From: an uncultured Lachnospiraceae bacterium
Lineage (GTDB): Bacteria; Bacillota; Clostridia; Lachnospirales; Lachnospiraceae
Length of the DNA: 64,000 bases
Assembly: GCA_947594855.1 (NCBI GenBank)
Contig: CANQEL010000001.1
Location: 1 to 64,000 of the forward strand
Direction of reading: 5' to 3'
Under the pieces are notes generated by a model. The model saw nothing but the letters and a program-made list of their open reading frames with translations. It was not told where the DNA came from and ran no database searches. Shown piece by piece: positions 1 through 64,000 of this stretch (within the stretch, counting starts at the first letter, position 1; each line of letters begins with the position of its first letter). The translations under genes and the position numbers were made by a program.

Positions 1-152
1 CTTTTTTCAGCAAATGATATGAAAATAACTCAAAAACAATTTCAATTTATTCTTGACATATCACCGCTGGACTAATATATACATATTTTTACACTATTAT
101 TTTATCATGAATTTATTTTAAAATAAACCTTTTATTAAATTAATATATAAAA

Positions 153-195
153 ACCCCTGATACGACATAATATTAAAATGTGCCGTATCAGGGGT
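153..195 (-). terminator. Intrinsic terminator downstream of hsp20
   Basis: 12-bp perfect stem ACCCCTGATACG...CGTATCAGGGGT; on the minus strand the 3' arm is followed by TTTTTATATATT. Confidence 0.8.
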
Positions 196-227
196 ATAAG
201 GTGTGAATCTGGTATCTTATTAATATA

Positions 228-662
228 TTATCCTTCAATAGCAATATATTTTGCTTCTTCTATCTCCGGCTTACTCTCTTTCTTCGGGATAGAAAGCTTC
301 AGAGTACCGTCTTCAAATCTGGCTTTAATATCCTCCTGGGTTACATCGTCTCCCACATAGAAGCTTCTGCTGCAGGTTCCCGAATATCTTTCTCTTCTTA
401 TATATCTTCCTTCCTTATCTTTCTTTTTCTCATCTGTATTGGTTGCTGCGGTTATAAGAAGATATCCGTCTTTAAGTTCTGCTTTTACATCCTCTTTCTT
501 AAATCCCGGCAGATTCATTGTAACTTCGTATCCGTCTGCATGCTCTGAAATATCTGTCTGCATAAGACCTGATGTGTTGTTCATTCTCCTGTAGCTGTCC
601 TTTACAGGAAATCCAAAAAAGTCATCAAAAAAGTTTTCTCCAAAAATACTAGGCATTAACAT
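228..662 (-). CDS. hsp20: Hsp20/alpha-crystallin family small heat shock protein
   Basis: 144 aa; alpha-crystallin features (MNLPGFKKEDVKAELKDGYLLITA, FEDGTLKLSIPKKE); upstream CIRCE element. Confidence 0.93.
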   Translation of the reverse strand: MLMPSIFGENFFDDFFGFPVKDSYRRMNNTSGLMQTDISEHADGYEVTMNLPGFKKEDVKAELKDGYLLITAATNTDEKKKDKEGRYIRRERYSGTCSRSFYVGDDVTQEDIKARFEDGTLKLSIPKKESKPEIEEAKYIAIEG

Positions 663-753
663 AAGTCATCTCTCCTTTCAAAACTGTTCACATTAACTTT
701 GCCAATTACCTCACAAGCTATTCGCTTGTTCTATAATTGTTATAACACTATTA

Positions 754-780
754 TTAGCACTCGTCAATAGTGAGTGCTAA
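754..780 (-). promoter_or_regulatory. CIRCE operator (HrcA binding site)
   Basis: TTAGCACTC-N9-GAGTGCTAA, exact match to the consensus, located upstream of hsp20. Confidence 0.95.
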
Positions 781-863
781 TAATTTTTGTGAAAATTCTG
801 TGAACTTTTATTTAGTTCACATTATATTTTGAACAGTTTTTTGATTTTTATTCAAATTAAGGA

Positions 864-2042
864 TTAATCCTTATGTTCCGTAAGCCATCTGACGGCGCTG
901 TGTGCCAGACATGCTGCCCCAATTGCCAGAACATCTTCGTTAAACTGAACTTTGGGATTATGTGCAGGATAGTCGCCGCGCTCATCATCATAGCCGGCAG
1001 AAAGATACATAAATGCACTTGGAACACGTTCAGCAATAAGCGCAAAATCTTCTGAAGCACTGGCAGCTATACCGGAGTAACCGGCCGCATTTGGAATTGG
1101 AAGCTCATTCATATATCCTGCTATCTCCCTGGTAAATGTACTGTCACATACCAGCGTCGGAACACTGCATACGTATTCCACTTTTGCCAGTCCGCCGTAA
1201 ACTGCAGCTGTTGCCTCTGAAACTTCTTTCAGACGGCGAACCAGTTTTTCACGCGCTTCTTTGTTATTGGTACGCATAGTTCCCTTAAGCACAGCAGTAT
1301 CCGGAATAATATTTGCCGCAGCACCTGCACTAAATTGCCCCACAGTAAGCAGACATGCGTCACTTGGATTGCTTTCCCTTGCAATAAGTTCCTGTAAAGC
1401 CAGATAAATATGCACCCCTATATTAATAGGGTCAATTGACAGATGCGGGTAAGCGCCATGACTGCCTTTGCCCTGAATACTAATCTCAAAAGTATCTACA
1501 GAAAACATCATGGTACCTGAATCATTATACAGATATGTACCTATAGGAAGCCTGCCCGGGCTGACATGATATGCAAGGGCAACATCCGGTTTCGGAGATT
1601 CCAATACACCATGCTCTATCATATTTCTGCTGCCTTCAAACGTCTCTTCCGCAGGCTGAAACATAAACTTTACAGTACCATTCAGAGACTGCTCATCCTC
1701 CTTAAGCAGCTTTGCAGCCGTAAGAAGCATTGCGGCATGGAAATCATGTCCGCAGGTATGCGCCTGTTCTCCGGTAGGACATGCAAAAGGCAGGTTACTC
1801 TCTTCAGACATAGGCAGCGCATCCATATCTGCACGAAGAAGAATTACTTTTCCTCCATGTCCAAGTATAGCGGTAACCCCTTCACCACACTCCTGAGGTT
1901 CTAAGCCATATTCTTTAAGCTTTTTCATTACATATGCTTTAGCTTTTGGCATATGAAGCCCGACCTCCGCATTCTCATGGAAATAACGGCGGTTCTCAAT
2001 TAACTCTTTGCGCAAAAGCTGTGCGCGTTCAAAATAATCCAT
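864..2042 (-). CDS. M20 family amidohydrolase/peptidase (hippurate hydrolase-like)
   Basis: 392 aa; LLRADMDALPM, TCGHDFHAAML, FQPAEE motifs. Confidence 0.92.
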   Translation of the reverse strand: MDYFERAQLLRKELIENRRYFHENAEVGLHMPKAKAYVMKKLKEYGLEPQECGEGVTAILGHGGKVILLRADMDALPMSEESNLPFACPTGEQAHTCGHDFHAAMLLTAAKLLKEDEQSLNGTVKFMFQPAEETFEGSRNMIEHGVLESPKPDVALAYHVSPGRLPIGTYLYNDSGTMMFSVDTFEISIQGKGSHGAYPHLSIDPINIGVHIYLALQELIARESNPSDACLLTVGQFSAGAAANIIPDTAVLKGTMRTNNKEAREKLVRRLKEVSEATAAVYGGLAKVEYVCSVPTLVCDSTFTREIAGYMNELPIPNAAGYSGIAASASEDFALIAERVPSAFMYLSAGYDDERGDYPAHNPKVQFNEDVLAIGAACLAHSAVRWLTEHKD

Positions 2043-2068
2043 ATTTTCTCCCCCGCTTTTTTATATTA

Positions 2069-2611
2069 TTAATACATATTTATCCTGCTAAAAATCAGAA
2101 CGACTACGTCTAACACAGCCTCAACAATCAGTGAAATACCTACAAACATCCAAAGCGCAAGCGTTGATACGAATGGATTTGACAGAATCACGCATGAACA
2201 GACAACAGAAACTAACGCACTAAGCGCCGGCAGAAACCACCTTCCTATTTTCAGTCGCAGCGCGTCTACTGTCCACTGTACTTTGCACAATCCCGCAAAC
2301 AGAATAACTATTCCATAAAGTATCGTAACCAGAGGGAACGCGGCAATCAGCAATTTGGGCTGAGACATACAAAAAATACCTGCAATCATCATTGCCAGAC
2401 CTTTTACAAGCATCCCACTAAGTGCAGCTTCCTCGGCACTTGTACGAAAATATCCAATAATACATATCAGACCTGCTGCTGCCATGGCTATGCCAAAGGC
2501 GATAATAATAGCCGATGTAAATCCAACCGGATTTACTAAAAGCAGAATTCCAATAAACGCCTCAAATAAACAGAGTAAAATAACATTTGCATTGTTTTTT
2601 AAAAATTTCAT
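2069..2611 (-). CDS. DUF308 (HdeD-like) membrane protein
   Basis: 180 aa, about six hydrophobic segments typical of HdeD/DUF308; 4-bp ATGA-type overlap with the upstream ORF. Confidence 0.7.
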   Translation of the reverse strand: MKFLKNNANVILLCLFEAFIGILLLVNPVGFTSAIIIAFGIAMAAAGLICIIGYFRTSAEEAALSGMLVKGLAMMIAGIFCMSQPKLLIAAFPLVTILYGIVILFAGLCKVQWTVDALRLKIGRWFLPALSALVSVVCSCVILSNPFVSTLALWMFVGISLIVEAVLDVVVLIFSRINMY

Positions 2612-4137
2612 TGATAATTCCTCCTCTTTTTTAATCTTACTGCCATATATGGTCTTCCCGGCAGATTAATTTTGAATTTACCTTTAAAAGTTCCTGCTTT
2701 TTCTACCGTCATATTCCACGTATCAATAACCTCCGCTTCATATTCGGTTTCATCATCTATATGAAATATTTTACACGAAGGCTGCATAAAACTGTAATAA
2801 TATATAAAATAAGTTTTATTTTCTCTTTCTTTATCATCCTGCGGAACAGCCGTTACTCCCATATAATCCATTTTAGCATCGGAAGTAAGTCCAAGCCCCG
2901 GCGTCTCGCACATGATTTTATGCAGGAATTTTACACGTTTCCAACTTTCACCATGAAATTTCCCTCCATGCGACCACCACAGAACATTGTCTTTATTCAT
3001 ATAAGTCTCGCCATGTCCCGGATATCCGCCGCGCATTGCACATTCCCAGAAACGCCTCACCATCTCTTCGGCAGTTATATTGCCCCAGAAGTGGGGAATA
3101 TCCCCTTCATATGCCATTTCATCTATAACCACGGGTTTTTTATATTTTCCTCGCCACTCATTGGTACATTCTGCAGTTTTATATATATCCTGTCTCTGTA
3201 TTGAACAATGCGTAACCCATGGGCGCGTATAATCATAAAACGGTATACAGTTATGTATTGAACGCAGATGCCCATAAGGGTCTTTCGTGCATATTATCTG
3301 CGCATATCTTTCCCAGTCGTCTATAGTCTTATCAAGTATATCATATTCATTAGCAAGCGACCACCATACATTATGGTAAGCTGCAAATCTCGCTACGATA
3401 TAATTTATATACAGGTCATCCTCATACGCACTCATTTTTGAAAATCCCCATCTGTCATACGGATGCATAATAATGAGGTCAGCTTCTATTCCGATATCTC
3501 CAAGCTTTTTAATACAATTTTCGATATGTCTGAAATGCCCGGGATTAAATCTTGTAAAATCCCACTCATTATTCTCCTTTGGATTATCCGTATATCCCCA
3601 GAAATTATCCTCTGTAAGCACTGAATTATCCATAGGCGTACCTTCATACGGATATGACCGCGGCTCATTAAAATTGTAATCATAATGTTTTGGGAAAATA
3701 CAGAAACGTATTTTGTTAAATCCTGATTCGGAAAGACTTTCTAAAGTTTCTTTAATCCTGTCATCACTTTGAAGCTCCCACACATAACACGTTGTACCTA
3801 CCGAATAATACGGGGTACTATCCGCATATGTGAAATGATATGTATTAGAAACCTTAACCGGACCATGATTGCCACTCTTTGCAGGAAACACTTCAAATTC
3901 TCCCGTAACAGTACCGGCATCTGAATAGTTTCCGGTTATGAAATATCTGTATACGCCTTCATATGATGGCATAAACCTTACTTTATATATACCGTCGCCA
4001 TCATAAAATCCTTCAGTCTCTATCTCCTCTTGTTCACCTTTAAACACACCCCGGATAGTATAATCCGTAAACGGATTACCTGCTGTATTGCCGCTAAGCG
4101 CAATTTCAAAAATATCCCATTTAAAAACTTTATCCAT
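2608..4137 (-). CDS. DUF5060/DUF4038-like glycoside hydrolase (apiosidase-like TIM barrel)
   Basis: N-terminal DUF5060-like beta domain (FEIALSGNTAGNPFTDYTIRGVFKGE), then a TIM-barrel-like region (WWSLANEYD, VIDEMAYEG). Start set at MDKVFK, internal to the longest ORF. Confidence 0.8.
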   Translation of the reverse strand: MDKVFKWDIFEIALSGNTAGNPFTDYTIRGVFKGEQEEIETEGFYDGDGIYKVRFMPSYEGVYRYFITGNYSDAGTVTGEFEVFPAKSGNHGPVKVSNTYHFTYADSTPYYSVGTTCYVWELQSDDRIKETLESLSESGFNKIRFCIFPKHYDYNFNEPRSYPYEGTPMDNSVLTEDNFWGYTDNPKENNEWDFTRFNPGHFRHIENCIKKLGDIGIEADLIIMHPYDRWGFSKMSAYEDDLYINYIVARFAAYHNVWWSLANEYDILDKTIDDWERYAQIICTKDPYGHLRSIHNCIPFYDYTRPWVTHCSIQRQDIYKTAECTNEWRGKYKKPVVIDEMAYEGDIPHFWGNITAEEMVRRFWECAMRGGYPGHGETYMNKDNVLWWSHGGKFHGESWKRVKFLHKIMCETPGLGLTSDAKMDYMGVTAVPQDDKERENKTYFIYYYSFMQPSCKIFHIDDETEYEAEVIDTWNMTVEKAGTFKGKFKINLPGRPYMAVRLKKRRNYQ

Positions 4138-4239
4138 ATTTTTCCGCCTTTTATTATATATACTATTGTTAAAATAATTTAACAGCAAATAGTATATCAG
4201 TCAAGCTTGAAAGTCCAAAACAAAGTTTTTGAATTACAC

Positions 4240-4268
4240 TTGACTTTTAGAAAAATAATGTGTATTAT
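4240..4268 (+). promoter_or_regulatory. Promoter of putative antitoxin RNA, copy 1
   Basis: TTGACT-17 nt-TATTAT. Confidence 0.75.
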
Positions 4269-4274
4269 TTATTT

Positions 4275-4370
4275 AGATAAAGGTGCTACCGTATAGACGG
4301 TTAGCCCGGTTTTAAATGCTAAAATAGCCGCATAGTTTTCCGGACTGGGCGGCTATTTCTGTGTCTTTCC
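4275..4370 (+). ncRNA. Putative antisense antitoxin RNA, copy 1 (ends approximate)
   Basis: Downstream of a consensus-like promoter; ends at hairpin AAATAGCCGC...GCGGCTATTT (4322-4358), which overlaps the 3' end of the opposing small ORF. Confidence 0.55.
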
Positions 4371-4454
4371 ATGATGAAATCCTATCGTATATCCTATTCC
4401 AAAGCATGTACTGCAAAGAGCCAGTACTGCCATCATATTTTCTATAGTCAGCAT
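4353..4454 (-). CDS. Putative 33-aa holin-like/type I toxin peptide, copy 1
   Basis: Translates as MLTIENMMAVLALCSTCFGIGYTIGFHHGKTQK; RBS AAGGGGGG upstream; single hydrophobic helix with basic tail; copy 2 differs conservatively. Confidence 0.8.
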   Translation of the reverse strand: MLTIENMMAVLALCSTCFGIGYTIGFHHGKTQK

Positions 4455-4565
4455 AACACACGCCCCCCTTTTCTTTAGATTCCCTTTCGGGTTTCTATGT
4501 AATCAGAGAATATTAATTTCTCCGCAGAGGGCTAACCGCCTACCATCTTAGTAGCACCTGTATTT

Positions 4566-4594
4566 ATTGTATCACAATATGTTGGGTATTACAA
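4566..4594 (-). promoter_or_regulatory. Promoter of toxin mRNA, copy 1
   Basis: Minus strand TTGTAA-17 nt-TACAAT. Confidence 0.7.
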
Positions 4595-4614
4595 TATTTA
4601 TTTTTGAATTACAC

Positions 4615-4643
4615 TTGACTTTCAGAAAAATAATGTGTATTAT
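4615..4643 (+). promoter_or_regulatory. Promoter of putative antitoxin RNA, copy 2
   Basis: TTGACT-17 nt-TATTAT, same layout as copy 1. Confidence 0.75.
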
Positions 4644-4649
4644 TTATTT

Positions 4650-4745
4650 AAATAAAGGTGCTACCGTATAGACGATTAGCCCGAAAGTATACTTAAAAAT
4701 AGCCGCATAGTTTTCCGGACTGGGCGGCTATTTCTGTGTCTTTCC
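4650..4745 (+). ncRNA. Putative antisense antitoxin RNA, copy 2 (ends approximate)
   Basis: Same arrangement as copy 1; hairpin AATAGCCGC...GCGGCTATT. Confidence 0.55.
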
Positions 4746-4829
4746 ATGATGAAATCCTATCGTGTATCCTATTCCGAAGCATGTACCGCAAAGAGCCAGT
4801 ACTGCTATCAGATTTTCTATAGTCAGCAT
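4728..4829 (-). CDS. Putative 33-aa holin-like/type I toxin peptide, copy 2
   Basis: Translates as MLTIENLIAVLALCGTCFGIGYTIGFHHGKTQK; three conservative changes from copy 1 plus synonymous changes. Confidence 0.8.
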   Translation of the reverse strand: MLTIENLIAVLALCGTCFGIGYTIGFHHGKTQK

Positions 4830-4939
4830 AACACACGCCCCCTTTTCTTTAGATTCCCTTTCGGGTTTCTATGTAATCAGAGAATATTAATTTCTCCGCA
4901 GAGGGCTAACCGCCTGCCATCTTAGTAGCACCTGTATTT

Positions 4940-4968
4940 ATTATATTACAATATGTGAGGTATTACAA
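4940..4968 (-). promoter_or_regulatory. Promoter of toxin mRNA, copy 2
   Basis: Minus strand TTGTAA-17 nt-TATAAT. Confidence 0.75.
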
Positions 4969-5096
4969 TATTTATTTTTGAATTACACTTGACAAATATC
5001 ATAAATCTCATATATTATTATATATGGACAAAGATGTTTCAGCCGAAATATTTTGTCTTTTTTTATTACATAAATAAATAGAAAAGAGGACTATAT

Positions 5097-5801
5097 ATGA
5101 AACCATTAATCGGATTATTGCCACTAATAGATTATCAGAAAAAAAGCTACTGGATGCTTCCAGGATATATGCAGGGAATAGAAGCCGCAGGCGGTATTCC
5201 GGTAATGCTTCCCCTTACAGACTGTACTGAAGATATTAATATACTTACAAGCATGTGTGATGGATTTTTGTTCACTGGAGGACAGGATGTTTCTCCTGAA
5301 ATATATAATGAGAAAAAACTTGAAAGATGCGGTGAATGTTCGCATGAACGTGATAAAATGGAACTTATGCTCCTTAACGAACTTCTCACTATTAACAAAC
5401 CAGTTTTCGGAATATGCCGCGGCATACAGTTTATCAATGCAGCTCTTGGCGGTACGCTTTATCAGGATATTTCTTCACAGACTGATTCGGATATTAATCA
5501 TCATCAGGAGCCCCCTTACGATATCCCAGTGCATAAGGTAATTTTGGAAGAAGAATCTCCTATCCATAATTTATTGAAAAAAGATATTTTATCCGTCAAC
5601 AGTTATCATCATCAGGCAATTAAAAATCTTGCCCCACCTTTAAAGATAATGGCAACAGCTACAGACGGTATCATCGAAGGAGTGTATCTGCCTGACAAAA
5701 AATTTTTCCAGGCTATACAGTGGCATCCTGAATTATCTTATAAAACTGATGAAGATTCTGCAAAAATATTTACAGAATTTGTAAAAGCCTGCATTGCCTG
5801 A
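5097..5801 (+). CDS. Gamma-glutamyl-gamma-aminobutyrate hydrolase family protein (class I glutamine amidotransferase-like, peptidase C26)
   Basis: 234 aa; FTGGQDVSPEIY, FGICRGIQFINAALGGTLYQD, VNSYHHQAI, IQWHPE. Confidence 0.9.
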   Translation: MKPLIGLLPLIDYQKKSYWMLPGYMQGIEAAGGIPVMLPLTDCTEDINILTSMCDGFLFTGGQDVSPEIYNEKKLERCGECSHERDKMELMLLNELLTINKPVFGICRGIQFINAALGGTLYQDISSQTDSDINHHQEPPYDIPVHKVILEEESPIHNLLKKDILSVNSYHHQAIKNLAPPLKIMATATDGIIEGVYLPDKKFFQAIQWHPELSYKTDEDSAKIFTEFVKACIA

Positions 5802-5821
5802 AATATTCAAGATATCAAAAG

Positions 5822-5883
5822 TTTTTTTGAATTACACTTGATTTTTAAAAAAATATCATGATGAAATCCTATCGTATGTCCTG
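5822..5883. pseudogene. Decayed third copy of the toxin-antitoxin repeat
   Basis: TTTTTTTGAATTACACTTGATTTTT fused directly to ATCATGATGAAATCCTATCGTATGTCCTG, the toxin C-terminal coding segment (GHTIGFHH on the minus strand), with the intervening part missing. Confidence 0.75.
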
Positions 5884-5909
5884 TTTAATATCGCTCCCAA
5901 TCTCTCCAA

Positions 5910-6668
5910 TTACATATTCCAAATTGCAATAGCCGAATAATTGTCCATATTTTTTTCTTTTCCATTATCTGCTACTTCTTTTTCCATCCTGTCAAGCCAA
6001 TCTTTAACATTTTTAGAAACATTAAGCAATTCGCACATCCTGTCCTCATTTATTAATTCCCAGAATCCATCTGAACACAATAAAAACGCCTGATACTCCG
6101 ATATATTTAATGGTCCTTCAATTGAACTCATGCCTATTTTATCAACATCTCCCAATGCATTTAAAAGCTTATTCCTGTCGGGATGATTTCTTATTTCTGA
6201 CTCTGATATTTTCCCGGCACGAAAAAGCATTTCTACAACACTGTGATCATGCGTTCTGAAACTGACAGACGAATTACTGAATGTATATACCCTTGAATCT
6301 CCTATATGTCCTATATATGCATATTCTTTATCCATTATAAGTACTGCCGCCGTTGTCTTTAATGTATTTGGACAATTCATGCTTTTTTGCATGCATATAA
6401 GTTCTGACTGCGCATTATTAAAAAATTCTTCAATCAAAGAACTATTTAATATGTTATTATTTGACATAAGATAATCTTCTGGTATTCTTTCAAATAATTC
6501 AGTTATTTTTGACGAAGCCAAATCACCAAAGCCGTGTCCTCCCAGTCCATCACACACTATGAAACCATAACAGGTTTCATCAGAAAAAAAACCTATGGAA
6601 TCTTCATTTACGCCACGACTGCCTTTATCCGTCAGATATGCATACTTAATCATAATAACACCACTCAA
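5910..6668 (-). CDS. PP2C-family Ser/Thr phosphatase
   Basis: DKGSRGVNEDSIGFF, VCDGLGGHGFGD, GHIGDSRVY, LLCSDGFWE. Confidence 0.93.
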   Translation of the reverse strand: MSGVIMIKYAYLTDKGSRGVNEDSIGFFSDETCYGFIVCDGLGGHGFGDLASSKITELFERIPEDYLMSNNNILNSSLIEEFFNNAQSELICMQKSMNCPNTLKTTAAVLIMDKEYAYIGHIGDSRVYTFSNSSVSFRTHDHSVVEMLFRAGKISESEIRNHPDRNKLLNALGDVDKIGMSSIEGPLNISEYQAFLLCSDGFWELINEDRMCELLNVSKNVKDWLDRMEKEVADNGKEKNMDNYSAIAIWNM

Positions 6669-6682
6669 AATAAAATTTTTTA

Positions 6683-7564
6683 TTATCTTTTGTCATAATC
6701 TACACGTTTTAAAAATAATATTCCGATGAATCCATAGGCTGCACTATACAGAATCAACACAAGCCATGACATTGCAATATGCTGAATTGATGAATCATAT
6801 TCCATTTCATATTCCTGCTCTAATCCCAGTTCTTTCCAACTGCTTATATTTTCATCTGACTCAAAAGCCTCGTTAAATTTTTCTATAGTATCTTTTGTCG
6901 GAATCTCGTTAATATCCGCTGAACTTAATATCGCAGTCTGTCCCCATTTACTTATAGTAAGCTGCTTCAATGCTTTTGCCCCTCCGGAAAGCGGGAACAT
7001 CATGCCTGCCATAACAAGCTGTATTATAAGCACAAAAGGCATTACCGTCATTGCCGCATTTTCTGTCTTTACAATACATGACACCATGATTCCCAGTGCA
7101 TCTGAACAAAATATAACCAAAACAAATGATATAAAAAACTCAAAACCAACCCAGCCAAATACAACCCCATGATTTGGGAAATCCCTGAAAATATCAAATA
7201 CAACAGTAAGGATAACTGCCTCACATACGCATAACACAAACTCATATATCATATGCGCAATAATATAAGAGGAAATATGAAGTCCCGTTCTGTGTTCTCT
7301 TTTAATAATATCCCTTTCTCTGCATACAGATTGTATCGAATTAAACAATCCGACCCAGATACATCCGCAAATCATTGCAAATACTCCTGTCTTGGTGCTT
7401 TCATTTACCGAAAACGTATTATCACCAATGACCCATGCAAGTATCGTTGATATTATCAATGTACTTACAAGCGATTTCCATCCTTTCTCATTTATAAAAA
7501 CCCTGAAACATTTACCAACATATATTTTTATCTGTCCTATTCTTCCAATACGTGATTCTTTCAT
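6683..7564 (-). CDS. ABC-2 type transporter permease
   Basis: 293 aa, about six TM segments, immediately downstream of the FHA-ABC ATPase. Confidence 0.8.
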   Translation of the reverse strand: MKESRIGRIGQIKIYVGKCFRVFINEKGWKSLVSTLIISTILAWVIGDNTFSVNESTKTGVFAMICGCIWVGLFNSIQSVCRERDIIKREHRTGLHISSYIIAHMIYEFVLCVCEAVILTVVFDIFRDFPNHGVVFGWVGFEFFISFVLVIFCSDALGIMVSCIVKTENAAMTVMPFVLIIQLVMAGMMFPLSGGAKALKQLTISKWGQTAILSSADINEIPTKDTIEKFNEAFESDENISSWKELGLEQEYEMEYDSSIQHIAMSWLVLILYSAAYGFIGILFLKRVDYDKR

Positions 7565-7566
7565 TT

Positions 7567-9117
7567 TTATTCTCCAATATTTATAGAATTATATTTGTCT
7601 ATATAATAATCTGATAAACCCTCTCCATTTTCATCTTTGCGGTTTATCCTCTTAACAATCCCTGAAAAAGATGAAACTTCAAAAAACTTAAATGCGTCAT
7701 TAACAGTTCCGTAAAAAGCCAGATGTCCGCTATTATCCAAACTGCTTTTAGCCAATACTATTACTTTATCAAATAAGTCTGCTGCACGTTCCGGACTGTG
7801 CGTAATAACCATAACGATTTTACCCATGTCCGCAATTCCTCTTAAATTTTCCATTAGGCCCCGTCCCATAATGTCATCAAGTCCGGAATCTGGTTCATCA
7901 AGGAAAAATAAACTGGGATTTGCTATAAATTCAACTGCAATACTAAGTCTTTTTCGCTGTCCGCCGCTGAGTTTTGAAACAAGCGAATCCCTTTCCCTCG
8001 ATAGTCCAAATTCATTCAGTATATTATCGATTCTTTCTTCACGTTTTTCATCTTTTATCCGTTTTGGCAATTTCATCTTTGCAGCATTCGACAGTGTATC
8101 GTAAACCGTATCACTGTTACGGAGAAGGTCCTGCTGTGGGACAAACCCTATCTCATACTTCATCTGTTCATATTCTTCATAAATGTCGGTATCACGATAT
8201 GTGATTTTCCCATCCGCCTTTTCATATCCCATTACCGCATTGATAAAAGTAGTTTTTCCTGCGCCGGACCCTCCAAGGATAAGAACCATTTCTCCATTAT
8301 TTACAGTCATTCTAATATCCTGCAGAAGCAGCATTTTTTTAAATCTCTGAACAACGCTGCGTTCAACTATATTTATACTAAGCTGCCCGCCTGAAACCTG
8401 GCTTGAAACAGCTTTTTTGCAAACCGCAGGCGCATCGGAAACCATACAGCCGCCTGAACAAATAAGTTTGTCGCCAAGAAATATAAAATATACATCTGCA
8501 ATCCTTATCACATCAAATATGGACAAATAACGCGGACTTGTTATCTTTTTCCCATTTAAAAATACTCCATTTGTACTTTTATGGTCTATAACAGCCCATC
8601 CGCTGCCTGAAAGAAAAAACGAAACATGTTTTTGCGAAATAAATTCATTATCAATTGCCACACCTGAAGTAACCGTTCTGCCAATGACGAGTTCTGCCAT
8701 ATTATCTGAAAGCGCGATACTATGCCAGTTAAATGTTAATTTACTTTTGGTAAACAGGGCTATCGTTTTATCCCGCCCTACAACTTCCGACTGCCTGACC
8801 TCAAAAGAAATAATATCTCCATCGCTTAGCTGTACTGCCTGTTCATTTGTTTTCCCATATAACTTACCATTTACATATGTACCATTTGTACTCCCAAGGT
8901 CCCTGTATAAATAACGGTCTTCTGACAGAACAATTTCTCCGTGTCTTCTTGATACTATAGGAGAATTAATCATAATGTCACATTGGCTCTGCTCCGAATA
9001 TCTTCCGATAACCGTAATATATTTTAGAGCATACGAACCTGCAAGTCCGTCTCTGTTAAACAAATGCAATACAGCTTCACCATCAGAATCAGGTGAATAC
9101 AATACCGTCTTATCCAT
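7567..9117 (-). CDS. FHA-FHA-ABC ATPase fusion (ABCG-like)
   Basis: Two FHA signatures (SRRHGEI...DLGSTNGTYVNG; SQKHVSF...DHKSTNGVFLNG), Walker A GGSGAGKTT, LSGGQRKRLSIA, FLDEPDSGLD. Start at MDKTVLY with RBS GGAGGAAAATA. Confidence 0.93.
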   Translation of the reverse strand: MDKTVLYSPDSDGEAVLHLFNRDGLAGSYALKYITVIGRYSEQSQCDIMINSPIVSRRHGEIVLSEDRYLYRDLGSTNGTYVNGKLYGKTNEQAVQLSDGDIISFEVRQSEVVGRDKTIALFTKSKLTFNWHSIALSDNMAELVIGRTVTSGVAIDNEFISQKHVSFFLSGSGWAVIDHKSTNGVFLNGKKITSPRYLSIFDVIRIADVYFIFLGDKLICSGGCMVSDAPAVCKKAVSSQVSGGQLSINIVERSVVQRFKKMLLLQDIRMTVNNGEMVLILGGSGAGKTTFINAVMGYEKADGKITYRDTDIYEEYEQMKYEIGFVPQQDLLRNSDTVYDTLSNAAKMKLPKRIKDEKREERIDNILNEFGLSRERDSLVSKLSGGQRKRLSIAVEFIANPSLFFLDEPDSGLDDIMGRGLMENLRGIADMGKIVMVITHSPERAADLFDKVIVLAKSSLDNSGHLAFYGTVNDAFKFFEVSSFSGIVKRINRKDENGEGLSDYYIDKYNSINIGE

Positions 9118-11704
9118 TATTTTCCTCCGTTTCGTCAGAATCATATGCTATAGGAGCATCAAAGGTATATGCATTGAAGCCCATTCCACGCAAGGTTTCT
9201 ACCTGCTGTTCATTCACCCCGTAAACATTTACTCTTACATTGCCTAATCTTAATACCTGCCAGTCAATCATCTCATTATAACTGATATTAAGAGTCCCTG
9301 TTTCGTAATTACTTTCTTCAGGATGAAACGAAATACCCGAAAAATCAGAAACAGGATTGCCAACCAACTCTAAATTACATAATCTTGTATTAGAGACAAG
9401 CGGAGAAATATCAGAAATGTTGTTATTATTAAGCTTTATAAAAATAGCCGTACAAGAAGTAAGCGGAGTAATATCTGATATATCATTATCGCTCAAATCC
9501 AGATTACTTAGTCTTGTCTTATCTGCTAATGCCGATATATTGCTAATATTATTTTTGTTCAGTCTAACATCTCCTAAAGGGCAGCCTGCAAGGATTGAAA
9601 TATCAGAAATCTTATTTTGTCCTGCATGAAATGTTTCCAATCCGGTAACGCCTGATAAGAAGCTTATATCATCAATACCATCATCCATGCATGAAAGGTT
9701 TGTAACTGATTCGGGAATAGTAATGGTCTGTGTATTAAGCCCTGAAACAGAATCCATATGCAAAATTATAAGATTTTGATACGTCCCAATTATACTTATA
9801 TCAGAAACATTAGTTTCATTAATATATAAAAAATGAAGTCCCGTAAGGTTATTTAAACATGATATGTCCTTTGTTTTTGTCTTATTCAGATTCAGCGTGT
9901 TCAGATTCGTAAGATTATTCAACGGTGAAACATCTGTAATATCGGTATTTCCCTCAAGAGATAATTCTTTTAATTTAGTAAGCTCACCTATAACCTTTAC
10001 ATCATTATCATCCATAAAACAATTTTTTATAATAAGCTTTTCAAGATTTTTAAGTTCTTTTAATTTGGCAATATCGTTATCATTTATGATATCATAAGAA
10101 ATTGTTACACTATCTGCATTTTTCATTATATGTTTATCCCCAATAGTAATGGTATTAAAGCCCGTAAATACAACTGAAATGATAACCATAACAAATAATG
10201 CTGCAATAACGCCGCCCCATATTTTTAATCTCCGTAAAATCTTTTTTCTTTCCAGGCGTGGATAATAAAAATATCCCATAAAAACCGCAATGGCAAGAAT
10301 GTTCAATATAAAAACCATAAACATATTACTATATTCACTAGTGCCGGTAATGACCATACCTAACACTATCAGGACCACTATGGCAATCATTACAACACTG
10401 ACTGCAAAGCAAACCCTATTTGGTTTTCTTTCTTTATTATTGATATATGGATAATACTTTCTTCCTGCAAAAAAGGTTGCGCCGACAAATATTGCTAATA
10501 TCATAAAACAAATAGATAAGGTTACTCCGGTAAAAGCCTCTTCCTGAATTGCAAATAATATCAATGATAACATAATAAGTGAAATCAATCCCGTAATTGT
10601 TGAAATCACCAAACCTGACTTTTGGGGCTGAATTAAGGTCTCATGCTTCTCTAATGCTGTTTTTTTTGTTTCCCGTACAGGGGTTTTGGGCTGTTTAACT
10701 TCTGTAACTGGCTTTTCTGCTTTATTAATATCCGGATTATTATTAAAATACATATCACCTGAAACCGTAACTTCACCGGCTTCAAATTCGGTCGGCTCAG
10801 TATTATCCGCCTTTCCTGCCAGACACGCTTTCTGCAAATCTTCTATTGATTGGAAACGGTTTTCCTTTTGTATCGCCATACCCTTTAAAACAATATTATC
10901 CTGTTCTTTTGATATATCAGGATTTATTGATGACGGAGCTGTAAGTTCATCCTTAAATATTCTGTTCATTGCATCATCAGGCGTAACACCTGTAATAAGT
11001 TTATACATAGTAGCCGCCAAGGCATATACATCTGTCCACGGTCCCTGTCTGCCCTTTGTCCTGTATTGTTCCTCCGGGGCATAACCCGGCTTTAACATAA
11101 TAGACAGGCTTTTTTCATCTGTTCCTCCTACATCTCTTGCCGCTCCAAAATCAAGCAATTTTACAACGCCATCGCTAAGAACCATAATATTAGATGGACT
11201 TATATCACGGTGAATCAATCCCTGCTCATGTATTTTAGATAGAGCGCTCATTATCGGAGAAAGCATTTCAAACGCTTTACCAAAAGACATGACGCCATTT
11301 TGCTCAAGATATTCTTTCAAATCAATTCCGCAAAGATATTCCATTACAATATACGCCGTATTATTTTCAGCGAAAAAATCCCGTACCGAAACAATACTCG
11401 GATTGTTTGCAAACTTCGCTAATGTTCTGGCTTCTTTAAGGAAATTTTCTTTACCTTTTTTAAAATCTGCCTGGGCATCTCCGACATTAACCGTAACTTC
11501 AGCAGAAACAGCACTGTTTCTGTTTACAATGCCTGACGGAAAATATTCCTTAACTGCTATTTTCATATCCAGATTAATATCTTGTCCTATATATGTAATT
11601 CCAAATCCACCTTCACCTAAAACCGCGCCTATCTCATACTTACCATTTAAAACCGTACCCGGACTCAAATGGTGCGGTGCAGGCATGTATTCATGTTGTT
11701 CCAT
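9110..11704 (-). CDS. Ser/Thr protein kinase, multi-TM, with C-terminal leucine-rich repeats
   Basis: LGEGGFGITYIGQD, HRDISPSNIMV, LDFGAAR; several TM helices; LRRs (LTNLNTLNLNKTKTKDISCLNNLTGLHFLYI...). Confidence 0.93.
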   Translation of the reverse strand: MEQHEYMPAPHHLSPGTVLNGKYEIGAVLGEGGFGITYIGQDINLDMKIAVKEYFPSGIVNRNSAVSAEVTVNVGDAQADFKKGKENFLKEARTLAKFANNPSIVSVRDFFAENNTAYIVMEYLCGIDLKEYLEQNGVMSFGKAFEMLSPIMSALSKIHEQGLIHRDISPSNIMVLSDGVVKLLDFGAARDVGGTDEKSLSIMLKPGYAPEEQYRTKGRQGPWTDVYALAATMYKLITGVTPDDAMNRIFKDELTAPSSINPDISKEQDNIVLKGMAIQKENRFQSIEDLQKACLAGKADNTEPTEFEAGEVTVSGDMYFNNNPDINKAEKPVTEVKQPKTPVRETKKTALEKHETLIQPQKSGLVISTITGLISLIMLSLILFAIQEEAFTGVTLSICFMILAIFVGATFFAGRKYYPYINNKERKPNRVCFAVSVVMIAIVVLIVLGMVITGTSEYSNMFMVFILNILAIAVFMGYFYYPRLERKKILRRLKIWGGVIAALFVMVIISVVFTGFNTITIGDKHIMKNADSVTISYDIINDNDIAKLKELKNLEKLIIKNCFMDDNDVKVIGELTKLKELSLEGNTDITDVSPLNNLTNLNTLNLNKTKTKDISCLNNLTGLHFLYINETNVSDISIIGTYQNLIILHMDSVSGLNTQTITIPESVTNLSCMDDGIDDISFLSGVTGLETFHAGQNKISDISILAGCPLGDVRLNKNNISNISALADKTRLSNLDLSDNDISDITPLTSCTAIFIKLNNNNISDISPLVSNTRLCNLELVGNPVSDFSGISFHPEESNYETGTLNISYNEMIDWQVLRLGNVRVNVYGVNEQQVETLRGMGFNAYTFDAPIAYDSDETEENNG

Positions 11705-11747
11705 ACCTATTATCCCTTCTCATAACTAATTGTTTTTCTTGTTTGTT

Positions 11748-12236
11748 TTATTCTACTTTTCTAAAAACTGTTTTTTCTGTTTGCTCAATACCATCTTCAT
11801 CTGTATATATCGCTGTAACAGTCATTATATTGTCCGATAGTTCTATTTCTACTTCTCCGCAATTTCCATAATTATCATATAATTTCAAAGTGTTTCCTGA
11901 CAGCTTATATGTACCATAATCATCATCGTCATACCACTTGCCGTCACTTGTATATGTTATTATATAGGATTCCTGTCCTTCCCACGTACCTACTATTCTG
12001 TTTTTATATTTACCAATAAAAATTACTGCTATAATTATCAGAATAATAACTATTACTGCTATAATTCCTGCCTTTGGAATCTTTCTATTTAACCTGACTG
12101 CCTGGTCAGGTGATGCAACAGTTCCCATTCCGCCTACTGCAGAAGCAGATAAAGGTTGTCCGCACCTATTGCAGAACCCCGCGCTGTCAGCATTAGCAGC
12201 TCCACATGATTTACAATATTTTGACACTTTAATCAT
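11748..12236 (-). CDS. Zinc-ribbon single-TM protein with extracellular beta-rich domain
   Basis: YCKSCGAANADSAGFCNRCG, one TM, lipocalin-like GTWEGQES... tail. Confidence 0.75.
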   Translation of the reverse strand: MIKVSKYCKSCGAANADSAGFCNRCGQPLSASAVGGMGTVASPDQAVRLNRKIPKAGIIAVIVIILIIIAVIFIGKYKNRIVGTWEGQESYIITYTSDGKWYDDDDYGTYKLSGNTLKLYDNYGNCGEVEIELSDNIMTVTAIYTDEDGIEQTEKTVFRKVE

Positions 12237-12245
12237 CCTCTCGCT

Positions 12246-12893
12246 TTAATTGGTAAACATATGTTTACGCTTATTAAAATATATATAACTTAAAATTACT
12301 AATACTATAGTACCCATCCATATTCCCGTCATTTCTGAAACTCCGTTACTTCCAATATCAGAAAATGATACATCTACTATTCCCATTGATATTACAGTAG
12401 ATAATGTTTCTATAACCGGGTTTGCCAGATAATAAACTAATAATGATATAATTGCAGTAGACTTAAAATTAACTAACTGTTTACGTATATAAAATACTCC
12501 AAACAAAGCATATGCAATCCAAATAATACCCACGGCTATATCCGTACTTTTTAAAGCAGGAAATGTTTCATATAAAACCGATACATCTTCCATGCCATAT
12601 ATATTGCCTGTCATGGTATTAATCGCAGTAATCAACGCAAAGAAACCTGAACAAAACAATTGAAAATATATTACAAATTTATACCATTTCATTGACAGGT
12701 TTGACTGAAAATTATTATTATAATTCTGTGAATAATTATTGGTTTCCTGTTGGTAATTATTCATTTCCGATGAATAACCATTTGTTGTCTGCGAATTATA
12801 CCTTTCACCCTGAATATCTAAAACTGCGCCGCACATAGGGCAAAACTTGGATTGTGGATTTTCTATTTGTTTACCACAGTTTGAACAATACAT
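12246..12893 (-). CDS. Zinc-ribbon multi-TM membrane protein
   Basis: MYCSNCGKQIENPQSKFCPMCG plus about four TM helices. Confidence 0.75.
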   Translation of the reverse strand: MYCSNCGKQIENPQSKFCPMCGAVLDIQGERYNSQTTNGYSSEMNNYQQETNNYSQNYNNNFQSNLSMKWYKFVIYFQLFCSGFFALITAINTMTGNIYGMEDVSVLYETFPALKSTDIAVGIIWIAYALFGVFYIRKQLVNFKSTAIISLLVYYLANPVIETLSTVISMGIVDVSFSDIGSNGVSEMTGIWMGTIVLVILSYIYFNKRKHMFTN

Positions 12894-12947
12894 ATATCAT
12901 CTCTCCTATTCATTTTTTTATTTATAATAATATAGTTACACTATACA

Positions 12948-13082
12948 TTACCATATCCATCTGCTTAATTGATTCAGTTTATCCAGTCCGCTCTGTATGT
13001 ACCCTTTTACTTCATCCGAAACATATGATGCACATACTATCCTTGCAAGTATAATAAAAATCAATATAGACAATATCAGCAT
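12948..13082 (-). CDS. Possible 44-aa small membrane protein
   Basis: MLILSILIFIILARIVCASYVSDEVKGYIQSGLDKLNQLSRWIW; fills an otherwise empty gap in the operon; no strong RBS. Confidence 0.4.
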   Translation of the reverse strand: MLILSILIFIILARIVCASYVSDEVKGYIQSGLDKLNQLSRWIW

Positions 13083-13100
13083 TGTCAAAAAAATGTATAC

Positions 13101-13664
13101 TCATTTATTTTTATCTACTCCTGATACAGAATAGACTGAAACATTTTGATACACTATGCCAATAAAATAACTCATAATATATAAAACAAGCCCATACAAC
13201 TCATTACATTTAAATAATAGACAACTAATCAATATGACAGGTACCAGTACAACAGCCTTCATAGATGTAGCCGCCAATGCCTCTTTAAAATTTATCTCTC
13301 CTTTTCCTATTTTTATCAGTCCAAATAACAATGTCGTACTTATCATATAAAGTATACCCGAATATATAATTGTCAAAATAAAAGCCTTCAGTACAGGAAT
13401 AATTATATAATCGCCGCCACTCAAAGCATTAACTCTTAATGCGCAAATTATGACAAAAACAGCAGAAACCAACGCCTGGGCACACATAAAAATTATTATA
13501 GTTAATATATCAGTATTTTTAATATACGCAGCTCCGGCATCAAATGGTTTAAGTAAAATATTAACATATGTTTTAAAACGGTTATTCAAAGTTTTTCCAC
13601 ATTTTGAACACACTGTTTCATCATCAGCATTAGCTGTACCACAAAACATACAGTATTTTGCCAT
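13101..13664 (-). CDS. Zinc-ribbon multi-TM protein (Yip1-like)
   Basis: MAKYCMFCGTANADDETVCSKCG plus about four to five TM helices; RBS AAAAGGAGC. Confidence 0.7.
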   Translation of the reverse strand: MAKYCMFCGTANADDETVCSKCGKTLNNRFKTYVNILLKPFDAGAAYIKNTDILTIIIFMCAQALVSAVFVIICALRVNALSGGDYIIIPVLKAFILTIIYSGILYMISTTLLFGLIKIGKGEINFKEALAATSMKAVVLVPVILISCLLFKCNELYGLVLYIMSYFIGIVYQNVSVYSVSGVDKNK

Positions 13665-13699
13665 TTTTATTAGCTCCTTTTATTAGAATAAATTATTTA

Positions 13700-15471
13700 G
13701 GCGTTTGCGAAACGCCTAAAGCCGCATAAATACGGCATATTTTTTGTTGCAAAATAAAATATCTCCTCTCGGTTATGGTATAATAGAAGTGACCAAACAA
13801 CTAAAAACCTCACCTAAAGGAGATAATTCTATGATAACACATAAACAACTCACTTTGGCAGATATTTTTGAAGATTGTCAGAAAATTTTTGATTCCGACA
13901 AACCTCAGTTCCTGTCTCTTCTTGAAAACCATATTGACCTTGATTCAATTATTCCTTTGTCTTTTTACAGGCATTACTATGCTTCTACCGGTAGACATCG
14001 TAAATACCCTTTAACTGCAATGCTTTGGGCTTTGATCATCCAACGCATTTTTTCTATCCCTACAGATTCTCTTTTACTTGTATTCCTTAATTATTCTAAA
14101 CACTTAAGAGATTTCTGTGGTTTTACAAAAGTCCCTGACGCCTCTAAAATCACCCGCTTCAAGCAGGACTTTTTACCCGACCTGCAATTGGTTTTCGAAA
14201 ATCTTGTTGATCTTACCGAACCAATCTGCCAGGCTATCGATTCCCAAAAAGCTGACATGACCATTTTTGATTCTTCCGGAATCGAAGCCTACGTTACTGA
14301 AAATAATCCCAAATATGCCAACCGCATTATCAAACAGCTGAAAACTTATGCAAAAACAATGAACTTTGATAACAACTACAATCCATACAAAGCTGCTTAT
14401 GCATCCATGCCTTCCCATGCAGCAGCAAACAAAGATATCAAACAGTTATATGTTGACGGCCATTTCTGTTATGTTTATAAAATCGGCATTGTCACAAATG
14501 GTCTTGGTATAGTCCGCCATCTGAATCTTTATAACAAAAGCTTTTTAGATTTACATCCTGAACTTATTCCAGCCAGAAAAAGCGATTCACCTGACGAAGA
14601 TAAATCCATTCATGATGCAAGACTGTTAATCCCTACACTTTCTGACTTTTTCAAAACGCATCCCCTTATTAACCCAAAAACATTTCTTGGAGATGCCGCT
14701 TTCGATTCCCTTGATATCTACACGAAACTGCTTAACGGCGGTTACTTTGGAATCCATGATGACGGAACATACAAAGCCTTTCAATCGGCTTATATCCCAT
14801 TAAATCCCCGTTCAAATCTTTCCTCCGAATGCGAATGCCCTATAAATGAAAATGGCATTCCCTGTTGTCCCAAAAATCCTTCTTTGGAAATGAAACCGGA
14901 AGGAAAACTTATCACAAAGTCAGGAATCAAAAAGTATAAATTTGTGTGTCCTAAAATGGTCTGGGATTACAACCCTCAAACCCAGCGGGCACACCGAAAA
15001 TGCACCTGTGAATCTCCCTGTACCGCATCCAAATGCGGCCGTATGTTTTACATCTACCCTGAACAGAACCCACGGGCTTATCCCGGTACACTTCGCGGCA
15101 CAGAAAAATGGGATAACACCTACAAAATCCGTACCACTGTTGAACGTTCAATCAATCACTTTAAATATAGTTTCTGCCTGGCCGAAAGAAAAACACAAAA
15201 CGAAAAAACACTCCATGCTGATTTAATTCTTGCCGGAATTACTCAGCTCATTTCCGTTGTATTAGCTGATAAAATTCATCAGTATAAATACATAAGAAGT
15301 CTAAAACCTCTTATTACTGTATAGGACTTACCAACTTAACAGCCTGAAATTATCACGGCTTATTTAAGTGCGCCTAAATTTAAGGTATCAGTATTCAATT
15401 GTCAAATTTCTTTTCAATGTCTGATTAGGTGGTCATATTTACAACTTTTAATCATTCGTTTCGCAATCGAC
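13700..15471 (+). mobile_element. Insertion sequence with DDE transposase (IS1182/IS5-like, DUF772-type)
   Basis: 15-bp imperfect terminal inverted repeats GGCGTTTGCGAAACG / GTCGATTGCGAAACG (13/15); flanked by a direct repeat TAGAATAAATTATTT (13684-13698 and 15472-15486). Confidence 0.85.
13831..15324 (+). CDS. IS transposase
   Basis: MITHKQLTLADIFEDCQKIF..., FDSSGIEAY, GDAAFDS, Cys-rich insertion, TTVERSINHFK; start ATG preceded by AAAGGAGATAATTCT. Confidence 0.88.
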   Translation: MITHKQLTLADIFEDCQKIFDSDKPQFLSLLENHIDLDSIIPLSFYRHYYASTGRHRKYPLTAMLWALIIQRIFSIPTDSLLLVFLNYSKHLRDFCGFTKVPDASKITRFKQDFLPDLQLVFENLVDLTEPICQAIDSQKADMTIFDSSGIEAYVTENNPKYANRIIKQLKTYAKTMNFDNNYNPYKAAYASMPSHAAANKDIKQLYVDGHFCYVYKIGIVTNGLGIVRHLNLYNKSFLDLHPELIPARKSDSPDEDKSIHDARLLIPTLSDFFKTHPLINPKTFLGDAAFDSLDIYTKLLNGGYFGIHDDGTYKAFQSAYIPLNPRSNLSSECECPINENGIPCCPKNPSLEMKPEGKLITKSGIKKYKFVCPKMVWDYNPQTQRAHRKCTCESPCTASKCGRMFYIYPEQNPRAYPGTLRGTEKWDNTYKIRTTVERSINHFKYSFCLAERKTQNEKTLHADLILAGITQLISVVLADKIHQYKYIRSLKPLITV

Positions 15472-15496
15472 TAGAATAAATTATTTTCTGATTACC

Positions 15497-15919
15497 CTAA
15501 GTAAGCATTTGCTGTAATTTTATTTCTAATTCTTGCAATAAATGTTCCAAACTTAATTTTCTCTTTTCTTTTTGGCTGATATTATAGTTATCATCACCTA
15601 TGCCCTTATCAAGTACATGGATTCCTTCGTCTATTGCATTTAAAACCCCATTTACTCCTCTCATCTGTGTAATATTATCTATATCTTTTTTATACTGTTC
15701 TGCAAATTTGGTACTTGCTAACTCACCAACTAATTGTTTAATATATTTTGTGTATTCTCCTAAATCATGTTCTATTATATTTTTGTTTTTTTTCATGGTA
15801 TCACAAATATCTTCAACCTCTTTTTGCTGACGTTGAACATTGGATATTTCTATAGATAAATTTTGAATTTTTTCTTTAATATCTTTAATTTCCTGTGCTA
15901 ATTCCTCTCTAATATCCAT
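15497..15919 (-). CDS. Small coiled-coil protein of the T7SS-like locus
   Basis: 140 aa, heptad-like helices throughout. Confidence 0.7.
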   Translation of the reverse strand: MDIREELAQEIKDIKEKIQNLSIEISNVQRQQKEVEDICDTMKKNKNIIEHDLGEYTKYIKQLVGELASTKFAEQYKKDIDNITQMRGVNGVLNAIDEGIHVLDKGIGDDNYNISQKEKRKLSLEHLLQELEIKLQQMLT

Positions 15920-15962
15920 ATCTTTTCTCCTTAAATTTTTATTACCTTATACTAAACATTAA

Positions 15963-17897
15963 TTACGCTGCAAACTCATCTAAGGAAATAAAAGAGCTGT
16001 TTAAAGGATTTTTATCTGACATACTTAAATGCGCTAAGTTTGCGGCAAGTTCATTGTAATACATTCTTTTTACCGGGTCACTGGTTTGATAATAATTTTC
16101 CAAATCATTAAATTCTTTAATATACGTTTTTTGTAACAGCTTAAAAGAATTATATAAATTATTTGCCTGTTCCTCCGTAACATCAGAACCAGCAGCTTTA
16201 ACAATATTAAAATTATTTTTATAGTTATCAATTAAGTTATCGTTTATTTGATATAGTGCCCTAAATTCAATCATTGATGAAAATGCTGTATCATACCCTG
16301 TAATTTTATTAAAACATTCTTTCGTAATTGTTATGGCAGAAAATGTTTCAGAACCGAAAATACTTTCTGCAAATTTGTCAATTCCCTCATCTCCTAAACT
16401 GTCAATTGTTTCTTCAATCAGTTTTTTCCCTGCTGTTTTAAAATGATTTGTATATTCATCAATAAGATCGTTTATAGCAATTGATGTCAATTCATCATCC
16501 GGCATATTTGCAGATATGCTTTTTAACAATTCTATATTTTTAACATAATTAAATAATAGAGGAGCAATTATTTTCTCAACTTTTCCGGCATATTTTGTGC
16601 CATCTATTATATCTTTATAATATTCATTCAACTCATTCAATTTTTTGCTATATTTTGCAAAAATTCTACACCCATTTCCCACTACAGTTTTATCATCATA
16701 TAATGCAGCATTTCCTTTAGTAAATATCTTATATATCTCAACTGCAGTATTTTCATTATAATTTTTAAATAATTCATCCATCATTAAATATTGTTCTGGA
16801 CTTTCGCTATCTAACATATCATTAATAAAACTACATATATTTTTCTTAATCAAAATATAATCATACAATTTTGATTTATTCTCTTTAATATATTTTGGTA
16901 TATGCCACGCATTTTTTGCAAATTCAATAAGTATATCTTTCCCATTGTATATATCATTAAGTACTGAATACGACCAATCGTCTTCATTATATTCATCATC
17001 TAATATATTTTGATAATTCTTATAAAAAGAAATATTTTCATCAAATTCAACGAATCTTTGAATTTCTTCAACGGTAACATCATCTGTCAATAAAGAAAAT
17101 TTATCCGCCATACTTGTAATTTCATTAAACGAACCTGTCAAATCAAAAGAAATATTATCTATTGTAAAATTATCTGTACCCTTGCTTAATAATTCTGTCA
17201 TTGCCCTAATAACGGCAATTTCTGCTTTTATTGTTGACTCAATTAAATCAATAGCAGGATTTACTTTTTCTCCAGCTATATACTGTTCAAATTTACTGCT
17301 ATATTCTTTATCTATCATTACTACATTATCAAAAATTTCATTAATCCTTTTTTCCTTTAAGGTATTATATATACTCACTTCCCTTTCATACTCTGTAATA
17401 GAGTCAAAAATACCCTGACACTTTGTTAATATTAAGTTACCAAGAATATTTTTTGACAAAATTGATACACTTTTAACAGCAACAATATATTCAATCCATT
17501 TTTCGAATCGGTCATATGGCGACTGACGAAATATTTTTTTTAGTTTTTTTAATTCACTTTCATTAAAAATTCTTACCTGAGCAAAATCCCCCTCATACAA
17601 CACATCATCTTCTTCATCTATCTTTTTTAAAAATTTATTAACATTGTCAGAAAATTTTTCATATATAGTTGTATTGAGTCCTCTTAATCCCTTAACATAT
17701 TTTAAAAAACAAACAATTGCATCATGAGTTTTTCCGGCTGTAACTGTATTTTCAACAATTATATCCATGCACCTGCAATATTTATCAAGCAAATCATTTG
17801 CCAACTCACATTGCCGTTTAACATAACTGGTACAAGTTATATATTCTTCATCATCTACAACTATATCGTATTCCATACTTACCATCCCTTCACTCAC
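15963..17897 (-). CDS. Uncharacterised large helical protein of the T7SS-like locus
   Basis: 644 aa, no TM or signal peptide apparent; 4-bp overlap with the 17894..18262 ORF. Confidence 0.75.
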   Translation of the reverse strand: MSEGMVSMEYDIVVDDEEYITCTSYVKRQCELANDLLDKYCRCMDIIVENTVTAGKTHDAIVCFLKYVKGLRGLNTTIYEKFSDNVNKFLKKIDEEDDVLYEGDFAQVRIFNESELKKLKKIFRQSPYDRFEKWIEYIVAVKSVSILSKNILGNLILTKCQGIFDSITEYEREVSIYNTLKEKRINEIFDNVVMIDKEYSSKFEQYIAGEKVNPAIDLIESTIKAEIAVIRAMTELLSKGTDNFTIDNISFDLTGSFNEITSMADKFSLLTDDVTVEEIQRFVEFDENISFYKNYQNILDDEYNEDDWSYSVLNDIYNGKDILIEFAKNAWHIPKYIKENKSKLYDYILIKKNICSFINDMLDSESPEQYLMMDELFKNYNENTAVEIYKIFTKGNAALYDDKTVVGNGCRIFAKYSKKLNELNEYYKDIIDGTKYAGKVEKIIAPLLFNYVKNIELLKSISANMPDDELTSIAINDLIDEYTNHFKTAGKKLIEETIDSLGDEGIDKFAESIFGSETFSAITITKECFNKITGYDTAFSSMIEFRALYQINDNLIDNYKNNFNIVKAAGSDVTEEQANNLYNSFKLLQKTYIKEFNDLENYYQTSDPVKRMYYNELAANLAHLSMSDKNPLNSSFISLDEFAA

Positions 17898-18262
17898 TGT
17901 TTAAAAGCATTAGCAATATTTTTATCCGTTGTTTCAAATTTCACACCGATATTTTCCAAAAAGTTACAGGTTGCATCCATAAATTTGTTTAATTCTTTTG
18001 CTAATTCTGCTATTGAAACTGGTATCTGTAATAATGCGGCTTCTGCAGTCCTACCTTTACTTGTATCCTTGAATGTAGTGCACTGCTTTATTGCATTATT
18101 TTGTAAATATTCCTGATATAATTTTTTCATATTACCATTGCATTCCGTTAATGTAACAAGATTTACTTCAATCGAAGTATTTTTTAATGTATCGTTATAC
18201 TTTTCTTTTCCTTTTGTTGCATAGTTCAAATCCAAATCTGAATCCAAGTTATTACCCTCCAT
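17894..18262 (-). CDS. Small helical protein, possible WXG100/Esx-like partner or substrate
   Basis: 122 aa, helical, between the WXG100-like gene and the 644-aa ORF. Confidence 0.6.
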   Translation of the reverse strand: MEGNNLDSDLDLNYATKGKEKYNDTLKNTSIEVNLVTLTECNGNMKKLYQEYLQNNAIKQCTTFKDTSKGRTAEAALLQIPVSIAELAKELNKFMDATCNFLENIGVKFETTDKNIANAFKQ

Positions 18263-18390
18263 AATAATTTAAACAATATTGTCAATATAAAATCTCAGAC
18301 TGAATTTCATAAACAGATATTTCAATTTGAAATAATCCATTTACGAAACTCAGCTAAAATAATCATCTTAATCACAATACAATAATACTG

Positions 18391-18687
18391 TCACTGAGCT
18401 CGCATAAGTCCTGCAATCTTACCATCGGTTTCTTCATAGACTTTAGCTGTAGAATCCAGTGCTGCCCCAATTTCACTAATCAATTCATACGCTTTAATGA
18501 AACCGGGTTTAAGTTCTGTATAACGTTCATTAAATGCTCTACTTGCATCACCTTCAAACTCACTCATAAGTTGAGCTAAAAGACCATCCATTTTCTTAAT
18601 AACTCCATCTACAGTTTCTGCCTCACGACGATATGCTGCAGCCCGCTCCCTCATTACATCTGGTGTAATTCTGATTTGATTTGCCAT
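18391..18687 (-). CDS. WXG100/ESAT-6-like protein with FEG replacing WXG
   Basis: 98 aa helical hairpin; central SEFEGDASRAFNERY; RBS AAAGGAGAT before MANQIRI; directly downstream of essC. Confidence 0.88.
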   Translation of the reverse strand: MANQIRITPDVMRERAAAYRREAETVDGVIKKMDGLLAQLMSEFEGDASRAFNERYTELKPGFIKAYELISEIGAALDSTAKVYEETDGKIAGLMRAQ

Positions 18688-18736
18688 AATTAAATCTCCT
18701 TTCATTTTTTATTTTTTCATAATATATGAAAATGTT

Positions 18737-21700
18737 TCACATATTATCAACTTTAGGTATCTTGAGTTTTGTAACCTCATCTTCTTTTATATAATATACC
18801 GTGCCGGGTTCAATTGCTTTTTTATTATTTCTTATAACTGCGAGTGGTAAATCATCTATTATTTTCATAGCCGGTATATCATCAAAGAATAGGAAATGCC
18901 TTCCATCACGTAACCTTTTAAATATTTCAGGCGATGTATAAGAAACTCTTGTATTTTCAAAATCACTTACTATTACACATATATTCATATTTTTATACTT
19001 CCCAATGATATCTGAATAAGCATCTAGTGCCTCCATATTATCTGATATCATTTCAACCGCATCACGATTATTTAAAATCAACACAAGCATTGGTGATGAG
19101 CTTAGAATTTTATCATCGCCATTTGATACAGCCTCATATCTGACACGCAACGTATCTGCAATATTCTTTATCAAATCTATAGACTTGCCCGGTAAAATTT
19201 CATACTTACTTATTACAGTCCTATCTTTTAAATCACTCAACTTCCTATTTATACTATCAACCAAAAATACTTTAGTATGTTCCTTATAGAACATTTCCAT
19301 TGTATTTATCATATATCTGATAAAATTATGTTTTCCCATGCCTGACCTTCCTGAAATTGCTATAACTCCAAGCTGTTTAATATCAAACCAGAACGGTGTT
19401 ACTGATTCAAAATCCAAACCGGCAAAAATCTTATATGATACAATACTTTTACCGTAATGAGTAAAAACTTGTGATTCTGTTAAAATATTAGGAATTAACG
19501 GTATTAACATAGCCTCATTAGCAGAATAAATTGTATTTATTCTTTCTATGTAAGTTTTAATATTATTTACCCTCTCTATCTCCTTTTCTCCATCAAATGC
19601 AAGAAATGTCTGACACTCCAGATGTACTTTGTCAATATCAATTAAAGTTCTTCCCCGTATATCTGCTATGCTTTCCCTGCAATAATCAAATAACGAACTA
19701 TATTCTGATGAATCATTATTAAATAATGCTATACGGCAGGCAAAATTAGATAAATAACGATATCCTATTCCTGCAGTCTGTGTATTTGCAATAACTACCG
19801 ATATACCAACCGACAATCCTTCCCTGCACAACTCCAGCAATTCATCATCATCCTGAAAATACAATTCTTTTAACGCTGTAACATTGTCTATCATTAATAT
19901 AATCTGTGGAATATCCGTTTCCCCTGCTTCTTTATAAGCTGAATATGAGCTTACTCCAACTGATAATAATTTTTCTTTTCTTATTGCAACCTCTGTACGT
20001 AAAAGTTTAAATAAATTCTTCAGTTTCTCATCTTCCGAAGCAGTAACCACACCTCCAACATGGTTCAGATTTTCAAAATTTTTAAGAACCATTGAAGCAA
20101 AATCAATTATGTAAATATTAACTTCCTTCGGTGAATACTTAGTCGTAATACTTCTGATGATGGTCTGCAGAAGATTGGTTTTTCCTGTCTGCGCTGAACC
20201 TATAATCATCATATTCTGATTGGACAAATCAACCGAATATACTTCCTGAAGCTGGTTATCAGGGTCATCATATATGCCAACTTCTGCAATAATGCTTTCA
20301 CCGGTTTTCTGTAATTTCTCATCTTCAGGAAATTTTATTATTTTTTCAAGCGCAGGAAGGCATATATCAGGCAGCTTTGCTATGGCATTTTCAATACAGA
20401 ATTTTTGTATGTAACTTACAAGTGCATCTAACTGGGTAACATGTTTCACTCCGTCTTTATTTTTCTTTTTAGCATATACCGGAATTCTTTTTCCTGATTC
20501 TGATATTTCATATATTACGAATTCCTTTAAGTTCATATCATCTGAATTTTCAGGAGCACCGCTGAATGCAGACTGAAAAAGTTCAAAAATTTCATTATTT
20601 CCAACCTGCATATATGCACGTCCAGGTTCTTTTATCTCGGCGGCAAGCGGGGATTTAATTACCTCGTTACTATCCTGCTGGCTCTGCACCTTCAAACACA
20701 ATTTGAATCTTGAATTACTCCATATCTGTTCATCTACCTGTCCTGATGGTTTCTGTGTTGCAAGAATCAGGTGTACCCCAAGGCTTCTTCCTATTCGTGC
20801 GGCAGATATAAGTTCTTTCATAAATTCCGGTTGATCTGCTTTCAACTCTGCAAATTCATCCACTATCAGAATAAGGTGAGGCAGAGGTGTCCTTGCTTCC
20901 CCATTTTTGAATTTTATAATATACTTATCGATATGGTTAACCGATACTTCTTTAAAAAGCCTTTGCCGTTTTTGCAGTTCAGCTTTAATTGAACGCAATG
21001 AACGGTCTATTTCTTTTCCATCAATATTAGTAATTGTACCTATAAGATGCGGAAGTCCTGCAAACTGGTTTGCCATGCCTCCGCCCTTAAAATCAATAAT
21101 AACAAAACCTACTTCATATGGATGATACAACGTAGCCATAGACATAATATAAGTCTGTAAAAGTTCTGATTTACCTGCGCCGGTAGTTCCTGCCACCAAT
21201 CCATGCGGTCCGTGCGCTTTATCATGCAAATCCAAATAAACTATACCCTCTTTTGATACTCCTATTGGTGCTGACATAGACTGAAATACTCTGGATTTCT
21301 CCCATCTCATCTTCAAATCAATATCATCTACAACCAAAATATTTAATAACTGAAAAAGAGAAATATTTTTCGTTAATGAACCTTCAAGCGATATTTCTTC
21401 CGTATATACAGGCGCAAGAAGCTGAATCATTGAATTTAATAAATTATCCGATATAGTTTTATATGTAAATTCATAATTCTTCTTTCCGTCTGAAGTATCA
21501 ATTAAAACTCCGCTGGTATCACTAAACATATTAATCAAATAACTGCATCCCTGGCCTATATCTGCTTTTGTTTGTCCAAAAAATATAAATGTAACCCCTG
21601 TTTCTTTTGCATCATCTACAAATTTTGAAACAGGATGTGTTTTAAATTCACAGTCATCATATAAAAATACCAATATATGCGGTTTTGTATTTTTATTCTG

Positions 21701-23254
21701 CTTCCGTGCTGTTAATTCTTTGTACAAATATTCAAATATAACAGTACGGCTGCTGCTGTCATGTACAATATTATAAATTCCAAGACTATCGTTATAAACC
21801 TGTGGCAACATTCTAAGACCATGAAGCATATTTTTATGCTTTTCATTCCCGACAAAAAACATTTTAATATCTGAATGATAATGTCTCGCACATATATCCA
21901 GAAGAATGTTTTTTAAAATACTATATCTGCTGCTTTCACTGCCGGTTATTCCAACTGCATTTGCATCTTTAAATCCACACACCACAGGAGCATTAATTAG
22001 ATATTTGTATTCTTCTTTCAATCTCTGGGGATACATTTGTAAATCATCCTCTATCTCCAGACGTTCCTGTTTTTTATAATCTATTAATCTGTTTGATTCC
22101 AGCTTTCCAAGGCCCAGTCTGACTTCCAAAAAGTCTTCGTCGTCGGGTCTACGGTCAAACAGTTCCGGTGAAAAGTTTTTTAAACTATCAATTTCTTTAT
22201 CCTCTGAAATATATTTGTTCTGAAGTTCCTGAAGTTCAATATTCCTGGCCTGTACTATTTCTTCACGTTTTTTGCTGATGTACGCATTATATTTATCAAT
22301 ACGCTCTTTTAACTCTGTTTTATATTCCTTATTTGCATCACGCATACTCATAACAGCAGTAACTATACCTATACCTGCTGATGCAACGCTTATCAGAATA
22401 AAATATCCTCCTGCCATTCCTACAACTACCGAAGAAATAACCATAACAATTGACGGCAAAAGTCTTGTTATAATATTATTCTTTGGCTTCTTTGGTATTG
22501 AAGGCGGATCAAGTATTTCAATTTTTTCATCATCTGCCACCATTTTTATACGGGTATTTCTATAAAATTTGGGATATGAGCCGCGGTCAGTAGAATCTTC
22601 ATAATTTATCCCTTTCCCCTGTATATTGTCATTTTTTTGTGTAAACAGCCAGTTTCCCTTATAATAAAAACTGATATTTGCAATAGCAAAAAAGTCGCCT
22701 TCCTGTATAACAACCTGTTCCCCTGCCATCTTGCCATTATGATAAAATCCATACTTTGTGTATACTACTCCTGCAATCAGTCTGTTATTTTCATGCCTTA
22801 TAATTACCTTATCACCATTAATATACGAACCATTAATAATTATATTATTATCCGGCTGTTCGCCTATTGATATCATATTTACTGAAGATATATCAAACCT
22901 TCTGTCATAATCTTTTTCTTCATAATCAAAATCAATTAAAAATGTAAGTCTGAATGCCTCACTTGCTGAATCCTGATACTTTATAACTATTTTATCTCCA
23001 TGATTTAATTCAAGTTTCATTAATTTACGCACGTCATCTATGGAAATATATAAACTCTCAGAACATGTTACATTCCATATATCATTTTCATCTTTTAAAA
23101 ATATAAGACACCACGAATTATGAAACAAATCTTTTCTTATACGTATATCACAGTCACTTTCTGTACCGAATCGTATATTTGTATCTTCCGGTGCAATTTC
23201 TATCTCCTTATAGATTTTTTTCCCTTCAATAATAACCCTGTATCTGTTTTTCAC
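18737..23254 (-). CDS. essC: Type VII secretion FtsK/SpoIIIE ATPase (EssC-like)
   Basis: 1505 aa; N-terminal FHA-like region, two TM helices, three ATPase modules (GTTGAGKSELLQT, GSAQTGKTNLLQT, GRSGMGKHNFIRY). Confidence 0.95.
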   Translation of the reverse strand: MKNRYRVIIEGKKIYKEIEIAPEDTNIRFGTESDCDIRIRKDLFHNSWCLIFLKDENDIWNVTCSESLYISIDDVRKLMKLELNHGDKIVIKYQDSASEAFRLTFLIDFDYEEKDYDRRFDISSVNMISIGEQPDNNIIINGSYINGDKVIIRHENNRLIAGVVYTKYGFYHNGKMAGEQVVIQEGDFFAIANISFYYKGNWLFTQKNDNIQGKGINYEDSTDRGSYPKFYRNTRIKMVADDEKIEILDPPSIPKKPKNNIITRLLPSIVMVISSVVVGMAGGYFILISVASAGIGIVTAVMSMRDANKEYKTELKERIDKYNAYISKKREEIVQARNIELQELQNKYISEDKEIDSLKNFSPELFDRRPDDEDFLEVRLGLGKLESNRLIDYKKQERLEIEDDLQMYPQRLKEEYKYLINAPVVCGFKDANAVGITGSESSRYSILKNILLDICARHYHSDIKMFFVGNEKHKNMLHGLRMLPQVYNDSLGIYNIVHDSSSRTVIFEYLYKELTARKQNKNTKPHILVFLYDDCEFKTHPVSKFVDDAKETGVTFIFFGQTKADIGQGCSYLINMFSDTSGVLIDTSDGKKNYEFTYKTISDNLLNSMIQLLAPVYTEEISLEGSLTKNISLFQLLNILVVDDIDLKMRWEKSRVFQSMSAPIGVSKEGIVYLDLHDKAHGPHGLVAGTTGAGKSELLQTYIMSMATLYHPYEVGFVIIDFKGGGMANQFAGLPHLIGTITNIDGKEIDRSLRSIKAELQKRQRLFKEVSVNHIDKYIIKFKNGEARTPLPHLILIVDEFAELKADQPEFMKELISAARIGRSLGVHLILATQKPSGQVDEQIWSNSRFKLCLKVQSQQDSNEVIKSPLAAEIKEPGRAYMQVGNNEIFELFQSAFSGAPENSDDMNLKEFVIYEISESGKRIPVYAKKKNKDGVKHVTQLDALVSYIQKFCIENAIAKLPDICLPALEKIIKFPEDEKLQKTGESIIAEVGIYDDPDNQLQEVYSVDLSNQNMMIIGSAQTGKTNLLQTIIRSITTKYSPKEVNIYIIDFASMVLKNFENLNHVGGVVTASEDEKLKNLFKLLRTEVAIRKEKLLSVGVSSYSAYKEAGETDIPQIILMIDNVTALKELYFQDDDELLELCREGLSVGISVVIANTQTAGIGYRYLSNFACRIALFNNDSSEYSSLFDYCRESIADIRGRTLIDIDKVHLECQTFLAFDGEKEIERVNNIKTYIERINTIYSANEAMLIPLIPNILTESQVFTHYGKSIVSYKIFAGLDFESVTPFWFDIKQLGVIAISGRSGMGKHNFIRYMINTMEMFYKEHTKVFLVDSINRKLSDLKDRTVISKYEILPGKSIDLIKNIADTLRVRYEAVSNGDDKILSSSPMLVLILNNRDAVEMISDNMEALDAYSDIIGKYKNMNICVIVSDFENTRVSYTSPEIFKRLRDGRHFLFFDDIPAMKIIDDLPLAVIRNNKKAIEPGTVYYIKEDEVTKLKIPKVDNM

Positions 23255-23526
23255 TGATTTTCCCTCTCTGAATAAATTATATTTGCACCATTCATCAATC
23301 CATATTCATTCAATGGCTTATTACCACGAAGCAATGCCATAGGATACTCGGATGTTAAATAACAATTATATATATTTTCCACATCAATCCCCAAATTATA
23401 TGTCTTATTAAGTGCCAGTATCAATTCATTAACATTAATTGATAACGGAATATCTAAATCCTTTTCTTCTCTTTTTCCATTCTTTCTGTTTATAATAAAC
23501 CTGATTATAATCCTATCATTTTCCAT
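23251..23526 (-). CDS. YukD/EsaB-like ubiquitin-fold protein
   Basis: 91 aa; ubiquitin-like beta-grasp pattern; 4-bp overlap with essC start. Confidence 0.8.
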   Translation of the reverse strand: MENDRIIIRFIINRKNGKREEKDLDIPLSINVNELILALNKTYNLGIDVENIYNCYLTSEYPMALLRGNKPLNEYGLMNGANIIYSERENQ

Positions 23527-23547
23527 ATGTATATCCTTTCTTTTTTA

Positions 23548-24627
23548 TCATACTAGTAAAAAAGCTACTTTTTTAATACTTTCCTCTTTCGCAAAATCAT
23601 AATATGTCATATTATGGTATTCTTTAAATTCATCAACATATTCATCTATCTTAAAAGGCATCGAACCTCCGTTTGTATATACATTCTGCCTGTTATCAGA
23701 ATACTTATTACAAATAAATAAATATTTATCGGAGTTTATATTGTTTATATTTTTAACTAATTCTTTTGTTGCAAAAGCATCTTTTTTATCCTGACCTGTC
23801 ACAATTATTACTTTATCCGAATTTGATATCATTTTTGCTTTATATTCATCAAATACCGATTCTGCATCCACTATAATATAATCAAACTCATCGGATTCTT
23901 TTGCTGATTTAGCAATTTTTCCAAATAAATCATATCCAATTCCAAATGACATCAAAGGCGCTTTCAAATGTGGAAGATAATAAAACACATCTTTTTTTAT
24001 TTCAATTTTAATATCATGATAAATAGTACGTCCGGCTTTAGCCATTCGATCATATATTTCCTGTTTTATAACAGGTTTCAAATCCTCAAAAAAATATTGA
24101 AAACTCTGCATTCTTGCAGATTCTATATACAACACCTTTTTATACATATCGCTTAATGCCCCTGCTATACCTAAAGCTAAAGTAGTTTTTCCTGCACCTC
24201 CCGAAGCAGAAGTAATAAGTATAACTTCCGGAGCATTTTTCTTAACAGAAGGTATAAATCTATCTAACCCGCTTTTTGCGATAATTTCCGAAAATATTCC
24301 CTTTACATTTGTATACTTATATATAATATGTGCATCTGCTATTTTTTCGTTTTCATAGTTCTGTTTTTCCGACATTATAAAAATATTCTCAATTTCATGC
24401 TGTCTGAGTTTAATACTGTAAAATTTCATATCTACAATAAGAACATCTATCTTTTGCAGCGAATCAAACATTTCATCATAGTAATTTTTATCAGTAACTA
24501 TTTCTATATTTATAGCATCCCAAAATTCGTATATAAATTTTGACTGTAACGGACCTGCAAATGAAAGATTTTCATCTACAATTACTATTCTTGGTTTTAT
24601 CACATCCGATTTTGACATATTTTTCAT
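23548..24627 (-). CDS. MinD/CpaE-like P-loop ATPase
   Basis: 359 aa; deviant Walker A TSASGGAGKTTLALGIA; N-terminal receiver-like region. Confidence 0.85.
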   Translation of the reverse strand: MKNMSKSDVIKPRIVIVDENLSFAGPLQSKFIYEFWDAINIEIVTDKNYYDEMFDSLQKIDVLIVDMKFYSIKLRQHEIENIFIMSEKQNYENEKIADAHIIYKYTNVKGIFSEIIAKSGLDRFIPSVKKNAPEVILITSASGGAGKTTLALGIAGALSDMYKKVLYIESARMQSFQYFFEDLKPVIKQEIYDRMAKAGRTIYHDIKIEIKKDVFYYLPHLKAPLMSFGIGYDLFGKIAKSAKESDEFDYIIVDAESVFDEYKAKMISNSDKVIIVTGQDKKDAFATKELVKNINNINSDKYLFICNKYSDNRQNVYTNGGSMPFKIDEYVDEFKEYHNMTYYDFAKEESIKKVAFLLV

Positions 24628-25385
24628 CTCCTTAATGTCTTTACTGCTAACAATAAATTATCAAACGAATATGATGATTCCTCTAATAATTCAGCTATAT
24701 GAATTGCATTTGACGATTGCATATTTGTTGTTTTTTTCATTATATAAGCCAATTCTTTTCGTAAATCATCCTCAAGATAAATTACATCAGTATAACATCG
24801 GGGCTTAATTGGAATATAAGTCAAAAATACCTGTAACGTTGACTGGTCAACATAAATTCTGTTTAATCTTATATCTACTCCGACATCCTCCAGAAACCCA
24901 TTATTTTTTATATTTACTACCTGATTCATCAGGTTTTCCAAAACACATAAGAACTGATGATTAGTCAGTCTGGGCATGATTATATTTATTGCTTTATACT
25001 TTCCTGTCATATAATACAAAGCATCCTTACCATTGTACTTAATCTTTTTGCACTTTAATAAACCCTGATTGCCGCCACTGTTTACAACCTTATATTCTGT
25101 AGAAGAAAATTCGGCCTTATCTGATAAAATAGTATAAATAAAATCTCTGTTTGTATCTTCTTCCTCAAGCAATCCATTTTCTATAAGACTGTTTTTAATA
25201 TGAAGCTCTTCCAAAGGTACAGAAGATTCAATTATCTTATCATCCTGTTCATCAATATATCCTTCCGCATAATCATTCTCTGGCAATAACTTTGCTTCCG
25301 GTACTTTTTCAAATGCTGCACATTTATCACATACATCAGAACCGTTGTTGTTTCTATTACCACAACGAATACAGTATTTTGCCAT
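24624..25385 (-). CDS. Zinc-ribbon protein with DUF6382-like (EssB/YukC-like?) domain
   Basis: MAKYCIRCGNRNNNGSDVCDKC; YKVV...NIIMPRLTNHQFLCVLENL...VFLTYIPI pattern. Confidence 0.65.
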   Translation of the reverse strand: MAKYCIRCGNRNNNGSDVCDKCAAFEKVPEAKLLPENDYAEGYIDEQDDKIIESSVPLEELHIKNSLIENGLLEEEDTNRDFIYTILSDKAEFSSTEYKVVNSGGNQGLLKCKKIKYNGKDALYYMTGKYKAINIIMPRLTNHQFLCVLENLMNQVVNIKNNGFLEDVGVDIRLNRIYVDQSTLQVFLTYIPIKPRCYTDVIYLEDDLRKELAYIMKKTTNMQSSNAIHIAELLEESSYSFDNLLLAVKTLRR

Positions 25386-25386
25386 T

Positions 25387-27138
25387 TTAATTATCCTCCT
25401 CTGAAAGTAACATATCTAAATTTTCCTGTATTCTGTGCTGTTCCTTATACTCCATCCTGTCATATTCAGCCTTAATTTTCTCCTTTAATGATTCCAAATT
25501 ATCCCCGTCAAAATATTGCAATATCATTAAATCTCCTTTAAAAGTATCAATTTTAACAGGTTCCGAATCATCATTGACTGTTGTTGTATCCGATTTATCA
25601 GTAACACTTAATATCTTGGTACTATTTGATTCATTCCATATATTTTCAAAATATTCTGAAAAATCTATATCAGCATTTTTAACAGCTTGTCTATATTCAT
25701 TTTTTTTACTTATATCTATATTTTTCACATCATGAATAATATCGCCAGCTATTTCCTGCTGAAGTTTATCAAAGTTATTTGCAATTATCTTATATTTATT
25801 TATTTCACTATCATCACCTTTTTCTTTATAAGGAGTCGTGGAAGGTTTTTCTATACTGCTTTCTATTTGTTTCTCCCTATTTTTATAATTCTTAAGCATA
25901 CTCTGGGAGCCATTATAAATATGCAGTGTTACTAAAAACATAATTAACGAAACGACGCTGACTGCTAATGATATCACAGTCATTATTCTGTATTTTTCTG
26001 TTTCCTGTCTAAACTTTCTATCATCCGGTTTCGGTAAATTATCATCTGCTTTATCTGATTTAATTGATATTTCTTTTTTTGAAATTCCATTAACAAGTTC
26101 TTCAATAGATTTTCTTACCGGTTCATCCGGAAGCGGTTTTCCATATAAAAATGCCTGATAACAACTCTGTTTCCACTGCCAGTCAACTTCACGGTAATAA
26201 CAAATATCTTGTGGCGTCACATTAACTTTTTCATTTATAATACATACGATAGATTTATCATCTGTTACATTTTCTATTGTTTTTGCCGCATAAACATATT
26301 CTTCTATTTCTTTACATATTACTTCCGCTTTCTGTAGTCCGAACATTTTAACGTAGGCATTTTTCATGCAATTCATAAATTCATTTTCTGCCAAATCGCC
26401 AAAACTGCCTTCTACAAATTTTTCAATAAAACTATCCTTATCCCTTATGTTTTCATTTAAGTACACTGAATACGGATTCATAAAAAATTCTGATGCTGTA
26501 ATATAAGCATTATTTTTGGGAAAATTTCCTCTTGCCAATGTAATTTTATCTTTAGGAAGATTTAAAAGCACAGGTTGCAATACTCCGTCAAGCATACCAT
26601 CAGTAGCCAAAAGTACTGCTGCAGTTTTCTCCTCAAATATTCCAAACTCCCATGTCCTGTTTCCTCCCCTTAATGGGATAACCGAACTTCCATCGACCCC
26701 TTTTTGTCTTTGAGTGATTGGCTTAATTATTCCATTATATAACCGCACCAGAATACCACCGTCTCCGGCATGTCCATATATTACTTTTTCTCCGTCATAC
26801 AATACTGAAGATAATGTTGTATCGTAACTTTCTATAGAATTTCCTGTTTCTCTGGCACATAATTCTATTTGTCCAAAAGCATACTCGTAACCATCTTCAA
26901 GCATTTCCTTAAGTTCAAAAACAGACATATTACTACTAATATTTTTTTTGCAATACTCATACAGTGAATTTACTGCCGTTTTGGATCCTATATCTGCATT
27001 TGCAGCACTTCCTACTCCGTCTGCAACTACTCCCAGATACCAGTCGCCATTCAACAATAATGCTTCACTTGCGTCCTGACAGACGACGCCTCTGCTTTTA
27101 TGCGATTTACCCTGAATAGAAAATCCATATGTTATCAT
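25387..27138 (-). CDS. PP2C-like phosphatase with C-terminal TM and extracytoplasmic segment
   Basis: SRGVVCQDASEAL, VVADGVGSAANADIG, GHAGDGGILV, LATDGMLDGV; TM near residue 390. Confidence 0.88.
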   Translation of the reverse strand: MITYGFSIQGKSHKSRGVVCQDASEALLLNGDWYLGVVADGVGSAANADIGSKTAVNSLYEYCKKNISSNMSVFELKEMLEDGYEYAFGQIELCARETGNSIESYDTTLSSVLYDGEKVIYGHAGDGGILVRLYNGIIKPITQRQKGVDGSSVIPLRGGNRTWEFGIFEEKTAAVLLATDGMLDGVLQPVLLNLPKDKITLARGNFPKNNAYITASEFFMNPYSVYLNENIRDKDSFIEKFVEGSFGDLAENEFMNCMKNAYVKMFGLQKAEVICKEIEEYVYAAKTIENVTDDKSIVCIINEKVNVTPQDICYYREVDWQWKQSCYQAFLYGKPLPDEPVRKSIEELVNGISKKEISIKSDKADDNLPKPDDRKFRQETEKYRIMTVISLAVSVVSLIMFLVTLHIYNGSQSMLKNYKNREKQIESSIEKPSTTPYKEKGDDSEINKYKIIANNFDKLQQEIAGDIIHDVKNIDISKKNEYRQAVKNADIDFSEYFENIWNESNSTKILSVTDKSDTTTVNDDSEPVKIDTFKGDLMILQYFDGDNLESLKEKIKAEYDRMEYKEQHRIQENLDMLLSEEDN

Positions 27139-27171
27139 TATATTTCCTCCCCATACATTTCCAAATATATC

Positions 27172-27882
27172 CTAATACCAGTCTTCGTCTATACGCCTGC
27201 CTTTTTCAGCTTTTCTTACGTCATTGGGCAAAGTTCCAAATTCAACACTCTCTCCCGGACGGCTCTGTGATATTACCGCCATACTCTCGGAAAGCCAGTC
27301 AAATACACCTCTGAAATCCTGATTTTTTAATTCAATGACTCGTTTCGTAAGTGAAAAAAGTTCATCCTGGTCATAATCACCTGTCCCTAACGCCCAAAAA
27401 CTCAGATGTCCGCTTGAACCTTTTGATTCCGCCATTTGTATTTTCTGTGCCGCCTGCATCATTGCGCTGTCGGAAGATGTAGACAACCCGTCAGTAATCA
27501 TAAATATCCATGGTTTATGACATGGTGTTCCCAGATTATGATAAAGGGCAGTACGTTCCTTTACCATATCAACGGCCTTTTCTATACCAGCTGCCATATC
27601 AGTCCTTCCACCTGCCCTAAGTACCGGTACGGGCATTTCAGTAACCGGCATAAAATCACTTATTATTTTAACCTCAGACCCAAATGTAATTAATGCAACA
27701 TCTACTCTGTTCCTTGCAATAGGATCTGCAGAAACATTATCCTTAAACTGTTTAATGCTGTTATTTAAACTATTTATTGCATTACCCTCCATAGAACCTG
27801 ACACATCCAACAATAATGCACATGCCAGATGCGGCTCTCCGCATGATTTTATAAAATCGTCCATATTAAATTGTTTTGCCAT
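27172..27882 (-). CDS. vWA domain protein (TerY/YegL-like)
   Basis: LLLDVSGSMEGNAI, GGRTDMAAGIEKA, FMITDGLST (MIDAS motifs). Confidence 0.92.
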   Translation of the reverse strand: MAKQFNMDDFIKSCGEPHLACALLLDVSGSMEGNAINSLNNSIKQFKDNVSADPIARNRVDVALITFGSEVKIISDFMPVTEMPVPVLRAGGRTDMAAGIEKAVDMVKERTALYHNLGTPCHKPWIFMITDGLSTSSDSAMMQAAQKIQMAESKGSSGHLSFWALGTGDYDQDELFSLTKRVIELKNQDFRGVFDWLSESMAVISQSRPGESVEFGTLPNDVRKAEKGRRIDEDWY

Positions 27883-27909
27883 AATATTATCCTCTTTTCT
27901 TTTATAATT

Positions 27910-28074
27910 TTATAAGCATAATGCTTCATCATACAATTCTTCAACTGCCATATCAGTACTAACTGACCGGCTGGCTGAATCTTCCATAGTACTTGCACTA
28001 TCACAGTCTCTTGCAATCTTTTCCTCATCAATTACATATACGGCACCTGATACACCTTTATATTCAATCTCCAC
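27910..28074 (-). CDS. Possible 54-aa protein sharing the N-terminal motif of the adjacent kinase-like protein
   Basis: GTG-start frame EIEYKGVSGAVYVIDEEKIARDCDS..., compared with VQYQGLSGAVYFVEEEKIAGGGE at the start of 29012..30352; fits the gap between neighbours. Confidence 0.55.
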   Translation of the reverse strand: MEIEYKGVSGAVYVIDEEKIARDCDSASTMEDSASRSVSTDMAVEELYDEALCL

Positions 28075-28089
28075 AACATACCATCCTGT

Positions 28090-28989
28090 CTATATCTTTG
28101 ATAACTGTTCGCTGGCATAAGCATTGCCACATTCAGCAGCCATCTTATAATATTCATACGCATTGCTCCTATTGTAATTAAACTCATTCCCAATGCCATC
28201 CAATATCAGGTCTCCTATCATCTGACACACATCGCCTTTTTCTTCTTTAGACAGGCGTGAATTATTTGATACTGCTACCAGTAACTGCAAATCCTGCTGC
28301 AACACATTCTGCGGAGCCTGAGTAATTCTGTGGGCAACTGCCTTAAGATATGCTCCCCACGGATGTAATGCTATAACATCATCCTGCGCAAGATATCTGT
28401 CCATCTCATCAAACTGCTGTTCATTATATGCAGTAAATGCAAGTGTCCAGTATGCGTTTATTTTTAAATTGTCAATTTCATCCCTCTCATTTTCCTGTAT
28501 AAATATGTCAGTTCTTCTTAAAGTATCATTAATTTTATTTATTGCATTATTACAAAGTTCTTTCGCCCGGTAATAGTCTCCCTGCTTCCTGGCTTCTTCA
28601 GCGGATGCATTGCATTTTTCTATATCTGTTATTGCAAACGCAGCATTATCCCCTGACGCCGGCATAGGTTCCGGATTTGGTGGCGGCATCCGCCAGCTTA
28701 ATGGATTTGGTGGTGGATAAGCTATCCCTGCTTTATTACAATATTCTGCGGCAAGTTTTTGATTTTTAGCTAAATACACACCATACTCATACATTGATGC
28801 TAATCCTGCATAAGCTTCGCTAAATCCCATTTTTTCACCTTTATGGTACAGCTGGTAAGCACGCATCAGATTCTGCTCATGTCCTTTGCTTCCCAAAATA
28901 CAACGCTCTGCTAATTCACATATTGCATATCCATCCTTATTATTTACCAGTTGCTCAAGCTGTTCATTAGTTGCGTTTAAATAATCCAT
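28090..28989 (-). CDS. Sel1/TPR-like repeat protein
   Basis: AYQLYHKGEKMGFSEAYAGLASMYEYGVYL and NAYEYYKMAAECGNAYASEQL repeats. Confidence 0.85.
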   Translation of the reverse strand: MDYLNATNEQLEQLVNNKDGYAICELAERCILGSKGHEQNLMRAYQLYHKGEKMGFSEAYAGLASMYEYGVYLAKNQKLAAEYCNKAGIAYPPPNPLSWRMPPPNPEPMPASGDNAAFAITDIEKCNASAEEARKQGDYYRAKELCNNAINKINDTLRRTDIFIQENERDEIDNLKINAYWTLAFTAYNEQQFDEMDRYLAQDDVIALHPWGAYLKAVAHRITQAPQNVLQQDLQLLVAVSNNSRLSKEEKGDVCQMIGDLILDGIGNEFNYNRSNAYEYYKMAAECGNAYASEQLSKI

Positions 28990-29011
28990 ATTATCACTCC
29001 TATAAAATTAA

Positions 29012-30352
29012 TCATAAAATTCCAAAATATATGCATAAATGCGATACTACATAAGACACTCCTACCGCTATAAGCATGTATAATATAAATTTTAAAACAG
29101 CAAATATCGGGTTATCATTACTTTTTCCCTGTGACGGGTTTGGTGGTACATATGGTGGTGTCTGCGGTGATACCGGTGGTGTCTGCGGTGATACCGGCGG
29201 TGGAGCAGTGTTGCGTTTCTGTGGTGGCGGTACTTCAGATGAAGTACTCCAACGGCTCATCATTCTTTCTTCCATAGCACACAACGGACAATACGTATTA
29301 TGCCTGAAAAAGCAATGTGCTTTATTCTTTGTACACACCACAATATTTGAAGCCCCTGTACCCATACAACGTATCAATGCATCTATCCATTCCTGAGTAC
29401 CTGCCCTTTTTTGGGGGTCATTATATCCCTCTGCAAATGTTCTCACAAATAATGTATATATCTCATATGGCAATGACTCAAAAGCCGGTGAATACAGAGG
29501 ATATGTTATATTATCTTTTTTATGATAAAATGGGAAAAAACCATTTTTAATATTATCTATGGGCTGAGGGGTAACTACTGACGGCTTTTCAAAAGATTTA
29601 TTTATCTGCTCCATCGTATGCTGATATGAACCATTAATATCCTGCGCACATGCAAACGGATGGCATCCGTTCATCAAAAGAGTAAATATATGCACCGCAA
29701 GAGCAAATAAATCTGTTTCTTTTGTATAAGTAGGAAGCGGTATTGACCTTAATGTCCTTCCATTTCCAAATTTCTTTTGCAATTCAGGTGCAATATAATC
29801 AGCCAGTCCCACTTCACATCTGTATGTTTTTCCATTTGCCGAAATATGATATGAATCAGTATCTACAAGCGTAATATGAAACCCTCCGTTTCCATCCGAA
29901 CTATCCAAATTAACGCATATATTCTGAGGATTAAGGTCGCCGCATACCTGTCCCATATCATGTACCGTTTGTATTGCTACGCACAGATTTATTGCAGCAA
30001 TTATTCTGTATCTGAGATCATATTGATTATCTCCATTGTTATAAATAGACGTAATAGAATCTAAAGCATTTAATTTGGGCATAATATAGCCGACAAATCC
30101 ATTCTTGTCATATATAACATCCTGCGGCCATGTAAGCGTCTGATACTGTTCATCAGTTAGTTTATAACTGACCATTAAACGAAGTTTTTCTTCTCTTTCG
30201 GGATTTCTGTTGTTAACTTTAAATATTTTAGCAACCTGTTTATAGTTGCTCTGTATTTTATGTATACTGCCTTCTCCGCCCCCGGCAATCTTCTCTTCTT
30301 CCACAAAATAGACTGCTCCGGACAATCCCTGATACTGCACCCACATTTTCAT
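29012..30352 (-). CDS. Divergent protein kinase-like protein (YegI-like) with Pro-rich linker and C-terminal TM
   Basis: CGDLNPQNICVN in place of HRD, DTDSYH in place of DFG; PPVSPQT repeats; C-terminal TM. Confidence 0.85.
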   Translation of the reverse strand: MKMWVQYQGLSGAVYFVEEEKIAGGGEGSIHKIQSNYKQVAKIFKVNNRNPEREEKLRLMVSYKLTDEQYQTLTWPQDVIYDKNGFVGYIMPKLNALDSITSIYNNGDNQYDLRYRIIAAINLCVAIQTVHDMGQVCGDLNPQNICVNLDSSDGNGGFHITLVDTDSYHISANGKTYRCEVGLADYIAPELQKKFGNGRTLRSIPLPTYTKETDLFALAVHIFTLLMNGCHPFACAQDINGSYQHTMEQINKSFEKPSVVTPQPIDNIKNGFFPFYHKKDNITYPLYSPAFESLPYEIYTLFVRTFAEGYNDPQKRAGTQEWIDALIRCMGTGASNIVVCTKNKAHCFFRHNTYCPLCAMEERMMSRWSTSSEVPPPQKRNTAPPPVSPQTPPVSPQTPPYVPPNPSQGKSNDNPIFAVLKFILYMLIAVGVSYVVSHLCIYFGIL

Positions 30353-30522
30353 TATCTCCTTGTATAAAATACTGACTGTTTTGAAATATATTTTTATTAA
30401 ATAATTCTACAAAACTTACTCTCCAAAAAAATTTCAGATTTTTTCTTTTTTATGGTTTTTTTGCTATTTTTCTCCATATACCGACTTTTTTATAAAAATT
30501 TAACAATTTGTATAAAAAAGAA

Positions 30523-30552
30523 GCTGCTGCAAAATTTTGTTTATTAAGCAGC
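30523..30552 (-). terminator. Possible intrinsic terminator downstream of 30584..31993
   Basis: Minus strand GCTGCT...AGCAGC hairpin followed by TTCTTTTTT. Confidence 0.5.
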
Positions 30553-30583
30553 AACTCCTGTCATTTGAAACATATGTATATAT

Positions 30584-31993
30584 TTACTTTTCCTCATCTC
30601 CCCACACGCCAAGCAAATCACTATAACTGTACATCTCATCTTTTGCAAATAACGCAAGCAAAATATAATCTATCTCATATTCTTCACTGATTAACGGCAT
30701 ATTGCATGCATTAAGCGTTGAATCCGCCAAATCTATAAACATCTGCTTTGCTATATCTGCATGATAGTCATTTTCATATTCTGCCAGATATCTCTGTTGC
30801 GCTACAGTATGTATAAGAGGAAGCAAATCCTCCCTCTGTATCATAAGACATCGTTGTTTATTATCAAGAACGGATTGTCTTAGAACAGCTTTAGCCTCTT
30901 TTATAGTATTAATTTCAACCGGTTTAAGATATATTTCCTTAAGCAGTACGTATACCCAATTTGGTACTTCTGCATCTTCAGGCAGCTCATTTAATTTCTG
31001 TATTCCCCAGTTAATCCTTAATGAAACTTCCCAGTGCGACGGTATATTATAAAGATATGACAGATATTTCTCCGTAACCGGCTTTACAAAGCCAAAATTT
31101 GTTTTTTTACCTTTGTCTTTCTGGTCGCCTGAAGCAGTAAATACTTCAGATACAAGCCTGGCATTGGTTATCTTATCCGAATATACATCCTTTGCAAGTT
31201 CAATAATCATATTACCCAGATTTTCAGACACATTATACGAAGCGGACTTGCGGTGGCTCATAATAAATTTTTCTATTGTTTCCCTGCAATCCGGATTAGA
31301 TATATCCTTTCTTGCTGCAATCCATTTATAATATCCCGTTCCGCTAAGAAGCAGATTCATCTGTTTCTTTTCCTCTCGCCGTATTTCTTCTATTATGTTA
31401 TGTTTATATATTAAAAGATAATCAAGCATAGTCTGGCTGTACCCCTTAAACCATTCTGCATTATCACACATCCACATAATGAAATCTCCCGAATCCATTC
31501 CCTTTTTGCTTTCATATTGATTAAGCAACTCTCTTGTACTGTTAGTTTTTATAGTAGAAAATGAAATATCCAGGCTTGCCTCAAATTTTTCCATCATGCT
31601 GATACAGGTATCATAATCTATATTGTTTTCCAAACCATATAGAAATATAATTTCTCTGTAATCATTAATCTGGAATGACGGCTGTCCAAGTCCTTTTGTC
31701 AGATATTCCTCTGTTTCATCCTTACCAAGTCCCATCGCAAAACACATCTCATAAACTGCATCCCTTGAAGGTTTGGCATAACCATGTATTCCAAACCATC
31801 GCCGTATGGTAGGCATAGTTGCAATATTTCTTCTGTTGGTCCTCTTTCTGAATTCTTTCAGGGCAAGATTTTTGTTTACTTCACCTTTTTCTCCTTCTTC
31901 ATACTGATATCCCATTTTCCCAATTATAAAAGCATCAAATCTGATAAAATTACGTTTCTCTGCTACTTCATGTATATAGTCTGCAAATATCAT
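30584..31993 (-). CDS. Uncharacterised protein, possible XRE-like N-terminal DNA-binding region
   Basis: 469 aa; RRWFGIHGYAKPSRDAVYEMCFAMGLGKDETEEYL resembles an HTH-like segment. Confidence 0.65.
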   Translation of the reverse strand: MIFADYIHEVAEKRNFIRFDAFIIGKMGYQYEEGEKGEVNKNLALKEFRKRTNRRNIATMPTIRRWFGIHGYAKPSRDAVYEMCFAMGLGKDETEEYLTKGLGQPSFQINDYREIIFLYGLENNIDYDTCISMMEKFEASLDISFSTIKTNSTRELLNQYESKKGMDSGDFIMWMCDNAEWFKGYSQTMLDYLLIYKHNIIEEIRREEKKQMNLLLSGTGYYKWIAARKDISNPDCRETIEKFIMSHRKSASYNVSENLGNMIIELAKDVYSDKITNARLVSEVFTASGDQKDKGKKTNFGFVKPVTEKYLSYLYNIPSHWEVSLRINWGIQKLNELPEDAEVPNWVYVLLKEIYLKPVEINTIKEAKAVLRQSVLDNKQRCLMIQREDLLPLIHTVAQQRYLAEYENDYHADIAKQMFIDLADSTLNACNMPLISEEYEIDYILLALFAKDEMYSYSDLLGVWGDEEK

Positions 31994-32010
31994 CTCTGTA
32001 TTCTCCTGTC

Positions 32011-33384
32011 TTAATCAATTATTCCTATAAAACCATCTGACCTTTTGATTTTTTTGCTGTTACCAGGCGCCTGGGTTTTCTGTGGTGCCTGCGTCTTCTG
32101 TGGTTCTTTAGTAGGTTTTTCCTTTTTCTTTGGTTTAGCTGTTTTTTTCGGTTTTTCAGTCTTTACCGGTTTGTCTGTTTCTACAGCCTGTGGTATGATT
32201 ACCGGCTGCATTGACTGTATTGGCTGTTCCGTAATCTTTGGTACAAAGCTTGTATATGGTGTTATTTCAGGAATAATTTCTTTTCCTGTTTTATCATTTT
32301 TTTTGAAAAATCCCATTATAATTCCTGCAAATATAAATACTATAAACAAAAAACATATTAGTATTACCGCTTTTCTGTTTTTACCTGGCCTATGGGAATC
32401 AACTTCAGTTTCCAGGCTATCATATATATCTGACATAAGGTCGCTTACTGTTTGATACCTTTCAGATGCCCTGATATTAAGACCTTTCATTATAGCTTCT
32501 TTTGCTTTTATTGGAATATTTATATCAGGCATATCTACAAGCGATTTTAAATTTTCACCTGCCATACGTTCAATAGCATCTAAAGGAACTTTGCCCGTAA
32601 GCATAAAATACATTGTTGCACATATTGCGTATACGTCTGACCACGGACCCTGTTTCCCCCTGGGACGATACTGTTCTTCAGGTGAAAATCCCCTTTTAAA
32701 CAATACGGTCATACTCTTTTGCTCTACCACATCCTGTACCCTTGCCGAGCCAAAATCAATAAGTACCAACTTTTCTTCTTCCTGATACAAAATATTATCG
32801 GGGCTTATATCTCTGTGTAAAAGTCCTGTACTGTGTATCTTACACAGTGAGCCCAGAATAGGTTTCATAAGCCGCAGCACTTCCTGACCATCCATTTTAC
32901 CTTTTGCTTTTACATATTTTTTTATGCTGTCGCCTTCTATATATTTCATAATAATATAAGCGGTATTATTGGCATAGAAGAAGTCCTGGACTGAAACTAT
33001 ACCGTCAAGATTGCTGAAACGGGCAAGACATCTTGCTTCTTTAATAAATTTATTAAGCTTTTTATCATACTCTGTTTTATCATTTACATATATATTAAGG
33101 TCTGTTCCGCGTATTATATCCCTGTTTACTATATCAGCGGGATAATATTCCTTTACTGCTACAGGTACTAAAAGTATCTTATCCCATGCCAGATATGTTA
33201 TTCCAAAATTGCCTGAACCAAGCGATTTACCAAGTACATATCTATCAGCTAAGACCGTACCGGGAAGCAGATGTCTTGGAACCGGCTTATAATCTTTAAT
33301 ACGCATATGGCAGTATGGACATTCTTCAGAATTATCCAATACATGCATACATCCTATACATAAATTCATACCATCAACATTCAT
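32011..33384 (-). CDS. Ser/Thr protein kinase with N-terminal zinc ribbon, TM and Lys/Pro-rich tail
   Basis: LCIGCMHVLDNSEECPYCHMRI; LGSGNFGITYLAWD, HRDISPDNILY, IDFGSAR; TM; KPKKTAKPKKKEKPTKEP tail. Confidence 0.93.
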   Translation of the reverse strand: MNVDGMNLCIGCMHVLDNSEECPYCHMRIKDYKPVPRHLLPGTVLADRYVLGKSLGSGNFGITYLAWDKILLVPVAVKEYYPADIVNRDIIRGTDLNIYVNDKTEYDKKLNKFIKEARCLARFSNLDGIVSVQDFFYANNTAYIIMKYIEGDSIKKYVKAKGKMDGQEVLRLMKPILGSLCKIHSTGLLHRDISPDNILYQEEEKLVLIDFGSARVQDVVEQKSMTVLFKRGFSPEEQYRPRGKQGPWSDVYAICATMYFMLTGKVPLDAIERMAGENLKSLVDMPDINIPIKAKEAIMKGLNIRASERYQTVSDLMSDIYDSLETEVDSHRPGKNRKAVILICFLFIVFIFAGIIMGFFKKNDKTGKEIIPEITPYTSFVPKITEQPIQSMQPVIIPQAVETDKPVKTEKPKKTAKPKKKEKPTKEPQKTQAPQKTQAPGNSKKIKRSDGFIGIID

Positions 33385-33407
33385 CCTACATTATCTCCTT
33401 TAGTAAC

Positions 33408-36400
33408 TCATGTGACTATTTTCTTAACAGAGGAATAACGGCTGTATATTTTTTTCTTACCTTTAATCCGATATGTCCGTACTTTAATCTGTACCTTTTG
33501 CTTTCTTTTGTTATACTGAATCTTAAATATCCCTTTATATTTCTTTATCTTCACTTTGCCAACAGATACCTTTTTAAAATGTTTTTTTTCATTTTTAACA
33601 TATACCTGAATATATTCTCCATCATACTTTTTAAGTTTTATTTCAATATATTTTATTGCGCCCTCTCTTTTTTTCTTTAATGTAAACGTCGGTTTGGACA
33701 ATAACCGCTTATTATTTTCCGTAAGAGGCGGCGTTATATCCGGCGAAGGAAGTACGGCATCATTTTCTAATTGAAATTTCTGTACGCTTTTATTCTCCGG
33801 TTGGAAGCTGACTACAGGCGGATTTTCTGAAGGCAGCGGACTTTTTATAGTATGCGGAACTGCTGTGGCATAAGGCCGTCTTGTTGGTAAAGGTTTTTTT
33901 GTAGCACCTGGAGTCGGGGTTGGAAGCGCATAATCTTTGTCAGAATACAATTTTATATAATCAAAACCAAAATAACTGTACATATCTGCAAATTCCATAC
34001 CTGATTTTGACACTGTAGCATATATATCTATCCTTGAAAGATATTCTTCCCACCCTGTCAGTGAATACAAATCTATATTACATACGGCTGTTCCTTCATA
34101 GTCTTTGAAAAGACCTGTGCCTAAATCATATCTGGCTCCATAAGCGTCATAAAGTATGAGACCATAAGTTTCATCAAGCCCGTCATAAGCCAGTTCAAGC
34201 CATCTGTAATACCCCTTCACATGTGTTGTTTCGGGAGTGTAAAGCGTCACTATTTCATCCGTATTATTATTAAGTATACCATACCACACTGGATCAGACA
34301 CCACATCACAGGAAAACGCACCCTGCTGCCATGGTTTTTTCTGCCTGGGCTGTGATTTTTCCGAATCAGGTACCGGGGTAGGAAAAGGAACTTCCTTCAT
34401 GATATCCGTATTAGATACTCTTATCTTTCCGGCATGGCTGTATGTATCAGATTCCAGATTAATATATATTACCGGTCTTATAAGTCCTTTATTATCACAA
34501 AACATTCTGTAATTCATATTACCATCAACCGGTATACGATCCCATTTATAAGCCATAACCCACCACATGCTGTTTCCTGCCCACGGTCCTGTATCGCTTA
34601 CATATATACCCGACTGTTTTGCATAATCGCTTCCCTTACAGGTTCTCGTACAGGTTGCAGCACTATAAGCTGTATCTGCAAAACCATAATTATCCTGATA
34701 TAGATATTGCCATGAAAGAATCTTAACCTTATCAATAGTACCAAACATCTTATTTATAACTATTGCCTCTTTTTCTTTACTGTTAAATGCTTCATTATAA
34801 AAATCATTATTAAGCCATTTTCTTATATTGCTATCCTGCCATTCTTCCGTTTCCTCTTCCGCGCAGCCAAGGCCTGTATCCGATATCAGGCACGCAATAT
34901 CTCCATTTACTGAAAGCACACGCCATCTTATCGGCGTCTTTTTATCTTCAGTATCGGCCCTGCCATCTTTATTTGTATCATCCTGCCAGTAATTTCCAAA
35001 ATATATACTATCCCACTCGCTTTGTTTAATCCCTGTCTTCATCGTTTCTCCCCTTTCCAGAGGAAACACAGACTTATCTATATGTATTACAGGATGTACA
35101 TGTCGTTCAATATTATTTATTCCGGCGTCGATTTCTATTTCTCCATAATATACATCTGCATTTTCAGTACCTGACCTTCCCGGAGTACGTGTCCAATAGC
35201 TCCAGGAAACATCTATATATCTTCTTTGGTCGCTGTAAATATTTGGGCTGAAACCATAATCCTCATTTGTAAGTTCCTGTATAGACAGCAGATATACTTT
35301 ATCTATTGTGTCATTTCCACCATCGGTTCCATATATCGGATTATCCTCATTTACCACATGAGTATATTTTATCGCCTGTTTTTCAATGTTGTTAAAAGCA
35401 TCATTATAAAATTCATCATTCAGCCATTTACGCAGACTACATGTTTCCCATGTCACATCCTCATCCTTTTCATGATAAACCCGACTGGCAACTGTGCTTT
35501 CTGACATAAGAAATATATCATCACCATCTTCTTTTAATACACGCCACTTAATCGGCTGCGGCTCATCTTCTTCATCTATTTTATAATCATCATTTGTATC
35601 GCTATATCTGTAATTTCCAAAATACACTACATCGGATTCCGTATAAGTTACTTTCGGCATAGTAACTGAGTCATTAATATAATAATCGCCGGCTTTCACA
35701 GATTTTGCCTTTTCCCAGACTGATTTGGATAAATCTATATGCAGAACGGGACGTACCCCATATTCATCAGTCATCTTGTATGGAATATAGTAATCGTTAG
35801 GAATCAAATATCCGTCTTTATCTACTGCTCTCAATACATCATTTGAATCACTATCATAAAAACGCAGCCACCAGATTTCTCCCGGATTTATGGAAATGCT
35901 GCCGTCAGACGCAATTCTTGTATTTGTATCCTGGTTATTTTTATCAAAACCATATTTTATATTAACCGCTTCCTCACCTGAAAGAAGATATATCTTTTCC
36001 ATTGATTCGTATACTTCTGTTTTTACTTTTGTTTCGGTTATTGCCGCTTTCTCACTGCTATTAAACGCTTCATTATAAAAGTCATTATTAAGCCATTTAC
36101 GCAGACTGCATGTTTCCCATGTTACATCCTCATCCTCTGTGTTATTATACTGACGTTCTGCAAGTACACTATCCGCCATTATACAGGCATCATTTCCATC
36201 AACTGAAAGGACTCTCCATTTAATAGGCTTTTTCTCCCCATCTTCTTCCTGTGCATAATTTCCAAAATATATACAATCCCAACTGCTACATTCTATGCCA
36301 GCTTCTATTGTACCTGCATCCTCATACTCTATTTTGGACAAATCAACATGTATGACAGGACGTATTCCATATTGGTCATTTTCATAGGCCTCCCTGACAT

Positions 36401-38426
36401 ATGAAGTTTTGTATGGCTGCATTATATACGCACCGGTACTGCTTTCATATGGCCTTACCCAGAATTTGTAATACAACGAATAATTATTTTCTTTTACATA
36501 TTTAGTAGCCTCTGATTCAAAAATTTCTGATGTATATATTTTGTCACCATATGCATTGTCTCTCCTCAATTTTATGTATTTTTCAATATCAGACACTGAA
36601 AGAATACTCGCCTGATTTCCTATTATCGCTTCCCTCTCGCTATAACTAAACGCATCATTATAAAATTCATATTTAATCCATTTATACAATAAACTGTCCT
36701 TCCATTTTACATCTTTTTTTTCACTGTATTTATTAACAGACAGAATTTTATCAGATATAAGGAAAGCATCGTTTCCATCAATATCTATTATTTTCCACTT
36801 TATCGGAGTTTTTATATCTCTCTTATTTGTCCTTCCATCAGCATTTATATCCTCCTGCCAATAATTTCCAAAATATATACAATCTACAGTTTCCAACGTT
36901 GTCTGCGGGTTGTTAATTCCCCATTTACTCAGTTCTTCCTGCGCAGGTAAACCGGTTGGCTCCGCATCAGCCTCCGGAATACTATAATTATCTTTTATAC
37001 TATAATCAGACGCTTGTACTGTTCCTGCCTTTTTGATATTGCAAAATGAAATATCAATATGTAGAACCGGACGTATTGCATAAGAATTGTTCCATATATT
37101 ACATTGTCTTACCATTCCTTTATTTGTACACTTATAATTACTTTTCGTGCGTAAAAGCATATAAAAATCATCTTCGCCAAATATGCTTTTCGTATATTCC
37201 GTATGTCTTGCGCTTCGTGTGTCTGTCTCTGCCGTCCTGCAGCCCAGAAATCCATATCCGGTATTAACAGCTTCCTCTGCTGACATTAGATATATCCTGT
37301 CTTTTGTATTATTCTCATCTGTATTTATCACATTTGTTTCTTTTATTGATTTTCTATCATCCTTATTAAATGCTTCATTATAAAAATCTTTATTAAGCCA
37401 CTCCCTTATACTGCTCTTTTCCCATCCTTTCTCTATATCTACAGCAATTTCTTCATTATAATAATCAAGTATTTTATCTGACATAAGAAATACATCGTTT
37501 CCATTTACCGAAAGAACCCTCCAGCTTATCGGCGTCTTATCATCATTTTTATCCGAAACGCCATCGCCATTTGTATCTTCCTGCCAGTAATTTCCAAAAT
37601 ATACAACATCCCATTCGCTTCTGGCTATTCCAAGCTCTGCCATACCTGCTATCTCGCACGGAAAAACAGACAAATCTACCCAAAGTGCTGGACGCACTGC
37701 AAGTAAATTATCGGCATTATCCCTCGATAATAATCCCTCCGGTCCAACCGTATCTGCACACCCAAACATCGGTGTCCTCAGATACCATTTTACATATCCT
37801 TCATCATTGATATAATTACCGCACTTTTCTTTAATATAATCGGTAGCTTTAACTTTTCTCGTCATGCTGAGTATGGAAGAACTATTTTTAAATCCATAAT
37901 CGGGATTTAGTATTTCATTTTTAGATAAAAGATATATTTTATCTAAAGTATCATAATTTCTCACTGTGCCTTTTAAAGTGTACATATAATTTTCTACTAC
38001 AGTTTCTTTAATCGCCTGTTTTTCATCATCATTAAATGCATTTTCATAAAAATCATTATTTAACCATTTTCTCAGACTGCAATTTTCCCATATTATATCC
38101 TCATTTTCTGAATTATTATAGGGCATACATTCAATGGCCTCTTCTGAAAGCAAAAATACTTTATTTCCTTCCCTGCTTAATATTCTCCATCTGACAGGAG
38201 TTTTTGCATCATTCTTATCTGCAACTCCATCGCCATTTGTATCCTCCTGCCAGTAACTTCCAAAATATATGCAATCCATCGTATTAAATTCAACCCTTGG
38301 ATTATTCAGCTTATTCACATATGCCTTTACCGGACTGCAGGTAATCATCCATGACATAAACGTATGGATACACAATATTAAAACTAATACCAGTGAAATA
38401 AATCTTTTACCCTTTATCTTTACCAT
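33408..38426 (-). CDS. Secreted protein with six DUF6273-like repeats and lysine-rich C-terminal module
   Basis: Signal peptide; six (W/Y)DxIYFGNYWQ(E/D)DTNGDG...(I/V)(K/R)WR(V/I)L units; start at MVKIKGK with RBS AGAGGAAA. Confidence 0.85.
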   Translation of the reverse strand: MVKIKGKRFISLVLVLILCIHTFMSWMITCSPVKAYVNKLNNPRVEFNTMDCIYFGSYWQEDTNGDGVADKNDAKTPVRWRILSREGNKVFLLSEEAIECMPYNNSENEDIIWENCSLRKWLNNDFYENAFNDDEKQAIKETVVENYMYTLKGTVRNYDTLDKIYLLSKNEILNPDYGFKNSSSILSMTRKVKATDYIKEKCGNYINDEGYVKWYLRTPMFGCADTVGPEGLLSRDNADNLLAVRPALWVDLSVFPCEIAGMAELGIARSEWDVVYFGNYWQEDTNGDGVSDKNDDKTPISWRVLSVNGNDVFLMSDKILDYYNEEIAVDIEKGWEKSSIREWLNKDFYNEAFNKDDRKSIKETNVINTDENNTKDRIYLMSAEEAVNTGYGFLGCRTAETDTRSARHTEYTKSIFGEDDFYMLLRTKSNYKCTNKGMVRQCNIWNNSYAIRPVLHIDISFCNIKKAGTVQASDYSIKDNYSIPEADAEPTGLPAQEELSKWGINNPQTTLETVDCIYFGNYWQEDINADGRTNKRDIKTPIKWKIIDIDGNDAFLISDKILSVNKYSEKKDVKWKDSLLYKWIKYEFYNDAFSYSEREAIIGNQASILSVSDIEKYIKLRRDNAYGDKIYTSEIFESEATKYVKENNYSLYYKFWVRPYESSTGAYIMQPYKTSYVREAYENDQYGIRPVIHVDLSKIEYEDAGTIEAGIECSSWDCIYFGNYAQEEDGEKKPIKWRVLSVDGNDACIMADSVLAERQYNNTEDEDVTWETCSLRKWLNNDFYNEAFNSSEKAAITETKVKTEVYESMEKIYLLSGEEAVNIKYGFDKNNQDTNTRIASDGSISINPGEIWWLRFYDSDSNDVLRAVDKDGYLIPNDYYIPYKMTDEYGVRPVLHIDLSKSVWEKAKSVKAGDYYINDSVTMPKVTYTESDVVYFGNYRYSDTNDDYKIDEEDEPQPIKWRVLKEDGDDIFLMSESTVASRVYHEKDEDVTWETCSLRKWLNDEFYNDAFNNIEKQAIKYTHVVNEDNPIYGTDGGNDTIDKVYLLSIQELTNEDYGFSPNIYSDQRRYIDVSWSYWTRTPGRSGTENADVYYGEIEIDAGINNIERHVHPVIHIDKSVFPLERGETMKTGIKQSEWDSIYFGNYWQDDTNKDGRADTEDKKTPIRWRVLSVNGDIACLISDTGLGCAEEETEEWQDSNIRKWLNNDFYNEAFNSKEKEAIVINKMFGTIDKVKILSWQYLYQDNYGFADTAYSAATCTRTCKGSDYAKQSGIYVSDTGPWAGNSMWWVMAYKWDRIPVDGNMNYRMFCDNKGLIRPVIYINLESDTYSHAGKIRVSNTDIMKEVPFPTPVPDSEKSQPRQKKPWQQGAFSCDVVSDPVWYGILNNNTDEIVTLYTPETTHVKGYYRWLELAYDGLDETYGLILYDAYGARYDLGTGLFKDYEGTAVCNIDLYSLTGWEEYLSRIDIYATVSKSGMEFADMYSYFGFDYIKLYSDKDYALPTPTPGATKKPLPTRRPYATAVPHTIKSPLPSENPPVVSFQPENKSVQKFQLENDAVLPSPDITPPLTENNKRLLSKPTFTLKKKREGAIKYIEIKLKKYDGEYIQVYVKNEKKHFKKVSVGKVKIKKYKGIFKIQYNKRKQKVQIKVRTYRIKGKKKIYSRYSSVKKIVT

Positions 38427-38457
38427 AGTATGTTTCCTCTTTTTTAACACAATAAAG

Positions 38458-41055
38458 TTATGTAACTATTTTCTTTACTGACGAATAACGGCTGTATATT
38501 TTTTTCTTTTCCTTAATTTTATATGTACGGATTTTTAAATAAAGTTTCCGGTTTTTCTTATTATATTGAATCTTAAAAATTCCATTATATTTCTTTATCT
38601 TTATTTTTTTAAAAGATACTCTGCTATATCTTTTTTTATCGCTTTTTACATATACCTGAATATATTCGCCTTCATATTTTTTCAATTTTATTTCTATATA
38701 TCTGATACCATTCTGTTTCTTTTTCTTTAATGAAAATACAGGTCTTGCCATAAGCTTTTTTCTGTCATTACCCAGCTGTGTTCCTGATTGCCCGGATGCA
38801 TATCGCTGTTCTATATAAATATCCGGAATTGCAGATGGCAAAGGAGTCATCAACTGCTGAGGAGTTATCGATGGTGAAGGCGAATACTTTATTTCACCTG
38901 TAGGCAAAGGCCTTGCCGTATGCGGTACTGACGTCTGCTTCGGTTTGGCGGTTGGTGGAGGTGCGGCCGTATCCGCATACAATTTTATTGAATTTATTGT
39001 AATCCTTCCTCCGTTAGAATTTCCCTCGGCACCCCATGTAGGCGCCCATACATCTATCTGGGTTATATAATCATCCCAATTCTTCAATGAATATAAATCA
39101 ATAACCTTAACGCACTCCTCTGCATATCCAGGAAGGATTTCATACCCCAAATCATACTTTGTATCATCACCTGATTCCCAAGGATGTTCTTCGTTAATAA
39201 ATTTATCATATACCGACATTCCTCTGCTTCCGTCAGAGTCACAATATATTATCTCCACCCATCTGTAATAATCATCAATTCTCTGATTAGCAGGTATTTT
39301 GTAACACATATCCGGAAAATTTCCTTTGAATATAACAGTTACGCTTTCGTCAGAATTTTTCACATATCGCGAATTCCCCATTGTATATCCCGTATCAAGG
39401 TCAATCTCATAACAATAAGCATCCTTCGGCCACGGTCTTACTTTCTCATCCGGAGGTTGGGTTGCAGGATTGTGTGTTGGGTCCGGAGTCTGAGAAGGAG
39501 TAGGTTCAGGAGTTACAACAGGCGGAGTCTGTAATATGGCAGGTGTTTCTGAAGGAACTGCCGAAAGATCTTCCTTTTCAGAAGAATCAATATCCGATAT
39601 ATTGACGCTTCCTGCATAGCTATAACACCCTTTAGACAAATCAATATGTAAAACAGGTCTTATACCAATTTTTTTATCCACCACATCGCCTTTAATTATA
39701 TTTCCGGCATTATTAATAATTACCTCGTTATCGTCTATGCAGTTTCGTAAAAGCCAACATTCCTTATCCTGGTATGTATATTCCGGCATCAGTTCACTTG
39801 TATAATCCGTATTATATGCATGTCTTGTATATGTACTCGCACACATATATTCAGGAAAACCATACTCAGGGTTTACTGCTTCGTCGACGGATAACAGATA
39901 TATCCTGTCTGTCGTATTTTCACCGTTTTTTAATGCAGTATCAGTATTTACGGAATTATTTACATAAGCAGTCCTGATTGCTTCTTTTTCTGTTTCATCA
40001 AAAGCTTCATTATAAAATTCATTATTCAGCCAGTTACGTATATCGCATGTCTGCCATGTGACATTTCTGTATATATTATTATACTCTCTGTAATCAAGAT
40101 TTTTATCAGCCATAATAAAAGCGTCATCTCCATATACCGATAACACTCTCCATTTTATAGGAGTCCTGGCATCATTTTTATCCGCAGTTCCATTCCTGTC
40201 CGTATCTTTTTGCCAATATTTTCCAAAATATATGCAGTCATATACACAGTTATCTATTCCTGCGTTTACGCTGTCTGTATATCCATATGATATAAGCGAA
40301 AGGTCTGCATGCATTACCGGACGAACATAATATCGGGAATTTGCAATATAAACCTCCGTTAATTTTCCCATTTCATTTATGTAATAATCAGAGATACCAT
40401 CATCCCTCAGCCACCAGCTTCTGTATTTTTCATCACAAATAATATTGCTGTTATAGTCATAACTCATCATATTACATGCATAATCGGTTGCTGTCGCCTG
40501 ACTCATCATATTTGGGGTATCGTAAGAATAATAATATGGACTGTTAAATCCATAATCGTTGTTTGTCAAAGCTTCCTTATCAAGAATATATATATAATCC
40601 AACGTATATATATTATTGTCCATTACCTTCGTCTTTTTAATTGCCTTTTTTTCGATATCGTTAAAAGCCGTATTATAAAACTCATCATTAAGCCACATTC
40701 TAAGTATACTGTCTTTATATTTTACATTATTCATATGTGAATCGCTATCATAATAGGGCCGGACATCCAGGCATTTATCTGCCATAAGTAAAACATCACT
40801 ACCATCTTTTTCAAGTATTCTCCACTTAACAGGAGTCTTATCATCATTTTTATCCGCAGTTCCATCGCCGTTAGTATCTTCCTGCCAGTAATTTCCAAAA
40901 TATATGCTATCATACATTTTATATTCTATTTTAGGATTTTTTAAATCACAACCGTTATTCTCTGCTTTCGTGATATTATCGCTAAAAGATATTGCAACAG
41001 ATAGAGAAACTGCCGCAATAAGAATAATTGCTATTAATCTCCTGTACATTACCAT
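38458..41055 (-). CDS. Secreted protein with two DUF6273-like repeats and the same lysine-rich C-terminal module
   Basis: Signal peptide; two YFGNYWQ/YFGKYWQ units; C-terminus KIYSRYSSVKKIVT identical to that of 33408..38426. Confidence 0.85.
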   Translation of the reverse strand: MVMYRRLIAIILIAAVSLSVAISFSDNITKAENNGCDLKNPKIEYKMYDSIYFGNYWQEDTNGDGTADKNDDKTPVKWRILEKDGSDVLLMADKCLDVRPYYDSDSHMNNVKYKDSILRMWLNDEFYNTAFNDIEKKAIKKTKVMDNNIYTLDYIYILDKEALTNNDYGFNSPYYYSYDTPNMMSQATATDYACNMMSYDYNSNIICDEKYRSWWLRDDGISDYYINEMGKLTEVYIANSRYYVRPVMHADLSLISYGYTDSVNAGIDNCVYDCIYFGKYWQKDTDRNGTADKNDARTPIKWRVLSVYGDDAFIMADKNLDYREYNNIYRNVTWQTCDIRNWLNNEFYNEAFDETEKEAIRTAYVNNSVNTDTALKNGENTTDRIYLLSVDEAVNPEYGFPEYMCASTYTRHAYNTDYTSELMPEYTYQDKECWLLRNCIDDNEVIINNAGNIIKGDVVDKKIGIRPVLHIDLSKGCYSYAGSVNISDIDSSEKEDLSAVPSETPAILQTPPVVTPEPTPSQTPDPTHNPATQPPDEKVRPWPKDAYCYEIDLDTGYTMGNSRYVKNSDESVTVIFKGNFPDMCYKIPANQRIDDYYRWVEIIYCDSDGSRGMSVYDKFINEEHPWESGDDTKYDLGYEILPGYAEECVKVIDLYSLKNWDDYITQIDVWAPTWGAEGNSNGGRITINSIKLYADTAAPPPTAKPKQTSVPHTARPLPTGEIKYSPSPSITPQQLMTPLPSAIPDIYIEQRYASGQSGTQLGNDRKKLMARPVFSLKKKKQNGIRYIEIKLKKYEGEYIQVYVKSDKKRYSRVSFKKIKIKKYNGIFKIQYNKKNRKLYLKIRTYKIKEKKKIYSRYSSVKKIVT

Positions 41056-41342
41056 GTTCACAACTCCATTCCGTATAAGGCAAATTATTACGCCTTTTCC
41101 TACCCTATAACATGCTGACAGGCATATACTGTTTTATTATATCAGATACACCTATGGAAAATCTTTCAGATTTTTTCTGTTTTTTTCTGCATAATAAATT
41201 ATTATATCATAAATATACTATAAAATCTTCTATTTTATATGTTTAGCATTTTTTAACAAAAATATATTTGGTCTAATTTATGCCACAATCACCATGTACA
41301 GTCTTATATGGACATAATTACAAAGGGTGATGATTACATATT

Positions 41343-42602
41343 ATGAAAAAGTACACATATTTTCTTACACTGCTTTTAATAGCATTATTATCTTTCACAA
41401 ATGATGAAAAAGCTTCTGCTGCCTCCATGAGGGGTATATGGTTATCTTACGTCGATTTTGAGGATGCCGGCCTTTATAACCGGAATGAACAGGAATTTAT
41501 ACAAAACTCAGATACTGTATTTAAAACCCTGAAAAAATATGGATTCAATACTATATACTTCCACGTAAGGCCGTTTGATGACGCAATCTATCCGAACAGT
41601 TCTTTCAAATGGTGCACAAGCCTTTCAGATAAACCTCTGAAATATGATGCGCTTAAAATACTTATAGATACGGCTCACCGATACAATATATCATTTCACG
41701 CCTGGATTAACCCCTATAGAATAACTATGGAAAAAATATATGACCCTTCAAAAACTTCTACTATTGAACACATAGTATCGGGAGTAAAAGAAATTATAGA
41801 AAATTATGATGTAGATGGAATACATTTTGACGATTATTTCTATCCTGCCGCAAAAGCAGGAAACCAGTTTTATGATGTTCCTGAAAAAGAACGTATGGAA
41901 TATGTCAACCGCATGGTACAAAGCGTATACAGTACAATCAAAAACTACAATCCTGAAATTATATTTGGAATAAGTCCGTCAGGAAATACCGAATATGCAG
42001 AAAGCATAGGCTGTGACCTTAATACATGGCTTACAGAAGATGGTTATATAGATTACATTGCCCCACAAATATACTGGTCAGATATTTATATATCCGGCAA
42101 AAAAACCAAAACGCTTTATTCAGACAGACTAGAGGAATGGTCTGACCTGGGGCTTGGCAATATCCCCGTATATCCGGGCCTTGCACTGTATAAGGCGGGT
42201 ATCAGAAGCAGCATAGACCGTGGATGGAGAAATACGGATAATATTGCAAAACAGGTCAGATTAAGTGATTTCTATGATTGTAACGGTTACATTTTGTTCA
42301 GTTACAGGGATTTGTTTACCTCTGCAGGCAAAAAAGAACTTGCCTCATATATGAAATATTTTTCTTCACTTAAAATCAAAAAAGCAACGTTGAGAATAAA
42401 AAGAGGCAGAAGATACAAATTTTCAAAACTTATTTCCGTAAAAAAGAAATATAAGTCATATATCAAATACTCTTCTTCAAATAAAAGAATTGCCACCATA
42501 TCGTCAAATGGCGTTATAAAGGCCCGCAAAAAAGGTTATGTACGTATATATGTGAAAGGAATCGCAGGCTCAAAAACAGGCTGCCTGGTAAGAATCTACT
42601 AG
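41343..42602 (+). CDS. Secreted GHL10-type glycosyl hydrolase-like protein with Ig-like C-terminus
   Basis: MRGIWLSYVDFEDAGL, GIHFDDYFYPA, GISPSGN, DYIAPQIYW; signal peptide; Big2-like tail. Confidence 0.88.
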   Translation: MKKYTYFLTLLLIALLSFTNDEKASAASMRGIWLSYVDFEDAGLYNRNEQEFIQNSDTVFKTLKKYGFNTIYFHVRPFDDAIYPNSSFKWCTSLSDKPLKYDALKILIDTAHRYNISFHAWINPYRITMEKIYDPSKTSTIEHIVSGVKEIIENYDVDGIHFDDYFYPAAKAGNQFYDVPEKERMEYVNRMVQSVYSTIKNYNPEIIFGISPSGNTEYAESIGCDLNTWLTEDGYIDYIAPQIYWSDIYISGKKTKTLYSDRLEEWSDLGLGNIPVYPGLALYKAGIRSSIDRGWRNTDNIAKQVRLSDFYDCNGYILFSYRDLFTSAGKKELASYMKYFSSLKIKKATLRIKRGRRYKFSKLISVKKKYKSYIKYSSSNKRIATISSNGVIKARKKGYVRIYVKGIAGSKTGCLVRIY

Positions 42603-42608
42603 GCAGCC
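42579..42608 (+). terminator. Hairpin at the stop codon of 41343..42602
   Basis: GGCTGCCT...AGGCAGCC, followed by CGGCTGTTTTACTTTT. Confidence 0.5.
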
Positions 42609-42648
42609 CGGCTGTTTTACTTTTCCCTTTACTGTATATATATCATGG

Positions 42649-45645
42649 TTATTTTTTTATAATTATGCTCTTCTTACTACTCCATCTGCTATATATTTTT
42701 ACTTTACCGGTCTTTTTAAAACTGCGTACCTGAATATAATATTTTTTACCCTTCTTTAAACCTTTTATGGTTTTCTTAATGGTTTTTGCCTTATTAACCG
42801 TAACCTTTTTGGATGCTTTCATATTCTTTTTCGTGGAATATCTTATATTATAACCTGACGCACCTTTTACTTTCTTTTTAAGAGTTACGATTATTTTATT
42901 CCCCTTAATACTTTTAACACTTTTAATCTTAGGAGCTTTAAGTGTTACTACGTCGCTTTTTCCAATATCCTGATTATTTCCCGGATTGGTAACAGGGTTA
43001 TTTGCAGAATTATTACCGTTACCATTATCTTTAGGAGTAAGCTTAACAGGCGTATCCGAAATAATATATGTATTCCCTGCCTTTGTGGCAAAAGATATTG
43101 TATCGTTATCAATCACTTCAGGGGTAACTGCAATTCCCTCCGTTACATCAGCAACATAATACCCTGAAAGCCCTCCGTATCTTACAGAACATTTATTGCC
43201 GCTATTTGATACAATAGTTATATTGTCTGCAATTCCGTCAGACCACTCTGCACTGACTTCAAAGTTTCCTCTGGCTTTCATGCCGCTGTAACTTCCGTCG
43301 CCCCATTCCCATGGGAGTGCCGCAAGAGGCTCAATATAGTCTCCCTGGCTCTGGATAAGCATCTCTGCTATACCTGATGTAGCTCCAAAATTACCATCAA
43401 TCTGAAATGGCGGATGTGTATCAAATAGATTGTTAAGCGTTGAGCCTGTAAGCTGTTCGCCAAGGAGTTTTAACGACCTGTCACCGTCACGCAGGCGTGC
43501 CCACATATTTATCTTCCATGCCTTACTCCAGCCTGTTCCGCCGTCACCACGTTTTTCAAGGGTAATGCGTGCTGCTTCAAGAAGAGCATCGTCTTCTGCG
43601 CTTCTTCCTGCAATTACATATGTACCGGGATGAAGTACATAAAGCTGATTCTGATGTCTGTGATTATCATAATTGGTTACTTCAAGATTGGTTTCATCCT
43701 TCCATTCGCGATACTGTCCTCCAAGCGTATCAGCCTTTGGCATATACAGCTTCTCTTTCGCCGCTTTTACCTCAAGCACCTCCGGCTCATTACTTTTTCC
43801 AAGAATATCACTTGCCTTCTCAACCTCATCAAACAATTCCCATATAATCGCCTGGTCTGAAGTACATCCTATCGAATACCAGCCATGTTCAGGTGAATAT
43901 GAAGGATTAGCTACAAGCGTACCGTCTCTTTCATCAACCCACAGGTTATCTACCCAGAACAGCGCAGCCTGAAGCATTGTATCATAATATTTGGAAAGAA
44001 GCGCCTTATCGCTGTTAAACTGATAAGCTTCCCATATATCCTGACACTGCCATGCCGCAGCTGCCGGAAAATAAAATGCCGTAGTAAAATTACTCGGACT
44101 TGTGTTGCCCCAGATATTGTTTTCATGATGGATGACCCATCCCCTTACATCTGAGCCATCCTGTCTGCAATAATATTTTTTTGCAGTCTCTTTTCCTTTT
44201 TCAACCATATCATTTATATAATCAATAACTACTGTATGACATTCCGCAAGGTTTGTCTGTTCTGCAAGCCAGTAATTCATCTGCAGATTTATATTAGTAT
44301 GGAAATCCGAACTCCACGCAGGTGATAGTCCCTGAGCCCACAATCCCTGCAGATTGGCAGGAAGTTTGGAATTTTCCCTTGAACTTGATATCAGAAGATA
44401 TCTTCCATACTGGAAAAATAAAGTTTCAAGATACCTGTCCTCTTCTGCCGAATTACTGTTTCCATATCCCTTAAGAAGCTCATCAGTCATTTTATCAGGC
44501 GTCTGTGATGCCCCTATATTAATAACACAACGGTCAAACAACTTTCTGTAATCAGCAACATGTTCCCTGTACAATTCATCATAACCCTTATCTACTGCAT
44601 CATTTACCCATCCGCTCACCTTGATTATAGGATCTTCATCTTCAAAATAATTGTATTCCGTAGTCGGGTCACTCTTATAATTGGTTCCGACGCTCATAAT
44701 AATTACTATCTTGTCAGCGCCGCTTACAGACAGGGTCGCATTATCACCTTTAACTATCTGTCCTCCATCTGCAATCACTTTAAGATATCCTGCAAACTTT
44801 AACCCGTTTTCTTTCTGGTCAGACGGGCTTCCTTCCATTGTAATAACAGCTTCACTTTCATTTACATTAATCGTCTTTCTGCCCTGCTCTGACTCAAGTG
44901 AAATATCTTTCGTAAGACTGCCTTTTTCACTTGCAGTAAGTTTGCAGACTATTACATTTGAAGGATTATTAATAAAATATTCCCTGTCATATTCCACACC
45001 ATCCTGTGTATAGCTTACAGATTCCACTGCACGGTTAATATCAGATATCCGCATATAATCACTATATGATGAAGCCGGTGTTTTATCTTTAATCATAAGA
45101 TTGCCAAATGTCTGATATGAACCAAAATTATCCTTTTCACCTTTTAACCTATCCAGATTGGCGCTAAATTCCGAATCATTAAGCAAATCCTTATAATCGC
45201 TTGCAACAACATTTGAACCATTCATATAAGCCTGATTATTTTCAGAAAAATCAGTCACCATCTGCTGAAGGCTCTCCCTGACTTTAGTAAGCGACTCATG
45301 TACCTGCTCAGTACTGTAGTTATTATCTCCTCCGTCATAACTGCTGTTTGCACCAGGTCCTCCGCTCCATATGGAATTCTCATTAATCTGTATTTTTTCA
45401 GTATCAACTCCGCCAAATACCATTGCTCCAATATTGCCATTTCCCATCGGAAGAGCTTCTGATTCCCAGTCTGCAGCCGGTTCATCATAACACAGTCTCA
45501 AAACAGGCGCATTACTTTCCTTTATTTCTGCAGAAGCATTATCATCTCTATTGTCTGAACCATTATATACGCCTGCCGGCGTCATTAATATTGATATAGC
45601 AGCCATAATACTTATAACACGCCTCTTTCCCCTGCTTTTTTTCAT
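42649..45645 (-). CDS. Secreted GH95-like alpha-L-fucosidase with lysine-rich fn3-like C-terminus
   Basis: ALPMGNGNIGAMVFGGVDTEKIQINENSIWSGGPG; LPANLQGLWAQGLSPAWSSDFHTNINLQMNYW; FQIDGNFGATSGIAEML. Confidence 0.93.
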   Translation of the reverse strand: MKKSRGKRRVISIMAAISILMTPAGVYNGSDNRDDNASAEIKESNAPVLRLCYDEPAADWESEALPMGNGNIGAMVFGGVDTEKIQINENSIWSGGPGANSSYDGGDNNYSTEQVHESLTKVRESLQQMVTDFSENNQAYMNGSNVVASDYKDLLNDSEFSANLDRLKGEKDNFGSYQTFGNLMIKDKTPASSYSDYMRISDINRAVESVSYTQDGVEYDREYFINNPSNVIVCKLTASEKGSLTKDISLESEQGRKTINVNESEAVITMEGSPSDQKENGLKFAGYLKVIADGGQIVKGDNATLSVSGADKIVIIMSVGTNYKSDPTTEYNYFEDEDPIIKVSGWVNDAVDKGYDELYREHVADYRKLFDRCVINIGASQTPDKMTDELLKGYGNSNSAEEDRYLETLFFQYGRYLLISSSRENSKLPANLQGLWAQGLSPAWSSDFHTNINLQMNYWLAEQTNLAECHTVVIDYINDMVEKGKETAKKYYCRQDGSDVRGWVIHHENNIWGNTSPSNFTTAFYFPAAAAWQCQDIWEAYQFNSDKALLSKYYDTMLQAALFWVDNLWVDERDGTLVANPSYSPEHGWYSIGCTSDQAIIWELFDEVEKASDILGKSNEPEVLEVKAAKEKLYMPKADTLGGQYREWKDETNLEVTNYDNHRHQNQLYVLHPGTYVIAGRSAEDDALLEAARITLEKRGDGGTGWSKAWKINMWARLRDGDRSLKLLGEQLTGSTLNNLFDTHPPFQIDGNFGATSGIAEMLIQSQGDYIEPLAALPWEWGDGSYSGMKARGNFEVSAEWSDGIADNITIVSNSGNKCSVRYGGLSGYYVADVTEGIAVTPEVIDNDTISFATKAGNTYIISDTPVKLTPKDNGNGNNSANNPVTNPGNNQDIGKSDVVTLKAPKIKSVKSIKGNKIIVTLKKKVKGASGYNIRYSTKKNMKASKKVTVNKAKTIKKTIKGLKKGKKYYIQVRSFKKTGKVKIYSRWSSKKSIIIKK

Positions 45646-45775
45646 AATTTATACACCCCTTATTTTTTCCTTAATCGTATCATATTAATATATTTTCTGC
45701 AATTGCAAAATCAGTCCAAACATGCTAATCTTATATTGTTACCTTTAAAAAAATAACGAATGGAGAATGGTATTT

Positions 45776-47557
45776 ATGAAACATAATTTTAGGAAGAAAT
45801 TATTAGCAGCCGTACTTCTTTCCGCTTTGGTCTTATCCTCTGGAAATAATATGGCTTACGCAAAAACAGCAAAAGCTCCGACGCTTAATGTCAAAAAAAG
45901 CATATCGCTTCAGGTTGGAACCAGCAAAAAGATAAAAGTAAAAAGCGGCGGCGTATCGAAAATAGTAAAAGTATCATGGAAATCCTCAAAAAACTGTATT
46001 AAATTAAGCAGAAAATCAGGAACGTCAGTTAAAGCTATCGCTGTAAAAAAAGGAAAAGCGACTTTAACTGCAAACGTTAAATATATTAAAAAATTATCAG
46101 CAGATTCCTCATATGCATCTAAAAAATTAAAATGCAAAATAAAAGCTGTAAATAAAGTTTCCGGCAATATTAATAATACGGCATATACTTCAGTGCAGCC
46201 TTCCGCAACAGCGGCTGTCAATAATAATACATCCGGTGATAATAATATTAACGGAACTTCTCCGGTGCCTTCTCCTACTGCTACCCCCATTCCATCAGGC
46301 ACGCTTTTATCCGTATTATCTCCATATGTTGAAAACGTGGGTACATGCGTATCATATAACTCATGGGGAAGCGGCTTCGGCGGAGGCTGGGGAGGCGGTT
46401 TCGGCGGCTGGGGCAATAACAGCCAGACCGGTACATCTTCACAGCTTTTTGATGACAATACTACTAAATTTATCAAAGAAAACTATAACAGCCTCACAGC
46501 TGAGAATCAGATGAAATCAAGCTATATACTTGGTAATTCCGCTAACCTTATAAGCGTATCAGAAGCCAGGTCCCAGGGATATTACATACCTGAAGGCTAT
46601 ACAGAAAGTAATGTTCCCACACTCAGCTATACTAATATAGACTCTCTTATGAAATATGCTTCTGAGAATGGTCTGCGTATACGTTATCATGGTCTTTTGT
46701 GGCATGAACAGGCATCCAACTGGTTTTTCAGAAAAGGCTACAGTGACAACGCTGCATTTGTAACACCTGAAATCATGGATGAACGAATCGAATTTTTCAT
46801 TAAAAATGTAATGAACCATGTATACAGCAGTGAATACAAAGACGTTATATATTGCTGGGATGTAGTAAATGAATATTTCCATATGACAGAATGTATATCA
46901 CGTATAGGCGATGATAAAAATGATGATGTAAAATGTTTCTATGAAGTATACGGAGACAGTATATTTGAAGACCCGGCGGACCCTGCAAACTCACCTGTAA
47001 AGACTAATCCCGCATATGTGAAAAAAGCCTTTAAACATGCTTACGACGTACTGAAAAGCTTTGGCCTTGAAAATAAAGTAGAGCTTGTATACAACGATTA
47101 TGACACCGATTTTCCTGAAGTACGTGAATGTATGCTTAAAGTCGGTGAGTATATCAATTCTAAGGATGAACTTAATCCTGACGGTGTAAAACTCCTTACC
47201 ACTTTCGGTATGCAGGGTCATGACAAGATGGGAGTCCATACAATAGCAGGGCACAAAGATACTATAGAAGCCGTAAAAGCTGCCGGATATAACCTGCAAT
47301 ATACAGAGGCAGACCTTTCCCTTAAAGGACATACACGGGAAGAACAGTTAAAATACTGGAATGACTGGATTACACTTGTTGTTAATGAAAGCAAAAACGG
47401 CGCCCACTTTACCGGTTTCTCCTGGTGGGGTCTCTCTGACTCAGGTTCATGGCTCGGCTCAGGTGAAAGCCCTCTATTGTGCGGCTCTTCAATATCAGAT
47501 AAAAAACCGGCATATTACACAGTCATAAGTGCTGCAATTGCCGCAGGAAACAACTAA
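45776..47557 (+). CDS. Secreted GH10 endo-1,4-beta-xylanase with Lys-rich N-terminal module
   Basis: LTAENQMK, HGLLWHEQ, YCWDVVNEYFH, YTEADLSLKG; RBS GGAG before ATGAAACAT. Confidence 0.92.
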   Translation: MKHNFRKKLLAAVLLSALVLSSGNNMAYAKTAKAPTLNVKKSISLQVGTSKKIKVKSGGVSKIVKVSWKSSKNCIKLSRKSGTSVKAIAVKKGKATLTANVKYIKKLSADSSYASKKLKCKIKAVNKVSGNINNTAYTSVQPSATAAVNNNTSGDNNINGTSPVPSPTATPIPSGTLLSVLSPYVENVGTCVSYNSWGSGFGGGWGGGFGGWGNNSQTGTSSQLFDDNTTKFIKENYNSLTAENQMKSSYILGNSANLISVSEARSQGYYIPEGYTESNVPTLSYTNIDSLMKYASENGLRIRYHGLLWHEQASNWFFRKGYSDNAAFVTPEIMDERIEFFIKNVMNHVYSSEYKDVIYCWDVVNEYFHMTECISRIGDDKNDDVKCFYEVYGDSIFEDPADPANSPVKTNPAYVKKAFKHAYDVLKSFGLENKVELVYNDYDTDFPEVRECMLKVGEYINSKDELNPDGVKLLTTFGMQGHDKMGVHTIAGHKDTIEAVKAAGYNLQYTEADLSLKGHTREEQLKYWNDWITLVVNESKNGAHFTGFSWWGLSDSGSWLGSGESPLLCGSSISDKKPAYYTVISAAIAAGNN

Positions 47558-47598
47558 TTATCTTACAGTATGTTAATCCGTAATTTCTGCTCCTGGTA

Positions 47599-49023
47599 TT
47601 ATTTCCGGATACGGGAGCAGGGATTACCGTGCATTACCGCCTTAATCACATGTAGCGCCTCATCAAGCCTTTCCATATCAAGGCTTGAATAATTAAGTAT
47701 AAACCTGTGTTTATCCTCCATATCAGACATCTGATAAAAATCAGTCAAAGCCTGCAGCCTGATATGCCTGTCTGACAATTTATCCTCCAAATCTTTATCC
47801 CTCAAATCAGTTTCCAGCTCCAGAATAAAATGCAAGCCTGAATCATTCTCAATAATCCTGCATTCATTTTTATCAAAACACTCATTAATATGTTCAAGTA
47901 CACTATGTCTTTTTCTTACATAATAAAGCCTCATTCTGTTAATATGTTTTTCAAAATATCCGCGTTTTATAAATTCAGCCAGCGTATATTGTTCAAATGT
48001 CGACACAGTACACGAATAAAACGATAATTTTTCATTAAATTCATCTGAAAGATGTTTTGGCAGTACCATATAACTTATTCTTATTGTTGGAGTAAGGGAT
48101 TTTGAAAAAGTATTCATATATATAACTTTTCCACATGCATCTATACTCTGCAGGGGTGGTACCGGCCTTCCGTTAAGACGAAATTCACTGTCATAATCAT
48201 CTTCTATAATATATCTGCCCTCTTTTTTATTTGCCCATGCCAGTATTTCATATCTCCTGCTTACAGGCATTGTAATCCCTGTAGGGAAATGGTGTGTTGG
48301 ACTTATATGCGCAATATCCGCTCCGCTTAATGCAAGTTCCTCTACACTTACGCCATTTTCATCCATATTTGCATATCTGCACTCTATATCATTACTTTTA
48401 TATATTTGTGTAATTTTTTTATATCCGGGATTTTCCATACAATATATCTTATCTTTTCCAAGAAGTTTAATAAGAAGTTCATACAGATATTCTGTACCGG
48501 CACCCACAACAATCTGTGATGGTTTGACATTCATGCCACGAAAGGATAACAGATAATTTGCAATAGCTTCACGCAGAAGTAAAACTCCCCTGTTAGACAA
48601 ATCTTTAAGTAACTCCTGTTTCTTTTCGGCCATATTTTCACGCATAAGTTTAGTCCACACGGAAAACGGAAAATTATCAGGTTCAGTATAATTGGAAGAA
48701 AAATCATATATGTCTTTCTTTATATCAGGTAATTTTTCCTCGCTTTCCGTCAATTTTTCCGGTATTGCAATTTCCATAATTCCGGATATATCAGATACAT
48801 AATATCCTTTTTTAGTGATAGCATACATATAACCTTCTCCTATTAACTGGTCATATGCATTTTCAACAGTAATGGTACTAATTCCAAGATTTTTCGCCAA
48901 AGTCCTTTTTGAAGGCATTTTTTCATTCTTTCCCAATTTTCCACTATTTATATCTTCTTTTATGCATTTATACAGATATTTATAGAGGGCTCCTGTTGCT
49001 TTCGTAAAGTCATATGTAAGCAT
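47599..49023 (-). CDS. pdxR: MocR/PdxR-like GntR-aminotransferase transcriptional regulator
   Basis: N-terminal wHTH (KMPSKRTLAKNLGISTITVENAYDQLIGEGYM), class I aminotransferase fold, divergent from pdxST. Confidence 0.88.
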   Translation of the reverse strand: MLTYDFTKATGALYKYLYKCIKEDINSGKLGKNEKMPSKRTLAKNLGISTITVENAYDQLIGEGYMYAITKKGYYVSDISGIMEIAIPEKLTESEEKLPDIKKDIYDFSSNYTEPDNFPFSVWTKLMRENMAEKKQELLKDLSNRGVLLLREAIANYLLSFRGMNVKPSQIVVGAGTEYLYELLIKLLGKDKIYCMENPGYKKITQIYKSNDIECRYANMDENGVSVEELALSGADIAHISPTHHFPTGITMPVSRRYEILAWANKKEGRYIIEDDYDSEFRLNGRPVPPLQSIDACGKVIYMNTFSKSLTPTIRISYMVLPKHLSDEFNEKLSFYSCTVSTFEQYTLAEFIKRGYFEKHINRMRLYYVRKRHSVLEHINECFDKNECRIIENDSGLHFILELETDLRDKDLEDKLSDRHIRLQALTDFYQMSDMEDKHRFILNYSSLDMERLDEALHVIKAVMHGNPCSRIRK

Positions 49024-49067
49024 TTTCCTTCTCCTTTATATTTAAAATTGGCATTTAAAATATATTC

Positions 49068-49095
49068 AAACTGAATATTTTTTTATATCCAGTTT
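49068..49095. promoter_or_regulatory. Candidate PdxR operator in the pdxR-pdxS intergenic region
   Basis: Inverted repeat AAACTGAATA-N8-TATCCAGTTT (9/10) upstream of pdxS. Confidence 0.5.
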
Positions 49096-49142
49096 AGGTA
49101 TATCATACAACTATTAAAAATGCAAGTTAAGGAGAAAAAATT

Positions 49143-50018
49143 ATGGAAAAATCACAAAATATTTTAAACCGTGGATTGGCACAAATGTTAAAGGGCGGCG
49201 TCATTATGGACGTAACCACACCTGAACAGGCAAAAATAGCTGAAGAAGCAGGCGCATGCGCAGTTATGGCACTGGAAAGAATCCCTGCAGATATCAGAGC
49301 TGCCGGCGGTGTATCACGCATGAGCGACCCTAAAATGATTAAAGGAATACAAAATGCCGTAAGTATTCCCGTAATGGCAAAATGCCGTATAGGACATTTT
49401 GTAGAAGCACAGATTCTTGAAGCCATTGATATTGATTATATTGACGAATCAGAAGTATTATCTCCTGCAGACGACATATATCATATCAATAAACTTTCAT
49501 TTAAAGTCCCTTTTGTATGTGGAGCAAGAGACCTGGGAGAAGCGCTCCGCAGGATTAACGAAGGAGCCTCCATGATACGAACCAAAGGCGAACCGGGCAC
49601 AGGCGATATCATCCAGGCTGTGCGTCATATGAGAAAAATGAATTCTGAAATTGCACGTATATCATCCATGCGTGAAGATGAACTGTTTGAAGCAGCAAAA
49701 TCACTTCAGGTTCCATATGAACTTATACTTTATGTACATAACAACCAAAAACTTCCTGTAGTAAATTTTGCAGCCGGAGGTATTGCCACTCCTGCCGATG
49801 CAGCTCTTATGATGCAGCTTGGCGCTGAAGGAGTATTTGTTGGTTCAGGCATCTTTAAATCAGGTAATCCTTCCAAACGGGCAAATTCAATTGTAAAAGC
49901 TGTTACCAATTACACTGATGCCGCGCTTATTGCCAAATTATCAGAGGATCTCGGAGAAGCCATGGTAGGTATAAATGAAAAAGAAATTGAACTTATTATG
50001 GAAGAAAGGGGCATATAA
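49143..50018 (+). CDS. pdxS: Pyridoxal 5'-phosphate synthase subunit PdxS
   Basis: [55 protein letters not shown]. Confidence 0.98.
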
Positions 50019-50021
50019 TCC

Positions 50022-50600
50022 ATGAAAATTGGAGTACTTTGCGTTCAGGGCGCTTTTATCGAACACATAAAAATATTTGAAAAGCTCGGCGCCGATTGTA
50101 TCTGTCTGCGGCAAAAATCAGATATAACCCACATCGACGGGCTTGTGCTTCCCGGTGGTGAAAGCACAACCCAGGGAAAATTACTGCACGAACTTAATAT
50201 GTTTGAACCGTTAAAAGAAAAAATCATAAATGGCCTGCCTGTATTTGCTACATGCGCCGGTCTGATTCTTCTGTCTGAAAAACTTACAAATGATACCAAT
50301 ATATATTTTGGCACACTTCCAATAACTACTAAGCGTAACGCTTACGGCAGACAGTCTGACAGTTTTCAGACAACTGCACACTTTAAAGGTATTGGAAATT
50401 ATTTAATGACATTTATCAGGGCGCCTTATATCGAAAGTACTGACAGCAGTGTAGATGTACTTGCAACGGTAAATAATAAAATAGTTGCAGTAAAATACAA
50501 AAACCAGCTTGGTCTTGCCTTTCATCCTGAACTTGGGGATGATATCCGTATCCACCAATATTTTATTGATATGATAGGGCATAAACCCCTTCCTCATTAA
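50022..50600 (+). CDS. pdxT: Pyridoxal 5'-phosphate synthase glutaminase subunit PdxT
   Basis: IGVLCVQGAFIEHI, LVLPGGESTTQGKLL, FATCAGLILL, FHPELGDD. Confidence 0.97.
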   Translation: MKIGVLCVQGAFIEHIKIFEKLGADCICLRQKSDITHIDGLVLPGGESTTQGKLLHELNMFEPLKEKIINGLPVFATCAGLILLSEKLTNDTNIYFGTLPITTKRNAYGRQSDSFQTTAHFKGIGNYLMTFIRAPYIESTDSSVDVLATVNNKIVAVKYKNQLGLAFHPELGDDIRIHQYFIDMIGHKPLPH

Positions 50601-51354
50601 ATCTTATAATCTTTGCAAATACACTGCCTGACATTAAGCTGTCCGTATATTCCTTCGGAATGGCTATCGGACAGCTTTTGTAACTGATTTTATAATTATC
50701 ATTAAGGATATTATTTATTGATTTATAAATAAATCTGTTAGTTTCTTCAGTATAATGAAGTCCGTCAATAGTTGCAAATCCCTTTTTTTTCATCGCCGAA
50801 TATGTATCAGCATAATATATGTTTTTTCTTTTTCTGCCTTCTGTAAATTTTTTCAGTTTATTATTAAAATATGGTATACTTCTGTATTTCCCTGTCATAT
50901 TTCCGTTTACGGGATTTACAGACATCAGATACAGCCTGCACTTCTTCCATTTCGTTTTAATAAGGCTGTCATATTTATTTATATATGTATCTATATTCCA
51001 CAGGTCATTAACTCCCCAGCCTGATATAATTATCCATTCATCAATATAATCCTCTTTTTCCATGATTCTGTTAATTTGCGGAAGTCCCTCTTTTATAAAC
51101 CAGTTATATCCCATTCCGCTTTTACATACCACCCATGTATCGCAAAGCTCATCCATTCCTATAGTCAGATTAAGTCTTCTTATCCTGGAATCACCGGTAA
51201 AAATATATCCCGTGCGGGCTTCCTCCCAATATGGCGGAACTATAACCGCTTTTTTATTAACTTTAGCGCATATGGCATCCGATGAAGCAAAAGGCAATAT
51301 CATTGCCAGCATAATTAATGACAAAATATATCTTATAAATAAATTGCGTCTCAT
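50563..51354 (-). CDS. Secreted SGNH/GDSL-like hydrolase
   Basis: Signal peptide; FTGDSRIRRL (block I), GWGVNDL (block III), DGLHYT (block V). Confidence 0.75.
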   Translation of the reverse strand: MRRNLFIRYILSLIMLAMILPFASSDAICAKVNKKAVIVPPYWEEARTGYIFTGDSRIRRLNLTIGMDELCDTWVVCKSGMGYNWFIKEGLPQINRIMEKEDYIDEWIIISGWGVNDLWNIDTYINKYDSLIKTKWKKCRLYLMSVNPVNGNMTGKYRSIPYFNNKLKKFTEGRKRKNIYYADTYSAMKKKGFATIDGLHYTEETNRFIYKSINNILNDNYKISYKSCPIAIPKEYTDSLMSGSVFAKIIRFNEEGVYALSYQ

Positions 51355-52763
51355 AATACAAGTTCAAATGAAGCAAGGCTTACTGAACCCTGCCCTGTAT
51401 ATTTTATGTATATGGAATTGATTCCGTCGGGAATATTTATATCCGAGGAATATTTTTCCCATACGTTTGTATATTTTACAGGAAGTACGGCAAGTACCTC
51501 ACCGTCAATCTTTGTCATTATTTCAAAAGCTCCGCTGCCATATCCTCTTACTTTAAGGGTAATTGCCTTAACCCCTTTGCAGTCAAAATATTTAAATCCC
51601 GCAGTAGCGCCATCTTTCATATTGCATATATAACCTTTTTCTTCGTCTCCGTCACGGCCGTCCTGTGTTATCTTCGGAAACTGCGGTCCCAGCCATTCCC
51701 AGCCTGTGTATACGGATTCTTCATTACAGAACAGGTTACATGCAATATATGCGGGATATTCTCCCTCTCCACGAAGCGGACCTCCATTAGCGCCGCATGA
51801 CGTCATTTCCACCTGTGGTATTGTACCGTCTTTAAGTATCTGAATTTCTTCAATACAATCCTGTCTGCTGAAATTAGAACCGTTTGTATGCCTGTGATAA
51901 AATACATACCACTTATCCTTTATCTGAACTATACTTCCATGGTTATTACCGCCATAATAAGCAGGCATATCCGCCCTTTTATATGTATCAATATTCATAT
52001 CGTTATTGGCAATGATAGTTCCGCGGTATACAAAATCCTTTGTTGGCGACTTGCTTGTAGCATAGCATAGTTCATACATAAGTATCGAAGAATATATAAA
52101 ATAATATGTGTCTCCGACTTTCCTTATTGAAGAGGCTTCAAAAAATGCATGTTTTTTATACTCTGAATCCTCCGCATACGGTGCGCTCGCAAGTATAGTA
52201 ACCGGCTCTTCGATTATCGTAAGCATATCCCTGTCAAGTACAGTTACCCTGGTACCGCTTCTTGAAGTATCGTCTTTACTGCAGAAACCTCCATACAGAT
52301 ACGTAATTTCACCTTCCGTAAGAACTGCAGGATCAAACTGGGGTTCATCTCCCTCGCGTTCACCAAGATTTATACCGTCTTTATGATGCACATAACCATA
52401 AAATTCATATTTCCCTGCCGGCGTATCGCATACTGCCACCGATACTATCTGATATTTATCAAGGCAGTAATACAGATAATACCTTCCGTCAGGTCCTTTC
52501 GTTACGTCAGGCGCATACAGACACGCCTTTCCCTCACGGTTCAGCGGATCATCTGTTGCTTTATATATTACTCCCTCGTATCTCCAATCTGCCAGATTAT
52601 CTACCGGCGCTGAATAACATACATAATCATTCAGGCAATACATCTGTGAATTGAACCTGTCATGTGAACCGTATGAATACACTCTGTCTCCAAATACATA
52701 AGGTTCGCAGTCAGGCGTATATTCCCATGAAGGCAGATATGGATTAAATGCCTGTTTTTCCAT
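51351..52763 (-). CDS. GH43-family glycosidase with C-terminal CBM-like domain, no signal peptide
   Basis: YLPSWEYTPDCEPYVFGDRVYSYGSHDR, YAPDVTKGPDGRYYLYYC, FFEASSIRKVGDTYYFIYS. Confidence 0.88.
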   Translation of the reverse strand: MEKQAFNPYLPSWEYTPDCEPYVFGDRVYSYGSHDRFNSQMYCLNDYVCYSAPVDNLADWRYEGVIYKATDDPLNREGKACLYAPDVTKGPDGRYYLYYCLDKYQIVSVAVCDTPAGKYEFYGYVHHKDGINLGEREGDEPQFDPAVLTEGEITYLYGGFCSKDDTSRSGTRVTVLDRDMLTIIEEPVTILASAPYAEDSEYKKHAFFEASSIRKVGDTYYFIYSSILMYELCYATSKSPTKDFVYRGTIIANNDMNIDTYKRADMPAYYGGNNHGSIVQIKDKWYVFYHRHTNGSNFSRQDCIEEIQILKDGTIPQVEMTSCGANGGPLRGEGEYPAYIACNLFCNEESVYTGWEWLGPQFPKITQDGRDGDEEKGYICNMKDGATAGFKYFDCKGVKAITLKVRGYGSGAFEIMTKIDGEVLAVLPVKYTNVWEKYSSDINIPDGINSIYIKYTGQGSVSLASFELVL

Positions 52764-52777
52764 AATTTGTCTCCTTA

Positions 52778-55700
52778 TTATTTAATCTGTTTTTTTAGCT
52801 TTTTACTCCATTTTCCGCATACTTTCTTTGTTCCGTCTTTTTTATATGCGCATATTCTTATATAATATTTCCCTTTTGCAAGTTTTATCGTATAAGACGA
52901 TTTTGCTGCTTTTTTAATCGTAATTTTCTTTTTAATCTTATTAAATTTCTTCTTTTTGGATATCTGAATAATATATCCGTCAGCCTTCTTCTGTTTTTTC
53001 CAGGTGAGTATAAGTTTCTTTCCTTTTACTTTTGCCTTTTTTATAGTCACCCTGCCCGGTTTTGATATCTTTTGTACACCTGCTGCATCTCCGGTAAGTT
53101 TGTCTACGCCCTTATCAGAGGTATCCGCCGGAGAATTAACTACAGGCGGCACATAATATTTATTGTATTCATTTGAAAGTTCCGAAAGGTCGATTAAAGG
53201 AAGTGTTCCATCTGTATCCGCATCTATGCTTCCATCATAACTTTCAGGCATTTCAGAACGTTCATTCCATATTTCGCTTATTCCGTAATCATTTACAGCG
53301 ACAACCGCAAAATAATATTTATATCCGTTAAGCAGATTACCGACTGTATATTCTGTATCTGTCACATCCTTTATAACATGCGTATATTCACCCGGTTTTC
53401 TTCCATAAAGAATACAATATTTATCTGCTCCTTCTGAAGGCGCAAACTTAAGAGTAACACTATTACTTTCGGGCATTTCAGCATACAGAAGCGGCGAACA
53501 CGGAGTGTTCTTTACAGTAAACGCCTGCACTCCGTCAGATGTTTCAGTACTGTATTTTCTGTCTTTCGTATATGCCGTAACAGTCCAGTAATATGTCCTG
53601 CCTGGAAGAAGAATATTGGGTTCAACAGTATATTTGTTATATATCATATACGGTCTTTCAATAACCGGATCTGACATATCAGGATTTTCCGACACTGTAA
53701 GGCTGTAGAAAAATGCATTAGCTGATGCTTCCCATATAAGTTCTGTCCTTGCGCTTATATCAGAAGCATTATTTTCAGGATATGTAAGCGCAAAACTTAC
53801 AGGTTCATTACCTTCCGCTTTCGTTGTAAAGCTGTGAAGCGGTCCGTTCATCGGCCTCTCACCGTTAGAATTCTCAGCATATACAATCCAGTAATACCTG
53901 GTGTTGTATTTAAGTTCATTATCAAACCTGTAATATCCCTGCGAATTATTGCCAAACTGTCCTGTTCCCCTTACTGTCTTTATTCCCCTTACATCCACAA
54001 CCGCATCAGAAAAATCAGCATTTTCCGACACAATCACATGATATGAATCAGCATTATACGCTGTCGACCATTTAAGCTCCGTATTAACATCTTCATTTAC
54101 TGCATTGACGGATGGCATATATGGTCCGAACTGTCCCGGCACATTTTCATTCTCCTTTACAAGGAATGAATACTCTGTGTCTGAAATAAATGTTGTCTTT
54201 CCATTTGAATTTTCTGCCGTAACAGTCCAGTAATACCTTACATCATTTTTAAGCGGAGTCTGTACTTTATACGATTGTCCGGTAATGCCTGATTCATTTA
54301 TTACCGGGTTAGACATATCTTTATTTTCAGACACGGTTACCGTATATGAATCGGCTCCCTGTGATTCTGTCCAGGTAAGTTCAAGCGTATTAACCGCCGC
54401 CTGTCCGTCGTCGGGAGTAAGCGGTACAAAGAATCCCGGATTAGCTTTCGAGTCTTTTATATCTATAAACCATGCTTCATCTGCACCGACATTATTAATC
54501 TCAAATCCAAGTGTGCCGTTTTCATATGAATATGAAGTTATATCTCCCTGATACGAAAGTCCTGCATTTTCACTGTCAGTAATCTTATAAGTATTAATTG
54601 TAAAATCAGAATCGGAAAGTTTAACATTATCAAGTCTTATATCCATAGAACCGCTGCAGTCATTCTTGGCAGCAATTATTTTTATATTATCCTTATCAAC
54701 ACTGACTGCACCGGTGAAATCTTCATCTGCATTTTCCGTAGTTACTTCCACATATTGCCCTGACATCTGCGCAAATGCATAATATACCCACCATGTTCCT
54801 CTTCTTGCAGAATTATTTTCTGCCTTAACATTGGTTGTAAGAAGATCGCTCATTCCATTCCAGTTGTTTCCCTCAAGGCATCCTTTAATATTATAATCAA
54901 CGCCTGTTCTGACAACATTTGACATACTTCTCGCCCAATCCGCCGGACTGACTGAACCTGCGTTATTTTCTTCCCATATAATATATTTGCCGTTTGCCTG
55001 CGGATACTGTTTCTGTAAATCAGCTATATTATCATGCCAGCCCTTAAGCTGACTATATGAAGCATATGTATTGCTTGTCCAGAACTCATGCCAGGAAGGT
55101 CCTTCAAGCGTCATCTGGTTTTCTGATACATATGGAATATAAAAATCAGGTATTCCGGAATATCCCACTGCGCCCGGTCCTACCGCAGGTATTGCATCAG
55201 GATAAACTTCCCTTAATGCCTCCCAGCATACTTTAAAAGTTTCTTCTGTTCCTGTCCAGTATTCATTAGTCAAATCCGCAAAATCAGGTTTTGCGCCATT
55301 ATCTTTCATATACTGGAGTACATCTTTTATATATTGTTTAAAATTCTTAAGCTGCTCCTCAGTCTTAAAGTTCTTATTCTCCGTTGAATCCGTAGGGCCT
55401 CCGCTTGCCGTTGCCCATGACGGATTATGCCCTAAAAGCATATAATATTTTAATCCTGCATTTTTTGCGCGGGTATATGCTTCAAGCTGCCTCATAAGGA
55501 TACTTCCCTCATACTGATAGTAGCTTCCGTCCATATCTCCTATCGCCTGAAAATTCTGCGCCGGAATGGTTTCCCTGTTTAGTACCGGTCCGAGAAGCGT
55601 CATTCTGCTGTCAGGAATGTCGTAATTCGGCGTAAGTATATATCCGAACATACTGTTATCCACTTTGCGTGTAATATTACCGCAGTCTGCGCTAAGAAGC

Positions 55701-56515
55701 GGATTTGCAACAACAGTTACATTTATTTTCGCCGAAAAATTATTATATTTTACCGTAACATTCGCTGTACCCGCTTTAAGCCCTGTAATCTTTCCGTCTG
55801 CCGCCGACACTATATCCGGAGCATCGGATATTATATTTAAATTATCTGCCTCCGATTCCCATACTCCGTTTGAATTTACAAGATATGCCACAATCTCCTG
55901 TGTGTAACCGATGCTTAAAGTATAACTGTCAGAACTGACAACAATTGCATCTGTAACAGGATTGTCTGAATATTTCCATACGGATATCTTATCAAGATTA
56001 ATACAGTCATCATTATTATCAGATGTTATATTCTTAACCGTTATTACATTATTTCCCGCATTAAGACGTGTTCTTATTATCTTCTCTTCCCATGTATTCC
56101 AGGATGCATCTGTTCCGTTAAAAACAAGTTCTGACGAACTTCCGTTTACCAAAAGTCCCATAGTCCTGTTTTTAGCCCAGCCTCCGACATCGCCCGCCGA
56201 ATATCTGAAATCAATATAATATTCAGCTTCTTCTGCCGCATCAACATTAAATGTAACTGCACCCGAACCGTTATTATCATATCCGCCTACAAATCCTGTA
56301 CCGGTATATCCCGTATGGTCCGAAGCTTTTCTCGTTCCTCCTGAAAGTACCGCATCCTCCGCCTGATATACCTTCGCCATAGGATGCGCCGTAACCGGTT
56401 CCCTGTCTGCAGCATATACGCTGTCAATTCCGGTTTTTACAAATACAGCTGCGGCAAATACCAGCACTACAACAACAGCGGCTAATACATTTCTTTTAAT
56501 CCTCATTGCAATCAT
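52778..56515 (-). CDS. Secreted multimodular glycosidase: CBM6/35-like, Big2-like, GH39-like TIM barrel, fn3-like repeats, Lys-rich C-terminus
   Basis: YQAEDAVLSGGTRKASDHTGYTGTGFVGGYDN; LLGHNPSWATASGG, DLTNEYWTGTEE, IIWEENNAG; three repeated SYTVTVSENKDMSNPV-type modules. Confidence 0.78.
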   Translation of the reverse strand: MIAMRIKRNVLAAVVVVLVFAAAVFVKTGIDSVYAADREPVTAHPMAKVYQAEDAVLSGGTRKASDHTGYTGTGFVGGYDNNGSGAVTFNVDAAEEAEYYIDFRYSAGDVGGWAKNRTMGLLVNGSSSELVFNGTDASWNTWEEKIIRTRLNAGNNVITVKNITSDNNDDCINLDKISVWKYSDNPVTDAIVVSSDSYTLSIGYTQEIVAYLVNSNGVWESEADNLNIISDAPDIVSAADGKITGLKAGTANVTVKYNNFSAKINVTVVANPLLSADCGNITRKVDNSMFGYILTPNYDIPDSRMTLLGPVLNRETIPAQNFQAIGDMDGSYYQYEGSILMRQLEAYTRAKNAGLKYYMLLGHNPSWATASGGPTDSTENKNFKTEEQLKNFKQYIKDVLQYMKDNGAKPDFADLTNEYWTGTEETFKVCWEALREVYPDAIPAVGPGAVGYSGIPDFYIPYVSENQMTLEGPSWHEFWTSNTYASYSQLKGWHDNIADLQKQYPQANGKYIIWEENNAGSVSPADWARSMSNVVRTGVDYNIKGCLEGNNWNGMSDLLTTNVKAENNSARRGTWWVYYAFAQMSGQYVEVTTENADEDFTGAVSVDKDNIKIIAAKNDCSGSMDIRLDNVKLSDSDFTINTYKITDSENAGLSYQGDITSYSYENGTLGFEINNVGADEAWFIDIKDSKANPGFFVPLTPDDGQAAVNTLELTWTESQGADSYTVTVSENKDMSNPVINESGITGQSYKVQTPLKNDVRYYWTVTAENSNGKTTFISDTEYSFLVKENENVPGQFGPYMPSVNAVNEDVNTELKWSTAYNADSYHVIVSENADFSDAVVDVRGIKTVRGTGQFGNNSQGYYRFDNELKYNTRYYWIVYAENSNGERPMNGPLHSFTTKAEGNEPVSFALTYPENNASDISARTELIWEASANAFFYSLTVSENPDMSDPVIERPYMIYNKYTVEPNILLPGRTYYWTVTAYTKDRKYSTETSDGVQAFTVKNTPCSPLLYAEMPESNSVTLKFAPSEGADKYCILYGRKPGEYTHVIKDVTDTEYTVGNLLNGYKYYFAVVAVNDYGISEIWNERSEMPESYDGSIDADTDGTLPLIDLSELSNEYNKYYVPPVVNSPADTSDKGVDKLTGDAAGVQKISKPGRVTIKKAKVKGKKLILTWKKQKKADGYIIQISKKKKFNKIKKKITIKKAAKSSYTIKLAKGKYYIRICAYKKDGTKKVCGKWSKKLKKQIK

Positions 56516-56520
56516 CCTCT

Positions 56521-58080
56521 TTAAAATACATCTACTACAGGCTCGCCGTCATCATCAAACCATATTCCCCTTACAGCCGTACATCTCGGCGCGTCTTTAA
56601 GGGCAGTTTTGGCATGATATACAATATAGACATTACCGTTATCGTCGGTAAAGAATGAATTGTGTCCCGGTCCATATTCCCCTCTTACCGTATAAGACGT
56701 ATGAATAGGCGTTGGTTTCTTATACCAGCACATTGGATTTAACAGATTATCATTCTCATCTGCTATAAGAAGTCCTACCGCATATGAATCTCCTCCTGCG
56801 GAACCTCCGGAAAATGCCAGATAAACCTTACCGTTTCTTTTTAACGCAAATGGTCCTTCGTTATTAATTGTTCCTTCAGTATTCTCCCAGCCCCAGAGCG
56901 GTCTCGATAATAAAACAGGCTCGCTTGTAAGCACATATGGTTTATCACTGTCTACAGTAGCTATATATAACATTGAGCCTGTATCTTTATCTGAAAATAT
57001 ATGCTCCCTGTAAGACCAGGTAAGATAAGATATTCCGCCCGCCTCAAAGTATGTCATGTCAAGCGTAATTCCCTTATCCGCCAGATTAGTTCCGTCTGCC
57101 CTTTTTACCCTTACAGGCAGCTCCCAGTCTGCCGGATTACTTATACAGCCTCCACTTTTAAGCTTCATCATATGGCACTGCGGGTCAAAGTGATCCGGGC
57201 TCACTGCAAATAGTATGTATATGTCATCTCCTATTTTATGAAGCTCAGGAGCCCAGAAAGTCTGTATGAATTTATGCTCGTTATCCACGTCCAGTATAAG
57301 TACAGGCTCTGCCCCGTCAAAAAGCCCTTCTACGGTATCGCTTTCACGTATATATATTCCTATATCGTTAGTATTATCATTGGTAGCTATAAAATAATAT
57401 TTATTATCCCATTTGAATATCTGCGGGTCCGCCCATCCTGTAGCAAGCGTAAACTTGAATTTCATTGCATCAGATTTTATCATGCTCTTTTCAGGCGGCA
57501 TAAATTTCTTACGGAGCCTGTATGCAGTTTCATCAGATATGGCAACCGTATCATTGATTACCATATCTGTTTTGCCTTCATATACAGGTGAAGTCACATC
57601 CTGCAATGCACACAGGTCCGTAAAATAATTTTTAAATGTATTTTTTTCGCTATCCTGCCAGGTTATGTCGTAACGTTTAAGTTCTTCATTATAAACACAG
57701 CTTATTTTATCTATATATACAGATGTATTCAGATAAAGCATACGCATTTCGCCATAATCAACAAAATCCTCAGTAATCCAGAATGAAACAGAACCTGTTG
57801 TTTCTTCATCGTATCCTTTCTCATTGTTGCAAAGCGGAGCCATAACCGCATATCTGCCGCAGGCAGTCTTAAATACGCACGGATTTTTAAGCCCCTTACA
57901 GCTTATTGTGTTCTTTTCGGTAATCGAACCCTTTGCAAATAATATTCCATAGTTATTATTTAATGGAACATATTCTCCATTACCGTTACTTAAAGCTATA
58001 TGTACACTATTGGCCAAATCGATGCTGTACCCTTCCGAATCCGGCTTTCTTGTATATACCTTAAGCTGTGTTTCCGACAT
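56521..58080 (-). CDS. GH43-like glycosidase, no signal peptide
   Basis: ATGWADPQIFKWDNKYYFIATND, FWAPELHKIGDDIYILFAV, EGPFALKRNGKVYLAFSG, GPGHNSFFTDDNGNVYIVYHA. Confidence 0.85.
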   Translation of the reverse strand: MSETQLKVYTRKPDSEGYSIDLANSVHIALSNGNGEYVPLNNNYGILFAKGSITEKNTISCKGLKNPCVFKTACGRYAVMAPLCNNEKGYDEETTGSVSFWITEDFVDYGEMRMLYLNTSVYIDKISCVYNEELKRYDITWQDSEKNTFKNYFTDLCALQDVTSPVYEGKTDMVINDTVAISDETAYRLRKKFMPPEKSMIKSDAMKFKFTLATGWADPQIFKWDNKYYFIATNDNTNDIGIYIRESDTVEGLFDGAEPVLILDVDNEHKFIQTFWAPELHKIGDDIYILFAVSPDHFDPQCHMMKLKSGGCISNPADWELPVRVKRADGTNLADKGITLDMTYFEAGGISYLTWSYREHIFSDKDTGSMLYIATVDSDKPYVLTSEPVLLSRPLWGWENTEGTINNEGPFALKRNGKVYLAFSGGSAGGDSYAVGLLIADENDNLLNPMCWYKKPTPIHTSYTVRGEYGPGHNSFFTDDNGNVYIVYHAKTALKDAPRCTAVRGIWFDDDGEPVVDVF

Positions 58081-58115
58081 AATTATATCCTCCTGATTAC
58101 TGGTTATTATTAAAA

Positions 58116-62072
<3,957 letters not shown>

Positions 62073-64000
62073 TTATTTTGCACATTTTATATTTGAATAC
62101 TTACTATTTATTGTTTTACCTCCCTGTTTTTTGAAAGCGCACACTTTATAGTAATATTTCTTATTCTTCTTAAGTTTCTTTTTATCTGTATATTTCACTG
62201 TCTTTTGTTTGTTAATTTTCTTTATAACCTTATAACCTTTTTTCTTCTTTACAGAACGCTTTATAATATATCCGTCTGCTCCCGTTACTTTACTCCATTT
62301 AAGTTTTACTTTATTGCCGGTACGCTTACAGCTCTTAAGTTTAGGAGCCTTTAATTCCTTAACGGCGTCTGATTTATTATCATTTCCCGGTCCGTTCTTA
62401 TTTATATCGGTTCCTCCGTTTCCCCCGTTGTTTGCCGGCGGCGTACCCGTTCCCGGTACATTCACGGTATAAGAAGCCGTCTTCTTGCTTCCGTCACCCG
62501 CTTTTGCGGTAATTACAGCGCTTCCTGCCGCTACAGCCGTAACTTCTCCTGTTGTCTCATTTACTTTTGCAACTGCACTATCGCTGCTTGAATAAAGCAC
62601 CCCTTTATAATCCGCATTATCAGGAAGAACTTTTGCTGTCTGCGTATATGTCTTTCCTGCTTCTACCGTAACCTCCGGTTTTTCAAACGAAAGCCCTGTT
62701 ACCGTTACCGGAATATTTCCTATCGGCATTATCGCATCCAGTACAAATGTGCCGGACTTTAACGTTACTTTTACTTTATGCGAAGAGTTGCCAAGTCCTG
62801 AAATAATATATGAAGAACAGTGGTTATTACTTGTATTTACAGAGGCTCCTTCTTCTACAACCGAACCATCAACCTCCACATCAATAACCGATGCGCTGTC
62901 ATTTTTTCCTATAAGCGAAAATCCGTCGCCTGACATTTCAAATTCAAATGCCGCGCCCGATGATGATGATTTGCTTGTGGAACGGTACCAGTCATTACTG
63001 CTTCCGTTTGCCGCTATATCCCAGTTTCCGCTGTACGTTACATTGTCAGATGCATTATCAATAATTGCGCTTCCATACGGAATAACATCAAGCAACGCAT
63101 CATCTTCAGTACTTTCCAGTTTCATAACCTTAAGATTATCAAAATATACTTCATCCCAGTCCGAAAACAGTCTTACTCTTCCGAAAAGTTCTGCATTACT
63201 GTCCTCATATTCATACACAGCCGTATCATTTACATATGCTGTTATTTTATTTCCTTTACCGGTAAGCGCAAGTCTGTATTCTCCGTTTCCGCCCACAGAA
63301 CCGTTTGCAAGCTGTGTATAACCTTTTTTCAGTGTCCAGTTACCCTGATTGGTTATCTGGAGATTGTATCCGCTTCCTGTATATGCCATTCCCGTCTGTT
63401 CCCTTATTACTATACCTGCATATCCGCTTCCCGGAACTGTTACGTCAACAGATGCAGTATAGTTCATCCATCTGTAATCGCCTACGACAGTGCTTGGCGT
63501 ATTTACCCGCCACTGGCTTATCTCTGATGTAAGTCCCTGTACAAGCCTTCCGTCTTCCACATAAAAGGCTCCCGAGTAATCAACCATATATCTCGGCTCA
63601 TTACCTCTTTCAGAAAGATATTTACTGTCATAGGAATCATACTTAAAATCATCTGCATATAACACATTATCCGATGAATCCTGCGCATCTCCCGCCGCAT
63701 TTGTATCAAGCACAGGATTATACGATTCTTCCGGAAGCCTTTCCGTATACTCTGTTTTTCCGTTACATTCAAGCGTAGTAACCGTCACAATAGAATACGG
63801 TTCTACATCCACATAATAATAACCGCCTTCTTTTTCCACCTTGCCTTTATACTGCATATAACTGTCCGTGCATGATTCCCATCTTTCAAGCGCCGCCTCA
63901 TCTTCTATATCCATATTCTTTACCGACAACGCATAACTCAAACTCTTAGGACTGTTATTAACGATTATAGTTGAAAAATCCTTTCCATCCGGTGAAGCAA
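62073..64000 (-). CDS. C-terminal part of a secreted GH59-like (galactocerebrosidase-type) enzyme with Big2 and Lys-rich fn3-like domains; truncated by window edge
   Basis: YADDFKYDSYDSKYLSERGNEPRYMVDYSGAFYVEDGRLVQ...WRVNTPSTVVGDYRWMNYTASVDV; frame stays open to 64000 (ASPDGKDFSTIIVNNSPKSLSYALSV). Confidence 0.75.
   Translation of the reverse strand, partial: ASPDGKDFSTIIVNNSPKSLSYALSVKNMDIEDEAALERWESCTDSYMQYKGKVEKEGGYYYVDVEPYSIVTVTTLECNGKTEYTERLPEESYNPVLDTNAAGDAQDSSDNVLYADDFKYDSYDSKYLSERGNEPRYMVDYSGAFYVEDGRLVQGLTSEISQWRVNTPSTVVGDYRWMNYTASVDVTVPGSGYAGIVIREQTGMAYTGSGYNLQITNQGNWTLKKGYTQLANGSVGGNGEYRLALTGKGNKITAYVNDTAVYEYEDSNAELFGRVRLFSDWDEVYFDNLKVMKLESTEDDALLDVIPYGSAIIDNASDNVTYSGNWDIAANGSSNDWYRSTSKSSSSGAAFEFEMSGDGFSLIGKNDSASVIDVEVDGSVVEEGASVNTSNNHCSSYIISGLGNSSHKVKVTLKSGTFVLDAIMPIGNIPVTVTGLSFEKPEVTVEAGKTYTQTAKVLPDNADYKGVLYSSSDSAVAKVNETTGEVTAVAAGSAVITAKAGDGSKKTASYTVNVPGTGTPPANNGGNGGTDINKNGPGNDNKSDAVKELKAPKLKSCKRTGNKVKLKWSKVTGADGYIIKRSVKKKKGYKVIKKINKQKTVKYTDKKKLKKNKKYYYKVCAFKKQGGKTINSKYSNIKCAK

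What the first reader, a model, noticed from the sequence alone, without database searches (positions are those of the whole stretch)
4279..4562. Toxin and antitoxin RNAs start with the same sequence (inverted repeat bracketing the unit)
Seen: the plus RNA would begin AGGTGCTACCGTATAGACGGTTAGCCC and the minus RNA AGGTGCTACTAAGATGGTAGGCGGTTAGCCC, so the unit is bracketed by an imperfect inverted repeat of about 30 bp. In the Fst/par system the repeats are direct in DNA and so complementary in RNA; here they are inverted. If toxin mRNA reads past the 4322-4358 hairpin, its 3' end (GGGCTAACC...GTAGCACCT) could pair with its own 5' end, as in 5'-3' locked type I toxin mRNAs. The second copy has the same arrangement.
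Basis: partly seen in the sequence, partly recalled or inferred. Interest (0 to 1): 0.68.

Follow-up and report, generated by a model that had tools for sequence, protein, structure and literature searches.

The report
Toxin mRNA whose two ends pair
A tiny gut-bacterial gene for a membrane peptide that looks like a toxin, together with its overlapping antisense RNA, is bracketed by an inverted repeat that evolves as if the two ends of a long form of the toxin message must pair; this explains why both RNAs start alike and reveals an uncatalogued family of RNA-controlled toxin units.

Summary
The repeat is real in both tandem copies (4281-4308 with 4528-4559; 4656-4683 with 4902-4933): predicted pairing -43.3 kcal/mol against a shuffled mean of -15.2 and a best of -31.9 in 2000. 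The unit is a par-like convergent gene pair: a 33-aa membrane peptide on the minus strand, a short antisense RNA on the plus strand and a shared hairpin. The peptide matches no Pfam, NCBIfam or PADLOC model, and the RNAs match no Rfam family. It is common in one family, apparently Lachnospiraceae (114 of 397 genomes). In 136 extracted units the two repeats change together. When only one changes, the change tends to leave a G-U pair in the toxin-strand RNA: 88-90 against 35-36 the other way (p about 2e-6). Other parts of the units lack that strand bias. This favours selection on pairing between the 5' and 3' ends of a long toxin mRNA over a DNA-level cause. The shared hairpin has a poorer U-tail for the toxin transcript, and U-rich or terminator-like sequence follows the second repeat. 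Not supported: that end pairing hides the ribosome site; predicted SD accessibility is about equal in both forms. Transcripts, toxicity and the effect of the lock remain untested.

The parts
4240..4268 (+). Antisense promoter, copy 1 (TTGACT-17-TATTAT)
4281..4308 (+). Repeat A, copy 1: 5' region of the antisense RNA; its complement is the 3' arm of the lock in the long toxin mRNA
4322..4358 (.). Shared hairpin (terminator 1), copy 1; the toxin stop codon TAG lies in its stem
   Evidence: tails compared across units; the simple terminator scan did not list it
4353..4454 (-). Candidate toxin ORF, copy 1, 33 aa MLTIENMMAVLALCSTCFGIGYTIGFHHGKTQK, with stop codon
4463..4468 (-). Shine-Dalgarno region of copy 1 (GGGGGG); the 3' arm of the toxin 5' repeat and its CCUCU extension are complementary to it
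   Evidence: sequence; unit-specific complementarity; fold
4528..4559 (-). Repeat T, copy 1: 5' end of the toxin mRNA, 5' arm of the lock
4566..4594 (-). Toxin promoter, copy 1 (TTGTAA-17-TACAAT with TG before the -10)
4615..4643 (+). Antisense promoter, copy 2
4656..4683 (+). Repeat A, copy 2; the A at 4675 (G in copy 1) keeps a G-U pair in the lock but breaks a C-G pair of the antisense RNA's own hairpin
4697..4733 (.). Shared hairpin, copy 2
4728..4829 (-). Candidate toxin ORF, copy 2, 33 aa, with stop codon
4902..4933 (-). Repeat T, copy 2
4940..4968 (-). Toxin promoter, copy 2 (TTGTAA-17-TATAAT)

Best explanation
A type I toxin-antitoxin-like unit with par-like convergent layout whose long toxin mRNA is end-paired. 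Toxin transcription starts at repeat T, passes the 33-aa ORF and, when it is not stopped at the shared hairpin, runs through the complement of repeat A and ends just after it. T then pairs with that 3' copy over about 22-25 bp and clamps the mRNA's two ends together. The antisense RNA is transcribed from the opposite strand and starts at or just upstream of repeat A, so its first bases are the complement of the lock's 3' arm; this is why both RNAs begin with nearly the same sequence. Shown here by computation: the repeats, the predicted lock, their concerted evolution and its strand bias. Inferred: that long toxin transcripts exist; that the antisense RNA silences the short form by pairing over the shared hairpin and the 3' end of the ORF (with SD masking by the 5' leader in the toxin RNA itself); that the clamp keeps the long form inactive or short-lived until its 3' end is trimmed, as in hok and AapA; and that the peptide is toxic.
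For: Units located by core motifs only, without scoring the arms (136 units). Concerted same-base changes in the two repeats on trees built without the arms: r3 12 of 12 shared changes identical (expected 1.7), r1 7 of 7 (0.3), q1 9 of 9 (1.6), q3 7 of 7 (1.0), r4 5 of 5 (0.5) (first tree). Single changes favour those that leave G-U in the toxin-strand RNA: 88 against 35 and 90 against 36 on two trees, binomial p about 2e-6. The swap control agrees: ratio 2.45 in own pairs, mean 1.51 and maximum 1.68 in 2000 swaps. Leader, ORF and 3' region of the same units show no matching strand bias. Predicted lock mean -38.6 kcal/mol, against -30.1 for the equivalent pairing on the antisense strand; stronger in 134 of 136. 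The lock forms in 93 of 97 folded read-through RNAs and in the consensus fold of 79 diverse units. Terminator-1 U-tail at least 5 of 8 in 42 of 116 units in the toxin direction, 104 of 116 in the antisense direction. Hairpin plus U tract after the second repeat in 45 of 136, against 5 of 136 on the other side. Units read later, two of them from other families of the phylum, show the same shared changes.
Against: No transcript data. The shared hairpin could end most toxin transcripts. Predicted SD accessibility does not drop when the lock forms (0.21 free short, 0.26 free long), and the lock removes the T element from the SD (0.24 to 0.03). Columns q4, q5 and r7 show little concerted change (q4 3 of 8, q5 4 of 6, r7 0 of 3 identical on the first tree). 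The hairpin after the second repeat could instead be the antisense RNA's own 5' stem-loop. Trees rest on roughly 200-300 bp, so event counts are approximate.
Confidence: 0.62

Rival explanations
1. The shared 5' sequence is a self-complementary element that folds as a 5' hairpin in each RNA; the hairpins stabilise the RNAs, and the arms of one can pair with those of the other, as a counterpart of the par repeats.
For: The antisense hairpin covaries (A5q2 with A3r3, 8 shared changes, expected 0.8, p 2e-8) and is stronger in own than in swapped combinations. Direct A:T duplex -21.7 kcal/mol in copy 1.
Against: Toxin outer-stem pairing T5:T3 is not better than in swaps. Cofolds leave the antisense hairpin intramolecular and pair the RNAs at the shared hairpin and ORF end. 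It does not predict the strand bias, nor the bias at q5, which is unpaired in the hairpin.
Confidence: 0.22
2. The repeats are kept alike by DNA processes (template switching or gene conversion between inverted repeats), or they are ends of a mobile element.
For: Inverted repeats a few hundred bases apart are known substrates for template switching (general knowledge); the unit is duplicated in tandem.
Against: The core between the arms stays different: A has CGAUAGACGG, T has CGGUAGGCGG plus an insertion, which a tract over the whole repeat would erase. DNA processes predict no G-U strand bias. The promoters lie outside the repeats, so such an element would lack them.
Confidence: 0.08
3. Both repeats are alike because the 3' arm is an anti-Shine-Dalgarno sequence that both RNAs aim at the toxin start site.
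For: T3 with its CCUCU extension is complementary to the SD region, unit-specifically (z about -4 to -5); in the clade of L016 the SD region GGGCUAAGCC resembles the complement of A3.
Against: A3 to SD is not clearly unit-specific (z -0.8 all, -1.8 diverse), and the A3/T3 changes do not visibly track SD-region changes.
Confidence: 0.08

Closest known systems
par/Fst (RNA I/RNA II) of pAD1, Fst/Ldr family
   Same: Convergent promoters, shared bidirectional hairpin, toxin peptide of 33 aa, SD masked by the leader, repeats in both RNAs (PMC7472228).
   Different: Repeats inverted, so the RNAs are alike rather than complementary there; the members aligned lack the conserved tryptophan that marks the family; no Pfam hit.
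aapA/IsoA of Helicobacter pylori
   Same: CU-rich leader elements that mask the SD, and a 5'-3' end interaction in the full-length mRNA (PMC6733600).
   Different: There the end interaction masks the SD and 3' trimming activates translation, shown by experiment; here the predicted lock does not mask the SD, and nothing has been measured. Sequence relation not tested.
hok/sok
   Same: Full-length mRNA folded inert, activated by 3' cleavage, end pairing (PMC4147584).
   Different: hok has an upstream ORF (mok) and its antisense RNA targets the 5' leader; here the antisense RNA overlaps the 3' end.
bsrG/SR4 and txpA/RatA type units
   Same: Antisense RNA overlaps the 3' end of the toxin mRNA (PMC4147584).
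   Different: Inverted end repeats were not mentioned in the passages read; no sequence relation tested.

Membership tests
Type I toxin-antitoxin system | Small hydrophobic toxic peptide | not testable with these tools
   33-aa ORF with a hydrophobic stretch and charged end, conserved across genomes; toxicity needs an experiment
Type I toxin-antitoxin system | Overlapping antisense RNA as antitoxin | tested here: inconclusive
   -35-like hexamer upstream of A in 101 of 136 units; conserved hairpin overlap; RNA not measured
Fst/par | Convergent promoters and shared bidirectional terminator | tested here: inconclusive
   Convergent promoter-like sites and a shared hairpin are present; the hairpin's U-tail is poorer in the toxin direction and the simple scan did not list it as a terminator
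Fst/par | Direct repeats that make the RNAs complementary | tested here: not met
   Repeats are inverted
Fst/par | Toxin family signature (tryptophan between membrane helix and charged tail) | tested here: not met
   No tryptophan in alignment A1; no Pfam model at threshold. The signature is not absolute: the Fst prototype itself has valine there (PMC7472228)
End-paired toxin mRNAs (hok, aapA) | 5' and 3' ends of the full-length mRNA pair | tested here: inconclusive
   Predicted in 93 of 97 and supported by coevolution; full-length transcript not observed
End-paired toxin mRNAs (hok, aapA) | Full-length form inert, 3' trimming activates | tested here: inconclusive
   Predicted SD accessibility unchanged by the lock; translation not tested

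The most novel reading that the evidence does not exclude
A widespread Gram-positive toxin-antitoxin family in which the antisense RNA starts within the 3' arm of an end clamp of the toxin mRNA, so that one inverted repeat fixes the 5' ends of both RNAs, and the shared hairpin decides between a short, antisense-sensitive and a long, clamped toxin mRNA.
Probability: 0.4. Interest if true: 0.75.

Novelty: new variant of a known kind. Interest (0 to 1): 0.62.

Why it matters
If true, it adds an uncatalogued and common toxin-antitoxin family of gut bacteria, brings end-paired toxin mRNA logic together with the par-like convergent layout, and gives a rule (two RNAs on opposite strands with the same 5' end) for finding further such units from sequence alone. 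The G-U strand bias is also a usable way to tell RNA pairing from DNA-level upkeep of inverted repeats.

Tried and rejected
First extraction scored the arms themselves and was biased towards pairing; replaced by core-only extraction. Idea that the antisense loop pairs with the toxin ORF: seen in one unit by eye, not consistent in the units compared by eye. Idea that A3 targets the SD: not clearly unit-specific. First reading that bulge columns are not concerted: weakened by the swap test, where q5 is, so left open. Local alignment of whole flanks was dominated by AT-rich promoter sequence and not used as evidence. Rfam, Pfam, NCBIfam and PADLOC gave no usable family; PHROGs only weak hits, mostly unnamed. 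Paper searches found no description of this family, within an open-licence library only.

Full report
What is there. The window holds two tandem copies (375 bp apart, 93-97% alike) of a small unit. On the minus strand lies a 33-aa ORF (4454-4356; copy 2 4829-4731) with a purine-rich ribosome site; on the plus strand a promoter (TTGACT-17-TATTAT) points towards it. Between them is a hairpin, 4322-4358, that contains the toxin stop codon. A third unit lies elsewhere in the genome (C2:71709-72008) and remnants lie at 5824-5885.

The repeat. Plus 4281-4308 and minus 4559-4528 share GGTGCTAC and GGTTAGCCC; the middle differs, and the toxin copy carries a few extra bases that can form a small hairpin. 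Pairing of the toxin copy with the complement of the other is predicted at -43.3 kcal/mol, well beyond shuffles. Each copy can also fold on itself.

The family. The peptide matches no Pfam, NCBIfam or PADLOC model at threshold and only weak, mostly unnamed PHROGs; no Rfam family reaches its gathering score. With an 11-row alignment, 114 of 397 genomes of the same family had a match at E 0.01; in the class sample all 8 genomes with a match at E 1e-6 were of this family, in the phylum sample 2 of 5 were not. Named records are mostly Lachnospiraceae. Units also lie on 13 viral contigs; the peptide alone also matches one phage record and two large Lachnospira eligens plasmids, where the matched place carries no listed gene.

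Do the repeats coevolve? Units were extracted by core motifs without scoring the arms (136 units). Arm positions are numbered outwards from the core: q1-q7 in the 5' arm, r1-r7 in the 3' arm. On two trees made from the units without the arms, homologous columns of the two repeats change on the same branches, mostly to the same base: on the first tree r3 12 of 12, r1 7 of 7, q1 9 of 9. It alone does not tell RNA pairing from other causes.

Which strand? If the toxin RNA pairs its 5' repeat with the complement of the other, a lone change that leaves G-U there is tolerated, while the mirror change gives A-C. Lone changes were 88 against 35 and 90 against 36 in that direction on the two trees (p about 2e-6). 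Leaving out q1, r5 and r6, where other structures could act, 59 against 26 remain on the first tree (my arithmetic). Leader, ORF and 3' region of the same units do not show the same bias. A swap test agrees (2.45 against a mean of 1.51, none of 2000 swaps as high). Caveats: events come from parsimony on short alignments, and related units are not fully independent.

Does the toxin RNA reach the second repeat? Indirect signs only. The U-tail of the shared hairpin is poorer in the toxin direction (at least 5 of 8 in 42 of 116 units against 104 of 116 in the antisense direction; tails were counted after the outermost G-C pair of the best stem and depend on that choice). After the second repeat, 45 of 136 units have a hairpin with a U tract, against 5 of 136 on the other side; many others have short U runs there. 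These could also serve the antisense RNA's 5' end.

What would the lock do? In 97 folded units the lock forms in 93. In the short form the SD is mostly paired, with the leader (0.49) or the T element (0.24); in the long form the T element lets go (0.03), the ORF or 3' part takes over (0.25), and the free fraction is about the same (0.21 and 0.26). So the predictions do not show that the lock silences translation. Cofolds pair antisense and toxin RNA over the shared hairpin and ORF end, with the antisense 5' hairpin left alone.

Comparison. par/Fst shares the layout but has direct repeats and a tryptophan signature (PMC7472228). hok and aapA share end pairing, with inactivity and activation by 3' trimming shown by experiment (PMC4147584, PMC6733600); timP, another type I mRNA, needs no processing (PMC11228461). 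I therefore call this a new variant: it works like an end-paired toxin mRNA as far as sequence evolution shows, in a par-like layout, without being shown to be a member of either family.

Noticed in passing
window 4975-5018: A further copy of the antisense-promoter block (TTGACA-16/18-TATATT/TATTAT, 11 of 12) lies upstream of the gene at 5097-5801 and may drive it.
   Followed up: no
window 5824-5885: Remnant of a further unit: promoter block and ORF-end piece with the middle missing.
   Followed up: partly
L008 600-1100 (G000 C2:71709-72008): Third intact unit in the same genome, with an extra hairpin plus U tract after the second repeat.
   Followed up: yes
window 4353-4370 and family: The C-terminal KTQK codons of the peptide also encode the U-tail of the antisense terminator, so the two may constrain each other.
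   Followed up: partly
L227-L239: Units on 13 viral contigs, suggesting carriage by prophages.
   Followed up: partly
L009 (G000 C19:24503-24546): A 44-base stretch 80% like the toxin promoter region, without a recognised unit.
   Followed up: no
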